A DNA stretch of 56,506 bases from an uncultured Bacteroidota bacterium (GTDB lineage: Bacteria; Bacteroidota; Bacteroidia; Chitinophagales; LD1): positions 1-56,506 of the forward strand of contig CAIOTH010000029.1 of the NCBI GenBank assembly GCA_903861145.1, given 5' to 3'. The position numbers and the translations under genes were made by a program. The first letter of the stretch is position 1, and each line of letters begins with the position of its first letter. The notes under the pieces were generated by a model. It had not been told where the DNA came from and did not search any database. It saw only the letters and a program-made list of their open reading frames with translations. This document shows positions 1 to 56,506 of this stretch, in pieces.

Positions 1-2451
1 CAGCCAAAATGGATTTTTATATTGACTTTAATATTCATGCTGGCACATGTGTTGGGTTCGGCAAGAGATACCTTTGGTACGTTTAAAGATTGGGATTATA
101 CACCCCATCAGGTGGTTGGAGTAGGTAAGTTGATTGATCCCGTTAACCGCACCTACTATAAAATATCAGCCATCAATAAATACAATGTCAGGGTTCAGAA
201 AATTAATCCAAGGGGAATTGTCACCACCACGTACATTGTAACTTTTGTTGACAGCTTGCTAAGCCGCCATGTAACTCTGAATCAATGGGGAGATACAACC
301 GAAGTGTTTAAATTCTCACCAATGGCTGCCAATGAGTTTATGGTAACATTTTTTTCAAAAGGCAAAAACGGACTACTGCCATGCAAAGGCATGAAATACA
401 TTTACAAAGACGATTTGCTGGGAGAAATTAGGTATATATCTTTTGATGGAGGACTATGTAATAATGCAGATGGCGTGGCCATAGAGAGATTTACGAAATA
501 TGATGATGAACAGCGATTCACAGAGGATAAGGTTATCGCGTTCTTTGATCAAAGAGATAGTCCGGTTATCAATGCCGCATCCGACTGTCATAGAATAGAA
601 TATGAGCGCGATGAAAGGGGCAACGAACTATCAATGGCCTGCTTCGATACAAAAGGCAAACCTGCCCAAAGCAGGTATGGCGATGCAAAAATGCTCAAGT
701 CTTACGATTTGTATGATAACGAAATTGAGAGCGCAACAGCTGGCGCAAAAGGCGAAATCGCTTTGTCAGTGCGTGGCATTGCGAAAACGCAGATGGAATA
801 TGATAGAGGACTTCTTGTCAAAACCACCTGCTTCGATGCCCAAAATAATATTGTAAAGAGCGCCGAGAATTATGAAGGTGCTGCCATTACTAAATATGAA
901 TACGACGAAAGGGGAAACGAGTTGCGTAGGTCTTTTTTTGATGAAAAAGAACATCCTATGAATAACCATTCGGGGGTGCACCAGATTGATCATAAGTATT
1001 CAATGTCAAACATGACGATTGAGACGGCTGTTTTTGATAAGGATGGAAAGGCTACTGTTGATAGGGTTAACGTACATAGATATACTACGTTGGCTGACAA
1101 TAAAGGCCGGCCGGCTGAGGTTGCGTTTTTTGACAAAAATAATGCGCCAATGAAAAACATTACCGATCAGGTTTATATTGTCAGGTATAAGAGTGACCCT
1201 CAGGGGCGACTCGTGTCAACATCTTTTTGGCGCGATAAGAATACTAAGATGAACAGGTGGGATGGATTTCATGAAAACCGCATAACATATAATGATCAGG
1301 GGCAGGAAACTGAAAGTGCTGCCTATGATCAGAATGGCAATTCGTTTGTCACCGAAGGGGGTTATTCAAAAACCGTCACCTTATATAATCCAAGATGCCA
1401 GGTTAGTGAGATGCTACGTTTCAATGGTAGTGTACCCATAACATTAAAGGCCGGCGAAATTTCGAATTACCATTCCATCAAATACCTGTACGATGATGCA
1501 AATCGGATTTCAGAAATCGGGTATTATGATACTCTTGGCTGGCCCACTACTGCTCGTGTCGACTTTGGTACCAAATATAAATGCCACAAAGTAATTTTTG
1601 TATATGAGGGTAATAGAATAGCCCGGGAGAAATTATATGTTCCTAATAACGAATATCCCGAGGTAATAATCGATTGTTTCAAAAGCGACTATATCAGCTC
1701 AATGGGAGTGAGACGTGGCTATAAAAATGTGGAGTCTGCAACATCCACTGGATTGACTGATCATATCGATCAGGACAAATTAGATATACGTGCTGATCCT
1801 ATTGTTAAAGGATTAGTTGATAGTGGTATCGCATTAATGACCAAGGGTGATGCTAAGGGAGCCTTCGATTACATGAATAGAGCTAAGCAAAAAATGCCCG
1901 ACAATTATATCATACAAATAAGTTTAGGAGCAATAAACTGGGAACTTGGCAATAAGGCGGAATGTGAAAAGAATTTTAAATATGCCATTGTTCTTAATCC
2001 TCAAAACCCTAAGGGCTATGTCATTTATTCGCAAATGCTTACTGCTATGGGGCGTAATAATGAAGCAAAAAACATAATACGAAGAGGGCTTATATTAAAC
2101 CCGAAGGATTCGGACTTAATCAAACTTAATAGCGGATTTCTTCAGGGGCAAATTGAGCTTATGGAAAAAGCGGTTAAGAATGATTCCTCAGCCGAAAATT
2201 ATCTAAATCTCAGTCTGGCCTACTATAACAATGAGCGCTACCTTGATTGCGTTAATGCAGCCGAAACTGCGTTAAAAATCAAACCGGACTATGACCTTGC
2301 TTATAACAATATTTGTAGCGCGTATAATATGCTGCATGAATGGGATAAAGCCATCGCAGCAGGGAATAAAGCGCTCGAACTTAATCCGGATAACGAACGC
2401 GCAAAAAATAATTTAAAAGTGTCTTTAGCAGGAAAACTGAGCGGGAAATAA
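1..2451 (+). CDS. Secreted YD-like repeat and TPR protein, 5'-truncated by window edge
   Basis: The frame is open from base 1 and begins in what looks like a signal peptide (hydrophobic run ILTLIFMLAHVLG then SAR), so the true start probably lies just upstream; the TTG at 22 is only the first possible start inside the window. About 816 residues are visible. Roughly residues 190-560 hold irregular repeats of the form YEYDERGNEL...FFDEK..P, resembling the YD/RHS-like or MORN-like repeats of surface proteins. Roughly residues 600-810 are TPR repeats (ALKIKPDYDLAYNNICSAY, ALELNPDNERAKNNL), which normally bind proteins. I infer an exported scaffold or binding protein; no catalytic motif is visible. 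No neighbour on the same strand helps to assign a role. Confidence 0.75.
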   Translation, partial: QPKWIFILTLIFMLAHVLGSARDTFGTFKDWDYTPHQVVGVGKLIDPVNRTYYKISAINKYNVRVQKINPRGIVTTTYIVTFVDSLLSRHVTLNQWGDTTEVFKFSPMAANEFMVTFFSKGKNGLLPCKGMKYIYKDDLLGEIRYISFDGGLCNNADGVAIERFTKYDDEQRFTEDKVIAFFDQRDSPVINAASDCHRIEYERDERGNELSMACFDTKGKPAQSRYGDAKMLKSYDLYDNEIESATAGAKGEIALSVRGIAKTQMEYDRGLLVKTTCFDAQNNIVKSAENYEGAAITKYEYDERGNELRRSFFDEKEHPMNNHSGVHQIDHKYSMSNMTIETAVFDKDGKATVDRVNVHRYTTLADNKGRPAEVAFFDKNNAPMKNITDQVYIVRYKSDPQGRLVSTSFWRDKNTKMNRWDGFHENRITYNDQGQETESAAYDQNGNSFVTEGGYSKTVTLYNPRCQVSEMLRFNGSVPITLKAGEISNYHSIKYLYDDANRISEIGYYDTLGWPTTARVDFGTKYKCHKVIFVYEGNRIAREKLYVPNNEYPEVIIDCFKSDYISSMGVRRGYKNVESATSTGLTDHIDQDKLDIRADPIVKGLVDSGIALMTKGDAKGAFDYMNRAKQKMPDNYIIQISLGAINWELGNKAECEKNFKYAIVLNPQNPKGYVIYSQMLTAMGRNNEAKNIIRRGLILNPKDSDLIKLNSGFLQGQIELMEKAVKNDSSAENYLNLSLAYYNNERYLDCVNAAETALKIKPDYDLAYNNICSAYNMLHEWDKAIAAGNKALELNPDNERAKNNLKVSLAGKLSGK

Positions 2452-2455
2452 ATTT

Positions 2456-2479
2456 TTCGATATAAGATATTGTATCGAA
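2456..2479. other. Small hairpin between convergent genes
   Basis: TTCGATA at 2456-2462 pairs with TATCGAA at 2473-2479 around a 10-base loop, just past the stop at 2451. It is not followed by a T-run, so a terminator role is possible but weak. The rest of 2480-2586 shows no gene or signal I recognise. Confidence 0.3.
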
Positions 2480-2586
2480 TGATGTGCACCTTTTGATAAT
2501 CCCTATATATCAATAAAGAGGCCTTATACAAACACCAATGGCGCGCCCTAAAAAGCCGCACCACTAGTAGAGAAGAAGTTCTAAAA

Positions 2587-2871
2587 CTACTTTCCCAAAT
2601 AACTTTTAATTGCCTCCACATACTGCTCAAAAGCCTCAATTCCTTTTTTGGTAATGCGGCAGGTGGTAAGGGGATAATTGCCTTTAAAAGATTTTTCAAT
2701 AACAATATAATCCGCCTCGTATAGTTTCTGTATTTGTATGCTCAGGTTACCCGAGGTAGCCCCGGTTTTCGCCTTCAAAAACGAAAACTCGGCCTCTTTT
2801 ACACTTACCAGTAACGAAACAATGGCAAGCCGTAGTTCAGAGTGGAGCAAAGGGTCTAAGGGCTTAAACAT
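2587..2871 (-). CDS. Winged-helix transcriptional regulator
   Basis: A 94-residue single-domain winged-helix protein of the MarR/ArsR-like 'HTH_34' type common in Bacteroidota. Residues 1-25 (FKPLDPLLHSELRLAIVSLL) are the first helix, the middle SGNLSIQIQKLYEADYIVIEK is the recognition helix and start of the wing, and ITKKGIEAFEQYVEAI is the C-terminal helix. The reading frame extends upstream, but I choose the ATG at 2871 because homologues begin here and because it overlaps the stop of the upstream gene in the string ATGTTTAA (2864-2871), a typical translational-coupling arrangement. It probably controls its own operon through the palindrome at 3496-3509. The ligand is unknown. Confidence 0.8.
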   Translation of the reverse strand: MFKPLDPLLHSELRLAIVSLLVSVKEAEFSFLKAKTGATSGNLSIQIQKLYEADYIVIEKSFKGNYPLTTCRITKKGIEAFEQYVEAIKSYLGK

Positions 2872-3454
2872 TGGTCTCAGCTTTATAGTTCCTCCAAAGA
2901 ATAATACCCGGTATAATGTAACCAATAAAAGTAGCAACACCGTTAATCAGCAACTGGGTAACCGGTTCGGCAAAGCAGGCACCAAAGGCAGCAATCCAAA
3001 ACACAACCCCACCAATAGTAAGCGGTTTAAACTTAATAATACTGCCCGAAACAAATGTGCCAACGCCCACAGCAACAAGTATAAACGGTATAGGCGAAAG
3101 TTGATTTTTAACCGCTATAAATATTACCGAGAAGATGGCAACACCAATAGCCATCCACAGGTACCCGAAAATACTATCGAAATGGGTTTTTACTTTTTCA
3201 TGCTTCTTTTTCCTCCATTCGTATAAAAAGGCGGCAGGCATGCCCACCACTATCATTATCAACCATGGTAGGTCGTTATGTGCTACTCCCGCAGTTGCAA
3301 GGCCATATTGGGCAAAGCTGGCAATAATTACCAGGGTGCCCCAAAGTAAAAAGTGAAATCCATCGTCTGTAAGATTGTTCTTAGCCGTACTAATCATGTT
3401 TTGAATAATGGCTAAACTTTCGGTTGGTGAAAGGTTTTTTTCTGCAGTTTCCAT
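2864..3454 (-). CDS. Multi-pass membrane protein coupled to winged-helix regulator
   Basis: A 196-residue inner-membrane protein with about five hydrophobic segments (FLLWGTLVIIASF, LPWLIMIVVGMPAAFLY, YLWMAIGVAIFSVIFIA, FILVAVGVGTFVSG, GVATFIGYIIPGIIL) and a soluble N-terminus of about 35 residues. No enzyme or transporter motif is visible. It is the first gene of a two-gene operon whose second gene is the winged-helix regulator, with an 8-base overlap. This pairing recurs in Bacteroidota, which suggests that the membrane protein is the target or sensor partner; that is inference. The start at 3454 follows a good promoter. Confidence 0.75.
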   Translation of the reverse strand: METAEKNLSPTESLAIIQNMISTAKNNLTDDGFHFLLWGTLVIIASFAQYGLATAGVAHNDLPWLIMIVVGMPAAFLYEWRKKKHEKVKTHFDSIFGYLWMAIGVAIFSVIFIAVKNQLSPIPFILVAVGVGTFVSGSIIKFKPLTIGGVVFWIAAFGACFAEPVTQLLINGVATFIGYIIPGIILWRNYKAETNV

Positions 3455-3490
3455 AATAGTTGGTTTTAGGTTTGTTTATAAATTACAATG

Positions 3491-3522
3491 CAAACATAAA
3501 CTAGTTTATAAAATAAACCAAA
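3491..3522 (-). promoter_or_regulatory. Promoter with embedded palindromic operator
   Basis: On the minus strand a TTTG (-33, 3519-3522) and TATGTTTG (-7, 3491-3498) are separated by 20 bases, matching the Bacteroidota primary sigma consensus. The spacer contains the perfect 14-base palindrome ATAAACTAGTTTAT (3496-3509). A further GTTTATAAA copy lies at 3474-3482, matching the one at 3504-3512. The placement suits repression by the winged-helix protein encoded second in this operon. Confidence 0.75.
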
Positions 3523-3645
3523 TTTGAGGAACATTTTTTTGCATGGCCATATAACTAATTGAAATCCAGCCAATTTATTTGTAGTTGAGCCCTATAGGTA
3601 ATGCCATTTTTGGGCCTTTGGGTATACTTTTGAGTTGTAGGGGCA

Positions 3646-3692
3646 CAAAAAAACAGGCCTCACTCCGGTTGTATCCTTCGCAAAGCCTGTTT
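3646..3692 (-). terminator. Rho-independent terminator of the collagen-like operon
   Basis: Read on the minus strand, AAACAGGC (3692-3685) pairs with GCCTGTTT (3658-3651) and runs into seven or more T residues. It sits directly after the stop of the small secreted protein gene at 3710. Confidence 0.75.
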
Positions 3693-3709
3693 AACTTTTT
3701 GGATTGGTT

Positions 3710-3997
3710 TTAAAAACGCGTAATTACATTATGCCGTATTGGTTGAGCCTGTTCTGGCCTGGTATTGGTAGTAGTTTTAGTAGCTGCTTGATGGTTATTT
3801 TCCGGTTGAATCGGTTGCTTTTCCCAAGGTGCAACTTTTGCATTACCGGTAGTATTGGTAGTGGTATTAGTTGTTTTTTTAACCGGCTGCGCTTTGGCCT
3901 CGTTGTTCTGTGCAAAACCCTGCGCGCTAAACACACCGAAGCAAAATAACACCAATACAACCTTTATACCCGGAAAAAATATCGTTCCTTTTTTCAT
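3710..3997 (-). CDS. Small secreted Thr/Asn/Gln-rich protein
   Basis: A 95-residue protein. The ATG at 3997 is preferred because it starts directly with a signal peptide (MKKGTIFFPGIKVVLVLFCF then GVFSAQGFAQ). The mature part of about 65 residues is low in complexity and rich in Thr, Asn, Lys and Gln (KKTTNTTTNTTGNAK), with no recognisable fold. It starts 4 bases after the stop of the collagen-like gene and is followed by a terminator, so it is the second gene of that operon. I do not recognise the family. A small secreted protein also follows the second collagen-like gene at 32134, although the two partners are not clearly similar. Confidence 0.6.
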   Translation of the reverse strand: MKKGTIFFPGIKVVLVLFCFGVFSAQGFAQNNEAKAQPVKKTTNTTTNTTGNAKVAPWEKQPIQPENNHQAATKTTTNTRPEQAQPIRHNVITRF

Positions 3998-4001
3998 ATT
4001 A

Positions 4002-5468
4002 CTACGGTTGGTCGTTAACAATTAAACTAAGGTTATGATCGCCGTTGGGGTAGGTAGCACAGTAGTTATAAATGGTGTACGATGCAACGCCATCGGTAGC
4101 CCATTGCACAGCTATACTATTGTTACTACCGGTTGATACGCTAACCGGGTAACTAAAACCGCCCTGCCAGGTATTCCATAAAGAAGCACCGGTGCACAAA
4201 AAGGTTTTAATGGTTACCCCATTTACAACCAATGCAAACCATATATTATGTTCTGTATCGCTGGTATAAGTACCCCCGGCACTAAAATGAACATATATAG
4301 TTGAGTTAAGCGGTGTAAGGTTAGTGCTGATTAGATTTGAATATCCGCCGGAAGAAGTAGATTGATCGCTGGTGCCAACAGCAGAATATGTTACAATATT
4401 ACCACTGCCATTGGTTCCCGCCGGTCCTTGCGCTCCCTGTGGTCCTTGCGCCCCTTGTGGTCCCTGCGGTCCTTGTGCTCCTGTCGTTCCGGCACCGGTT
4501 GGCCCGGTAACGCCTATGCCTCCTTGTAAGCCGGTTGGCCCGGTTGGTCCCGCATTACCCTGTGTTCCCTGCGGACCACTTGGGCCTTGTGAACCCAGCG
4601 AGCCTTGAGCGCCTGTAGCACCGGTTGCCCCTTGCGCACCGGCATTGCCCTGCTGGCCTTGTGTACCTGCATTACCCTGTGGGCCAATTAAACCCTGTTG
4701 TCCTTGTGGTCCCTGCGAACCAGTCGGGCCAGCCGTGCCTTGTGGGCCAGCCGGGCCGGTTGGCCCCGTTCCCGATGGTCCCGTAACTCCTTGTGCACCG
4801 CTAGGCCCTGCAACACCGGCACCGGTTACACCGGTCGGTCCAACGCCACCATCTAAACCTGGTATCCCTTGCGGCCCTGCAGAGCCTTGTAAACCCGTTG
4901 GGCCTTGCGCTCCCGCCGGTCCAACTAAACCCTGCGAACCATTACTACCATTTAAACCTGTTGGGCCTTGTGGACCGGCATTACCTTGTGGGCCTAATGC
5001 ACCCTGCAGGCCTGTTGGGCCTACCGTGCCATCATTTCCCGGAGGGCCTTGTGGTCCTGTAGCCCCTGCTGCGGCATTACCGGCATACAAAGCATATGGA
5101 ACGCTCAATAATTGGGTTGTGCCCATATCGGTAAAATTGCTGCCACCGGTCGGGTCAATTTCAATTTGTAAGTATTTGGAACCACTGCTCCAGTTTATCA
5201 CACCCAGGTTACTGGTGCCTCCTATTTTTTGGGTAATCAATCCAAACTGGTTGGTAACGGCTGTATTCACCTCAACAAACACAACAGTACCGGTAGCGGT
5301 TAGGTCGTGTATGGTTGAGCGCACTGTCACGTTAGTTCCAAAAGGCAAAGTGTTACCCGCATGGTCGCGAACAACTGCCTGGTAGTTCATTAACTGCGGG
5401 GCCTGCGCATGTAGCACATTAGCCATGCAGAGAAAAGAAATCAAAGCAAGCGTAAATATTTTTTTCAT
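4002..5468 (-). CDS. Collagen-like triple-helix repeat exoprotein (Pro/Gln-rich)
   Basis: A 488-residue secreted protein. Residues 1-22 are a signal peptide ending HAQ. Residues 23-132 form the Bacteroidota N-terminal domain with NYQAVVRD, a TN.FGL motif, [12 protein letters not shown] and [11 protein letters not shown]. Residues 135-355 are Gly-X-Y collagen-like repeats rich in Pro and Gln (GPQ, GAQ, GPT), with short register breaks near GVTGAGVAG and GPSGTGPTG. Residues 356-488 are a globular beta-rich C-terminal domain, probably for trimerisation or binding. A structural surface fibre is likely. It is paralogous to the protein at 32134, which shares the N-terminal domain but has a Thr-rich helix and another C-terminus. 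Promoter at 5495-5525. Confidence 0.85.
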
Positions 5469-5494
5469 AGATGCAATTTTAGTTGTGTCAACTA

Positions 5495-5525
5495 TAAATA
5501 TAGAAAGCTGAACTCGTTTATCAAA
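5495..5525 (-). promoter_or_regulatory. Promoter of first collagen-like gene
   Basis: On the minus strand TTTG (5522-5525), a 19-base spacer and TATATTTA (5495-5502) match the Bacteroidota consensus at all positions except the last base of the -7 box. The predicted leader is about 25 bases. Confidence 0.6.
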
Positions 5526-5586
5526 AAAAACATTGAATCCCTAAAGATGTGATTAATATAACAGCAAAGCGTTATAAAGGCAAGCT

Positions 5587-6552
5587 CTATTTTACTACGG
5601 TAAATTTACCCTGTGTTAAAACCGTACTGCTTTTATCGGCCAAACGATAAAGGTAATTGCCCGCTGCCTGGTTAGGGATGTTAATGGTAGTGCTGTAGTT
5701 TTCAATGGCGGTTATGTTAATTAACCTGCCTTCGGCATCAAAAATGCTAAACGTGTTACCGGGTTTATACTGCCCTGTTTTAATAGTAAGCTGGTCAGTT
5801 GCCGGATTTGGATAGACCTGTATTACCGGGGTACCATCTAAATTTACTACACCCGTAGTAGGGTAGTAAAAGGTAATATCATCTAAGTAAGTGATGTTGC
5901 CCTGCCTTCTAGTATCGCCAAACCGTCCGCCAAAAAACAATAAGCGCACTGTATCGGCAGTGCCCGGCATATTATAGTGTATGGTATCAGTGTATTGTAC
6001 CCACTGGTCCATATTTTCCATGTCGTCAGGTATATCAACCTGCGCATAAGCCAGGGTATCTTCTTTTTGTTGTGCAAAATTCCAACGGGTAAAAACATAC
6101 ATATAGTAGGCAGTATCATTAGTGCCGTGGTCCATTTTCATGTAAAAGTTAAGCGATACCGGATTAGAACTTATGGCAAGCCCCGATGAGTTAATAATTG
6201 GACTAATAGCCACATTAACGCTTGCCGAGTCCGTCATAGCACCGTAAGCAATTATACCCGGTATTAAAACCAGGTTATTTAAGTACGTAGTATCACTATA
6301 CAATTTGATAGAACAGGCCCCCGAGTGTACATTTGCAGTATCAACCACTCTAAAAATAAACTTGTTGTAATTAAGGCCGGTTAACTGCTCGCCAATTCCC
6401 CAATACCAGGGCTGGTCAATGTTACGGCCGCAGCACTTAAATTCTTTTAAGCGCCACTGTTCAAGCCCCCCATTCTGCACGGTATCCTGCGCTATTGCGG
6501 TATTGCTCAAAAACATAAACCCCGTAAACAGTAAAACAATTATTGTCTTCAT
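5587..6552 (-). CDS. Secreted protein with T9SS type A sorting domain
   Basis: A 321-residue protein. I chose the ATG at 6552 because it begins with a signal peptide (MKTIIVLLFTGFMFLSNTAIAQ); the frame extends further but adds a non-signal leader. The body (residues 25-240) is a beta-sandwich-like region beginning NGGLEQW and containing a typical 'YLDDITFYYPTTG' end strand, as in carbohydrate-binding-module-like jelly rolls. The last 75 residues are a canonical type IX secretion C-terminal domain: VYPNPATDQLTI, FSIFDAEGRLI, IPNQAAGNYLYRL and the final GKFTVVK. It is expected to be exported by the T9SS and kept at or released from the cell surface. No catalytic residues are evident. Confidence 0.85.
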   Translation of the reverse strand: MKTIIVLLFTGFMFLSNTAIAQDTVQNGGLEQWRLKEFKCCGRNIDQPWYWGIGEQLTGLNYNKFIFRVVDTANVHSGACSIKLYSDTTYLNNLVLIPGIIAYGAMTDSASVNVAISPIINSSGLAISSNPVSLNFYMKMDHGTNDTAYYMYVFTRWNFAQQKEDTLAYAQVDIPDDMENMDQWVQYTDTIHYNMPGTADTVRLLFFGGRFGDTRRQGNITYLDDITFYYPTTGVVNLDGTPVIQVYPNPATDQLTIKTGQYKPGNTFSIFDAEGRLINITAIENYSTTINIPNQAAGNYLYRLADKSSTVLTQGKFTVVK

Positions 6553-6633
6553 CAGGCTATAATAAGTGCAAGATAGCCATTTGTGGTTTATACCAATAAG
6601 CCGGCCCGTTTTTAACTTGTAGATTTGAACCAC

Positions 6634-7686
6634 TTACTCCTTATCCAAAGTAACACGCTCAACCGGATTAGCGGTCATCTCTTTATATGCTGCTCTTTTT
6701 TGGGCGATATCCATACCTGTAAATATGGCGTTCCGCAACGAATCCGGCGAAGCCAAATCCTTACCAGCTATATCATAAGCTGTGCCATGGTCGGGCGAAG
6801 TACGCACTATATTAATTCCCGCAGTGAAATTTATACCCGTACCAAACGAAAGGGTTTTGAAAGGAACCAATCCCTGGTCGTGATACATGGCCAGCACCGC
6901 ATCAAACTGCCTATAATGGTGCATGCCAAAAAAACCATCTGCGGAAAATGGCCCTACCGCAATAATGCCCTTTTCTTTGGCACGGTTTACAGCAGGTGCT
7001 ATAATATCCTTCTCCTCCTTACCCAATAACGAGTTATCACCCGCATGAGGATTTAAACCCAGTACGGCAATACGTGGTTTGCTGATTAAAAAATCCTGCT
7101 TTAACGTTTGATTCAATATCTCAAGCTTGCTTACTATCAGGTTAATATCAATTTTACCCGTTACATCTTTTAGCGAAACATGGTTTGTTACCAGCCCAAC
7201 ACGTAATCCCTCATCAGCCAAAACCATCATCGAGTTTTCGTTACCCGCCGCCTTCGATATATATTCTGTTTGCCCCTTAAAATCAGGATATGTTTGGCTG
7301 ATAGAACTTTTATTTACCGGCCCGGTAACCAACACATCAATCTTGCCCTCTTGCAGGTCTTTAATAGCATGGTCTAAACAAATCATGGCATACTTTCCAC
7401 CGTCGTTAGTCATTTCGCCCGGGGTAATCTGCACTTGCTCTGTCCAGCAATTAATAACGTTAGGTATTTTCGGGTTAACCGGTGCTGCCTCCGTTATCTC
7501 ATGCACATTAAAATTCTGAATTTTTAAGTGCCGGGTATAAAACGAAATAACATTTTTATGCCCGTAAATAACCACCGAGCAGAATTTAAAAATGCGCTCG
7601 TCCTCCAACGTTTTAATAATTACTTCAGGGCCTATACCATTAAAATCTCCAATGGTAACGCCAACCGTATATCTTTTATGTTCCAT
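6634..7686 (-). CDS. pdxA: 4-hydroxythreonine-4-phosphate dehydrogenase PdxA
   Basis: A 350-residue cytoplasmic enzyme of the deoxyxylulose-phosphate-dependent pyridoxal phosphate pathway. It oxidises 4-phosphohydroxy-L-threonine with NAD; the product decarboxylates and is used by PdxJ. Visible family motifs are GDFNGIGPEVI at the N-terminus, TGPVNKSSI, the metal-binding histidines in TNHVSL, GLNPHAGDN and MYHDQGLVPFK, and NIVRTSPDHGTAYDIAG near the C-terminus. The length fits the family. It lies 49 bases after pepA on the same strand and may be cotranscribed with it. Confidence 0.95.
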   Translation of the reverse strand: MEHKRYTVGVTIGDFNGIGPEVIIKTLEDERIFKFCSVVIYGHKNVISFYTRHLKIQNFNVHEITEAAPVNPKIPNVINCWTEQVQITPGEMTNDGGKYAMICLDHAIKDLQEGKIDVLVTGPVNKSSISQTYPDFKGQTEYISKAAGNENSMMVLADEGLRVGLVTNHVSLKDVTGKIDINLIVSKLEILNQTLKQDFLISKPRIAVLGLNPHAGDNSLLGKEEKDIIAPAVNRAKEKGIIAVGPFSADGFFGMHHYRQFDAVLAMYHDQGLVPFKTLSFGTGINFTAGINIVRTSPDHGTAYDIAGKDLASPDSLRNAIFTGMDIAQKRAAYKEMTANPVERVTLDKE

Positions 7687-7735
7687 TTGCTTTTTTGAAA
7701 TTAAAACTTCGTTATAAACAGAATCAGCCCTGGTA

Positions 7736-9169
7736 TTAATAGTTCTTTAAAAAGTCGGTTATCATGCGCACCCCGACACCGGTGCCGTATTTTCCTTTAT
7801 AGCTATCCTCTTTCATTAAATATGCTGTTCCGGCAATATCAAGGTGCAGCCACGGATAGTCAATAAAATATTCTAAAAACTTACCTGCAGTAATATGCCC
7901 TGCTTCGCCGGGGCCAACATTTTTAATATCGGCCACATCACTTTTTATCCAATCGCCATACTCATCCCATAACGGAAAGTGAATCAGTCTCTCATAAACA
8001 TGGTCGGCGCTTTGTTCAAGCTTCTTCTTGGTGTCATCGTTGGCCGTGCCCATATAAGCTGTGGCCACATCGCCAATAGCCCGTACTGCTGCTCCTGTTA
8101 GCGTAGCAAAGTCTATTACCAACTCCGGCTTAAATTGTTTGGCGTAATGTAAAGCATCGGCTAAAATCATTCTGCCCTCGGCGTCTGCGTTCAGCATTTC
8201 AACATTCAGGCCGCTCATCATTTCAATTACATCGCCGGGCACATAAGCATTCATGCCGGGGCGGTTATCAGTGGCGGGTATTAACCCTATTAAATGTATA
8301 GGCAATTTTAATTTTGCTACTGCCACAAAAATGCCGGCAACGGCCGCCGCACCACCCATGTCGCACTTCATCATATCCATGCTATTTGGTGTAGGTTTTA
8401 AGCTCAGGCCACCGGTATCATATACAACTCCTTTTCCAACTAAAATGATGGGCTTTTTGTTTTTGCTTTTAGCGGGCTTGTACTCCAACACCGTAAAAGT
8501 AGGTGGGTCGATACTCCCTTTATTTACGGCAAGCAGGCCACCCATCTTTAAGGCTTCAATTTTCTTCTTATTAAACACATCTACCTTAAAGCCATTCTTT
8601 TTACCTGCCTTTTTAATCTCCTCACTTAATTTCTCGGCGGTTAAATAACTCAACGGCTCATTAACGAGGGTACGGCTGAAAAAAGTAGCCTCAACTATCT
8701 GCTCAACTTCTTCAAGTGTTTTCTTATCTGCCGAACGCGCATCAACGTGCAGCGCGGTCAGGGTATTTTCTTTTTTCTCGCCTGTTTTGTATTTCAAAAA
8801 CTGGTAGTTGCTCAATAAAAACCCTTCAACAAAAGCTGCTGTCAAATCAGTATTTGATGATGCATTGAATAGCGAAGCCTCTTTTGCCTTTTGGCCATTA
8901 ATGAATTTGTTGAGTGTATTACCTGCTTTGCGGCTTTCTTCAAGCGCCTTAAAGGTTGCTTTTGAAGTATCAATTTTTACCAGGCTAATGGTCTTGCCTT
9001 CTGCATTCTTCTGGTAAGTGCTACCTCTTTTATCATCAAAAAACTTTTGTGCGGTAGCCAGGTCCGTTTTCGAAAGGCCCAATGAGGCAAGCTTAGTATC
9101 TTTATCAATCAATACTATTATATGGTCAAATTTGCTGTAGTCTTTACAAAGCTGTGGTTGAATGCTCAT
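7736..9169 (-). CDS. pepA: Leucyl aminopeptidase, M17 family
   Basis: A 477-residue cytosolic aminopeptidase with two metal ions that removes N-terminal residues from peptides. The catalytic half (about residues 180-477) shows the M17 signatures: GKGVVYDTGGLSLKP with the metal-binding Lys and Asp, DMMKCDMGGAAAVAG, and the active-site segment NADAEGRMILADAL with the catalytic Arg. The N-terminal regulatory domain is divergent, as usual. The start at 9169 gives the normal length. It is divergent from rsmA, with 123 bases between; I see only a poor -7 box (TATCTTAG) on its side. Confidence 0.95.
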   Translation of the reverse strand: MSIQPQLCKDYSKFDHIIVLIDKDTKLASLGLSKTDLATAQKFFDDKRGSTYQKNAEGKTISLVKIDTSKATFKALEESRKAGNTLNKFINGQKAKEASLFNASSNTDLTAAFVEGFLLSNYQFLKYKTGEKKENTLTALHVDARSADKKTLEEVEQIVEATFFSRTLVNEPLSYLTAEKLSEEIKKAGKKNGFKVDVFNKKKIEALKMGGLLAVNKGSIDPPTFTVLEYKPAKSKNKKPIILVGKGVVYDTGGLSLKPTPNSMDMMKCDMGGAAAVAGIFVAVAKLKLPIHLIGLIPATDNRPGMNAYVPGDVIEMMSGLNVEMLNADAEGRMILADALHYAKQFKPELVIDFATLTGAAVRAIGDVATAYMGTANDDTKKKLEQSADHVYERLIHFPLWDEYGDWIKSDVADIKNVGPGEAGHITAGKFLEYFIDYPWLHLDIAGTAYLMKEDSYKGKYGTGVGVRMITDFLKNY

Positions 9170-9280
9170 GCCTTAATTTTTTTGTGGGGGCTAAGATAAC
9201 CAAAGCTGGCACAGTTTGAAGTTGAACTACGATGCAGGCAGTTCGTAGCCCGGTCACCGCTCTTTACTCCTCAATAATCT

Positions 9281-9288
9281 TACTTTTG
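9281..9288 (+). promoter_or_regulatory. -7 box of rsmA, abutting the start codon
   Basis: TACTTTTG matches TAnnTTTG and ends 4 bases before the GTG start at 9293, so transcription should begin at or within the start codon. I find no clear TTTG at the -33 distance. Confidence 0.5.
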
Positions 9289-9292
9289 CCCC

Positions 9293-10069
9293 GTGGGTGA
9301 TTTGTATTTAAAGAAATCTTTAGGGCAGCATTTTTTGAAGGATGAAGAGGTGCTTCAAAAAATTACCGACGCCATTGGCGATTTAAGCCGCTTTAAAACC
9401 GTTGTTGAAATTGGCCCCGGCATGGGCGCCTTAACCAAATACCTCATTCAAAGCAAACCCGATAATTTTTACGTAGTTGAGTTAGACGACCGTTGGGCCG
9501 CTCATTTGCTTCAAACCTTTCCCATTTTAAGGGGCAAACTAATTCACCAGGATTTTTTGCAAACCGATTTAAATTTTCTCCAATATCCTGCGCATATAGT
9601 TGGCAATTTTCCTTACAACATCTCCTCCCAAATCGTTTTCCGGATAATTGATTATCGAAATGTGGTTGATACAATGACAGGCATGTTTCAAAAAGAAGTG
9701 GGGCTGCGTATAGCTGCAAAACCCGGCTCAAAAGATTACGGCGTTATGAGCGTGCTTGCCCAGGCCTTCTACCATTGCGAGTATTTGTTTGACGTATCAC
9801 CCGAAAGCTTTAACCCGCCGCCCAAAGTAATGTCTGGGGTAATCAGGCTTAAAAGAAGAGAGAATAAGACCTTAAATTGTGATGAGGATCAATTTAAGAA
9901 AGTGGTAAAAACTGCTTTTAACCAACGCCGCAAAACCATGCGCAATAGCTTAAAGGAACTAATACAGGATAAGGCTATTCTTGAAAACGAAGTATTTACT
10001 TTAAGGCCCGAACAGCTTTCGGTAACTGCTTTTGAACAGTTAACGCATCTAATATTCCCGGCCAGGTAA
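9293..10069 (+). CDS. rsmA: 16S rRNA (adenine1518/1519-N6)-dimethyltransferase
   Basis: A 258-residue SAM-dependent enzyme (KsgA) that dimethylates two adjacent adenines in the 3' hairpin of 16S rRNA during small-subunit maturation. Motifs: KKSLGQHFLKDEEVL at the N-terminus, the SAM site VEIGPGMGALTKYL, acidic motif VVELDD, and the catalytic NFPYNIS (N[LF]PY type). The C-terminal helical domain has FNQRRKTMRNSL. The start is a GTG at 9293; the proper N-terminus follows directly and no in-frame ATG is nearby. It is followed after 4 bases by the dehydrogenase gene, so the two are probably cotranscribed. Confidence 0.95.
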   Translation: MGDLYLKKSLGQHFLKDEEVLQKITDAIGDLSRFKTVVEIGPGMGALTKYLIQSKPDNFYVVELDDRWAAHLLQTFPILRGKLIHQDFLQTDLNFLQYPAHIVGNFPYNISSQIVFRIIDYRNVVDTMTGMFQKEVGLRIAAKPGSKDYGVMSVLAQAFYHCEYLFDVSPESFNPPPKVMSGVIRLKRRENKTLNCDEDQFKKVVKTAFNQRRKTMRNSLKELIQDKAILENEVFTLRPEQLSVTAFEQLTHLIFPAR

Positions 10070-10073
10070 TTTT

Positions 10074-11018
10074 ATGCCAGATATGCGATACATATTGATA
10101 ACCGACGAAGTCCATCCGTTTTTGCCAAACGGACTTCAGGAGATGGGCTTTGAGGTACACTATCGGCCCAAAATAAAACCTGAAGAAGTATTGAAGGTTA
10201 TAGACGATTATGAGGGCCTGGTTGTAAACAGCAAAGTATATGTGGGCAAAGAGATGATTGACCGGGCGACAAAATTAAAGTTTGTTTGCCGGGCGGGATC
10301 TGGTTTGGAGGTGATTGACCTGGAATATGCAAAAGCAAAAAACATCATAGCATTCAACTCGCCCGAGGGGAATCGAAATGCAGTGGCTGAGTTTGCCCTG
10401 GGCGCTCTATTAAATATGATGCGCAACATTTCAAAAAGCAATGTTGAGGTAAAGAGCCGGGAGTGGAACCGCGAGGAAAACCGTGGAAATGAGGTTTCGG
10501 GGCTAACAATAGGCATGATAGGTTTTGGCAATACCGCCCGGGCTTTTGCAAAATTGTTGAGTGGCTTCGATGTTCAGCTGCTGGCTTACGACAAATATTA
10601 TCATGGTTTTTCTTCAGGCCATGTTATGGAGGCTTCGCTTGAGCAAATTTTTGAAAAGGCTGATATATTGAGCCTGCACCTACCGCTTACTGCGGAGACA
10701 AGTGATATGGTCAACGTTGACTTTTTGAGTAAATTCAAAAAGCCCATTTGGTTGCTGAACACTTCACGCGGCAAGGTGCTCGATACTTCGGCTATGTTGA
10801 ATGGCATTAAAGAAGGTAGAATTATTGCTGCGGCCCTTGATGTGCTCGAGAATGAAAAAATCAATGCTCTTAATCCCGACGAGCAAAATGCTTTTGATGC
10901 TTTGTTGGCCGATAATCGGGTTTTTCTTAGTCCGCACATTGCCGGTTGGACCCACCAATCAAAACTTAAAATTGCCGAAGTTTTACTGGCCCGCATTAAG
11001 GCGGTATATGCCAAATAG
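10074..11018 (+). CDS. D-isomer-specific 2-hydroxyacid dehydrogenase (SerA-like)
   Basis: A 314-residue NAD-dependent dehydrogenase of the D-2-hydroxyacid family; the short form without an ACT domain resembles type III phosphoglycerate dehydrogenases. The Rossmann loop is IGMIGFGNTARAF, in which the third Gly of GxGxxG is Ala. The catalytic triad is visible: Arg in LLNTSRGKVLDT, Glu in LDVLENEK, His in LSPHIAGWT. The substrate could be 3-phosphoglycerate or another 2-hydroxyacid; the sequence does not decide. It lies 4 bases after rsmA. A second in-frame ATG exists at codon 4. Confidence 0.85.
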   Translation: MPDMRYILITDEVHPFLPNGLQEMGFEVHYRPKIKPEEVLKVIDDYEGLVVNSKVYVGKEMIDRATKLKFVCRAGSGLEVIDLEYAKAKNIIAFNSPEGNRNAVAEFALGALLNMMRNISKSNVEVKSREWNREENRGNEVSGLTIGMIGFGNTARAFAKLLSGFDVQLLAYDKYYHGFSSGHVMEASLEQIFEKADILSLHLPLTAETSDMVNVDFLSKFKKPIWLLNTSRGKVLDTSAMLNGIKEGRIIAAALDVLENEKINALNPDEQNAFDALLADNRVFLSPHIAGWTHQSKLKIAEVLLARIKAVYAK

Positions 11019-11309
11019 AAAAATCCCGTTATTCAATTAACTTCAATAATGCTATCCCTCCAAAACATAACTGCATGAAACATATATAGTTGATAGCCAT
11101 ATATTTTATGACACAAAAATGACATACACAATTGTAGTTCATATGCCAAACACGGTATTTTTACTCTTGTAATTCAGGCAGATTTTAGCAAATTAGCGAC
11201 CCTTTTTGGTTGATTTTTGAAAAAAATACCTGATTTAACAACTGGTTAACTTTGTTTCCCAAAAAAATCTATTTTTGACCGCTTTAGGTTAAGGATATAT
11301 AACTTGCGT
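11019..11309 (+). other. Leader region of the surface cassette
   Basis: An AT-rich stretch with no gene. A -7-like TATTTTTG lies at 11270-11277, with a TTTG at 11251-11254. The 15-base spacing is shorter than the 19-21 norm, so this is only a tentative promoter; it would leave a leader of about 25 bases before the ATG at 11310. No hairpin terminator is clear after the preceding gene. Confidence 0.4.
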
Positions 11310-14300
11310 ATGAAGAAAATACTTACTCTGCTTAGTTTGCTGGCTATTGTTTTTGCTGCTCGGGCACAGAATGGAGATATTTCGGGAAAAGTAAAGGACG
11401 AGAATGGCGAAGGTGTTCCTTTTGCCAACGTGGTTTTGGTTGATGCCAAAGGCGTAGCCACCGGAAGAGGTACCACCACCGACTTTGATGGTAACTACTC
11501 TATTAACCCTTTAACTCCGGGCCATTACAATTTACAAATTTCGTACGTTGGCTATGCCGCCCAAATTATTCAGGGCGTTGTAGTAAGTTCTGAAAAATCA
11601 ACCTTTATCGATGTTAAGCTTAAGCCATCTTCTCAGGAGTTAAAGGCGGTTGAAATTATTTCGTACAAAGTTCCTTTGATCGACCCGGGTAATACTTCGG
11701 CAACCAACGTGGTTTCATCTACCGAAATTGCCAACATGTCAACCAAAAACGTGAGTGATATTGCCGCAACTACTGCAGGTGTATTCCAAAATGATGCCGG
11801 AGGAGCTTTGAATATCCGCGGTGGACGTGAGGATGGAACTCAATACTATGTTGACGGGGTAAAGGTTATAGGAACTCCATCTATTCCTGCTTCTTCAATT
11901 GAGCAGTTACAGGTTATTACCGGCGGGGTGCCTGCCAAGTATGGCGACTTAAGCGGGGGTATTGTCAATATCACTTCAAAAGGCCCATCAAGCCAGATAA
12001 ACGGAAGTGTGGAAGTGCAAACTACTCAAGGTTTAGATGCCTATGGTTATAACCTGGTTAACGCCAGTTTAGAAGGCCCTCTTTGGAAAGAAAAGAAGAG
12101 CAAAAAAACCATTTTAGGTTTCTTTACGGCTTTTGAATACCAGCATCAAAAAGATGCCCAACCATCTGCCATAGGGCTTTGGCAGGTTAGGCCAAGCCTT
12201 TTGGATTCTCTTCGTGCAAATCCGCTTTCTAAAACGGCAGGCGCGCAAGGGTTTACATTGGCAGCCAATAATGTAACTATGGCCGATATGTATAACCAGC
12301 AGGTTAGGCCCAATATGGCCGAAACGGATTTTAGAGGCAACGCACGTATCGATATCAGGCCTGCTGATAATGTTACCTTATCATTCGGAGGTTCGGTTTC
12401 AGATGTTGAATCTAAACAATTTGTTTACGGGTATTCTTTATTCAATTATGACAATAACCCCACCGACCAATCGCTTGATTATAGGGTTTATGGCCGCTTA
12501 ACACATAATATTCAAAGTAAGCAGTCGGAAGAAGATGTAAAAGACGGAAAGAAAAAGAAATCATCGGCTTTTCAAAATGCATTTTACACCATACAGGTTG
12601 ATTACGAAAAATACAAACAACATTACCAGGGGGCGGGTGGTACCAATCCTTTTAACTATGGTTATATAGGTAAGTTTAATACCAAAACCGCTCCTGTATT
12701 TGGTTATGATACATTTGGCATTGCCGGTAAAACTTACCAGGGTTGGAAGCAAATCGGCATACAAGATACAGCTGTAGCTTTTACGGCTTCAAAAATTAAC
12801 CCAAATAGCACCGCATACACGCAAGAGTATTATAATTTATTAGGGGCACAAACTAACCCGGACGGAAGCCTTGAAGTTTACAATGGCAATAACGCCAACT
12901 TTACTTCCACGCTTACTGATATTTCAGGACACCAGGGTTTAACCAATGGTTCGCGTTCAAATTTTGTAAATAACATTTGGTATAACTCGGGACGTGCCTA
13001 TGGTGCTTATGGTAACTCACCGTTAAGTAGTGATCCAAGTTTGCCGGGCGGTGGCAATAGCGACCAATACCATGTACGTTTGGAAGGCGCTTTCGACATT
13101 TTGAAACCAGGTGCAGCCAGCCGTAACAAACACTCGTTCGAGTTTGGTATTGAGTATGAGCAAAGAATAGAAAGAAACTATCAGATGTTCCCACTGTTGG
13201 GTAATGGTCTTTACTCGTTAGCCCGCTCTTTGGTGAACTTACAATTACAGGATTATGACCGTAACAATCCTATTTTTAGAATTAATGGTCAAAACTATTC
13301 GTACAACGACCCCAACCGTCCTAATTTTTACTTAACCGATACTATTTTGTTTAATCCGGTTTATGAGGCCGGTAAACAGAAATACTTTGATAAACAATTA
13401 AGATCTGCCCTTGGCCTTGCTCAAAATAGCCTCACTTTATTGGATGTAGATAACCTAAGTCCTAACTTCTTAAACTTAAAGATGTTTAGTCCCGATGAGT
13501 TGATTGGCCAATCAGCCGGCTCTCAGTATGTTACTTATAGAGGGTATGATGTTTATGGCAACGTGCTTACCACGCAGCCATCATTTAACGACTTCTTTAC
13601 TCAAAAAGACGCCAATGGAAACTACACAAGGTTAATACCTGCTTATCGTCCTATTTATACCGATGCTTATATTTCTGACAGGTTCTTCTTTAAGGACCTC
13701 GCCTTTAACGTTGGTGTTCGTTTTGATCGTTTTGATGCCAACCAGGAAGAATTAATTGACCCTTATTCTCTTTACCCAATAAAGACAGTTGCCGAGATGC
13801 CTACTTTAAATGGCAACCCGCTTACCCATCCTGCCGATATAGGAAGCAATTATGCAGTTTACGTTGATAATAAAGATGCCGCTACGGCAGTTGTGGGTTA
13901 TAGAAACGGTAATACTTGGTATGATAGGTACGGTAATTTGGTGGCATCGGGTTCAGCAATTGCAGCAGCATCAAGTATCGGTACAATTCAACCTGCCCTT
14001 AAAAACCCCCATGAAGATATCACGGGTTCAACGTTCGATCCTAACCAGTCTTTTCAGCAATACAAGCCGTCTATTATAGTAATGCCCCGCTTGCAATTTT
14101 CGTTCAGCTTAACCGATAAGGCTTTGTTCTTTGCGCATTATGATATCCTGGCTCAGCGCCCTAACTCGCAGCAGGTGGCGGTTGATCCTACCCAGTATTA
14201 TTTCTTCGCAAACAATACAGGTGTGTTTAACAACCCTGCTCTTACACCATCAAAAACTATCGATTACGAATTGGGCTTTAAACAACGCGTAAGCAATACA

Positions 14301-15152
14301 GCAGCCTTTACAATCTCTGCTTTCTATCGCGAGTTCCGCGACCAGATTCAAATTCAGAAAATCACCAACTCATATCCTAACGATTATATTACATATGGTA
14401 ATATCGACTTTGGAACTACGAAAGGCTTTACCCTCGATTTTGATATGCGCCGCACCGGTAACTTTAGCCTAAAGGCTAATTATACCATGCAGTTTGCCGA
14501 TGGAACCGGTTCAGATCCTACAACACAATTAACGCTGATTAATGCCAACAGCCCTAACCTGCGTTCAATAAGCCCGCTTAACTACGATTCTCGCCACTTA
14601 ATTAATGTAAACCTTACTTATAGCTACGGTGTGGGTAAAGATTATAATGGCCCTACTATTAAGAACGTGCAAATATTATCTGATGCCGGTATTAGTTTCC
14701 AGGTTAGCGCCCGTTCAGGAACGCCTTACACCGCACAGGAAAATGTTACTCCACAGGCTTTGCAAAGTTCAAGCTCAAGGTCCATCGGTTTAGGCTCAAT
14801 CAATGGCTCCAGGTTGCCTTGGTACTTTAGGGTAAACATGCGCGTTTGGAAAAACTTTGATTTTGTAGCCGGAAAGAAGAAAGAGAAGAAAGATGGCAAC
14901 GGCCGCCCGTTAAGCCTGCAAATATACCTTCAGATTCAAAACCTGTTGAATACACAAAACGTGTTGACTGTTTACCGTTACACCGGCACTGCTAGCAGCG
15001 ACGGATATTTAAATGATCCGGGTAGTTTGAGCGCAATACAAAGTGCATTAAACCCACGTGCGTTTAAAGACCAATATGCGGTTTTCATTAATAATCCATC
15101 AAACTATGCCTTACCACGTCGTATTTATTTGGGTGGCATATTCACTTTCTAA
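11310..15152 (+). CDS. TonB-dependent outer-membrane receptor with carboxypeptidase-like domain
   Basis: A 1280-residue outer-membrane barrel. The frame opens at a TTG at 11304, but the ATG at 11310 starts the signal peptide (MKKILTLLSLLAIVFAARAQ). Residues 22-110 are the CarboxypepD_reg-like domain (GDISGKVKDENGEGVPFANV, FDGNYSI, LQISYVGYAAQ). Residues about 120-240 are the plug (NVSDIAATTAGVFQ, LNIRGGREDGTQYYVDGVK, VITGGVPAKYGDLSGGIVNI). The rest is barrel, ending in YLGGIFTF with the usual terminal aromatic residue. It takes up an unknown ligand with TonB energy. It is first in a cassette with a 1406-residue exoprotein (51 bases downstream) and a PorV-like barrel. There is no SusD partner. 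Confidence 0.9.
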   Translation: MKKILTLLSLLAIVFAARAQNGDISGKVKDENGEGVPFANVVLVDAKGVATGRGTTTDFDGNYSINPLTPGHYNLQISYVGYAAQIIQGVVVSSEKSTFIDVKLKPSSQELKAVEIISYKVPLIDPGNTSATNVVSSTEIANMSTKNVSDIAATTAGVFQNDAGGALNIRGGREDGTQYYVDGVKVIGTPSIPASSIEQLQVITGGVPAKYGDLSGGIVNITSKGPSSQINGSVEVQTTQGLDAYGYNLVNASLEGPLWKEKKSKKTILGFFTAFEYQHQKDAQPSAIGLWQVRPSLLDSLRANPLSKTAGAQGFTLAANNVTMADMYNQQVRPNMAETDFRGNARIDIRPADNVTLSFGGSVSDVESKQFVYGYSLFNYDNNPTDQSLDYRVYGRLTHNIQSKQSEEDVKDGKKKKSSAFQNAFYTIQVDYEKYKQHYQGAGGTNPFNYGYIGKFNTKTAPVFGYDTFGIAGKTYQGWKQIGIQDTAVAFTASKINPNSTAYTQEYYNLLGAQTNPDGSLEVYNGNNANFTSTLTDISGHQGLTNGSRSNFVNNIWYNSGRAYGAYGNSPLSSDPSLPGGGNSDQYHVRLEGAFDILKPGAASRNKHSFEFGIEYEQRIERNYQMFPLLGNGLYSLARSLVNLQLQDYDRNNPIFRINGQNYSYNDPNRPNFYLTDTILFNPVYEAGKQKYFDKQLRSALGLAQNSLTLLDVDNLSPNFLNLKMFSPDELIGQSAGSQYVTYRGYDVYGNVLTTQPSFNDFFTQKDANGNYTRLIPAYRPIYTDAYISDRFFFKDLAFNVGVRFDRFDANQEELIDPYSLYPIKTVAEMPTLNGNPLTHPADIGSNYAVYVDNKDAATAVVGYRNGNTWYDRYGNLVASGSAIAAASSIGTIQPALKNPHEDITGSTFDPNQSFQQYKPSIIVMPRLQFSFSLTDKALFFAHYDILAQRPNSQQVAVDPTQYYFFANNTGVFNNPALTPSKTIDYELGFKQRVSNTAAFTISAFYREFRDQIQIQKITNSYPNDYITYGNIDFGTTKGFTLDFDMRRTGNFSLKANYTMQFADGTGSDPTTQLTLINANSPNLRSISPLNYDSRHLINVNLTYSYGVGKDYNGPTIKNVQILSDAGISFQVSARSGTPYTAQENVTPQALQSSSSRSIGLGSINGSRLPWYFRVNMRVWKNFDFVAGKKKEKKDGNGRPLSLQIYLQIQNLLNTQNVLTVYRYTGTASSDGYLNDPGSLSAIQSALNPRAFKDQYAVFINNPSNYALPRRIYLGGIFTF

Positions 15153-15203
15153 TAACCGGTAATAATTGACAAGCATTAATTGAAATAATTTAAATTAAAG
15201 AAT

Positions 15204-18200
15204 ATGAAAAGGATTCTGTTGAACTTAGCACTTGGCTCGGCACTTATGCTGACAGGTGTTTGGTCAAGCGCCAAAGAAAATCCGAGAACTGACGGTGGTC
15301 AGTCTGCTAACCCAAGGGCTTCTTATAAAGACCAGGCTAGTAGCTGCCTGGGCGGTTCATCAAAGTTTGATATACAGATTAACAACGTTCGCGCCAGGTT
15401 GCTTACCGGTGGCGATTTGTGGTGGGACTTAAGTTCATCACCCAAATACGAAGTGCCTAAAGGCGACGGAACGCATCCTTTGTGTTCTATTTTCGCCGGT
15501 GCTATCTGGATTACCGGCCTTGATGCGGGTGGTAACCTTAAATGTGCTGCGCAAAGATATCGCGACTATGGTAACGACTTTTGGCCTGGCCCATTAGATG
15601 CACAGGGCAATATTGACCAGGCAACCTGCACTCAGTACGACCGCTTCTTTAACGTTTATGGTAAAGATATTGCAACTGCACAAACTGCATTTGCATTAAA
15701 GGGAAACTCAACAACCACCTCCGACATTCCAAATGATGTACTGGCATGGCCGGCGGTTGGAAACCAGTTTTTGGCCACAAACCCTGGTTTAATAGGTTCC
15801 ACATTTAATATTACGGGTAACCTTGCTCCCTTTTTTGATAACGATGGCGATGGATTATATAACCCATTAAAGGGTGATTATCCGGTAATCCCAACCCGTC
15901 ATGGAACACCAACTGCTTATGCCGATCAAATGACTTTTTGGGTATATAATGATGTGGGTAATATCCATAGCCAAAGTAATGGCGAAGCTTTAGGCATTCA
16001 GATAAATGCGCTTGCATTTGCGTTCTCTACTACTGATGATTTGAACAACATGACTTTTTATAATTATCAGGTTACAAACAAATCTTCGAATTCTGTTTTC
16101 CAAACTTATATTTCGCAATGGGTTGACCCTGATTTAGGGTGTTTCTCTAATGACTATGTGGGTTGCGATGTTTCAAGAAGTTTAGGTATTTGCTATAACG
16201 GAACGGCAACAGATCCTGATTGCGCTCCAGAAAACGGATATGGTACTCAGTTGCCTATTGTAGGCGTTGAGTTTTTTGAAGGCCCTAATGCCGATAATCT
16301 TGTTAACGGCCAAACCGTTGAAATTGGTATGACATCGTTTTGCTATTTTACAGGTCAGGGTGCTCCTTCTGCGGCACAGAGCGATCCTATAACAGCTGCT
16401 CAATACCGCAATTTCCAAACCGGCTTTTGGGGTGATGGAACCTGCTTTGAATATGGTAAAAGTGGATATAATAGTGGTGGGCCGTGCACTAAATTTTGCT
16501 TTCCTAGCGATCCAACCGATAATTCGGCCAATGCTTGGAGTGAATGTTCTGCTCATACAGTTCCGGGCGATCGTAGATTTGTGGAGTCTTCGGGTCCATT
16601 TACCCTTAAACCAGGCGTAAGCGAATATGTAACGGTTGGTGTTCCCTGGATGCGCCCTCCTGGTTTGGGTGTTGGAGCCTGTCCAAGTTTTCAAAATACA
16701 ATAGGCCCAGTGGCTGATGAGGCGAAAGCTTTATTCAATACCGGATTTAAGTTGCTAGACGGGCCACAGGCACCTACATTGCAAATTAGAGAGTTAGCTA
16801 ACGAGGTTATCATTAACCTGGTAAACTTAAAAGGCTCGAATAATTTTGGCGAAAGCTATAGCCAGACTGATGGCAAAACTGCACAACAGGTTGATCGCTA
16901 CTTAGGAGGCCACGGCGATTCTACCTATAAATTCCAGGGGTATATTTTATACCAGGTTAAAAGCCCGCAGGTATCTGCAAGCGATTTAAATGACAATACC
17001 AAAGCAATTGTTGTAGCCGAATGTGATATTAAAGACGGCATTTCTCAAATCGTTAATTTCGTTTCCGATCCGGTGTTAGGTTTGTTGGTACCTACCTTAG
17101 AGCTTACAGGTGCTAATACCGGTATTTCCGCTTCGTTTAATTTAACTACCGATTTATTTGCGCAGGGCACCAGTACGCAGTTGGTTAATAATACCACCTA
17201 TTACTACACCGCAGTGGCATTTGCCTACAATAATTACAAATCGTATTCACAGGCCTTCCCTGATTCAGCTGGCCAGAAAATACAGTACTTGCCCGGTAGA
17301 GGTAATTTTAATATTTATACAGCTATACCGCATATACCAGATCCACGGAACACCGGTACTATAATAAATTCGGTTTGGGGCCAGGGTGTTGATGTGCAAC
17401 GAATAGAAGGTAAAGGAAATGGAGGCAATAATATTGAATTAACTGCCGAAACGATCGAAAATATTCTGAATTCTTCTAACGGGTTTTATGATACGCTTAA
17501 TTATGTAAAAGGATTCGACCCTATCGGATTCCAGGTTACTGACCCCGTTGCTCTAAAAGAAGCCGATTTCCAATTGCAGTTTGTTGATACTATTACTAAT
17601 CATGTTGGCGCAACTACCACCTGGAGATTAATTGATATAACAAACAACGACACTATTTTTTCGGATAGAACGCTCGACCGTCCTTACCAACAGGAAATTA
17701 TTTCTTACAACGGCAGCGATGCTACCGATTATGGGTTCTCTATTAAATTAGGTACTCCGCTTTCGGTATATACGCTTCCGGGCCAGTATATTACGGGTAT
17801 AACAAATGCCCCAAGTCGCTATGTATATAACGTAGATAATAACCAATCATCTATTCACTGGCAGGATTCAACCAAACAGTGGTTAAGCTTTGTGGCGAAT
17901 GCAGGTACCGGCGTTACTAATTGGATTCGCTCAGGTGCAAGCCGTAACGACCCTGCTAGCCCGTCTCCAAATACCAAGGCTTCAGCCTATGCGTTTGATG
18001 ACAACTGGTATTATACCGGTAATGCACCGCCGTCATCTTATACTTCTGCCGCTTTCCATATGGATGACTCTGATAATATATTCAATAATATTTTGGGTGG
18101 CACCTGGGCTCCTTATTGCTTAACGCCTAACTATAGCAATAAGAGCGCAGTTAGCCCTGCACCCCCTTATGTTTATGGCCCAGGATTTAAATGGAAAAAC

Positions 18201-19424
18201 TACAACGGTATTGGATATAACTGTCCGCCACCGCAAAATACACTCGACCATTTGGCCAGCGTGGATATAGTAATAACACCCGACACTAAATTATGGTCGC
18301 AATGTATTGTATTTGAAACCGGCGAGGATGAAGGAACGAACTTGGGTGATGCACTTTACCACAGGATAGCGCCGCACACCGGCGCAGGTGCCTTTAAAGG
18401 GCAAATAAGAATGCAACACTCGATGGATTGGAATAATGCAAGTGCACGCGATTACCTGGTTGCCAATGCTAACGACAAAGGCCGCTCATGGTTCCCGGGC
18501 TACGCAATCAATGTAGAAACGGGCGAAAGGCTGAACATCGCTTTTGGAGAGAGTTCAAATATGGGCGACCAAAACGGACGCGATATGTTGTGGAACCCGA
18601 CTTCGAGCTTATATAATCCTATTAGTCTCCCGGGCTCGTTAGTTCCTCAGCTACCGTATTTTGGTGGTAAGCATTTTATTTATGTAATGAATACGCGGTA
18701 TGATGCTGGCAAAGCTGCACAAAAATTGCTTATCAGCACTTACGATAGTGTAACTACTGGTACCAGTATCCTTCCAACATCTGTTTATCCTTTCTATAGG
18801 ACCCTAATGTGGACGTGTATTCCCTATTTAACACCGGGTTATAGTTTTGTTAGTGATGGCAATTCCAACGTAGCATATATACCACCCAGTGAGATTGATA
18901 TTAAACTACGTGTCGAAAGGCCTTATGATCGTATGTTCGCCGTTACCTCTAATCCACCGGGTATTGACTCCTTACCGGTTTACAACTTTAGTACTAAAGG
19001 TTTGGGGGCAACTCAAAACAACGCCGCAGTGGCTAAAAGCGCGCTCGATTTGATAAGGGTAGTGCCTAACCCGTACCTTGCATACTCTGCTTACGAATCA
19101 ACCGCTAACAGCGCCACGGTTTACATTACCAATTTGCCAAACACCTGTAATATCAGCATTTACTCGCTTGATGGAACGCTTATCAGGGTTTTAAACCGCG
19201 CTATAGGTGTTAACCATACTACCAACGATGTGGTTGAAACCAGCAATGGCGAGCCTATTACAACGGTTAACGTTTCAACTTCGGTTAGTTGGGATTTAAC
19301 CAATTCGGCAGGCGTGCCAATTGCAAGTGGTGTTTATCTTTTCCATGTTGATGCACCGGGCATTGGCCAAACAACTATAAAGTGGTTTGGTGCGGTAAGG
19401 CCTGATAATATTACCAACTACTAA
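15204..19424 (+). CDS. Large secreted protein with FlgD/T9SS-like C-terminal domain
   Basis: A 1406-residue exported protein; residues 1-23 are a signal peptide. The family is not one I can name. The mature N-terminus (residues 40-140) has conserved-looking NNVRARLLTGGDLWWD and GAIWITGLDAGG segments, and there are scattered Cys-rich stretches around residues 310-480. The last 130 residues contain VVPNPYLAYSAY, then ITNLPNTCNISIYSLDGTL, SWDLTNSAGVPIASGVYLF and a final beta strand. This resembles the FlgD-like/T9SS C-terminal fold seen in related phyla. With the TonB receptor before it and the PorV-like gene 25 bases after it, I infer a T9SS-exported surface subunit. The function is unknown. 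Confidence 0.75.
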   Translation: MKRILLNLALGSALMLTGVWSSAKENPRTDGGQSANPRASYKDQASSCLGGSSKFDIQINNVRARLLTGGDLWWDLSSSPKYEVPKGDGTHPLCSIFAGAIWITGLDAGGNLKCAAQRYRDYGNDFWPGPLDAQGNIDQATCTQYDRFFNVYGKDIATAQTAFALKGNSTTTSDIPNDVLAWPAVGNQFLATNPGLIGSTFNITGNLAPFFDNDGDGLYNPLKGDYPVIPTRHGTPTAYADQMTFWVYNDVGNIHSQSNGEALGIQINALAFAFSTTDDLNNMTFYNYQVTNKSSNSVFQTYISQWVDPDLGCFSNDYVGCDVSRSLGICYNGTATDPDCAPENGYGTQLPIVGVEFFEGPNADNLVNGQTVEIGMTSFCYFTGQGAPSAAQSDPITAAQYRNFQTGFWGDGTCFEYGKSGYNSGGPCTKFCFPSDPTDNSANAWSECSAHTVPGDRRFVESSGPFTLKPGVSEYVTVGVPWMRPPGLGVGACPSFQNTIGPVADEAKALFNTGFKLLDGPQAPTLQIRELANEVIINLVNLKGSNNFGESYSQTDGKTAQQVDRYLGGHGDSTYKFQGYILYQVKSPQVSASDLNDNTKAIVVAECDIKDGISQIVNFVSDPVLGLLVPTLELTGANTGISASFNLTTDLFAQGTSTQLVNNTTYYYTAVAFAYNNYKSYSQAFPDSAGQKIQYLPGRGNFNIYTAIPHIPDPRNTGTIINSVWGQGVDVQRIEGKGNGGNNIELTAETIENILNSSNGFYDTLNYVKGFDPIGFQVTDPVALKEADFQLQFVDTITNHVGATTTWRLIDITNNDTIFSDRTLDRPYQQEIISYNGSDATDYGFSIKLGTPLSVYTLPGQYITGITNAPSRYVYNVDNNQSSIHWQDSTKQWLSFVANAGTGVTNWIRSGASRNDPASPSPNTKASAYAFDDNWYYTGNAPPSSYTSAAFHMDDSDNIFNNILGGTWAPYCLTPNYSNKSAVSPAPPYVYGPGFKWKNYNGIGYNCPPPQNTLDHLASVDIVITPDTKLWSQCIVFETGEDEGTNLGDALYHRIAPHTGAGAFKGQIRMQHSMDWNNASARDYLVANANDKGRSWFPGYAINVETGERLNIAFGESSNMGDQNGRDMLWNPTSSLYNPISLPGSLVPQLPYFGGKHFIYVMNTRYDAGKAAQKLLISTYDSVTTGTSILPTSVYPFYRTLMWTCIPYLTPGYSFVSDGNSNVAYIPPSEIDIKLRVERPYDRMFAVTSNPPGIDSLPVYNFSTKGLGATQNNAAVAKSALDLIRVVPNPYLAYSAYESTANSATVYITNLPNTCNISIYSLDGTLIRVLNRAIGVNHTTNDVVETSNGEPITTVNVSTSVSWDLTNSAGVPIASGVYLFHVDAPGIGQTTIKWFGAVRPDNITNY

Positions 19425-19449
19425 AATATATTATATAAAGTAATAGATT

Positions 19450-20523
19450 ATGAAGAGAATTATAGTAATACTTAGTTGTGTATTGATAACAGGCGGGCAG
19501 ATTTTTGCAGGAAATCCCGATAGGAGGGGTGAAGCTGGTGCGGCTGAATTACTGATGAATGGCTGGGGCCGCTCAACCGGTCTTTGGAGCATGAATTCGG
19601 CTGATGTGCAGGGTATCGAAGCAGAGAGAATAAATCCTGCAGGCATAGCTTTTACCCAGCACACCGAAATAGCCGCTTCATACGCGCTGTGGCTACAGGG
19701 CTCGGGTGTGGGTGTGGCGCATGCCGGGTTTGCACAAGGCTTTAAGGATAACGTATTTGCATTGAGTATCCAGGCTTTAAATTTGGGTAGCATTCAAAAA
19801 ACAACTACCAGTAACCCTGAGGGCGGCATAGGTAGCTACAGCCCTGCTTTTATCAATATCGGTGTTTCGTATGCCCGTAAGTTTTCAAATAGTATTTCGG
19901 GTGGCGTTACAGTGCGTTTAATTGATGAAGGCCTGGGTAACCTCAATGCCTTTGGTATGTGTATTGATGCAGGCTTACAATATGTTACAGGGCCAAAAGA
20001 CAATATCCACTTTGGTGTTTCATTGCGCAATGTAGGTACACCCATGAAATTTAGCGGCGATGCTTTGGCTACTTCAGTAAATATTGTATCAACCTCTACC
20101 TATACTTTAAGCGAGCAAAGCACCGTAAATAAATTTGAGTTGCCTACACAGTTAAATATTGGAGCCGCCTATGATATTTGGATGGGAGCCAAGAAGGAAA
20201 TTAAACCCAAAGTTTTTAAGCAAGACTATAGGTTAACTGCCCTTGCAAACTTTACATCAAATGCCTTTGGTTATGATTATTACGGCGTTGGGCTTGAGTT
20301 TGGTTGGAGAGAAATATTCATGCTGCGCGCAGCATGGCGTTTTGAAAAAGGCCAGTTTAATCCGGCTCAAAGGCTTGATGTTTATACTGGGTTGGCAGCA
20401 GGTGCTACGTTTGACATACCATTTAAGAAAGATGGCGGGCCGCGCCTTGCAATTGATTACTCTTTCAGGGCAACTTCGCCTTTTCAGGGTACCCACAGCT
20501 TTGGTTTGCGGATTAACTTGTAA
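19450..20523 (+). CDS. PorV/PorQ-family outer-membrane protein
   Basis: A 357-residue outer-membrane beta-barrel. Residues 1-20 are the signal peptide (MKRIIVILSCVLITGGQIFA). The mature N-terminus carries the family signature: GEAGAAELLMNG, then GRSTGLWSMNSADVQGIEAE and RINPAGIAF. The remainder alternates in beta-strand pattern and ends HSFGLRINL. PorV (LptO) binds C-terminal domains of T9SS cargo and shuttles them from the translocon; PorV paralogues linked to particular cargo are common. Its place directly after the 1406-residue exoprotein suggests that it is a dedicated partner for it. It is probably not the housekeeping PorV, but the sequence alone cannot settle that. Confidence 0.8.
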   Translation: MKRIIVILSCVLITGGQIFAGNPDRRGEAGAAELLMNGWGRSTGLWSMNSADVQGIEAERINPAGIAFTQHTEIAASYALWLQGSGVGVAHAGFAQGFKDNVFALSIQALNLGSIQKTTTSNPEGGIGSYSPAFINIGVSYARKFSNSISGGVTVRLIDEGLGNLNAFGMCIDAGLQYVTGPKDNIHFGVSLRNVGTPMKFSGDALATSVNIVSTSTYTLSEQSTVNKFELPTQLNIGAAYDIWMGAKKEIKPKVFKQDYRLTALANFTSNAFGYDYYGVGLEFGWREIFMLRAAWRFEKGQFNPAQRLDVYTGLAAGATFDIPFKKDGGPRLAIDYSFRATSPFQGTHSFGLRINL

Positions 20524-20548
20524 TTCTTAACTTTGTAGTATAAAATCT

Positions 20549-20583
20549 AAAGACGTCTCCGTTCAGGGACGTCTTTCCTTTTT
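20549..20583 (+). terminator. Rho-independent terminator of the surface cassette
   Basis: AAAGACGTC (20549-20557) pairs with GACGTCTTT (20568-20576), followed by CC and five T residues. It separates the TonB/PorV-like cassette from greA. Confidence 0.85.
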
Positions 20584-20660
20584 GATAGTTCGATAAACAT
20601 CAGAGGGACTATTCCATCAAATTGCGCCGTAAAAATTCCAAAATTTAAAATTACATAGAG

Positions 20661-21134
20661 ATGTCAGGCATATTTTATATGAGTAAGGAAGGCCTTGAAA
20701 AGCTTCAGGAAGAGGTGAAATATTTGAGGTTTGTAAAACGCAAAGAAGTGGCCCGGGCTATTCAGGAAGCCCGCGAAAAAGGCGACCTAAGCGAAAACGC
20801 TGAGTATCATGCCGCCAAGGAAGAGCAGGGCCATGTTGAGGCTAAAATAGCTGAGCTGGAGACCAAGCTGGCCAGCGCCCGCATTATGGACGATAGGCAA
20901 ATGGATACCTCAAAGGCTAATATTCTTTCTACTATAGAGGTTTTGAATGTGAAGATGAGCAAGAAGATGACCTTTACTTTGGTTAGTGAGGCTGAGGCGA
21001 ACCTTAAAGAAGGCAAACTATCGGTTAGTTCACCCATAGGCAAGGTGCTGCTTGGTACCTCGGTTGGGGCTAAGGTAAAAGCGCTAACACCCGGCGGAGA
21101 GATGGAGTTTGAAGTGCTTAAAATAATGGCTTAA
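20661..21134 (+). CDS. greA: Transcription elongation factor GreA
   Basis: A 157-residue factor that enters the RNA polymerase secondary channel and stimulates cleavage of backtracked transcripts. The N-terminal coiled coil carries the conserved tip AREKGDLSENAEYHAAKEEQ with the acidic pair used in catalysis. The C-terminal FKBP-like domain holds SPIGKVLLGTSVGAKV. The N-terminus MSGIFYMSKEGLEKLQEEV gives the normal length; the inner ATG at codon 7 is a possible alternative start. The HIT gene follows after 11 bases, so the two are likely one transcript. Confidence 0.95.
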   Translation: MSGIFYMSKEGLEKLQEEVKYLRFVKRKEVARAIQEAREKGDLSENAEYHAAKEEQGHVEAKIAELETKLASARIMDDRQMDTSKANILSTIEVLNVKMSKKMTFTLVSEAEANLKEGKLSVSSPIGKVLLGTSVGAKVKALTPGGEMEFEVLKIMA

Positions 21135-21145
21135 TACTTTCTGGT

Positions 21146-21541
21146 ATGGCTTCCATTTTTACCCGCATCATAAAAGGTGAAATACCTTGCTACAAAATAG
21201 CAGAAGACGAAAACTATTTTGCCTTTTTAGATATTGCTCCGCTGGCAAAGGGCCATGTGCTTGTTGTGCCGAAGGTTGAGGTAGATTATATTTTTAATCT
21301 TGACGACACGATTTTGGCAGGCCTGATGGTATTTTCAAAAAGGGTAGCTTTGGCTATTGAAAAAGCAGTGCCCTGTGCACGTGTTGGGGTTGCGGTTATA
21401 GGTTTGGAAGTTCCTCATGCGCACGTTCATCTTATCCCGCTAAACGAAATTGGCGACATTAACTTTAGCCGTCCTAAGCTAAAGCTTGACAAGGCCGAGC
21501 TGGAACAAATAGCTGATGCCATCAAGCACCAGTTGGGATGA
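21146..21541 (+). CDS. HIT-family nucleotide hydrolase
   Basis: A 131-residue histidine-triad protein of the Hint/PKCI type. The motif HAHVHLIP near residue 93 is the HxHxHxx signature whose middle His is the nucleophile in hydrolysis of nucleotide phosphoramidates or adenylates. FLDIAPLAKGHVLVVPK is the second conserved block. The N-terminus ASIFTRIIKGEIPCYKI is typical. It lies 11 bases after greA, an arrangement seen in many Bacteroidota, and is followed by a terminator at 21666. The physiological substrate is unknown. Confidence 0.92.
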   Translation: MASIFTRIIKGEIPCYKIAEDENYFAFLDIAPLAKGHVLVVPKVEVDYIFNLDDTILAGLMVFSKRVALAIEKAVPCARVGVAVIGLEVPHAHVHLIPLNEIGDINFSRPKLKLDKAELEQIADAIKHQLG

Positions 21542-21665
21542 TAAATCTTTCGCGTTAAGCAATAGTGGTTGCAAAATAGTTGCAAAGGAATTGCAACAAT
21601 GGTTTACAGTGCCTGTTTTTGTAAATAGCAGAGTATCAATATAGTGCAATCAATTTTACGAAAAG

Positions 21666-21700
21666 ATGGTTTACACTTTTAAAATTGTATACCATTTTTT
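21666..21700 (+). terminator. Terminator of the greA-HIT transcript
   Basis: ATGGTTTACA (21666-21675) pairs with TGTATACCAT (21686-21695) with one mismatch, followed by six T residues. It lies between the convergent HIT and ruvC genes. Just upstream, 21570-21600 holds two GTTGCAAA copies and one inverted TTGCAAC, of unknown meaning. Confidence 0.65.
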
Positions 21701-21737
21701 GAATTACCTGTTCAAACCCTTTGTTGCAACGGCCTGG

Positions 21738-22292
21738 TTACTTAAGCCTCGCGGGGTTTTGCTTAATAAAATCTCCCCATCCCGATACCTTTTTTCCTTT
21801 TGTTGCGGGCAGTTTGTTTTGAAAGTGATGGCACACCGCCGCAGCTAAACCATCGGTAGCATCCAAAAATTTAGGTTGTAGTTCAAATGCACAAAGTCGC
21901 TGCAACATGGCGGCCACTTGCTCTTTAGAGGAGTTACCGTTACCGGTTACTGATTGCTTTATTTTTTTGGGTGAGTATTCAAACACCGCTACATTCTGTG
22001 TCAGCGCAGAGGCAATAGCCACACCCTGTGCTCGGCCAAGCTTAAGCATACTTTGCACGTTCTTACCAAAAAAAGGAGCCTCAATAGCACATACCTGCGG
22101 GTGGTAGTTTTCAATCAGGCCTTGCACCTTTTCAAAAATGATTTTCAACTTGTCCAGCGGGTCTTCGTATTTTGAAAGATGGATAACCCCCATGCTTAGC
22201 AGCTTTATCTTCTGTTTTTCAACTTCAATAATGCCATAGCCCAGAACAATTGTTCCGGGGTCAATACCAAGGATGATAGTCTTTTCACTCAC
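21738..22292 (-). CDS. ruvC: Holliday junction resolvase RuvC
   Basis: A 184-residue endonuclease that cuts Holliday junctions with RuvAB. The RNase H-like fold shows its acidic residues: Asp in ILGIDPGT near the N-terminus, Glu in CAIEAPFFG, and the C-terminal Asp residues in LDATDGLAAAVCHH. RAQGVAIASALTQ and SPKKIKQSVTGNG are conserved blocks. The start is GTG at 22292, seven bases after a perfect TATATTTG box, so the mRNA may be leaderless. The C-terminal tail of about 25 residues is Lys-rich and extends a little past the usual end. Confidence 0.95.
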   Translation of the reverse strand: MSEKTIILGIDPGTIVLGYGIIEVEKQKIKLLSMGVIHLSKYEDPLDKLKIIFEKVQGLIENYHPQVCAIEAPFFGKNVQSMLKLGRAQGVAIASALTQNVAVFEYSPKKIKQSVTGNGNSSKEQVAAMLQRLCAFELQPKFLDATDGLAAAVCHHFQNKLPATKGKKVSGWGDFIKQNPARLK

Positions 22293-22299
22293 TAGTTGC

Positions 22300-22307
22300 C
22301 AAATATA
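22300..22307 (-). promoter_or_regulatory. -7 box of ruvC, abutting the start codon
   Basis: TATATTTG on the minus strand matches TAnnTTTG and ends 7 bases before the GTG start of ruvC. I find no TTTG at the expected -33 distance. Confidence 0.55.
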
Positions 22308-22392
22308 GAAAGACCTTTTTGATTGAAGGTTGAATGAAGTGGCGTGAGGCGCGATTCATTACATTTACTTCCACAAAACCGAAATCCAAAAT

Positions 22393-23337
22393 TTGAATCG
22401 AAATCTTCTTCTTGCCTTTAAAGTTTTACTCTTTGCGCTATTAAGTTGGTTTATTATTGACCAGCTTTTTTTGAAGAATGACTTTAATGCACAACTCTCT
22501 TTTTGTCTTCAACACCTAAGGGGCGACCGATACTACTTTTTTGTGCTGGCCCTTTTACTAATGCCCGTTAATTGGGGATTGGAAACCATAAAATGGAAAT
22601 TGCTGCTGCGCACCAACATTGGTTATACCAGATTACTCAAATCTATTATTGCGGGTGTAACAGTAGGCTTCGTTACTCCCGGTCGCACCGGCGAGTTTAT
22701 TGGCCGGGTTATGTTTTTAAACGACAATAACAATTCAAAGGTTTTTTACCTCAGCTCCATTGGCGGGTTGGCGCAAACCGCAGCCTCGTTAATTATCGGG
22801 GTACCGTTTGTGGCTATTTGGCGTAACGACCCATTTATAACCGAAATTGTAATAGGCAGCGCAGCGGTTTACGTGCTTGCCTTTTTTCGTTTCGATTTGC
22901 TCAACAAGCTGCTCTCATCATGGTCATTACTTCAGCGGTATGGATTAATTATTGAACACGGCGACCTGCCGGATATCAAGACGCAGGTAGCTGTTTTGTT
23001 GCTCTCTTTTTTAAGATTTGGGGTTTATACACTGCAATATGTTCTGCTACTTATCTTCTTCGGTATCGGTAGCGATTTGCTCGCTTTATTTACCCATAGC
23101 ATAGTATATCTTTTGGCGCAAACCTTCTCTCCATTAATGCCATTGCTTGATTTTAGCTACCGCGGTGCAAGTGCCCTTTATGTTTTTAATGGCTTCTCTA
23201 ATAACAACGTTGCCATACTTAGTGCGGTAATGGTAGTGTGGTTTGTAAACCTTGTAATACCGGCGCTTTTGGGCTACTTCTTTATTGTAAGGCGAAAGGA
23301 AATTCGCTTACCCTGGATTGGCAGCCCGAATCTTTAG
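22393..23337 (+). CDS. Flippase-like (UPF0104/AglD-type) membrane protein
   Basis: A 314-residue inner-membrane protein with about eight hydrophobic segments, of the lysylphosphatidylglycerol synthase TM-region/AglD family. The conserved segment VGFVTPGRTGEFIGRV (about residues 92-107) is the family hallmark (TPGRxGEFxR). Members are thought to move polyprenyl-linked sugars or lipids; substrate unknown here. The start is TTG at 22393: no in-frame ATG occurs before codon 57, which would delete the first membrane segments. A weak -7 box TACATTTA lies at 22360-22367. It is divergent from ruvC and 88 bases ahead of the methyltransferase gene. Confidence 0.8.
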   Translation: MNRNLLLAFKVLLFALLSWFIIDQLFLKNDFNAQLSFCLQHLRGDRYYFFVLALLLMPVNWGLETIKWKLLLRTNIGYTRLLKSIIAGVTVGFVTPGRTGEFIGRVMFLNDNNNSKVFYLSSIGGLAQTAASLIIGVPFVAIWRNDPFITEIVIGSAAVYVLAFFRFDLLNKLLSSWSLLQRYGLIIEHGDLPDIKTQVAVLLLSFLRFGVYTLQYVLLLIFFGIGSDLLALFTHSIVYLLAQTFSPLMPLLDFSYRGASALYVFNGFSNNNVAILSAVMVVWFVNLVIPALLGYFFIVRRKEIRLPWIGSPNL

Positions 23338-23384
23338 TAACTGCATCAGCGCTTGCGCAATACCTATATATCCATCGGGAAAGA

Positions 23385-23392
23385 TACTTTTG
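23385..23392 (+). promoter_or_regulatory. -7 box upstream of methyltransferase gene
   Basis: TACTTTTG matches TAnnTTTG and lies 33 bases before the ATG at 23426. The -33 element is not clear. Confidence 0.45.
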
Positions 23393-23425
23393 TGCTTTGT
23401 TCCTTAGCCTCTCAACTGTAATGCC

Positions 23426-24598
23426 ATGCCTTTAAATGATACCGAAAACCTGTTTAAGCAACTAAATGATGCTATCTCGGCACAACAGTTTGTAAAGCTT
23501 ACCCTTAGCGACCGCCGCGATAAAAGCAATAACCTCAAAAATGTTTTTGTAAAGCCGGTAATGCTTAAATCGGGTTATATGCTCTCGTTTGTTTATAGGC
23601 ACCCTACAAAAGATATTACCAAGAATTACGAAGTAGCCGAGGCGGTATCTTTGCTAAAAGACATGCTCGACAAAGGTTTTTATAAAGCCGACTTGTTTAC
23701 CTCGACTAATGAAGTGCACCTTACAATTACCAAAAATGGCAAAAGCATATTGTCGCAAAAGGTAGCTGCTAATCAGCAAGCACCTGTGGTTGAGCACGAC
23801 AGGGTTAAAAAGCGCTTTGTAAAACCCGAGAACAATATTTACCTGCGCGAATTAGGAATAACAACCGCCGATGGACATGTAAAAGGCGATAAGCAGGACA
23901 AATTCAAACAGATAAATAAATACGTTGAAATAGTGGAGGACATAGTAAACTCTGCCGCTCTTCCTCCCGATTTTGGTATTGCCGATATGGGCTCGGGTAA
24001 AGGGTATTTAACCTTTGCACTATACGACTACCTTACCAATACGCTCAATTTAAGCCCTAAAGCAACCGGTGTTGAACTGCGGACAGAACTGGTTGAAAAA
24101 TGTAATGCCATTGCAACTAAAGCGAGCTATAGCAACTTAAACTTTGTAACCGGCTCAATTGATTCAGCCGAATTGCCACAGGTTGATATGCTCATTGCCC
24201 TGCATGCATGCGATACAGCAACCGACCAGGCAATTTATAGAGGTATTAAAGCCAGGGCCAAAGTAATTATCTGCGCACCTTGTTGCCATAAGCAAATCCG
24301 CAAACAAATCAATCCTTCAAACGAACTTAAGTCAATTACCCGTTTTGGTATACTTGAAGAACGCCAGGCCGAAATGCTGACCGATGCAATTCGTGCGCTT
24401 GTGTTAGAGGCATTCGGTTACAAAACCAAAGTGTTTGAATTTATTTCAACCGAACACACACCTAAAAATGTTTTAATTGTAGGAGTGAAGGCCGAAGCAA
24501 CTAAAGAGAATAAAACCGCCTCCATCGAAAAAATTAAGAACCTGAAAGCATTGTTTAATATCGAGTATCACGAACTTGAAAAACTGATGGTGATATAA
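23426..24598 (+). CDS. Class I SAM-dependent methyltransferase (Methyltransf_32-like)
   Basis: A 390-residue protein. The N-terminal region (residues 1-150) has no motif I recognise and may bind the substrate. The C-terminal Rossmann methyltransferase shows the SAM loop IADMGSGKGYLTFALYDYL, the acidic motif GVELRTELVEK, and the family blocks LIALHACDTATD and ICAPCCHKQIRKQ. The HAC and CAPCCHK blocks place it with the Methyltransf_32/METTL25-GSTCD-like group, whose characterised members act on RNA or protein; the substrate here is unknown. A strong terminator follows at 24615. Confidence 0.8.
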   Translation: MPLNDTENLFKQLNDAISAQQFVKLTLSDRRDKSNNLKNVFVKPVMLKSGYMLSFVYRHPTKDITKNYEVAEAVSLLKDMLDKGFYKADLFTSTNEVHLTITKNGKSILSQKVAANQQAPVVEHDRVKKRFVKPENNIYLRELGITTADGHVKGDKQDKFKQINKYVEIVEDIVNSAALPPDFGIADMGSGKGYLTFALYDYLTNTLNLSPKATGVELRTELVEKCNAIATKASYSNLNFVTGSIDSAELPQVDMLIALHACDTATDQAIYRGIKARAKVIICAPCCHKQIRKQINPSNELKSITRFGILEERQAEMLTDAIRALVLEAFGYKTKVFEFISTEHTPKNVLIVGVKAEATKENKTASIEKIKNLKALFNIEYHELEKLMVI

Positions 24599-24614
24599 TC
24601 TTGGCGGATAACAT

Positions 24615-24657
24615 AAAAAGCGAAAGGCGATACACAATGTATCGCCTTTCGCTTTTT
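24615..24657. terminator. Bidirectional terminator with perfect 20-bp stem
   Basis: Positions 24615-24634 and 24638-24657 are exact reverse complements with a 3-base loop. The stem begins with five A and ends with five T, so it works in both directions for the convergent methyltransferase and OmpA-like genes. Confidence 0.95.
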
Positions 24658-24673
24658 AGAGTTTTAGAAGAAC

Positions 24674-27082
24674 CTATTTGAAGGTAATCTTCATTTCAAC
24701 CCTTCGATTTTTCTGTCTTCCTTCAGGTGTATCGTTGTCAGCAATTGGTTTGCTGGCACCGTAGCCAAAGGCGTCAAGCTTGCCACCGTCAACACCTCGT
24801 TTAATCAGGTAGTTTTTAACTGCCGTGGCACGTTTTTGCGAAAGAATAAGGTTCGATTCATCTTTGCCTACATTGTCCGTATGGCCCTCAATCCGCAAAC
24901 CGTAATTCTCTTTTTTCTTCAACAAATCAGCCAGGGCATTTAACGAGAAGAACGATTTCGATTTTATTTCATCCTTACCTGTTGCAAACTCCAGGTTTTC
25001 GAAAGCGTATTTAACCGTTTCAATTTCTTTCTTCTCTAACTTAGGACAGCCGTGGTTTTCCGGCACGCCAAACACATCAGGGCACTCATCATCTTTATCA
25101 GGCACGCCGTCACCATCTCTATCTGGCCAAGGGCAACCATGGTTTTCAGCTGGTCCCGGTGTAAGCACACATTGGTCTTCATCATCAAATACACCGTCCT
25201 TATCGGTATCAGGGCAGCCATGGTGTTCTTTAGGGCCGGCAAGTGTTGGGCATAAATCCAGCTTATCAGGTATACCATCACTATCTCTGTCAGGGCAACC
25301 ATTAAACTGTGCAAGGCCCGGTTGGTCAGGGCACTCATCAAGCTTGTCTATAATGCCATCGCTATCCCTATCAGGGCATCCATGGTTAATGGCTAATCCT
25401 TTTTCAAACGGACATGAATCCTGTATATCAATTATACCATCACCATCAGTATCAGGGCAGCCGTGTAATTCAACCGGTCCGGGCACATCCGGGCACCAGT
25501 CATCCTTATCCAACACGCCATCGCTATCTCTATCAGGGCAACCATGCGATACACAAGGGCCGGGGTCTTTAGGGCATTTATCTTTTTTATTCGAAACGCC
25601 GTCCTTGTCACGGTCACGCATTTTGTGATAAGGGATAGTGATTTTTAAACCGGCATGAAACTCTTCATTGTAAACGTGCTTTTTGGCAAAAAAGGCCAAA
25701 ATATCCTGTGTTCCTACAAATAAAGGGCCGGCTCTAAGCGTAGCTCCAAAATTGAAGTTACCTTGTACATCGTACGATAGTGGAAGGTACAATCCAAAAT
25801 ATGAATGATCGAATTTAGGTGTTAAAGTAAATGTAGATACCTGCTGCACCTGGTTTCTGTTCGGTGCCATATCAGGCGAAATTACACCTGCAAGATTAAC
25901 CCCAAAGCCGTAGCCGATATTGTAATCAATATAAATGTTAAAGCGGGTAGGCAGCCACATGGTAAACGATGTGGTTGAAGTGGTATACCCGAAACGGCTT
26001 ATAAGTGTATCATTAAAGCTCTGCAATCCATTAGGGAATTTAAGGTGCTGAACGTTCCAGTTTTGTATGTTGGCGTTAAAGTTGCCGGTTGTTGCATCCT
26101 GCCTAAACTTAACGGCACCAAAATCTATAATCGAAAATCCAACCGAAAGCTTGTACCTCTGTTTGTCATATCGCCACTGGTCCTGGCAATCCATAGTGTA
26201 TTTATATTTGTCAGCATCAGGGCGCCACTCATACACTATACCGAGGTCAGCCGCTACCGATGGCTTTGCGTAAGTAAATGTGAAGGAGTTCTTCATAAAC
26301 GTTTGAAGATTCAAATTGCCCCCCGCCAATTGAGTTACGCTGCCCGATAATGCATACTTTACCGAAGCATTATTTATCGAGATAGAGTCGTAGTTAGGCC
26401 ATTTATAATTAAGGTTATTACCGTATAGGTAACCACCGGCAATTCCATCTATTAATTTCAGAGTGCCGCCCAGTTTTATAAAATGGTTTCCCTTTTCGTA
26501 TACAACACGCGAATAGGTTATGCCATAATCCATCCATGCCAGTGTCTTCAATGCCAGGTTCGAGTTGCTGAGTGATTTTCCTAAGAAGCCTGTAACTGAA
26601 TCGGCCTTGAATCCCTGCCCATAGTACGCCGAGCGTGCCAAAACCTCACTCACGTTATTCAGGTTAAAAATGGTATTGGCATGGTAGGTAAGGGCCAGCG
26701 CATTTTTGTTTTTATTCTTACCTCTGCCAAACGAAAACATGAAGGATAAGGGGCCCTGAACCTGGGTTCCAAAATATATATCCTTATCTCTCCCGTTTAC
26801 CCGCTCCAAAAGAAAGTCTTGCTGAAAATTAGAACTGCTTGATGCCAGGCTCGGGTTTGTAATGAGTCTGCGGTCAACACCTATGTAGTTGTTATTAAAA
26901 CCCAAACCCATGCTAATAATGTTGATGTCCACTATAAAGTGGTTATCAGCAATAGCCGGGTTAAAGTTTACGTTAGTAACGCCGCCATACGAGCTGGAAT
27001 TTAAGCCGGTATAAAACTGGGCATTGGTACTTAGCCTTAAAAAGATGCCAATTATGGTTAGTAATAGTACACTTCTTTTCAT
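24674..27082 (-). CDS. OmpA-family protein with beta-barrel domain and TSP3 repeats
   Basis: An 802-residue outer-membrane protein. The ATG at 27082 starts the signal peptide (MKRSVLLLTIIGIFLRLSTNAQ). Residues 22-490 are a beta-rich DUF5723-like barrel domain (SSYGGVTNVNFNPAIADN). Residues about 493-670 hold seven thrombospondin type-3 calcium-binding repeats (DRDSDGIIDKLDECPDQPG type) with a regular GCPD linker. Residues about 680-802 are the OmpA C-terminal peptidoglycan-binding domain with GHTDNVGKDESN and KNRRVEMKI. It links the outer membrane to the cell wall; the TSP3 stalk would span the periplasm and stiffen with calcium. It is monocistronic, with a -7 box at 27112-27119. Confidence 0.9.
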   Translation of the reverse strand: MKRSVLLLTIIGIFLRLSTNAQFYTGLNSSSYGGVTNVNFNPAIADNHFIVDINIISMGLGFNNNYIGVDRRLITNPSLASSSSNFQQDFLLERVNGRDKDIYFGTQVQGPLSFMFSFGRGKNKNKNALALTYHANTIFNLNNVSEVLARSAYYGQGFKADSVTGFLGKSLSNSNLALKTLAWMDYGITYSRVVYEKGNHFIKLGGTLKLIDGIAGGYLYGNNLNYKWPNYDSISINNASVKYALSGSVTQLAGGNLNLQTFMKNSFTFTYAKPSVAADLGIVYEWRPDADKYKYTMDCQDQWRYDKQRYKLSVGFSIIDFGAVKFRQDATTGNFNANIQNWNVQHLKFPNGLQSFNDTLISRFGYTTSTTSFTMWLPTRFNIYIDYNIGYGFGVNLAGVISPDMAPNRNQVQQVSTFTLTPKFDHSYFGLYLPLSYDVQGNFNFGATLRAGPLFVGTQDILAFFAKKHVYNEEFHAGLKITIPYHKMRDRDKDGVSNKKDKCPKDPGPCVSHGCPDRDSDGVLDKDDWCPDVPGPVELHGCPDTDGDGIIDIQDSCPFEKGLAINHGCPDRDSDGIIDKLDECPDQPGLAQFNGCPDRDSDGIPDKLDLCPTLAGPKEHHGCPDTDKDGVFDDEDQCVLTPGPAENHGCPWPDRDGDGVPDKDDECPDVFGVPENHGCPKLEKKEIETVKYAFENLEFATGKDEIKSKSFFSLNALADLLKKKENYGLRIEGHTDNVGKDESNLILSQKRATAVKNYLIKRGVDGGKLDAFGYGASKPIADNDTPEGRQKNRRVEMKITFK

Positions 27083-27111
27083 ACGCACATTTTATATTTA
27101 AGTAATACAAC

Positions 27112-27119
27112 CAAAAGTA
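27112..27119 (-). promoter_or_regulatory. -7 box of OmpA-like gene
   Basis: TACTTTTG on the minus strand lies 29 bases before the ATG at 27082. No TTTG at the -33 distance; the -7 match alone is good. Confidence 0.5.
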
Positions 27120-27169
27120 TGGTTTAAAAACTTATTACCCCCATTTCTTTTATCCCCGTTATTAGATTT

Positions 27170-27177
27170 TATTTTTG
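27170..27177 (+). promoter_or_regulatory. -7 box at the head of the ATP synthase operon
   Basis: TATTTTTG ends 7 bases before a GTG at 27185. A TTTT at 27148-27151 is a weak -33 match with an 18-base spacer. Confidence 0.55.
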
Positions 27178-27184
27178 CGCCGTT

Positions 27185-27595
27185 GTGTCTTTAGGACATT
27201 CTTTAAACCCCAATATGAAATCAGCAACTACTAAGTTTTTAACCGCAGTTTTAGTACTCACCCTGGTTTGCGCTGCCTTGCTGCTGGTTTGGAACAACCA
27301 AATGGCCGAAAAAATGCGCTTTCACGATGGGTTTTGGATGCTGGGCATTTTTGCTTTAACGGTAACCATTGTACATCTCCTTCTTTTACAAGCTAAAAAA
27401 AGCTCCGGCAATTCCTTTATACGTACTTTTATGTTGTCAACCACCCTTAAGTTCTTTTTCTACTTACTCATGCTGGTTGTATTTATGATGTTCTCAAAAG
27501 ATAATAAGCAAATCCTGGCGCTGCACTTCCTTTTCTATTATGTCGTATTTAATATACTGGAAGTGACCATGTTATATAAAGAAGCCCTAAAATAA
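27185..27595 (+). CDS. Four-helix membrane protein at head of ATP synthase operon (AtpI-like role)
   Basis: Up to 136 residues, four predicted membrane helices (FLTAVLVLTLVCAALLLVW, FWMLGIFALTVTIVHLLLL, FFFYLLMLVVFMMF, LHFLFYYVVFNILEVTMLY). I do not recognise a characterised family. Its position before atpB matches AtpI-like or assembly-factor genes; an AtpI-type role is inferred from context. Start choice is open: the GTG at 27185 is 7 bases after a good -7 box, while the ATG at 27215 (MKSATTKFLT) gives a more usual N-terminus. A 9-bp hairpin (27617-27640) separates it from atpB. Confidence 0.7.
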   Translation: MSLGHSLNPNMKSATTKFLTAVLVLTLVCAALLLVWNNQMAEKMRFHDGFWMLGIFALTVTIVHLLLLQAKKSSGNSFIRTFMLSTTLKFFFYLLMLVVFMMFSKDNKQILALHFLFYYVVFNILEVTMLYKEALK

Positions 27596-27616
27596 CCTTC
27601 CTCTTCAGCTGGTTGT

Positions 27617-27640
27617 GCAATAAGCCAAAATGCTTATTGC
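27617..27640 (+). other. Hairpin between the 4-TM gene and atpB
   Basis: GCAATAAGC (27617-27625) and GCTTATTGC (27632-27640) form a perfect 9-bp stem with a 6-base loop. No T-run follows, so it is not a standard terminator; it could limit read-through or stabilise the upstream mRNA. Confidence 0.4.
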
Positions 27641-27704
27641 CATCAGGCAAACCTTCATTGTTAGAAAAAAGTGAAAAATTGCCAGACTCTTTTTTAGCTA
27701 AACC

Positions 27705-27735
27705 TTTTTCTAAACCTAAGATTATTTTATATTTG
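27705..27735 (+). promoter_or_regulatory. Promoter upstream of atpB
   Basis: TATATTTG (27728-27735) is a perfect -7 box; TTTT (27705-27708) is a 3-of-4 match to the -33 box with a 19-base spacer. The leader would be about 17 bases before the ATG at 27759. Confidence 0.6.
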
Positions 27736-27758
27736 CGCCGCTTTTGAAAAGATAAGAA

Positions 27759-28865
27759 ATGACTACTGCCATAAAAATGAATCTCAAATACGCTCTTACC
27801 GCCATCTTTTTAGCAGTTTTTGCCATTTTTACGGCCTCTGCCAGCCCTCAAGACACCGCTAAAAAATCGGACAAGTTTGATGCCGGAAAGCTAATTATTG
27901 AGCACATCAGCGATTCCCACGAGTGGCATGTTACCGGCGAGGGCGAAAACACCATTGCTCTTCCGTTACCCGTTATTCTTTATACCGATAAGGGTTTAGA
28001 GTTCTTCTGTTCATGCAATTTTAAGCATGACGAAGCTACCTATCAGGGTAAAAACTATTCCTACAAACTGAACGAAAAGAACCAGGTAGAAGTTGTAGGG
28101 GCTAACAATGAAGTTGACGAAGCTGCCACTGCCAAAGTCATTGACTTCTCTATCACTAAAAACGTGGCTTCTCTTTTCTTCAGCGCTGCCCTTTTACTTA
28201 TCATCTTCCTTTCAGTAGCTGGTTCTTATAAAAAGAATGCTGGCAAGGCGCCTTCAGGTCTGCAAGGTTTTTTCGAACCAATCATCATTTTTATACGCGA
28301 TGATATTGCCAAACAATCTATTGGCCCTAAGTACGAAAGATTTATGCCTTACCTGCTTACCGTGTTCTTTTTTATATGGTTTGGTAATTTATTAGGTATG
28401 ATTCCTTTGCTGCCGGGTGGGGCTAACCTTACCGGTAACATTGCTGTAACTGCGGTGTTGGCTGTTCTTACCTTCATTATCACTACCATTAATGCCAACA
28501 AAAACTACTGGCACCACGTAATTGCTATGCCGGGAGTTCCTAAGCCGGTGTTACTTATCCTTACGCCAATCGAAATCATGGGCGTGTTTCTCCGTCCTTT
28601 TGTATTAATGATACGATTGTTTGCAAACATTACTGCGGGCCACATTATAGCCTTGTCGTTTTTCTGTTTGATTTTCATTTTTGGTGAAATGAACAAGGGC
28701 CTTGGATTAGGCATTGGTGTTTTTGCTGTGGCGTTTAATGTATTTATGGGATTGCTTGAATTACTGGTGGCTTTAATACAGGCGTATGTATTTACGCTTT
28801 TATCGGCCATTTACTTTGGTGCAGCTTTGGAAGAGCCTCATCATCACGACGAATCAATTGTTTAA
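27759..28865 (+). CDS. atpB: F1Fo ATP synthase subunit a
   Basis: A 368-residue membrane subunit forming the proton half-channels. The first about 30 residues look like a signal peptide and are followed by an extra domain of about 100 residues (HISDSHEWHVTGEG, LPLPVILYTDKGLEFF) before the conserved core; this extension is usual in Bacteroidota. The core has the helix with the essential Arg in PFVLMIRLFANITAGH and the later LLVALIQAYVFTLLSAIY. It ends in a His-rich tail (EEPHHHDE). The second ATG at codon 7 is a possible start. Spacing to atpE is 36 bases. Confidence 0.95.
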   Translation: MTTAIKMNLKYALTAIFLAVFAIFTASASPQDTAKKSDKFDAGKLIIEHISDSHEWHVTGEGENTIALPLPVILYTDKGLEFFCSCNFKHDEATYQGKNYSYKLNEKNQVEVVGANNEVDEAATAKVIDFSITKNVASLFFSAALLLIIFLSVAGSYKKNAGKAPSGLQGFFEPIIIFIRDDIAKQSIGPKYERFMPYLLTVFFFIWFGNLLGMIPLLPGGANLTGNIAVTAVLAVLTFIITTINANKNYWHHVIAMPGVPKPVLLILTPIEIMGVFLRPFVLMIRLFANITAGHIIALSFFCLIFIFGEMNKGLGLGIGVFAVAFNVFMGLLELLVALIQAYVFTLLSAIYFGAALEEPHHHDESIV

Positions 28866-29156
<291 letters not shown>

Positions 29157-29171
29157 TACCCCAAAAATCTT

Positions 29172-29210
29172 CGGGCAACAAAAGCGGTTGGCTGCGTTGC
29201 CCGATTTTTT
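29172..29210 (+). terminator. Terminator-like attenuator between atpE and atpF
   Basis: CGGGCAAC (29172-29179) pairs with GTTGCCCG (29196-29203), then A and six T residues. It has the form of an intrinsic terminator but lies inside the operon, 15 bases after the atpE stop. Partial termination here would give more a/c mRNA than b, delta and alpha mRNA. Confidence 0.75.
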
Positions 29211-29262
29211 ACATTAAGATGAGTTGATTAGGATTTAAGAAGAAATTGAAAAGTAAAAATAT

Positions 29263-29757
29263 ATGGAACTCGTAAAACCCGCGATAGGCTTAGTTTTCTG
29301 GATGGTAATAACATTCGGCGCGCTTTTCTTCATACTTGCAAAATTTGCCTGGAAACCTATTTTGGGCATGCTGAGCGAACGCGAAAAAACGATTGCTGAT
29401 TCATTAGCCGAAGCACAAAAGGCACGTGCAGAAATGGCTGCTTTAACCTCTAAAAACCAGGACTTATTAAACCAGGCTAAGGAAGAAAGAAACAAAATTT
29501 TGCATGAAGCTAAAGAAGCTGCCGATAAGCTGAAGAACGAAATGTTGGCTAAAGCACAACAGGAAGTGGAAGCAAAAATTCAAACTGCTTTCCGCGAAAT
29601 CGACATTCAGAAAAAGGCAGCTATTACTGAAGTGAAGAATTCAGTTGGTTTATTGGCTTTGGATATTGCTGAAAAAGTAATCCGCAAAGACCTGAAAGGC
29701 AATGCCGAGCAATTGGAGTATGTAAATAAACTGGCTAAGGAATCTAACCTGAACTAA
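29263..29757 (+). CDS. atpF: F1Fo ATP synthase subunit b
   Basis: A 164-residue stator subunit. Residues 5-25 are the membrane anchor (AIGLVFWMVITFGALFFIL), followed by the conserved KFAWKPILGMLSEREKTI and a long charged coiled coil (residues 35-155) that reaches to F1. Normal length. Twelve bases before atpH. The upstream gap of 106 bases holds the atpE attenuator; I see no second promoter in it. Confidence 0.95.
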   Translation: MELVKPAIGLVFWMVITFGALFFILAKFAWKPILGMLSEREKTIADSLAEAQKARAEMAALTSKNQDLLNQAKEERNKILHEAKEAADKLKNEMLAKAQQEVEAKIQTAFREIDIQKKAAITEVKNSVGLLALDIAEKVIRKDLKGNAEQLEYVNKLAKESNLN

Positions 29758-29769
29758 GAAGTAAGAAAC

Positions 29770-30333
29770 ATGAGTGCATTTAGTTTAGCAACCCGGTACG
29801 CAAAATCTCTTATTCAACTTGTCAATGAAAAAGGCAAGCTGGAGGAAGTATATAAAGACATTAAGGACGTAAATGCGATTTTTGAACAAAACCGCGATCT
29901 GAAATTAATGTTTAAAAGCCCCATCATTCCCGCCGATAAAAAGCTGAATGTGGTTAAGCTGCTTTTTGAAGGTAAGATAGATTCCATCCTTTACCAGTTT
30001 ATGACCCTCGTTATTAAAAAAGGCCGTGAAGCTTATTTAAATGAAATTACACGCTCGTTTATTTTGCAATACAACGAGATGAAAAATATTACGCCGGTTA
30101 AGTTAAGCTCGGCTATTAAACTGGATGCTAATATTGTGAAGGGTATTATTGATACCTTAAAGAAGAATGAGAAACTGGGCGAAGTTGAGTTAACAGAAGA
30201 TGTGGACGCCAATATTATTGGCGGCTTTGTTCTTTCGTGGGGAGATAAAATGATTGACAGTAGCGTGAGCCGCAGATTAAGTACACTTAAAGGTGTTATT
30301 GAAGACGACTCTTTCGTAAAAAAATATTCATAA
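29770..30333 (+). CDS. atpH: F1Fo ATP synthase subunit delta (OSCP)
   Basis: A 187-residue subunit that joins the top of F1 to subunit b. The N-terminal helical domain begins FSLATRYAKSLIQLVNEKGKL. The C-terminal domain has the family end GGFVLSWGDKMIDSSVSRRLSTLK. Length and place between atpF and atpA are typical. Confidence 0.95.
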   Translation: MSAFSLATRYAKSLIQLVNEKGKLEEVYKDIKDVNAIFEQNRDLKLMFKSPIIPADKKLNVVKLLFEGKIDSILYQFMTLVIKKGREAYLNEITRSFILQYNEMKNITPVKLSSAIKLDANIVKGIIDTLKKNEKLGEVELTEDVDANIIGGFVLSWGDKMIDSSVSRRLSTLKGVIEDDSFVKKYS

Positions 30334-30354
30334 ATAATTCAAACATCAATAAAT

Positions 30355-31932
30355 ATGGTAGAAGTAAAACCAGATGAAATTTCAGCGATACTGCGCGAGC
30401 AGCTATCGGGCTTTAAAGGAGCGGCTGAATTAGAAGAAGTAGGTACCGTGTTACAAGTGGGTGACGGTATCGCCCGCGTTTACGGTTTAACCAATGCGCG
30501 CGCCGGCGAGTTAGTTGAATTCCAAAATGGTATCAAAGCAATCGTTTTGAACCTTGAAGAAGACAACGTAGGTGTGGTATTGATGGGCCCTTCTGAAAAA
30601 ATTAAAGAAGGCGACACTGTAAAAAGAACAGGCGTTATCGGTTCATTAAAAGTAGGCGAGGGCCTTGTTGGCCGTGTTGTAAATACACTGGGCGAACCTA
30701 TAGATGGTAAAGGACCAATAACCGGCGAATTATATGATATGCCTTTGGAAAGAAAAGCTCCGGGTGTTATCTATCGTCAACCGGTTAACGAGCCGCTTCA
30801 AACAGGTATCAAAGCTATTGATGCGATGATTCCAATTGGACGTGGACAGCGTGAGTTAATCATTGGCGACCGCCAGGTTGGTAAAACTGCCGTGGCTATT
30901 GATACTATCCTTAACCAGAAAGAATTTTACGATAAAGGCGAACCGGTTTACTGTATTTATGTTGCCTGCGGACAAAAATCATCTACTGTAGCCCGTATCC
31001 AAAAAACATTGGAAGATAACGGCGCTATGGCTTATACCGTAGTTGTTTGTGCGTCTGCTGCCGATCCGGCTCCTCTTCAATTCTACGCTCCGTTTGCGGG
31101 TGCAGCTATTGGCGAGTTCTTCCGCGATACCGGTCGTCCGGCTTTGATTGTGTATGATGACTTGTCTAAACAAGCTGTTGCTTATCGTGAGGTATCCCTA
31201 CTATTAAAGCGCCCTCCGGGACGTGAGGCTTATCCTGGCGATGTATTCTATTTGCACAGCCGTTTGCTTGAAAGAGCGGCGAAGATTAATGCAAATATTG
31301 AGGTTGCTTCGCAAATGAATGATATACCTGATTCTATCCGTCACCTGGTAAAAGGTGGTGGTTCGTTAACCGCCCTTCCAATTATCGAAACACAAGCCGG
31401 TGACGTATCAGCTTACATCCCAACTAACGTAATCTCTATTACGGACGGTCAGATATTCCTTGAGTCAAACTTATTCAACGCAGGTATCCGTCCGGCAATC
31501 AACGTTGGTATTTCGGTATCGCGTGTGGGTGGTAACGCTCAGATCAAAGCGATGAAGAAAGTTGCGGGAACATTGAAACTTGACCAGGCTCAATATCGTG
31601 AGTTGGAAGCCTTCTCAAAATTCGGTTCTGATTTGGATGCTGCAACTAAAGCCGTGTTGGATAAAGGTGCACGTAACGTGGAGATTTTGAAACAACCACA
31701 GTTCACTCCATTTACAGTAAACAAGCAAATTGCCATTCTGTATGTAGGTACCAAGAACTTAGCATCTAAAGTGCCGGTTAACAAAATGCGCGATTTCGAA
31801 AAGGATTTCATCACTCAGTTAGAAACCCGTTTCCCTGATTTATTGAAAGGCCTCAACCAACCAATGACTGCCGAAGTTGAAAAACAAATACAAGGCATTG
31901 CTGCTGATGTGGCTTTAACTTTCGCTCACTAG
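30355..31932 (+). CDS. atpA: F1Fo ATP synthase subunit alpha
   Basis: A 525-residue F1 subunit with non-catalytic nucleotide sites. The P-loop is [14 protein letters not shown]; the signature [14 protein letters not shown] is near residue 380; [26 protein letters not shown] precedes it. The first 20 residues ([19 protein letters not shown]) bind delta. In most genomes atpG comes next, but here a terminator follows and atpG lies at 40646-41533 on the other strand. The beta and epsilon genes are not in the window. Confidence 0.97.
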
Positions 31933-31969
31933 AAATCAGATTTTAATAGCTATAATTTTGCAAAGGCCT

Positions 31970-31997
31970 TCGTGAAAATGAGGGCCTTTGCTTTTTT
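31970..31997 (+). terminator. Terminator of the ATP synthase operon
   Basis: GCAAAGGCC (31970-31978) pairs with GGCCTTTGC (31983-31991), with six T residues to 31997. The compact loop is only 4 bases (TTCG), a stable tetraloop. Confidence 0.85.
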
Positions 31998-32029
31998 ACG
32001 GATTTGAAAAAAATAAAATTTGTATTCTG

Positions 32030-32060
32030 TTTGGAAACATAATTGGAACGAATAATTTTG
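32030..32060 (+). promoter_or_regulatory. Consensus promoter of second collagen-like gene
   Basis: TTTG (32030-32033), a 19-base spacer and TAATTTTG (32053-32060) match the Bacteroidota consensus at every position. The leader would be about 65 bases. Confidence 0.8.
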
Positions 32061-32133
32061 CTAATCCTGCATACGAAGTGATGATGATATGCCGGCACCT
32101 AAAGTTTTATTGCCGCCTTTAAAGTTGTAACCC

Positions 32134-33807
32134 ATGAAGCATGTCTTATTTTTCATTCTGGCTTTTGTTCTGGCAATAGTTACCGTCTCGGCACAAGTTC
32201 CACAGCAAATTAATTACCAGGCGGTGGTTCGTAATTCTGCAGGGCAACCGGTATCTAACGGCACAGTTGTTACCGTTAAATTTATTATTCACGATAGCAC
32301 AGCCACGGGTACAACCATTTTTACCGAAACCCATTCAGTCACTTCCAATCAAATTGGCATGGTAACCGCTATGATCGGCTCTATTAACAGCCTAAGCGTT
32401 GTTAATTGGGGAAGCGGAAATAAATATTTGCAAATTGAACTTGACCCCACCGGCGGAAATAGTTTTACTGACATGGGCACTTCAGAATTATTGAGCGTTC
32501 CGTATGCGCTGTTTTCCGGTAATGGCAAAGCTGGGTCTACTGGTGCCACCGGACCTTCGGGAAGTATCGGATTGCAAGGGGTTACAGGCGCTACAGGTAT
32601 TGCTGGTATAACTGGCGTTGCAGGTACTATGGGTTCTACTGGTGCAATCGGCTCTGCGGGATTAAATGGAATAACCGGCGCCACAGGTCCTACGGGAATA
32701 GCAGGTAATGATGGCTCACAAGGGCCTACCGGCTTAACGGGAACGGGTGGCGGTGCAACCGGGCCTACTGGTGCCACTGGAACAGGTGGATTGGCTGGCC
32801 CCACTGGCGCAATAGGTATTTCCGGGCCCTCAGGGGCTCAAGGTAGCACCGGAAACTTCGGTAATATGGGCGCCACCGGAAATATTGGGCCTATCGGCAA
32901 TACAGGAGCTACAGGCGTAACTGGTGTATCAGGTGCTACCGGTATGCAGGGTATTACATGGTTTACCGGTGCAATTGGGCCTACCGGTTTAAATGGGGAT
33001 ACCGGTAATAATGGTTTAAATGGTGCAACCGGGCCTGCCGGCGCAACCGGTAGTAACGGTCCTACCGGGTCTACGGGAGTAGGCGGTGGTGCCACAGGTC
33101 CATCTGGCCCTACAGGGACTAATGGCTTAACTGGCCCTTCTGGCGATACTGGTGTTATGGGTGCTACTGGTGCAACTGGCAGCAACGGTAACGTCGGTGC
33201 CACAGGTTCTACCGGTGCTACAGGGAGTACCGGCATCCAGGGAAATATAGGAGCCACTGGCCCAACCGGCGCCTTAGGAACAAATGGCAACACAGGTAGT
33301 AATGGCGTTACAGGTGTTACCGGGATTACCGGCCCAACGGGTTCAATCGGAACACCGGGCACTACTGGCCCCACAGGTATTACCGGTGCTACTGGTCTAA
33401 CCGGAGTAACTGGCGACAATGGAGTAACCGGCCCAACCGGCGCTAATGGTACATTTGGCATTACCGGCGTTACCGGTCAAACTATTTATAACAACGGCAG
33501 TGGTTTTGTTGCAACAAGCAATTTGTACAATTCGGGCCAAAGCGTGGCTATCAATACTGTAGGTGCATCTGCAGATTCAACGGCTATACTCGATATTACC
33601 TCTACTAAATCAGGTTTATTAATCCCAAGAATGACTAGTGCCCAGCGCACCGCTATATCTAACCCGGCTACAGGACTTCTTGTTTTTCAAACTGATTCAG
33701 CAAGTGGGTTTTACTTTTATAATAGTACAACCTGGCAATATTTAATGGCCGTTAGTTCGGGTGCAGCAAACAGCCAAACACTTATATACACTACAAAAGG
33801 ATTTTAA
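32134..33807 (+). CDS. Collagen-like triple-helix repeat exoprotein (Thr-rich)
   Basis: A 557-residue secreted protein. Residues 1-20 are the signal peptide (ends VSAQ). Residues 21-130 are the same N-terminal domain as in the protein at 4002-5468 ([32 protein letters not shown]). Residues 134-449 are Gly-X-Thr-rich repeats (GATG, GPTG, GVTG) with register breaks. At residue 276 a Trp stands where Gly is expected (GITWFTG). Residues 450-557 are a common Bacteroidota tail domain ([44 protein letters not shown]), also known from phage-fibre-like proteins. A surface fibre is likely. Confidence 0.85.
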
Positions 33808-33825
33808 TAACAAAAGATGATTTTT

Positions 33826-34269
33826 ATGAAAAGAGTAATATTATTCGCCGGCTTCCTGGCTATTTCTTTTTTGGGTATGGCTCAGAGCAATTTGCAATTT
33901 AGCCAGGTAATAAGAATAAAAAACACCGGCGCTAGCGCTACTAATACTTCTACTTATTCAGTGGGTTCAATAACAGTGCCTACGGGCAGTGTTTATAAAA
34001 TCGAATCAGCTTCTGTTGTTCTAACCATTGGTAGCGGGGCCACCGCAACTATCGGGTCAGGCAGCCTGCAGTTATTAGTAGATGGGCAAGAGGTATATTT
34101 TACCGACCCAACCGGCAGCAACTATACATTTGCTGAAAGCAAATTTTTGCTACCCATGTGGCTTGGGCCTGGTACATATAGTATAGTTCTTGGTTTTAGT
34201 GCCGCAACCGGTACTGGCTTGAACTATACAACCGTCTTGAGCGGTCTTCAGTTTAATGTAGTGCAATAG
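33826..34269 (+). CDS. Small secreted beta-rich protein
   Basis: A 147-residue protein from the ATG at 33826, which starts a signal peptide (MKRVILFAGFLAISFLGMAQ); an ATG at 33817 is in frame but adds only three residues. The mature part is a predicted beta-sandwich with no charged motif (SVGSITVPTGSVYKIESASV, LLVDGQEVYF). I do not recognise the family. It follows the collagen-like gene after 18 bases and is very likely cotranscribed; the pair mirrors the layout at 3710-5468, which suggests that each collagen-like fibre has a secreted partner. Confidence 0.6.
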   Translation: MKRVILFAGFLAISFLGMAQSNLQFSQVIRIKNTGASATNTSTYSVGSITVPTGSVYKIESASVVLTIGSGATATIGSGSLQLLVDGQEVYFTDPTGSNYTFAESKFLLPMWLGPGTYSIVLGFSAATGTGLNYTTVLSGLQFNVVQ

Positions 34270-34294
34270 TTTTTGTGACCTGTTATTAGGGGTG

Positions 34295-35659
34295 TTATTC
34301 CTTTTTAGAGGCCAGTTCCCCCATTTTCCATCCATAAAACACCAAATAAGCAAAGCAGAAAATAGGCACTACATAGGAGTGATGCACCCCAATCTGATCT
34401 GCCACAAATCCCTGGAACCATGGCACAATAGCTGCCCCCAAAATTCCCATAACCAAAAGCGATGAACCCTGGCTGGTATACTTGCCTAATTTATCAATGG
34501 CCAGTGTAAATATATTCGACCACATAATCGAGTTAAATAACCCCATAGCAACTACTGAAAACAATGCTACTTTACCCGAAGTGTTTAATACAATTAACAG
34601 CAGTAAGATGTTAATCAGCGAAAACAATATCAGCGTTTTCGCCGGGTTATATTGTGCAACTATAAACCCTATCGCCAGTATAAATAGGAAGGGAATATAA
34701 GGGAACACCTCACTTACCTCAAATCCCTTTATATGAAATATGTAAATCAAAAATGGAAATACCAAAGCCGGTATTACAAAAGCCAATAACATTTTTACTC
34801 CCCGGCTCAAATCGCTTAAAGCTGCGGCACCGGTAAATCTGCCAATCATAGCGCCACCCCAGTAAAGCGCTACAAATACCGAAGCCCGGGCAGGAATCAG
34901 GTTTGCAATTTCAGGCAAGCCAACAAAATTAGTCATCATACTTCCTACAGCTACTTCCCCGCCCACGTACATAAATATGGCAATCACCCCCAGCGAGAGT
35001 TGTGGAAATTTCAAAGCACCGGCCGGGTGCTCAACCTTTTCAGTATTAGTAAATGCAGGCAGTTTTATAAATCCAATAACGATTGCCACCAATAAAGTAA
35101 TACTGGCAAATATCAGGTAAGGTAACTTAACGGCATCTGCACCTGTTGCGCCCTTTGCAAAAACTTCGAATATCAGGTAACTTCCAATTACAGGAGCGAT
35201 AGTCGTTCCTAACGAATTAAATCCCTGTGCAAGGTTCAATCTACCAGATGCCGTTTCCGGTTCTCCTAAAATAGCAACATACGGATTGGCTGCAATTTGC
35301 AGAATCGTAAAACCTAAGCCCAACACAAAAAGCGCTCCAAGGAAAAATCCATACAAATGAAATTGCGCTGCGGGGTAAAAAAGCGCCAACCCCAGTGCGG
35401 CGGTAACAAGACCAATAATCATCCCGTTTTTGTATCCTATTTTATTAATAGGGTCACCGGTTGAAGCCGAGATGAAAAAGTAAGTCAGCGAACCAATAAA
35501 GTATGCTATAAAAAATGCCGTTTGCACTAGCATTGCCTGCGCATAACTTAACGCAAAAACTCCTTTTAAATAAGGAATAAGTATATCGTTCATACACGTA
35601 ATAAACCCCCATATAAAGAACAACGTGGTTACTACTGCAAACGGAAATTTTTTGGTCAT
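34295..35659 (-). CDS. Sugar MFS transporter, FHS (FucP/GluP) family
   Basis: A 454-residue transporter with 12 predicted helices. The first helix region FFIWGFITCMNDILIPYLKG is the fucose/glucose-galactose permease signature, and QIAANPYVAILGEPETASGRLNLAQGFNSLGTTIAP is a second conserved block. Family members import monosaccharides with protons or sodium. It lies 119 bases downstream of the GH92 gene, with a REP-like repeat between them, so the likely substrate is mannose or a similar sugar released by that enzyme. The sugar is inferred, not shown. Confidence 0.88.
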   Translation of the reverse strand: MTKKFPFAVVTTLFFIWGFITCMNDILIPYLKGVFALSYAQAMLVQTAFFIAYFIGSLTYFFISASTGDPINKIGYKNGMIIGLVTAALGLALFYPAAQFHLYGFFLGALFVLGLGFTILQIAANPYVAILGEPETASGRLNLAQGFNSLGTTIAPVIGSYLIFEVFAKGATGADAVKLPYLIFASITLLVAIVIGFIKLPAFTNTEKVEHPAGALKFPQLSLGVIAIFMYVGGEVAVGSMMTNFVGLPEIANLIPARASVFVALYWGGAMIGRFTGAAALSDLSRGVKMLLAFVIPALVFPFLIYIFHIKGFEVSEVFPYIPFLFILAIGFIVAQYNPAKTLILFSLINILLLLIVLNTSGKVALFSVVAMGLFNSIMWSNIFTLAIDKLGKYTSQGSSLLVMGILGAAIVPWFQGFVADQIGVHHSYVVPIFCFAYLVFYGWKMGELASKKE

Positions 35660-35692
35660 TCGATCTATTTAGTACTTGGCCTATTAAATTAA

Positions 35693-35755
35693 GCGTCATT
35701 GCGATGTTTCCTCCCGCTTTACGCTGGAGGCGGCCCTGCGACGAGGCAATTCCGA
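35693..35755. repeat. REP-like palindromic repeat
   Basis: GCGTCATTGCGA (35693-35704) and TGCGACGAGGCAAT (35737-35750) resemble the two ends of the 'GTCATTGCGA...GCAAT' REP-type repeat I know from several environmental bacteria. Between them CCTCC (35710-35714) and GGAGG (35726-35730) can pair. It lies between two genes of one strand, a typical REP site. Confidence 0.5.
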
Positions 35756-35778
35756 AACAACTTGCTTCAACTTTGTAT

Positions 35779-37980
35779 TTACTCTATTTTGGTTACCGGC
35801 ACATCACTTTCCGAAGAACCCCAGCTTTTATTTGGTTCTGCGCTCATATTCAATTCCAACTCGCCACCGTTAGCAATATCAGTGTAATTGAAATAGGATT
35901 TGGTATAATTAGAACCGTTCAACTTTGCTGAATTGATATAAACATTACCCTTCAAATTGTTATTCGCCTTAATCGTAAAACTCTTACCATTCTCCAAATG
36001 AATAACCGCCTTGTCAACCACCGGCGAGCCTATGTCATAATGATCAGATCCCGGGCATACTTCATAAAATCCCAATGCACTTAAAACATACCAGGCACTC
36101 ATTTGTCCGCAATCCTCATTGCCCGATAAACCTGCCGGTGCATCGTGATACAATTCATTCATTACTTTGCGTAACATAAACTGTGCTTTCCAGGGCTGGC
36201 CAACGTAATCATATTCATATGCCAGGTGGTGGCTGGGCTCATTGCCGTGTGCGTACTGGCCAATCATACCCGATATATCGCTTTGAGCATGTCCGTGCAT
36301 TTTCGAGGGAACATTGAAAAGCGAATCTAGCATCCGTCCCATTTTTTCTTTGCCGCCCATCAGCTTAATTTCACCGGTCATATCCTGTGGCTCGTAAAAC
36401 GAATACTGCCAGGCGTTGGCCTCGGTATAATCATGCGTAACTGCAAACGGGTCGAATGGCGATACAAAACTTTCTTGTTTTGGGCGCATAAAACCGGTGC
36501 TCGGGTCAAACAGGTTTTTATAATTCTGCGCACGCTTAATAAAGTAATTATAGTCATCAGTCTTCCCAAGTTTCTTGGCAAACTGTGCAATGCACCAATC
36601 ATCATAAGCAAACTCCAATGTTTTCGAAACACTTTCTTCGGCGTCCAACATTTTAACGTATCCAAATTCCTTGTAACTGCCTAATCCACGGCTATTTTCC
36701 ATAGCACTTTTCTTCATGGCGGCTAAAGCTTCATTGGCGTCAAAACCGGTAATGCCCTTCATGTATGCCTCGGTAATAACCGGCACACAATGGTATGCAA
36801 TCATGCAATTAGTTTCGCAGCTCGATAATTCCCACACCGGTAGCAAGCCGCCCTGCTCGTATTGGGTTAAAAACGTTTTTATAAAATCTAACGAGCGCTT
36901 GCGGTCAATCAAAGTCAACAACGGATGCTCTGCGCGATATGTATCCCATAGTGAGAACACGGTATAATAAGTAAAGTCTTTAGTCTCATGAATTTTCAAA
37001 TCACGCCCGCGATATTTGCCATCCACATCCTGGTAAAGATTTGGTGGAGTCATAACATGGTACATGGCTGAATAAAAAGTACGCATTATGGATTTGTCGG
37101 CACTCTCAATTTCAATTTTACTCAACTCTTTATTCCACTCAGATTTTGCATCACTTACCAGCTTGTCGAAATCCCAACCTGGTTGCTCCGCTTCAAGGTT
37201 TTTGCGTGCTCCTTCAATACTCACAGCCGAAATACCCACCTTGGCATAAATAACTTCACCCTCAGTAGTTTCAAAACTTACATAGGCCTTTAAAAAGCTA
37301 CCGGTGTCGTGCTTGGCACCCTGTGCAAGCGCATTGGCCTTTACAATGCCTGACTGCTTAAATGGCTTCGAAAACTGGATAACAAAATACACGTACTGGT
37401 TATTGGCCCAGGCCTTGCTTAACCGCATACCACTTATTTCGTTATCACCCGTAATGTTTATTTCCCCTTGTTTTGCCCAATCGCGATGGGTTAGGTCTAG
37501 TATAATATTAGAAGAAGATGATTTGGGGAAAGTGTATTTGTGCAGCCCCGTTCGTTTTGTAACCGTCAACTCAACCTTCACTTTTGGCTTATCTAAAAAA
37601 ACTGAGTAGTAACCCGGCGAAGCCTTTTCGTTGGCATGGGTAAAAGGAGAGGAGTACTGTTTATTTTTGAATTGTGGTTTTCCGACGGTTGGCATTAGCA
37701 ACACATCGCCATAATCCGAGCACCCGGTACCACTTAAATGGGTATGCGAAAACCCGTAAATTACTTTATCCGAATAATGATATCCGCTGCAACCATCCCA
37801 TCCCTTTAACCGCGTATCGGGGCTCAATTGCACCATACCAAAAGGCATTGTTGGCCCCGGGAAAGTATGTCCATGGTCGCCGGTGCCAACAAATGGATCG
37901 GCATATTGTGTATAATCTCTTGTTTGAGCCGAAGCAAGGAAAGCCAGGAATAAAAAGCCGGTAAGTATTCGGGTTTTCAT
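35779..37980 (-). CDS. GH92 family alpha-mannosidase, secreted
   Basis: A 733-residue glycoside hydrolase. Residues 1-18 are a signal peptide (ends ASAQ). Family 92 motifs: YADPFVGTGDHGHTFPG at the start of the mature protein, GFSHTHLSGTG, SLWDTYRAEHPLL, the catalytic region GNEDCGQMSAWYVLSALGFY and SDHYDIGSP near the C-terminus. GH92 enzymes are calcium-dependent exo-mannosidases that act mainly on alpha-1,2-, 1,3- or 1,6-linked mannose of N-glycans or glycoproteins; the linkage cannot be read here. It is probably periplasmic or surface located and lies upstream of an FHS transporter. Confidence 0.93.
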   Translation of the reverse strand: MKTRILTGFLFLAFLASAQTRDYTQYADPFVGTGDHGHTFPGPTMPFGMVQLSPDTRLKGWDGCSGYHYSDKVIYGFSHTHLSGTGCSDYGDVLLMPTVGKPQFKNKQYSSPFTHANEKASPGYYSVFLDKPKVKVELTVTKRTGLHKYTFPKSSSSNIILDLTHRDWAKQGEINITGDNEISGMRLSKAWANNQYVYFVIQFSKPFKQSGIVKANALAQGAKHDTGSFLKAYVSFETTEGEVIYAKVGISAVSIEGARKNLEAEQPGWDFDKLVSDAKSEWNKELSKIEIESADKSIMRTFYSAMYHVMTPPNLYQDVDGKYRGRDLKIHETKDFTYYTVFSLWDTYRAEHPLLTLIDRKRSLDFIKTFLTQYEQGGLLPVWELSSCETNCMIAYHCVPVITEAYMKGITGFDANEALAAMKKSAMENSRGLGSYKEFGYVKMLDAEESVSKTLEFAYDDWCIAQFAKKLGKTDDYNYFIKRAQNYKNLFDPSTGFMRPKQESFVSPFDPFAVTHDYTEANAWQYSFYEPQDMTGEIKLMGGKEKMGRMLDSLFNVPSKMHGHAQSDISGMIGQYAHGNEPSHHLAYEYDYVGQPWKAQFMLRKVMNELYHDAPAGLSGNEDCGQMSAWYVLSALGFYEVCPGSDHYDIGSPVVDKAVIHLENGKSFTIKANNNLKGNVYINSAKLNGSNYTKSYFNYTDIANGGELELNMSAEPNKSWGSSESDVPVTKIE

Positions 37981-38107
37981 AAGTATTGGGTTAAGACTTT
38001 AAACATGGCAAATTTTCAGTCAACAACAAAATATAAAATCAGGTCTGATGAATATCAATTCATCCTTCAATAGAAGTTGACTAAATTTACACAGTCCGCC
38101 ATTGGTT

Positions 38108-38115
38108 TATGTTTG
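38108..38115 (+). promoter_or_regulatory. -7 box of dioxygenase pair
   Basis: TATGTTTG matches TAnnTTTG. A TTTA at 38086-38089 is a partial -33 match (spacer 18). The predicted transcript starts near 38122, which supports the ATG at 38141 as the start of the first gene. Confidence 0.5.
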
Positions 38116-38140
38116 CGGTGCAATAGAATTATTCAATGCG

Positions 38141-39040
38141 ATGAATACAGTTAGCCCTATTTTTAAAGACCCCCAACTTCAGTCTCTTTTCGAAGGCGAA
38201 GGCTTTGTAAAAGTGCCCCTGCTCAATTCGCAACAGGTTGATGAATTACAGAAGCTTTTTGATGAAACCAGCAAAGAGCATGCAGTAGTTAAAGGCCTAC
38301 ATCATACAACTACTGATACCGAAAGTCCCGAATTGATTTACAAAGTAGACGCCCGCATAAAAGAGATTTTTTTACCAGAGCTGGACAAACTTCTAATTGA
38401 TTACAAAACCCTGGTCGGCAGCTTCCATATTAAAGAACCCGGCACCGGTTCTGCCACGGGCACACATCAGGATCCCACATTTGTTGACGAGTCCAAATAC
38501 TGCAGCGCCAACATCTGGGTTGCTATGCATGATGTAGATGCAGGCAACGGCAACTTATATTTCGTAAATGGCTCTAATCGTGCCATTACTTCATTAAGGG
38601 TTACGCCCGGCTACCCAAGTTACTATCAAAGCTTCAGCAATTACCTTACCGAAACTGCTACTCAAGTCCCTTTAAAAAGGGGCGAAGCCGTTATCTTCAG
38701 CAATGCCACTATACATGGTGCTACCGATAACCTAAGTGATAAAATAAGACTGGCCTGCACACTAATGGTGTGCAACAAACCCGCCGATTGGATTTTATAT
38801 TTTCAAGAAAAGAACGTGCCTAATGATAAAATAGAGAAGTACATTTTAGACCTCGAATCTTTTGTAACCATGCCCAAAGACGGGCGCCCGGTTAAAACCG
38901 CCTTTAGCGAATTCATATCATACCAATATCCTCAAATTACTAAAGCAGAGTTTTTGAAACGACTTGGTAAATCAGAAAAACCTAACGAAAATTACTTTAA
39001 AAAAATAATGAATATTTTTAGAGTGAAAGATTCTGTCTGA
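38141..39040 (+). CDS. Phytanoyl-CoA dioxygenase-family Fe(II)/2-oxoglutarate oxygenase
   Basis: A 299-residue predicted non-haem iron oxygenase. I chose the ATG at 38141; the frame is open to a TTG at 38102, but that part overlaps the -7 box. The iron site is HQD in ATGTHQDPTFVDESKY (His and Asp) and the distal His in NATIHGATDN, with the 2-oxoglutarate-binding Arg shortly after in DKIRLACTLMV. A cupin fold is expected. PhyH-family enzymes hydroxylate or halogenate small molecules; the substrate is unknown. A paralogue follows 38 bases later. The last 60 residues extend beyond the cupin core. Confidence 0.85.
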   Translation: MNTVSPIFKDPQLQSLFEGEGFVKVPLLNSQQVDELQKLFDETSKEHAVVKGLHHTTTDTESPELIYKVDARIKEIFLPELDKLLIDYKTLVGSFHIKEPGTGSATGTHQDPTFVDESKYCSANIWVAMHDVDAGNGNLYFVNGSNRAITSLRVTPGYPSYYQSFSNYLTETATQVPLKRGEAVIFSNATIHGATDNLSDKIRLACTLMVCNKPADWILYFQEKNVPNDKIEKYILDLESFVTMPKDGRPVKTAFSEFISYQYPQITKAEFLKRLGKSEKPNENYFKKIMNIFRVKDSV

Positions 39041-39078
39041 ATAATCGAATCATCACCAACTGTATTTCTCTCGGCACT

Positions 39079-39936
39079 ATGGAAACGATACCAACCCCAA
39101 CTCAATACTATCACAATTTAGATGTGCTTGATAAACTCGGGTTCTGCACCCTTACCGTTTTTAACCAGGGTGAAATTGAACAACTGGAGGCCCTTTACCA
39201 AAGCAATTTCGGTAGCCGCGACGTAAAGAACCTCTATGCCTCTCATAACTCAAATCCTATCGAGCAAAGCCTGCAGGTTAGCAATCAGATACAAAATATA
39301 GTAAGTAATAAACTGCTGCAGGTTTTTCCAGACTATAATTATTTCACCGGCCACTTTATGGTAAAAGCAGCCAATGCCAACCACGAATTTGCCTTGCACC
39401 AGGATTGGAATATTGTTGATGAATCTAAATATAAAAGCTACCAAATCTGGATTCCGTTGCAACCTACTTATCCCGCCAATGGTGGCATGTTTGTTGTTCC
39501 GGGCAGCAATAAGTTCTTCAACAATTATCGTTCAGGCAGTTTCGATATTCCCCGTATACCATTTAGCGAAAAATTTAAACCCATTGTTACAGATTTAATA
39601 GTACAGCCGGGCAATGTATTGGTTTATCAAAACGCCCTGTTCCATGGTTCATACGGCAACAACACAGGCGATAACAGAGTTGTGGTAATAGTAAACTTTG
39701 TAGAGAAGCGCGCCCCTACTTACTACTTTCATAAAAGTACAACTGCCGGGTTGGCCGAACTCTACAACATCACCGGCGAAACCCTAATCCGCAACCTGAC
39801 ACAACTTGAAAAAGGAAACCTGCCGGATACTCTTCTGCTAGCCGAAACATTACCGGTGGGCTCACTCAATAATGCCAGCATCAGTCCCGATGACATTGAA
39901 ATAAATTATAATAAATTTGTATCTAAAGTGCAGTAA
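39079..39936 (+). CDS. Second PhyH-family Fe(II)/2-oxoglutarate oxygenase
   Basis: A 285-residue paralogue of the preceding gene. It shares HQDWNIVDESKY (His, Asp) and a distal His in NALFHGSYGNNTGDNRVVVIV, with the Arg after it. The core lengths agree, but the rest is divergent, so the two probably act on different positions or substrates or form a pair. It ends 4 bases before the scpB stop on the other strand. No cofactor or carrier gene lies next to it, so I cannot name the pathway. Confidence 0.85.
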   Translation: METIPTPTQYYHNLDVLDKLGFCTLTVFNQGEIEQLEALYQSNFGSRDVKNLYASHNSNPIEQSLQVSNQIQNIVSNKLLQVFPDYNYFTGHFMVKAANANHEFALHQDWNIVDESKYKSYQIWIPLQPTYPANGGMFVVPGSNKFFNNYRSGSFDIPRIPFSEKFKPIVTDLIVQPGNVLVYQNALFHGSYGNNTGDNRVVVIVNFVEKRAPTYYFHKSTTAGLAELYNITGETLIRNLTQLEKGNLPDTLLLAETLPVGSLNNASISPDDIEINYNKFVSKVQ

Positions 39937-39940
39937 CAAC

Positions 39941-40555
39941 CTACTGCTGGGGTTCGGCAGTATCCGCTGGCCGGTCCGAAATAATTTCCGGCACTTCGCC
40001 AACAACGTTCTCATCGTATATAGGAATTACGTCTTTAAGTTTTGGCAGCTCCTGGGTTGAGTTAATACCAAAGTAATCCAAAAATATCTGTGTTACTTTA
40101 TACAAAACAGGTTTGCCCGGCATGTTCTCCATACGTCCTGCCACTTCAATCAACTCCTTTTCTAAAAGTTTTTCAACCGAGTAATCGCAGTTCACTCCCC
40201 TTATCTTTTCACATTCACTCTTGGTTATTGGCCCGCGATAAGCAATAATGGAAAGAGTCTCAAGCGCAGCAGTCGAAAGGCGCTTCTTCTCCTTCTGTCC
40301 TATAAAGGCAGCCACGGTAGTATGATAGGCGGCTTTGGTAAAAAACTGGTAACCGCCTCCAATTACACGTAATTCGAACGCAAAAATATCGCTATTAAAT
40401 TTCTGTTCAAGGTCCTTTAGTATTTGCTCTACCACTTGTTCATCCAATGGGCTTGCCGGAAAAGCCTTGTTCATAGCCTGTACCAAATCAGCGGGTGTAA
40501 CAGCCATTTCTGAACTGAACACTAGTGCTTCAATATGTTGGTGAAGGTTTTCCAT
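39941..40555 (-). CDS. scpB: Segregation and condensation protein B
   Basis: A 204-residue subunit of the SMC-ScpAB condensin. Two winged-helix domains are visible: the first at residues 1-80 (HIEALVFSSEMAVTPADLVQAM), the second with LSTAALETLSIIAYRGPITKSECEKIRG and a conserved GRMENMPGKPVLYKVT wing. The frame begins at 40600, but the ATG at 40555 (MENLHQHIEALVF) matches the usual N-terminus. The acidic tail after residue 180 is variable. scpA and smc are not in the window. It lies 90 bases after the atpG stop and may be in the same transcript. Confidence 0.92.
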   Translation of the reverse strand: MENLHQHIEALVFSSEMAVTPADLVQAMNKAFPASPLDEQVVEQILKDLEQKFNSDIFAFELRVIGGGYQFFTKAAYHTTVAAFIGQKEKKRLSTAALETLSIIAYRGPITKSECEKIRGVNCDYSVEKLLEKELIEVAGRMENMPGKPVLYKVTQIFLDYFGINSTQELPKLKDVIPIYDENVVGEVPEIISDRPADTAEPQQ

Positions 40556-40645
40556 CTTTGATGATAATGTATGGGCCGTCTTGCTACCCCAGAGTTCCAT
40601 ACTTAGGTCTTGATTCTAATATCCTTGTTACTTTCGCTAATTTAC

Positions 40646-41533
40646 TTATTTCTCTTCCAAAGCTGCTGCACCACCCACAATTTCAAGAATTTCCTTGGTA
40701 ATGGCTGCCTGGCGTTCGCGGTTGTATTGTATTTTAAGCTGGCGTATAAGCTCCTGTGCGTTATTCGTGGCGCTATCCATGGCCACCATACGCGCCCCAT
40801 GCTCCGATGCATTGGTATCTAACAACGCTTTAAATAACTGGGTATTCAATATTTTTGGCACTAACTCCTCAAGTAATTGTTCCTTTTCTGGCTCAAATAT
40901 ATAATCGGCTTTAGCCTTACTTTTCTTCTTACCGGTGCTTGCTTCAACAGGTAAATACCTTTCAACCATAAATCGTTGGGTAGCAGCGTTTACAAATTTG
41001 GCATATATCACCTCAATTACATCATATTTCTCCTCGGCAAAACTGCTCATCAAAAATTCCGAAACCTTCTGCGACTTCTCAAACGAAATATTCTGCATCA
41101 AGCTAACGTTCTCGGCATTAAGGTTCAGGTCTTTTTCCTTTTTAAAGAAATCATATCCTTTTTTACCCACAAACAACATGCTTACCCCGCCTTTAGCTCT
41201 TTGCTCGGCATAGGTTTCATTAACCAATCTTCTGGCAGTTTTTATCAAGTTCGAGTTAAAGCCACCAGCAAGTCCTTTGTCGCTGGTAATCAATACAATA
41301 AGCACATTTTTTATCGGCCTCTTTTTATTGAAGCTTAATGAAGTTCCTCCTTCAAGGTTCTCCATAATATTGCTCAGTATTTCATTCAGCTTTTCCGAAT
41401 AAGGACGCATTTGCAAAATTCTGTCCTGCGCGCGCTTTAGCTTTGAAGCTGCTACCAGTTTCATCGCCTTGGTTATCTGTTGCGTAGTATTAACCGACGC
41501 GATTCTTATTCTTACTTCTTTTAGGTTGGCCAT
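40646..41533 (-). CDS. atpG: F1Fo ATP synthase subunit gamma
   Basis: A 295-residue central-stalk subunit. The N-terminal helix LKEVRIRIASVNTTQQITKAMKLVAASK and the C-terminal helix with MVAMDSATNNAQELIRQLK and NRERQAAITKEILEIVGGA form the rotating coiled coil. Both are intact and the length is normal. It is separated from the atpB-E-F-H-A operon by about 8.7 kb and lies on the opposite strand, with its own near-consensus promoter at 41551-41581. No pseudogene or duplicate is seen. Confidence 0.97.
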   Translation of the reverse strand: MANLKEVRIRIASVNTTQQITKAMKLVAASKLKRAQDRILQMRPYSEKLNEILSNIMENLEGGTSLSFNKKRPIKNVLIVLITSDKGLAGGFNSNLIKTARRLVNETYAEQRAKGGVSMLFVGKKGYDFFKKEKDLNLNAENVSLMQNISFEKSQKVSEFLMSSFAEEKYDVIEVIYAKFVNAATQRFMVERYLPVEASTGKKKSKAKADYIFEPEKEQLLEELVPKILNTQLFKALLDTNASEHGARMVAMDSATNNAQELIRQLKIQYNRERQAAITKEILEIVGGAAALEEK

Positions 41534-41550
41534 TTCTTAAAATTGCGGGG

Positions 41551-41581
41551 CAAAAATAGAAGATTATGCAACACCAGCAAA
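41551..41581 (-). promoter_or_regulatory. Consensus promoter of atpG
   Basis: On the minus strand TTTG (41578-41581), a 19-base spacer and TATTTTTG (41551-41558) match the Bacteroidota consensus fully. The leader before the ATG at 41533 is about 10-12 bases. Confidence 0.8.
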
Positions 41582-41728
41582 CCTAAAAACAAGAAGTTTA
41601 CTGGGTCTTTTTCATTTGAACCTATGGAATGAACGACAGTCTCCTTAATTGGCTTTAAATAACCCTCCTGTGCAGCCAATAAATGTCTCTACGCAGGTTT
41701 GCCATCTATGCCATGTAGCCAACTTATT

Positions 41729-41736
41729 TATCTTTG
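41729..41736 (+). promoter_or_regulatory. -7 box of TMTC-like gene, abutting the start codon
   Basis: TATCTTTG matches TAnnTTTG and ends 6 bases before the ATG at 41743. The TTG at 41734 lies within this box, so it is unlikely to be a start codon. No TTTG is found at a 19-21 base spacing (the nearest is 27 bases away). Confidence 0.55.
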
Positions 41737-41742
41737 AAACGT

Positions 41743-44577
41743 ATGGCCAGGGCAATCCCGCAAAAAAAAGTATCTCAATTATCGCAAACACCTGCCGTTA
41801 AGTTTTGGCATAGTAAGCACTTTACCTCCTGGTTCATTTTTTTTGCTGCCTTCATCTTATTTGCAAACTCGATTAGCGGCGGGTATAACCTGGACGATGA
41901 CCTGGTAACTATTAACCACCGGCTAACGTCAAAAGGCATTTCAGCCATCCCCGAAATCTTCACCTCCCATTATTTTCAGGATGACCAGGGCTACGCTTAT
42001 GAATATCGCCCGCTGGTACTCACCAGCTTTGCTATCGAGCACCAGTTTTTTGGCGATAATGCGCACGTAAGCCATTTTTTTAACGTGCTTTTTTATGCGC
42101 TCACTTGCCTGGTGTTACTAAAGGTTTTGTTGAAATTATTCAAAAATTATTCACCGCTTTTAGCAGTTGCCATAACCCTTCTTTTTGTAGTTCACCCGGC
42201 TCATACCGAGGTGGTGTGTAGCATCAAAAACCGCGATGAGATTCTCAGTTTACTATTTGCGCTGCTAACTCTGCAGGCCGGCGTTAAGGCTACCGATTCA
42301 CCCAAATGGTGGATCTTCCTGGTGCCTGTACTTTTTGCTCTTGCTCTTATGGGTAAAGGCACGGTTATATCATTTATAATAATTATCCCGTTGGCCCTGA
42401 TTTTTTTTACCCCAGCAGGCTGGCGCACGGTTTTGTTAATAACCGCATTGTTAACCATTCCCTCTTTTTTTCTGTTAAGCCTAAGCAGCGTCTTCATCAA
42501 GATCCTTTTGCTTATTAATGCTATGGCCCTTGCAATGGTGGTTTACGCTGCGGCTAATTTCCACCTCTTTAAAAATGCGGCATTGATACGTGCCTATAAT
42601 TTAAAGGAAGCGCTGTTTTCAAATTTATCCAACGATAAAACTCCATCCTCAACTGAAGAGCCATTTAAACTTTCAAATTTATCAAGTCGACTTGTAATGC
42701 CTGATAAGCACCTATTCGCGGCGGCTCCGGTTACCATAACTGTAGGGCTTACTATCGCATATCTTCTTTGCATTGCGCAGTTTCATTCTGCGGTTGCAAT
42801 AATCCCGTTGCTTATACTACTTGTGTTGGCTTGGCGGGGGGAGGAGCGCTATTCCTGGTGGGCAACTATTATGATCGGCCTGTGCGCCACATTAAACATA
42901 GGCGTTCATCATCTTACTAATTATGAAAGAATAATAAGCGATCCCTACAGTGACCTGGTGGCCACCTATCTTGTTCTTAAAATGCTTTTTGGTAAAAAGA
43001 ACATGTTTGTTCCCATGTTTTCTATTCTTATTCCTTTTGTAATTATTCACTTTTTAACCTTTGGCCGGTTTCATATTTATTACCTGTTTTTTTTATTTTT
43101 TGTAAACGAAAAGTATGTTTTATACCTGGTGCTGTTGGGTCATCTGGCAACCATGCTTTCGTTAGAGCGGTTTTCGCACCATCGTAGTTACTCTTTCGAT
43201 TATATACGCATTGCCATACAAGTTGTGGCTTTGGTTTGGATTAAGTTCAATCGTGGCGTTAAGTTTCTGCCGGTAGTGTTTTTAGTTGTTGCGTTGGGGT
43301 TATTTCATTTTGTAGAGTTCGGTGCCGATCGCCAATTTAATCCGCGGCAAACATTATCAACGTTAGAACAAGCAAGCGAAAAAATAAATCCTCAAATTAT
43401 CTCATCTCCTCAAGACCGGCCACTGATGTTTGTTGAACAGTGTATCGATTCCAGCACTTCAGCTTCAGTTAAATTAGGTACTTCATTCAGTATTCTGCTG
43501 CGCTATTTGGGTAAAGTTGTTATTCCATATCCTTTGTCTTTTTACTATGGCTACAAATACATTTATCCGGAAAAAATTACCGCAACTATCCCCTTAATTA
43601 GTGTTTTACTGCATTTGCTGCTCTTCTTAGTCGCCGTATTTTTGATTAAAAGAAATAAGATTATAAGTTTTGGCTTGTTGATTTACCTTGTTTCAATTGC
43701 CATATTCGCTAACTACCTCGAGCCCGTTGCCGGCATGTTTGCCGATAGGTTTTTATTAGTTCCCTCGTTGGGTTGGGCAATTGTGTTAATAGCTATCCTT
43801 CAAAAGGCGTTTAATGTTAACCTTGGCTTTCGAGACGAAAATTTGCTGCAACTACCTGCATCATTTCGATATTTATTTGTGGCAATCCTTGTAATTTATG
43901 GTGGATTCACCTTTTCACGAAATATGGATTGGCATGACGACCTTACTCTCATGAAACACGACATAAATGTTGTTCCGCAATCTGTTCAGGCGCAAAACCT
44001 GCTAGGCATCCATTTGCTTACAAACTCGTTTGCAATTACCGACCCCATTCCGCAAGCACAACAGCGTCGCGAAGCCATTGAGCATATTAAATCCGCTAAT
44101 GCCCTTTACCCGGGGTTTTTCAATTATAATTACGATTTAGGCCGGGCCTATACCCTGTTAAATATGACCGATAGCGCGTTGGTTTATTTTAACGAAGCTT
44201 ACCGTATAGATACCGCTTATCACGATGTACCTTTGAGCATAGCCAACATCTATCTGAGTAAAGGAAACTATAATGCTGCAATTCCTTATCTTATTAAAGT
44301 AATACAAAAAAATCCTACTGATTATACGTTGTATGCCCAATTAAGCTATGCTTATTTCAATCTTAAGCAGTTTGATTTGTCCATTCAAACAAACAAGCAA
44401 GCTGTCCGGCGTTTTCCTAACCAGGTTCAATCCTACATTAATATTGCCACTGCCTACGTTAATACCAATAATAACGATAGCGCAAAGGCCTGGTTAAACC
44501 GCGCTTTGATTGTAAGCCCCGGTAACCCCGATGTTTTCAATCAATTGAAAACATCTAAAATAGGCAATGCCCATTAA
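41743..44577 (+). CDS. TMTC-like GT-C membrane glycosyltransferase homologue with TPR domain
   Basis: A 944-residue membrane protein. Residues 30-700 hold about a dozen membrane helices; residues about 740-940 are TPR repeats facing the other side. The first loop after helix 1 has GGYNLDDDLVTIN (Asp 51-53), the usual site of the GT-C metal/sugar motif. HPAHTEVVCSIKNRDE (from residue 151) and NMDWHDDLTLMKHDINVVP (near 727) closely resemble conserved blocks of TMTC proteins, the dolichol-phosphate-mannose O-mannosyltransferases. I infer a lipid-linked sugar donor and a periplasmic protein acceptor. The catalytic role is unproven; a non-enzymatic TPR membrane protein is the alternative. Confidence 0.7.
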   Translation: MARAIPQKKVSQLSQTPAVKFWHSKHFTSWFIFFAAFILFANSISGGYNLDDDLVTINHRLTSKGISAIPEIFTSHYFQDDQGYAYEYRPLVLTSFAIEHQFFGDNAHVSHFFNVLFYALTCLVLLKVLLKLFKNYSPLLAVAITLLFVVHPAHTEVVCSIKNRDEILSLLFALLTLQAGVKATDSPKWWIFLVPVLFALALMGKGTVISFIIIIPLALIFFTPAGWRTVLLITALLTIPSFFLLSLSSVFIKILLLINAMALAMVVYAAANFHLFKNAALIRAYNLKEALFSNLSNDKTPSSTEEPFKLSNLSSRLVMPDKHLFAAAPVTITVGLTIAYLLCIAQFHSAVAIIPLLILLVLAWRGEERYSWWATIMIGLCATLNIGVHHLTNYERIISDPYSDLVATYLVLKMLFGKKNMFVPMFSILIPFVIIHFLTFGRFHIYYLFFLFFVNEKYVLYLVLLGHLATMLSLERFSHHRSYSFDYIRIAIQVVALVWIKFNRGVKFLPVVFLVVALGLFHFVEFGADRQFNPRQTLSTLEQASEKINPQIISSPQDRPLMFVEQCIDSSTSASVKLGTSFSILLRYLGKVVIPYPLSFYYGYKYIYPEKITATIPLISVLLHLLLFLVAVFLIKRNKIISFGLLIYLVSIAIFANYLEPVAGMFADRFLLVPSLGWAIVLIAILQKAFNVNLGFRDENLLQLPASFRYLFVAILVIYGGFTFSRNMDWHDDLTLMKHDINVVPQSVQAQNLLGIHLLTNSFAITDPIPQAQQRREAIEHIKSANALYPGFFNYNYDLGRAYTLLNMTDSALVYFNEAYRIDTAYHDVPLSIANIYLSKGNYNAAIPYLIKVIQKNPTDYTLYAQLSYAYFNLKQFDLSIQTNKQAVRRFPNQVQSYINIATAYVNTNNNDSAKAWLNRALIVSPGNPDVFNQLKTSKIGNAH

Positions 44578-44871
44578 CCAGAGTGATAGCACTTATTTGT
44601 CTTGTCACAAAGGTTGACGTAGAAACGGCTGTTTCAAAGTCACCATCTTATTGGCATAGGAATACGGTGGTTATATGCAACAATTATGGGGTTAACTTTG
44701 TCTTATAATCAAAAGGACCGTTTAGCGCTAACTCTAATCCGGTAGTTCTTTTATCCCGCGTAACTCCCCACTGCGAATAAAGAACTCGCCCCCCAAGCTG
44801 GCTAGTGATTTTGGTTTAATCGGCCTTTGTGTTTTAAGTAGTAGTATTATTTAGAGTTCGGTTTTTCACCC
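44578..44871 (+). other. Non-coding spacer upstream of sulfotransferase-like gene
   Basis: No convincing gene. TAACTTTG at 44693-44700 matches the -7 pattern, but no -33 element fits and it lies 171 bases from the next start. No terminator is visible after the TMTC-like gene. Confidence 0.3.
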
Positions 44872-46821
44872 ATGAAACCATACCTATTTGTCCTCATTTT
44901 TTGGGGCTGTACGTGCTTTTTGGCCGCAGCCAGATCTACCGGCTATGCTTATTCAAGCCGGTTTGATGCTAACATGGTTCAACCTGAAGTTTACGATACC
45001 TCCGTTTCATACTCCCAGGTTATTTCTCATCCAAATTCGGCCAGCCCGTTAACCGGCATATTACCCGAACCCGGTGCAAAACTTAATTATACCCAAATAA
45101 TGTTTGATCACCCTCAGATAATCGGCGCCGATCAATATCTGGTAGAAGTAGCTTGGGACGATGGTAGTAATTTATTTAAGCGTGTGCTGGCTAAGCAAAA
45201 GGACTCATCTACCGCCACAATGCTCAGCAATTTCGAATTCGGAAAAAAATATATGTGGCGATATGCCGGCTTACAAAGCGGTAAAGAACTTGGCTGGAAC
45301 GGCCCTTACAGTTTTGAAATTCTCAGTAGTCTATTTGTAGATAAAAATTTATTTAGAGTAAGGGTTTTGCAAAACGATAGCTTGTCAAATAGCGGCGGGC
45401 TTATAGTCTTGGATAAGTCTGGTACTATTATCGACCGCAAAGGCAATGCGGTATGGTTTTTACCACCCGACAACGGATACGGCGAAAAGCAAACAATCGT
45501 TACCCCTCCGGTCAATCCGGCCATGGGCGCTAAGGATTTGCTTGATTTGACGTTTACACCATTTGGCAGCTTAACTTTTATACGCGGTTTTGGCATCGGT
45601 ACAAGTGCCGAGGAAAGAGATTTAAGAGGCAATATTCTTTGGCGTGCGCCCTCAAGAAATGATCGAAGCTTTGATTCTTTAAATACCCATTCCTCTTGTG
45701 AATATCATCACTGTTTTAAAAGATTATCCAGTGGTAATTACATGGTATTGGACAGGGATGTCGTCTTACTTGACATTACACAAGATAGTTCCTCTGCTGA
45801 AATTACAGCAACCAATTTTGCTAAGGTTAAGATCGGGTATGAAATAATAAAAGAGTTTGATCGAGATGGTAATTTGCTTTGGAGTTGGAGTTCAAAAAAA
45901 TATTTTAATTTGACTGAATTGAGGAGTTTAGTAATAAGGAAAGCGGCTCAATCTTTGCGCAACCCAACAAATGGAGGACATATGAATTCATTTGACATAG
46001 ATGAGTTAAACGGATTTGTTTATGCTGGTTTTAGGAATGCAAATAGAGTAATTAAGATAGACAAAAAATCGGGTTGCGTTGTCGGAAGTTGGGGTAATGA
46101 TATCAGCTCACTGGGAGGCAATAACAACGATGATCTTTTTTCAAAGCAGCATGGAACAACACTACTGAGAGATGGTTCAATCGCCATTTTTAATAATAAT
46201 CCGGAACAGATAATTACTTCAAACAAAAAGCCTGCTTCAAGCGTGCTGATTTTTAACCAGTTCGCTGACGACCCGACAAGTCGGAAAATCTGGAAGTTTG
46301 ATTGCTCGCTCGACACGGGCAATAACATGAGCTTGACTGGTGGAAATGTAGATGAGCTTAAAAGCAACAACTTATTAGTTGGCATGGGTGATGTTAACAG
46401 GGTTTTTGAAATAACCCGGGGCAAACGAATTGTGTGGAGTGCCCTGATTGAAAGTTATGACCAAAAAGATTCTACCTGGCGTAAATTTTCTACCTACCGG
46501 GCTCATTATACCTCTTCATTATATCCTTGCTATTTCACTATTCAAACAAATTGCGATACGTTGAGCAAAACGGAACCTTCATTCCAAGTAAAGATTTTTA
46601 ATGATGGAACCGAAAATGATTCATATCAGGTAGATATCAAATCTTTATCTGGAATGTACCAGGAGCAATTTTCAACCGTCGTTTTACCTTGTAAGAAATC
46701 AATAAGTTTTAATATAGAACCGGGCAATTTATCTATAGTAAACGATAAAATAGTGATCTTGGTAAAATCAAAAACCAATCCCGATTTTATAAGAACGGTT
46801 TATATTCCATATACTAGGTAA
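44872..46821 (+). CDS. Arylsulfotransferase (ASST)-like secreted protein
   Basis: A 649-residue exported protein; residues 1-20 are a signal peptide. Residues 60-150 look like an Ig-like domain (PEPGAKLNYTQIMF, YLVEVAWDDGS, GKKYMWRYAG). From about 170 a beta-propeller follows with ASST-type blocks: HSSCEYHHCFKRLSSGNYMV (His 273, 279, 280), GHMNSFDIDELNGFVYAG, KQHGTTLLRDGSIAIFNNN and YRAHYTSSLYP (His 545). ASST enzymes move sulfate between phenols through a His intermediate; which of these His would be the nucleophile I cannot say. The C-terminal 90 residues are a further beta domain. No DsbA/DsbB-like partner is adjacent. Confidence 0.72.
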   Translation: MKPYLFVLIFWGCTCFLAAARSTGYAYSSRFDANMVQPEVYDTSVSYSQVISHPNSASPLTGILPEPGAKLNYTQIMFDHPQIIGADQYLVEVAWDDGSNLFKRVLAKQKDSSTATMLSNFEFGKKYMWRYAGLQSGKELGWNGPYSFEILSSLFVDKNLFRVRVLQNDSLSNSGGLIVLDKSGTIIDRKGNAVWFLPPDNGYGEKQTIVTPPVNPAMGAKDLLDLTFTPFGSLTFIRGFGIGTSAEERDLRGNILWRAPSRNDRSFDSLNTHSSCEYHHCFKRLSSGNYMVLDRDVVLLDITQDSSSAEITATNFAKVKIGYEIIKEFDRDGNLLWSWSSKKYFNLTELRSLVIRKAAQSLRNPTNGGHMNSFDIDELNGFVYAGFRNANRVIKIDKKSGCVVGSWGNDISSLGGNNNDDLFSKQHGTTLLRDGSIAIFNNNPEQIITSNKKPASSVLIFNQFADDPTSRKIWKFDCSLDTGNNMSLTGGNVDELKSNNLLVGMGDVNRVFEITRGKRIVWSALIESYDQKDSTWRKFSTYRAHYTSSLYPCYFTIQTNCDTLSKTEPSFQVKIFNDGTENDSYQVDIKSLSGMYQEQFSTVVLPCKKSISFNIEPGNLSIVNDKIVILVKSKTNPDFIRTVYIPYTR

Positions 46822-47198
46822 ACTCGGGTCTTCCCTTGCTGGGCGCCAGTTTTACCCACCTTTTGCCCTATATAAAATGAATTTTCAGACTCACTACGCA
46901 AATAGGTTGCGTAGTGAGCGGTTAAATTTGAGTTTAAAACATGTAATGCAATTAGTACACATACCCATAAATTAAACACCCCCTGTCAATATTTTTTGCG
47001 GATAAGCAGTTGTGCAAACCGTAAATTTATATTGTAAAAGTCGGCAACGAAGAAATTGAGCTACTAATAGTGAGAACCTAAAATTATTCTGCTACAATAC
47101 AAAATCAATCTCCATGGATTACTACTCTGCTTTTCGTCCACACATTTTCAATAATTTAATTACCACTATTAAATTCAACTAAATCCCTCCCTAAAAAA
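46822..47198. other. AT-rich gene-free stretch with a perfect 12-bp hairpin
   Basis: No coding region is visible. CTCACTACGCAA (46890-46901) and TTGCGTAGTGAG (46907-46918) form a perfect 12-bp stem with a 5-base loop. There is no T-run after it. The rest, up to the ATG at 47199, shows no strong promoter. Confidence 0.6.
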
Positions 47199-47519
47199 AT
47201 GACACAAATTTCAAAAGAACTTAGTATAACACACTCTGCCGATAAGCTGATAGAGGAGTATTACCTGCAATCGGAAGCCATCATCGCAAAAGGCAAAGTT
47301 GCCGACCGCCTTTTAACACTTACCGAAACGAAGAAATTAAAGGAATTGGCGACTGCCATTAAGGGTTTAGAATGCACTATTAACCCAGGCGCAACTATGG
47401 CCATTTTTGCACGTTTTATGGATTACACAAATGAAATTGACCATAATTTTACCCTAAAATTAATGGGTTTTATGTCGAGCTACCTGCGTGATGAACTTAA
47501 AGTAGCCGTATCTACATGA
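47199..47519 (+). CDS. Hypothetical 106-residue protein
   Basis: A small, mostly alpha-helical, soluble protein without signal peptide or membrane segment. I do not recognise the family. It overlaps the next gene by 4 bases in the string ATGA (47516-47519), a strong sign of translational coupling, so the two probably act together. It lies in an AT-rich, gene-poor region that looks like accessory DNA. Confidence 0.55.
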   Translation: MTQISKELSITHSADKLIEEYYLQSEAIIAKGKVADRLLTLTETKKLKELATAIKGLECTINPGATMAIFARFMDYTNEIDHNFTLKLMGFMSSYLRDELKVAVST

Positions 47520-48007
47520 TAATCAAATGTTTATATAATTATACGCCTAAAAAAGTTTACAAAAAGTTTACACTTTCAAAAATTAATAACATGCTGCTAC
47601 AAATTAAAAATACTGAACACGAGGACGACTATGTTGAGGCCGAACAGGATAAAAACAAGACCTGGGAGGCCAACCACACGGTAATTACCCGGGTAATGGC
47701 CAAATTGATACGCCAAAACGAACGAATGCCATCAAAAGCTGAAATTGCGGACGAAACGGGTTTGAGCCGACAAACAATTCACAAGCATTTAAAGCAATTC
47801 GGGCACGAGTCCCTGGTTGTTGAACAATTGGAGCAATTCAACTTTATGTCATCAAAGGTATTAGCCAAAATAATGGAATTATCAATGGATGGTGATGTAA
47901 GGGCCGCGCGGCTTGCACTTGAGATAATGGGTATTATTAATCCTTCCCGGAATAATATTGCAGGGCTAAAAAATCAAAGTACGCTTGAAAATGAAAATGC
48001 AACTTAA
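47516..48007 (+). CDS. Helix-turn-helix protein, phage terminase small-subunit-like
   Basis: Up to 163 residues. The HTH is clear at about residues 70-95 (MPSKAEIADETGLSRQTIHKHLKQF). The C-terminal part (LAKIMELSMDGDVRAARLALEIMGIINPS) resembles the C-terminal segment of phage terminase small subunits of the phBC6A51 type, where a [A]RLxLE.xG helix follows the HTH; this is a weak resemblance. The start is either the ATG at 47516, coupled to the preceding gene, or the ATG at 47591 (MLLQIKNTEHEDDY), which omits a Lys-rich leader of 25 residues. No large terminase, portal or integrase gene is near, so it may be a remnant or a plain regulator. Confidence 0.6.
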   Translation: MIIKCLYNYTPKKVYKKFTLSKINNMLLQIKNTEHEDDYVEAEQDKNKTWEANHTVITRVMAKLIRQNERMPSKAEIADETGLSRQTIHKHLKQFGHESLVVEQLEQFNFMSSKVLAKIMELSMDGDVRAARLALEIMGIINPSRNNIAGLKNQSTLENENAT

Positions 48008-48648
48008 TGCATCGCAAAGTGCAATACAAAGGTTATAAAAAAGAAACATTACTGCGCTTGTTTTTGTAATGACCTTTGTGCCCAACAGTATTGGGATTTG
48101 TGCTAATGGTATTTCTTTAATTTATCACCCCGTTCCTTATAAATTGAGGATAATTTTCAGAACCGGTATTTGTTTATTGGGTGTTTTTGAAACCTAAACT
48201 CATTTCGTCCGTTTTACAAGGGGGAAGTTGTTTGTTTCTTTGGCCGAAGTTGTGAATTATGACAACAACGCAACGCAATTAAGTGACTTTTATAACACAA
48301 AAAGGAATGTTAAAAAGTGTCTAAAAGAGTGCTTAGTTTTAGCTACAGATATATGGATAGTAAGGAACAAATAAATTCATTTTGCACAAGTTTAAATTTA
48401 TTATTGCCTTAAAATCAATCATTTATGTAACAAGGCCAGCTTTTTATAAAACAAGGCATGGTAATTGTAAATAATAAGGTGCGGTATTAACAAAAAATAT
48501 TTATTTGACGGAATGTTTTTAATGTTATAAATTGATGTATGACCTAAATAAATAGTTGGCCTGGTTGTAATAATAAGATGGATAATTTTTGGTTAAAGGT
48601 GATAATGTTTTAAATAATATAAATGAACTATAATTAATACCAGGCACA
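48008..48648. other. 641-base AT-rich non-coding region
   Basis: No credible gene on either strand. Near the left end CAAAGGT (48027-48033) and CATTAC (48047-48052) can pair with GTAATG (48066-48071) followed directly by ACCTTTG (48072-48078), a nested hairpin with a bulge on the 5' side. The rest is AT-rich and shows no clean TTTG/TAnnTTTG promoter for the gene at 48649. It may be the leader of that gene or the edge of an old mobile element. Confidence 0.45.
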
Positions 48649-49998
48649 ATGAATGAACTTTTTACTAATCCGCGATTATTTCTTGCCCTGCTGTTAGGTG
48701 TGCTTTTAACTTTTAGCACCCCTACAATTTATGCCCAATGTAGCTATAACGCGGCCGAGAGTACCACTGTTAACGGTAGTTGCTCTCCAACATGTAGTTC
48801 GCAAACTACCGCTGGCAGCAATGGCGTGGGCTCGGGTGCATACCGTTTTTATAGCGGCACCTGGACAACAGGCACCTGGTACCAGTTTGATCTTTCTAAC
48901 GGCCCTGGCAACCTTAACTGCGCACAAGCTGCTTTCGCTAATAGCAGCAGCGGAGTTATTAGCGGCTGGGTGAACATATTGACAACTAACGGTTATCTGC
49001 AGGCCCCAAGTGGCTCTGCTTACGTTTTGGTTGAAACTGGGCGAAGTGGTAATTGGAACGGCACCTCAGCCCAATTAACTTATCAGGCGGCACAACCGGC
49101 CAATCCGGTCTGGAGTTCTCCTACAACCTCTGCCTGTGTTGGCACGGCTTATGCTTATACCGTAGGCGCCGTTAGTCAGGCTACCAGTTATAACTGGACC
49201 CTTACCAGTAATAGCGGCAATGTTACTTCCAATATGAGTTCATCTACTACCAGCCCTACTCAAAACATCACCTTTGGTTTAAGTTCGGGTACCACGGGCA
49301 CAGTAGCTGTTTCCATCTCGGCAACCAATAACGGTACCTGTACTTCATCGGTAGTTGCTACTGGCACAATAACCGTAACAAAAACTCCAACAGCCACCAT
49401 CGGCTATACCGGTAGCCCTTGGTGCGCATCACTTACCAGCGAATCTCCAACAACACTAACAGGTACAGGTGCATATACTACAGGTGTCACTTGGACTACT
49501 ACCCCATCAACCGGTTTAACCATCAACAGTTCGGGGGTTATAAACCCATCCACAAGCACCTCTACGGTTACAGGCAGCACTTATACGGTAAACTATAATA
49601 TTGCTGCGGCAGGTGGTTGCAGTGCGGTACTAGCAACAGCTTCGGTAACCGTAGTGGCAATGCCAACGGCTTATACCATAGGTGGCGGTGGCGGCGGGTG
49701 CTCCGGCTTATTGGGCAATTCCATTACCTTATCTAATTCCCAAACCGGTGTTAATTATCAGTTAAACAATACCAGTACCGGCCTTGTAGGTTCTACCCAG
49801 GGGGGCACAACTGGTTCAGGGCTTTCATTTCCAGGTGCCACTTCGGGTACATTTAATATCATCGGCAAAACTGCATTAGGGGGTTGTTCGGTTACCACAG
49901 CGGGTACGGTCACCTCAACGGTAATTACGCCTACAGTAATTAATACCGCACCGGCTTCTATAACCTCCGGCAGTGTTATTATGAACGGAACTGACTAA
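48649..49998 (+). CDS. Secreted Ig/PKD-like domain protein without sorting domain
   Basis: A 449-residue exported protein; the signal peptide runs to about residue 30 (LLLGVLLTFSTPTIYAQ). Residues 30-150 are a Cys-containing N-terminal module (CSYNAAESTTVNGSCSPTCSS). Residues 150-430 are Ser/Thr-rich Ig-like or PKD-like repeats (PVWSSPTTSACVGTAYAYTV; TVNYNIAAAGGCSAVLATASVTV). It ends abruptly at SGSVIMNGTD, with no T9SS C-terminal domain, so it looks truncated compared with similar surface proteins. The giant adhesin gene starts 37-58 bases downstream. Confidence 0.7.
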   Translation: MNELFTNPRLFLALLLGVLLTFSTPTIYAQCSYNAAESTTVNGSCSPTCSSQTTAGSNGVGSGAYRFYSGTWTTGTWYQFDLSNGPGNLNCAQAAFANSSSGVISGWVNILTTNGYLQAPSGSAYVLVETGRSGNWNGTSAQLTYQAAQPANPVWSSPTTSACVGTAYAYTVGAVSQATSYNWTLTSNSGNVTSNMSSSTTSPTQNITFGLSSGTTGTVAVSISATNNGTCTSSVVATGTITVTKTPTATIGYTGSPWCASLTSESPTTLTGTGAYTTGVTWTTTPSTGLTINSSGVINPSTSTSTVTGSTYTVNYNIAAAGGCSAVLATASVTVVAMPTAYTIGGGGGGCSGLLGNSITLSNSQTGVNYQLNNTSTGLVGSTQGGTTGSGLSFPGATSGTFNIIGKTALGGCSVTTAGTVTSTVITPTVINTAPASITSGSVIMNGTD

Positions 49999-50056
49999 TT
50001 TATTTTTTGAATACCACTTGATAGTTATTATAAGAATGAAGATAATTTTACATAAT

Positions 50057-53000
50057 ATGGAAAAATTTTTGACCCGCACCTTCAGTCCATTTGCTCAATT
50101 TAAAGCGATTCTTTTGGCGGCAACCAAAGGTTTTGTACGGCCCACTAAAACTATAAAATTAGCGTGGCAAAACTTGTGGGGCATAAAAGCAATTGGTAAA
50201 AACACATTCGTGTCGCGCTTTGTGTTTTTAATAACCTGCTTTATCGGTATTAACGCATATTCTCAAACAACCGTTAATTTACCTACTTCAGGCGCCGCAA
50301 CCGCAAATCCTGCTGGTAATAACATTACTATATTTGATAATGGTGGCTCAGGCAGTAACTATAGCAATAATGTTAGTGGTTATATTGTTTTAAATTGTAA
50401 TGCGGGGCAAACTATAAGTATATACGGTTTATATTACACTGAGAGTGGTTATGATTATCTTAACGTATATACCGGTAGCGGAACCGGGGGGACTCAAGTA
50501 ACTCACGCAAGCGGAAGTGGGTGGTATAGCTATACTGGTGCCTCGGGTACAGCACTTACGGTGCAACTTACCTCTGATGGTTCCAACGTCTCCAACGGTC
50601 TATATTTACTTGTAACATATTCAACCACACCTACCCTTAACGTGCCAACTGGTACCAATAACTCTGTTACTTGTGGCACCAGCACTGTTTTATTTCCTAA
50701 CAATGGTTCAGCTAGTAATTATAGTAATAGCGATAATGGTTATACAGTGTTAAACTGTAGTGGTTCGGGGCAGGTAAGCATCAATGGTATATATAATTGC
50801 GAATCGGGCTATGATTATGTCAAAATTTACAGTGGTTCAGGCACTGGTGGTACTTTGCTGGGAAGTTATAACGGTAGTGGCAATATCAGTATTACCGGGG
50901 CGGTAGGCACACCGCTTACAGTTCAGTTTACATCCGATGCCAGTGTTAATTATAGCGGGTTCGCTTTATACGCAAAGTATATCGCCAATTGTTGTACCAA
51001 TCCCAATGTAACCGGGCTTACAGCCTCAGGGGCGGCAACTTGTACCGGTTCGGGTGCAACTGTAACAGTGTCTTCACCTACCAGTAACCTTGCATCCGGC
51101 ACCTATACCGTAACCTATAATGTAAGCGGTACCAGTACTGTAGCTTCAACTACGGCTTCTATGGTTTTTACCGCAGGCAGTCCGGGTACAGGTACTTTCA
51201 CTACTTCGGCTTTAACCGGCACAGGTACCAATAACCTTGTCCAAATTACCAACCTATATATTACAGCTACACCAACATGTAATACTACATTATCTTATAC
51301 TGCACCTGCTTTCACTACCACTGCGCCATCAACCGCACCAACCGCTATTACAGGCGGAGGCACATTGTGCACAAGCGGCACCTTGACTGAATCGGGCGGC
51401 GCGCTTGCAACGAGTGCCACCTATCAATGGGGCACGGGTAGCACAATAGGCACCAGCCCAATTTCAGGTGCTACAGCTAGTACCTATTCAGCCACGGCAA
51501 CCAATACTTATTGGGTATCGGTAACGGGCCCCGCACCTTGCAATGGTGCTTCCAATGCGGGCGCTACAACAAGCGTAACTATCAACACGCCATCAACCGC
51601 GCCAAGCAGTATTACGGGCGGCGGCGCCCTCTGTACAAGCGGCGTGCTAACTGAATCAGGCGGAGCCCTGGGCACCAGTGCCACTTACCAGTGGGGCACT
51701 GGCAGCACGGTAGGAACCAACCCGATCTCAGGAGCAACAGCCAGTACCTATACAGCAACAGCAACCAATACTTATTGGGTATCGGTAACGGGCCCGGCAC
51801 CCTGTAATGGTGTTTCCAATTCGGCTGCTACTACGAGTGTAACTATCAGCACTCCATCAACAGCGCCTAGCAGCATTACGGGTGGAGGCACATTGTGTGT
51901 TAGCGGTGTGTTGACTGAATCAGGCGGCGCGCTTGGTACTGGTGCCAACTATCAATGGGGCACTGGCAGCACTATAGGCACAAGCCCAATCACCGGTGCC
52001 ACAGCCAGTACCTATACAGCCACCGCAACCAATACTTATTGGGTATCGGTAACGGGCCCGGCACCCTGCAATGGTCTTTCCAATTCGGCTGCTACTACCA
52101 CTGTAATCATTAACACCACCGAAACTTTGCCAACCCTTGCAGTTTCGGCAACGGGTTATACGGCAACTACTGTAAACACCGCTAACGATGCAATAACAGT
52201 ATGCCCTGCTGCTACCGTAACAATCACCCCAACAGGCGGTAACGGTAGCTTTGTTTATTACATTGGCGATAACACCGACCAGTTAATTGAATGGAAATTA
52301 ATGAACGGTGTTACCCAGGCCGGGGCATTTACGCAAGCCTTTAGCAACCCCGGTTATTACTTGATTGAAGTATTTGCCACCAACGCATGCGGCACTACTA
52401 CGGGTAATAATTATGCCCAGGTTGAAGTAGCACCGGTGCAAGCGCCGGTAGTTACACCAAGCCAAACTATATGTTCGGGCACAGCGCCATCTACTGTATT
52501 AAGTGGTTCGGCAGGCTCATTAGGTATCGGCGGCTTTGGAACAGGTACAACCGCTATTACTTATCAATGGCAACAATCTACCGATAATGGCCAAACCTGG
52601 TCAAACGCTACGGGTACAAGTACCTCATCCAGCTACACTGCGCCTTCATTAACGCAAACAACACTGTATAAACGCCAGGTAATCACTACCGGGCCTAGCG
52701 CATGTACCGTAACGCAGGATGGTGAATTGGTAACCTGGTCCGCAACCAGTACAGGCGCTGCCGCTGGCGTTTATAGCGGGGTATATTCCCTCATAAAATT
52801 AGTGGGCGGCACCGCTGCCTGGAGTCCTAATAACGCCTGGGGTATAACTACTGAACAGATTACTAACAACGGTGGTTATGTATCGGCTGTAATGGAAGAC
52901 AACAACTATTATCAAATGCTGGGTTTGTTTTCAACTAATGTAACCCCACCAGCCCCCGACTATGCTACCAATGGTACTACTGCTACAGCCATGCCGTATG

Positions 53001-56000
53001 CCATTTATCCTCAGGCCAACGGTACTATTTTAATTTTTGAAAATGGCGCGCAGGTGGGAGGCTCGTATGGCGCTTATAGCATTGGCGATGTACTTAAAGT
53101 AGCAGTAGTAAACAACAAGGTTCTCTACTATCAAAATAGTACGCTTTTATACACCAGCCTGGTTACGCCCACGCTTCCTTATTATGGAGTTGCCACTATT
53201 TATTCGCCCAGTGGTGGCTTTAAACTGGTAAGGGTATTAAATCCGGTTAAAATTACTGTTAACGCCACATCAACGGCACCAACCAGCATTTCGGGTGGTC
53301 CCACACTCTGCACAAGTGGCACACTTACTGAATCTGGCGGTACGCTTAGCGCGGGTGCCACTTATCAGTGGGGTACAGGTAGTACAATAGGCACTAGCCC
53401 CATTTCCGGTGCTACGGCCAGTACTTATACAGCCACGGCAGCCAATACTTATTGGGTATCGGTAACCGCAGGCACAACATGCCCGGGTGTTTCCAACGCC
53501 GGCGCTACTACTGCGATAGCCGCCATCAACTCGCCATCAACAGCACCCACCAGCATTAGTGGCGGGGCAGGTACTTACTGTGGAGTCACAGTACTGACAG
53601 AAGTGGGTGGCGCGCTGGCTACCGGGGCCAATTACCAATGGGGTACAGGTAGCACCGTAGGCACCAGCCCCATCGCTGGCGCTACATCAAGCACATACTC
53701 TGCTACAGCAACCAATACTTATTGGGTATCGGTAACGGGCCCTTCGCCCTGCAATGGTGCTTCCAATTCGGGAGCTACTACTAGTGTAACAATTACCGCC
53801 ACTACTTATAACTCAGGTGGCTTTTATTATAGTACCAGCCCTACATTTACTCCGCCTACGCAGGGTATTCGGGTAGGCTCTACCGGCGCCGTTTCACCGT
53901 TGGGCGCTGTTTCGCTCGCTGTTTCTAATGGTACAGGTACGCCTATTAATCCATGTACAACATATTATTATACCACTTGGGTAGTGGTCAATGGCACTAC
54001 CGATACTATATACGCCAATAGCCCTGGCGGCACTGGCGGGTATAAAAGCTTTACAACCCCTTCAGCCGGTTCGGGCGATGCCACACTTGTCTTAGCCTCA
54101 GGCTCCGCTTCCACCTCAGTATGTCAGGGTGGCTCTATGACACCTATAACTTATAATGTGGGTGGCGCAGGCTATGGTGCAACTATCACCGCCGGGGCGC
54201 TGCCTACCGGTGTTAGTTTAACCTATGTTGCCAATGCGTATAATAATGGCGGGGTTGCCACAATAAGCGGCATACCTACGGCAACGCCGGGCACTTATAA
54301 TTTTACCATAGGCACTACCGTAAATTCTCCGTGTTCACAAGTAACATTAACAGGGTCAATTATTGTTGGTACGCAACCCACACTTACGGGGGTTACGCCT
54401 ACAAGCATTTGCCCAGGCGGTACTGTAACAACAGGAATTAGCACCGGCACCGGTGTTAGTGGTGCCACATATACCTATAGCTGGACACAGGGCGGGGTAA
54501 CTCAGTCAAGTACCACTTCTTCTTTTACCACTTCAACGGGTTTAGCCTCCGGGCAGAATTATACCTATGCGGTAACAGCCACTTCATCAGCCACCGGATG
54601 TGTAGCCTCGGCTTCTCAATTGGTATCAGTGGCTAATCAACCCACATTGGCGTCCATAACACCTACGGGTATATGTCCGGGTGCTACTTTGTCTACTTCT
54701 ATTGCAAGTGGCGGCGCTACAGGGGCAACTTATATTTACAGTTGGAATAATGGCTCAACAAACGTTCAGAATGGTGCTTCAGCTTCATATACTACTCCAT
54801 CCAATTTAACTGCTCCTAGTACTCAAACTTATAATGTAACGGCAACCTCATCTGCTACAAATTGTACGGCAACCATATTGAGCCAATCAGTAACTGTATC
54901 AACAGCAGCTTCACTTTCGGCCATAACGCCTGGCAATATATGCCCTGGCGGCACACTGTCCACCGTTTTAAGCGGTGGTGTTAGTGGTACCGGGCCTTCA
55001 TATACCTATAGTTGGACACAAGGTGGTGTAACGCAATCAAGCACTGCTTCTTCATTTACTACTTCTACCGGTCTGTCTACAGGGTCTTATACCTACGCAG
55101 TAACGGCCACATCTGCTTCTACGGGTTGTGTTGCCTCTGTTAGTACAAATGTAACAGTGGCGGGGCAGCCAACACTGCAAATCACACCTGCAGCCATGTG
55201 CCCTGGTGCCAATGTGAATGTTTCCATTACAAGCGGCGGGGCATCGGGTGCAGCATATACCTATAGCTGGACCCAGGACGGAACAACGGAACCTTCCAAC
55301 ACTTCAAGTTATAATACAACAACTACCTTAAGCGTAAGTAACCATATATATGATGTAACAGCTACGTCTTCAGTTACAAACTGTGTGGCCTCCGTTACTG
55401 CAACGGTAGCGGTAGATGCCCAACCTACTATAGCTGCAATAACACCAACAAGTATATGTCCCGGGGGCACACTGTCCACCTCTGTTTTAAGCGGTGGTGT
55501 ACCGGGCGATGTTTATACCTATAGTTGGACGCAAGCAGGAACAACGGTTCAAAATACGACGTCTGCTTCATATACTTCTTTAACCAGTTTATCGTCCGGT
55601 GCGTATACCTATGCGGTAACGGCCTACGATCTGACAACAGGCTGCGGTGCCAGTCAAAGTGCATCGGTAACGGTTGCAACCCAGGCATCACTCAGTGCAA
55701 TATCGCCTACAACTATATGTGCCGGCAACGCTATCTCCACTACGTTAAGCAACGGAGTTACAGGTCTCAGCTATACTTATAGCTGGACACAGGCCGGAAC
55801 GACTGTTCAGAATACTTCTTCTGCTTCATATACCACCTCAAGTGGTTTAGCTTCAGGCTCATACACTTATGCTGTAACAGCTACAAGTTCTAGCCCATAT
55901 GCATGTACTGCTTCAACAAGTACGTCTGTATCGATCACCCCTAACGCAAGTATCGCATCAGTTACAGGTTCTTCCCCAATATGTATTAGTGGTACGACTA

Positions 56001-56506
56001 CCTATTTAGCCAACACGATAGTAACAAGTGGTGGCACGGGCGCATGGAGCAGCGATAATACAGCAGTGGCAACAGTCAATTCATCGGGTGTAGTAACAGG
56101 TGTTACCGCCGGCACAGCCAACATAATATACACCGTAACCGGTGGATGTGGTGGCACAGCTACCAAATCGGCCAATATAACTATCAGCCCTAACGCAAGC
56201 ATAGCATCCGTTACGGGTTCTTCTCCAATATGTATCAGTGGTACGACTACCTATTTAGCGAACACGGTAGTAACAAGTGGTGGAACGGGCGCATGGAGCA
56301 GTGATAATACAGCAGTAGCAACAGTCAATTCATCGGGTGTAGTAACAGGTGTTACCGCCGGCACTGCCAACATAATATACACCGTAACCGGTGGATGCGG
56401 TGGCACAGTAAGCAAATCAGCCAATATAACTATCAGTCCTAACGCAAGCATAGCATCCGTTACAGGTACTTCCCCAATATGTATCAGTGGTACAACTACC
56501 TATTTA
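50057..56506 (+). CDS. Giant secreted adhesin (CUB, lectin-like, Ig-like repeats), 3'-truncated by window edge
   Basis: An open frame from the ATG at 50057 (or 50036, seven codons earlier) to the window end: at least 2150 residues and no stop. The N-terminus has an unusual leader of about 45 residues before the hydrophobic signal segment (FVSRFVFLITCFIGINAYSQ). Two CUB-like domains follow (residues 75-310; ESGYDYLNVYTGSGTGG, ESGYDYVKIYSGSGTGG). Then come three 88-residue repeats (424-687), an Ig-like stretch, a concanavalin/SPRY-like lectin domain (about 890-1060; ILIFENGAQVGG, LKVAVVNNKVLYYQNSTLLY), two more 88-89-residue repeats (1071-1248), six Ig-like units (1440-1961) and Big_2 units (from 1962). 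A surface adhesin, probably exported by T9SS; the C-terminus is out of view. Confidence 0.85.
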   Translation, partial: MEKFLTRTFSPFAQFKAILLAATKGFVRPTKTIKLAWQNLWGIKAIGKNTFVSRFVFLITCFIGINAYSQTTVNLPTSGAATANPAGNNITIFDNGGSGSNYSNNVSGYIVLNCNAGQTISIYGLYYTESGYDYLNVYTGSGTGGTQVTHASGSGWYSYTGASGTALTVQLTSDGSNVSNGLYLLVTYSTTPTLNVPTGTNNSVTCGTSTVLFPNNGSASNYSNSDNGYTVLNCSGSGQVSINGIYNCESGYDYVKIYSGSGTGGTLLGSYNGSGNISITGAVGTPLTVQFTSDASVNYSGFALYAKYIANCCTNPNVTGLTASGAATCTGSGATVTVSSPTSNLASGTYTVTYNVSGTSTVASTTASMVFTAGSPGTGTFTTSALTGTGTNNLVQITNLYITATPTCNTTLSYTAPAFTTTAPSTAPTAITGGGTLCTSGTLTESGGALATSATYQWGTGSTIGTSPISGATASTYSATATNTYWVSVTGPAPCNGASNAGATTSVTINTPSTAPSSITGGGALCTSGVLTESGGALGTSATYQWGTGSTVGTNPISGATASTYTATATNTYWVSVTGPAPCNGVSNSAATTSVTISTPSTAPSSITGGGTLCVSGVLTESGGALGTGANYQWGTGSTIGTSPITGATASTYTATATNTYWVSVTGPAPCNGLSNSAATTTVIINTTETLPTLAVSATGYTATTVNTANDAITVCPAATVTITPTGGNGSFVYYIGDNTDQLIEWKLMNGVTQAGAFTQAFSNPGYYLIEVFATNACGTTTGNNYAQVEVAPVQAPVVTPSQTICSGTAPSTVLSGSAGSLGIGGFGTGTTAITYQWQQSTDNGQTWSNATGTSTSSSYTAPSLTQTTLYKRQVITTGPSACTVTQDGELVTWSATSTGAAAGVYSGVYSLIKLVGGTAAWSPNNAWGITTEQITNNGGYVSAVMEDNNYYQMLGLFSTNVTPPAPDYATNGTTATAMPYAIYPQANGTILIFENGAQVGGSYGAYSIGDVLKVAVVNNKVLYYQNSTLLYTSLVTPTLPYYGVATIYSPSGGFKLVRVLNPVKITVNATSTAPTSISGGPTLCTSGTLTESGGTLSAGATYQWGTGSTIGTSPISGATASTYTATAANTYWVSVTAGTTCPGVSNAGATTAIAAINSPSTAPTSISGGAGTYCGVTVLTEVGGALATGANYQWGTGSTVGTSPIAGATSSTYSATATNTYWVSVTGPSPCNGASNSGATTSVTITATTYNSGGFYYSTSPTFTPPTQGIRVGSTGAVSPLGAVSLAVSNGTGTPINPCTTYYYTTWVVVNGTTDTIYANSPGGTGGYKSFTTPSAGSGDATLVLASGSASTSVCQGGSMTPITYNVGGAGYGATITAGALPTGVSLTYVANAYNNGGVATISGIPTATPGTYNFTIGTTVNSPCSQVTLTGSIIVGTQPTLTGVTPTSICPGGTVTTGISTGTGVSGATYTYSWTQGGVTQSSTTSSFTTSTGLASGQNYTYAVTATSSATGCVASASQLVSVANQPTLASITPTGICPGATLSTSIASGGATGATYIYSWNNGSTNVQNGASASYTTPSNLTAPSTQTYNVTATSSATNCTATILSQSVTVSTAASLSAITPGNICPGGTLSTVLSGGVSGTGPSYTYSWTQGGVTQSSTASSFTTSTGLSTGSYTYAVTATSASTGCVASVSTNVTVAGQPTLQITPAAMCPGANVNVSITSGGASGAAYTYSWTQDGTTEPSNTSSYNTTTTLSVSNHIYDVTATSSVTNCVASVTATVAVDAQPTIAAITPTSICPGGTLSTSVLSGGVPGDVYTYSWTQAGTTVQNTTSASYTSLTSLSSGAYTYAVTAYDLTTGCGASQSASVTVATQASLSAISPTTICAGNAISTTLSNGVTGLSYTYSWTQAGTTVQNTSSASYTTSSGLASGSYTYAVTATSSSPYACTASTSTSVSITPNASIASVTGSSPICISGTTTYLANTIVTSGGTGAWSSDNTAVATVNSSGVVTGVTAGTANIIYTVTGGCGGTATKSANITISPNASIASVTGSSPICISGTTTYLANTVVTSGGTGAWSSDNTAVATVNSSGVVTGVTAGTANIIYTVTGGCGGTVSKSANITISPNASIASVTGTSPICISGTTTYL
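51326..52117 (+). repeat. Three tandem 264-bp coding repeats
   Basis: Units start at 51326, 51590 and 51854, exactly 264 bases (88 codons) apart. Each encodes STAP.SITGGG.LC.SG.LTESGGAL, YQWGTGST, SGATASTY and TNTYWVSVTGPAPCNG. Long stretches are identical at the DNA level, for example the part encoding TNTYWVSVTGPAPC. Confidence 0.9.
53267..53800 (+). repeat. Two further copies of the 88-residue repeat
   Basis: Units at about 53267 and 53534 (267 bases apart) belong to the same family as the array at 51326, separated from it by 1.15 kb that encodes Ig-like and lectin-like domains. Confidence 0.85.
54375..55939 (+). repeat. Six diverged Ig-like coding repeats
   Basis: Units start near 54375, 54640, 54907, 55168, 55423 and 55684, each about 255-267 bases. 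Each encodes an ITPTSICPGGT-type strand, a YTYSWTQGGVTQSS block and a SYTYAVTATS..TGC.AS block. They are more diverged than the flanking arrays. Confidence 0.8.
55940..56506 (+). repeat. Near-identical 249-bp Big_2 repeats
   Basis: Units start at 55940, 56189 and 56438, exactly 249 bases (83 codons) apart; the third is cut by the window end. Each encodes PNASIASVTGSSPICISG, then TGAWSSDNTAVATVNSSGVV and TGVTAGTANIIYTVTGGCGG, a bacterial Ig-like group 2 domain. Units differ at only a few bases. Confidence 0.92.

Follow-up and report, generated by a model that had tools for sequence, protein, structure and literature searches.

Knowledge of glycan uptake in the Bacteroidota rests largely on the SusC/SusD importers. 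In the attachment complex of the type 9 secretion system (T9SS) of Porphyromonas gingivalis, the C-terminal domains of PorZ and PorU are retained on a barrel of the PorV/PorQ family (PMC5562754, PMC10202324). PorP/SprF is described, in passages of PMC9143113 and PMC10202324, as a barrel dedicated to one type B surface protein and usually clustered with this cargo, and in the BAM complex of Bacteroidota the FadL-type barrel BamG holds the surface protein BamH beside another barrel (PMC12611786, PMC12578637). The alginate locus of Rhodothermus marinus includes, in a published gene list, a tonB-hypA-hypB row annotated as a TonB-dependent receptor, a type A protein of the T9SS and a member of the PorV/PorQ family (PMC9530828); this organism also has a SusC/SusD pair at another locus (PMC6987092). 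In Porphyromonas, T9SS-domain and porV/Q genes are named on maps of heme-uptake genes, according to a figure legend (PMC12106395). Our literature search, which covered titles and abstract openings with subscription journals and bioRxiv outside its scope, found no description of the three-gene unit reported here; the only similar gene row that it met was the R. marinus list.

This unit, the triad, lies in a stretch of 56,506 nt that we call the window. It comprises three plus-strand genes in the order TBDR, EXO and PVL: a TonB-dependent receptor (11310..15152; 1280 aa from ATG, with an alternative TTG start at 11304), an exported surface protein of 1406 aa with a signal-peptide-like start (15204..19424), and a 357-aa outer-membrane barrel that forms its own subfamily within the PorV/PorQ family (19450..20523; NF033709). 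The gene order, the common strand and the intergenic gaps of 51 and 25 bases in the open frames match the initial annotation exactly, and its observation of a three-gene cassette is confirmed. The single terminator that it placed after the last gene holds for the best-placed site, a hairpin resembling a Rho-independent terminator on the plus strand (20549..20576; 11 pairs, then CCTTTTTGAT) located 25 bases 3' of the PVL stop, but the region contains 16 other terminator-like sites, mostly weaker (17 observed vs 11.0 expected by shuffling, both strands). A promoter scan was uninformative, with 19 sites vs 26.4 expected by shuffling. Outside the triad, the cassette adjoins greA (20661..21134, plus strand) and HIT, and a D-2-hydroxyacid dehydrogenase gene (10074..11018, plus strand) is a frequent upstream neighbour. 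The four neighbours tested within the window are housekeeping genes, and no carbohydrate enzyme was found among them.

TBDR contains a CarboxypepD_reg domain (11379-11624), a Plug domain (11694-11954) and a long TonB beta-barrel, all above their Pfam cut-offs; at E <= 0.001 they are recovered in 22, 18 and 9 of the 22 rows of its alignment, respectively. A receptor with CarboxypepD_reg and Plug domains is one of the marks of a SusC/SusD system, and the triad shares with such systems a CarboxypepD_reg-type TonB receptor co-encoded with a surface protein, for which a lid-like capture is proposed here as well. Another mark, a SusD-family partner, was not found: EXO has no Pfam SusD match, and the genome has no PF07980 match at E <= 1e-5, which bears out the earlier description of the receptor as SusD-less. 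Further differences are that the partner is a T9SS-type protein of 1000-1700 aa, that the copy of EXO in the window has no lipobox, and that the third member of the triad is a PorV-family barrel. As read from the sequence, there is no Cys near the end of the signal-peptide-like start, and therefore EXO is not lipoprotein-like.

At full length EXO matched no Pfam or NCBIfam profile, and its own profile matched no PDB sequence. Its N-terminal half is predicted to adopt a carbohydrate-enzyme-like fold: the model of this domain (15345..16754, plus strand; about aa 48-517; pLDDT 89.3) is a beta-supersandwich as in the GH15, GH94 and GH116 sugar enzymes, and a fold search aligned it with 9ju0 over 253 residues (Z 19.2, rmsd 3.2), although a supersandwich alone is no proof of sugar binding. 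Fold searches with the C-terminal half as query resolved the C-terminal domain alone and returned no fold for the middle of the protein (about aa 720-1275).

Profiles and predicted fold place this C-terminal domain (19026..19397, plus strand; aa 1275-1398) in the PorZ/PorU/T9SS type A group. Taken alone, it scored 21.4 bits against the type A cargo profile TIGR04183, slightly below the cut-off of 23; at E <= 1, the same profile matched all 25 orthologous domains (best 4.5e-7), the PorZ model matched 25/25 and the PorU model 24/25. The predicted model has the Ig-like fold of type A cargo domains, and its best match is PorZ (5m11; Z 10.7 over 89 residues, 30% identity), followed by PorU (Z 9.3), with translocon-bound cargo domains at about Z 7. 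The conserved Lys near the C terminus of T9SS cargo (PMC10994853) is also present, as the nearly invariant K1393 of EXO. The orthologue matches and the predicted fold thus support the T9SS-like character first proposed for this domain, secretion by the T9SS being itself a prediction. As a whole protein, EXO of this locus matches neither the PorU nor the PorZ model (NF052228, cut-off 260 bits), and the genome's own PorZ is a separate gene (493.4 bits).

Thirteen residues follow Lys-1393, with an aromatic residue at the end (19383..19421, plus strand). After one row with an unreadable end was dropped, this long tail was found in 84/86 and 27/28 EXO copies located beside PVL, and a short tail (19-20) in 14/16 short or tandem relatives. 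The long tail could not be taken as a mark of PVL-adjoining copies only, since it is retained in 7/8 solitary full-length copies within the class and in four of five other-class copies without a visible adjoining PVL. A short relative of the EXO N-terminal domain in the same genome (L012:16646-18313) ends in a type A tail of the ordinary kind (TIGR04183, 45.8 bits), whereas EXO carries a PorZ-like domain and the long tail, which weakens the reading of EXO as a plain T9SS cargo. The association of a surface protein bearing a PorZ/PorU-type domain with a PorV/PorQ-family barrel is common to the triad and to PorZ-PorQ and PorU-PorV; the triad differs from them in that the EXO tail is longer than that of PorZ and in that EXO and PVL are tied to a TonB receptor.

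PVL scored 119.2 bits against the PorV/PorQ family model NF033709 (cut-off 90), which matched 24/24 rows of its alignment at E <= 0.001. Its scores were 47.9 bits for PorV proper (NF033710, cut-off 250) and 72.5 bits for PorQ proper (NF033711, cut-off 220). The genome encodes four PorV-family barrels, namely PorV, as a separate gene beside PorU (418.9 bits), PorQ, also a separate gene (331.7 bits), PorV2 and PVL, whose clade is distinct from those of the other three. This rules out that PVL is the genome's PorV, let alone its only one, as the initial annotation had allowed, and supports the dedicated PorV paralogue that it had suggested. BamG was likewise rejected (NF053685: 18 bits vs a cut-off of 250, with 1/24 rows at E <= 0.001). 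The BamG-BamH system resembles the proposed arrangement in that a barrel keeps a surface protein next to a second barrel, and differs further in that BamH is a lipoprotein and the neighbouring barrel is BamA. With PorP/SprF, PVL would share the role of a barrel dedicated to one cargo; the barrel family and the type of C-terminal domain differ, and the passages on PorP/SprF name no TonB receptor.

The whole triad was identified in 85/93 order- and class-level EXO copies, counted from EXO frames of more than 1150 aa and 700 bits in loci L057-L096 and L106-L165 (94); loci L047-L056, several of which repeat genomes already present, were left out. It was also whole in 20/20 selected other-class loci, which together with 20 further loci were picked from the hits of one search, so that the adjacency of the three families, proposed earlier as a check, is conserved. 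The R. marinus row presents the three families in the same order, judging from the annotation in the gene list alone; hypA is shorter (2181 nt), and its likeness to EXO comes from annotation and not from a homology comparison. The three genes are also absent together: no PVL or TBDR orthologue was found in any of the 22 EXO-negative genomes tested, a set from which G035 and G044, which gave no match either, had been left out for low completeness. The 22 EXO-bearing genomes used for comparison were our own choice; the triad was seen in 18 of them, the sequence of G075 ends after EXO, and the loci of G107, G138 and G204 lay outside the triad check. Five genomes from other classes carry two diverged triads, with similar divergence in all three genes, and a pairing test in these genomes gave agreement in 7 or 8 of 10 comparisons, a weak result because the comparisons are non-independent. 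The three genes, which co-occur across much of the phylum, probably encode one outer-membrane machine.

The best reading of these data, to which we give about even chances, is an importer similar to SusCD, with a T9SS-type domain that tethers the lid to a dedicated barrel. TBDR, EXO and PVL would assemble in the outer membrane into a single complex that serves TonB-driven uptake; we infer both this physical complex and its ligand. EXO would be exported by the T9SS, directed by its PorZ-like C-terminal domain, which would stay uncleaved and docked on PVL, in the way that PorQ retains PorZ. The additional residues conserved at the C terminus may secure this docking or shield the domain from the sortase. 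The N-terminal part of EXO, placed beside the receptor, would capture the ligand, for which a fragment of a glycan or glycoconjugate is the likeliest candidate, and hand it over to TBDR. The action would resemble that of SusC/SusD, except that a barrel, and not a lipid, would anchor the lid. This reading agrees with the presence of SprA in all 22 EXO-bearing genomes tested. The housekeeping neighbours of the cassette in the window and the conservation of greA beside it in the class weigh against it.

EXO and PVL might instead be a further attachment or quality module of the T9SS, a sibling of PorZ-PorQ that acts on other surface proteins or LPS, with TBDR as a regulator or a supplier of lipid or sugar rather than a food importer. 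We consider this unlikely, yet it agrees with the PorZ-like domain of EXO, with the higher score of PVL for PorQ than for PorV, and with the single full TBDR orthologue per genome in 6/6 order/class genomes tested (scoring limited to the best 24 candidates in each), which is unlike many SusCD pairs and could indicate a housekeeping role. In some lineages the C terminus of PVL carries an OmpA domain, as observed in three PVL proteins picked for length, and this recalls the PorE-PorP-PG1035 complex (PMC9143113). SprA, present in this genome, was found in all 22 EXO-bearing genomes; however, it is kept by 17/22 EXO-negative genomes (Fisher p 0.048, two-sided; a weak difference), and thus the T9SS has no need of the triad. 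Also against a T9SS module are the presence of TBDR in every triad counted (85 class/order, 20 other-class) and its absence jointly with EXO and PVL, the occurrence of two triads in each of the five genomes mentioned above, and the similar trio listed within the R. marinus alginate locus. That PVL displays EXO as an adhesin or coat protein, with TBDR only co-regulated, is quite improbable: EXO is a very large surface protein and its N-terminal domain has relatives with ordinary T9SS tails, some in tandem, but this account fits poorly with the adjacency of TBDR and the joint absence across the phylum sample. Least probable is that the triad genes are old neighbours kept by slow rearrangement, like the adjoining greA and HIT, because although greA is the usual next gene in the class (74/82 class/order triads), the triad is whole in the 20 loci selected from other classes, none of which showed a greA next to it, and it is both doubled and absent as a unit.

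Returning to the barrel-tethered importer, the analogy with SusC/SusD drawn in the initial annotation has gained support from the SusD-poor genomes, the predicted carbohydrate-enzyme-like fold and the Rhodothermus alginate locus, and its interpretation as a whole is borne out in part, by adjacency, joint absence, a dedicated PorV paralogue and a C-terminal domain of the barrel-retained type. The EXO-bearing genomes tested are SusD-poor: 17/22 of them had no SusD, vs 2/22 EXO-negative genomes (PF07980 only; 44 non-independent genomes of our choice). The triad is likely to be an alternative to the well-known SusC/SusD importers. A broader proposal, which we hold tentatively and with less than even confidence, is that it represents an ancestral, phylum-wide class of TonB importers, in which a private PorV-family barrel holds the T9SS-exported lid fast through its C-terminal domain, retained and with an extended tail, and that it would be a main gate for large substrates in SusD-poor Bacteroidota, replaced by SusC/SusD in SusD-rich lineages. 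If the barrel-tethered reading is right, the triad would join T9SS surface display and TonB transport, two machines that have so far been treated separately, private docking of surface proteins would become a general role of PorV/PorQ-family barrels, and the extended tail would become a candidate sequence mark of T9SS proteins that stay docked rather than being cleaved.

The cassette in the window consists of three open frames on the forward strand, which encode the TonB receptor (TBDR, from 11304 or 11310 to 15152), the 1406-aa exported protein (EXO, 15204-19424) and the PorV-family barrel (PVL, 19450-20523), with gaps of 51 bases (TBDR-EXO) and 25 bases (EXO-PVL). A terminator-like hairpin of 11 pairs (20549-20576) lies downstream of PVL and ahead of greA, which starts at 20661. 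The three-gene arrangement described in the initial annotation is borne out. The window is a complete contig within a 4.7-Mb genome, and its nearest named loci come from Bacteroidetes and Chitinophagales metagenome bins. The window neighbours tested encode rRNA adenine dimethylase, a dehydrogenase, GreA and HIT. A D-2-hydroxyacid or phosphoglycerate dehydrogenase gene was seen upstream of many class triads and some from other classes (for example, window 10074-11018 and locus L171, 13865-15454).

Counting the own genome, and including matches that cover the N-terminal or C-terminal domain only, our searches gave matches to some part of EXO in 55 of 60 genomes among relatives, in 129 of 149 class genomes (82 of 99 genera) and in 61 of 118 genomes drawn from the phylum. 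Among order and class loci with room on both sides, 85 of 93 full-length EXO genes stand in the triad, and the median gaps in order and class triads are 25 and 27 bases; the remaining eight are solitary extra copies, and for the seven outside G124 the loci fetched from the same genome include a triad. The triad was also present in 20 of 20 other-class loci picked from the best matches, and in 8 of 20 further ones. The adjacency of the three families, for which the initial annotation had suggested a search, is thus conserved. The greA gene lies 3' of 74 of 82 order and class triads, whereas in the 20 picked loci the matches listed next to the triad include none to greA. Five other-class genomes carry two triads, with 30-54% identity between copies and values alike for all genes. 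We conclude that the cassette is genuine and widespread and that its genes behave as one unit.

PVL and TBDR orthologues are missing together with EXO: in 22 EXO-negative genomes tested, the top PVL-profile score was 60 bits, compared with 568 for the window gene, and no TBDR match reached 1e-40; TBDR scored 1489-1783 bits in six of six EXO-bearing genomes. The T9SS channel SprA was found in all 22 EXO-bearing genomes tested, in 18 of which the triad itself was observed, versus 17 of the 22 EXO-negative ones. SusD (PF07980, E <= 1e-5) is absent from 17 of the EXO-bearing genomes, the other five holding 1-7, whereas only two of the EXO-negative genomes lack it, three hold one and seventeen hold 5-41 (Mann-Whitney p 1.3e-6 with genomes as units, 2.9e-4 with family means, uncorrected for relatedness and lifestyle). 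Three domains, CarboxypepD_reg, Plug and the barrel, are recognized in the window TBDR; they were recovered in 22, 18 and 9 rows, respectively, of a 22-row TBDR alignment (E <= 0.001).

PVL scores 119.2 bits for the PorV/PorQ family (cut-off 90), is assigned neither to PorV proper nor to PorQ proper, and its profile matches F. johnsoniae PorV in the PDB (4.7e-13). A tree built from 31 barrels of nine genomes places all eight PVL in a single clade (support 100/98), which takes in a member from a genome of another class. The own genome also holds PorU with PorV, PorQ, and PorU2 with PorV2, and its PorZ is encoded away from the cassette. PVL is therefore a dedicated barrel and not the genome's sole PorV, an option that the initial annotation had raised. 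PorV2 adjoins a 1730-aa PorU2-type protein (L013, C95, 9162-15482), which makes this another barrel and surface-protein pair in the genome. In some lineages PVL carries a C-terminal OmpA domain, found in three of three long PVL tested (L065, 11076-12836; L079, 5806-7314; L083, 4981-7137, with two OmpA stretches), a feature that would be expected of a fixed anchor more than of a shuttle.

EXO as a whole gave no match in Pfam, NCBIfam or, by sequence, the PDB, and its structure was predicted in two halves (aa 20-760, mean pLDDT 89.3; aa 690-1406, mean pLDDT 86.9). The predicted N-terminal half matches the beta-supersandwich of dextran dextrinase, cellodextrin phosphorylase, glucodextranase and GH116 enzymes (Z from 19.2 to about 16, 230-274 residues aligned). 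In these enzymes, a helical barrel that the match does not cover carries the catalytic residues, so binding appears more likely than catalysis for this half. The best match of the predicted C-terminal domain (CTD) is PorZ (Z 10.7, 89 residues, 30% identity), followed by PorU (Z 9.3); CTDs caught in the T9SS translocon score about 7, as do unrelated Ig-like domains. By sequence (E <= 1), the PorZ model and TIGR04183 match 25 of 25 members (best 3.9e-11 and 4.5e-7), and PorU 24 of 25 (best 5.7e-7). We regard the main rival reading, that the triad is a T9SS accessory module, as rather unlikely.

The tail, measured as residues past the last GxY motif, spans 28-35 residues in 84 of 86 class and order EXO copies adjoining PVL and 27-33 in 27 of 28 copies of other-class triads. 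PorZ tails are shorter (21-23, 10/10), but those of PorU reach 24-28 (six proteins), so length alone does not separate EXO from PorU. Short or tandem EXO relatives in other classes have tails of 19-20 (14/16); in locus L206, several relatives of the N-terminal domain of EXO stand in a tandem row, and their T9SS tails are short and of the ordinary kind. In 79 of the 86 class and order copies adjoining PVL, the chain continues for precisely 13 residues beyond the last Lys; the terminal residue is Phe in 63 and Tyr in 16. Solitary full-length class copies keep the long tail (7/8, length 27-28), as do other-class copies without a visible PVL (4/5, 27-29); the extended tail tracks the full-length EXO type, not strictly the PVL neighbour. 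We hypothesize that it serves docking.

Docking of EXO is plausible by analogy, mainly given its PorZ-like domain and dedicated barrel. In P. gingivalis, PorV and PorQ anchor PorU and PorZ (PMC5562754), which retain their CTDs (PMC11285876), and cognate PorV-like barrels have been proposed, in a review, to shield the CTD from cleavage (PMC10202324). PorP-like barrels are bound by their own type B proteins (PMC9143113), and BamH is held by BamG in the BAM complex (PMC12611786, PMC12578637). By eye, a PorV-family barrel lies directly 3' of a protein with a T9SS-CTD-like end in four other-class loci (L216, L218, L224 and L232), and the PorZ model also matches the proteins preceding the barrels in L218 and L224. 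One genome (G228) has 16 PorV-family matches. L225 (G063, 290-3878) shows, head to tail and with touching ends, the end of a TonB receptor, a FadL/PorV-like barrel and a gene that by eye is lipoprotein-like, perhaps a variant with a lipoprotein in place of the T9SS protein.

In the Rhodothermus marinus alginate locus, tonB is directly followed by hypA, annotated as a T9SS type A sorting domain protein, and then by hypB, of the PorV/PorQ family; in the text available of that paper, SusD does not occur and the alginate-locus section passes over the trio without comment (PMC9530828). A xylan locus of R. marinus includes a SusC/SusD pair (PMC6987092), so this is not a SusD-free organism. With a TBDR in every triad counted, an uptake role of the triad is plausible, and we give an even chance to the reading that we prefer, in which EXO would be a barrel-docked surface partner for the TonB receptor.
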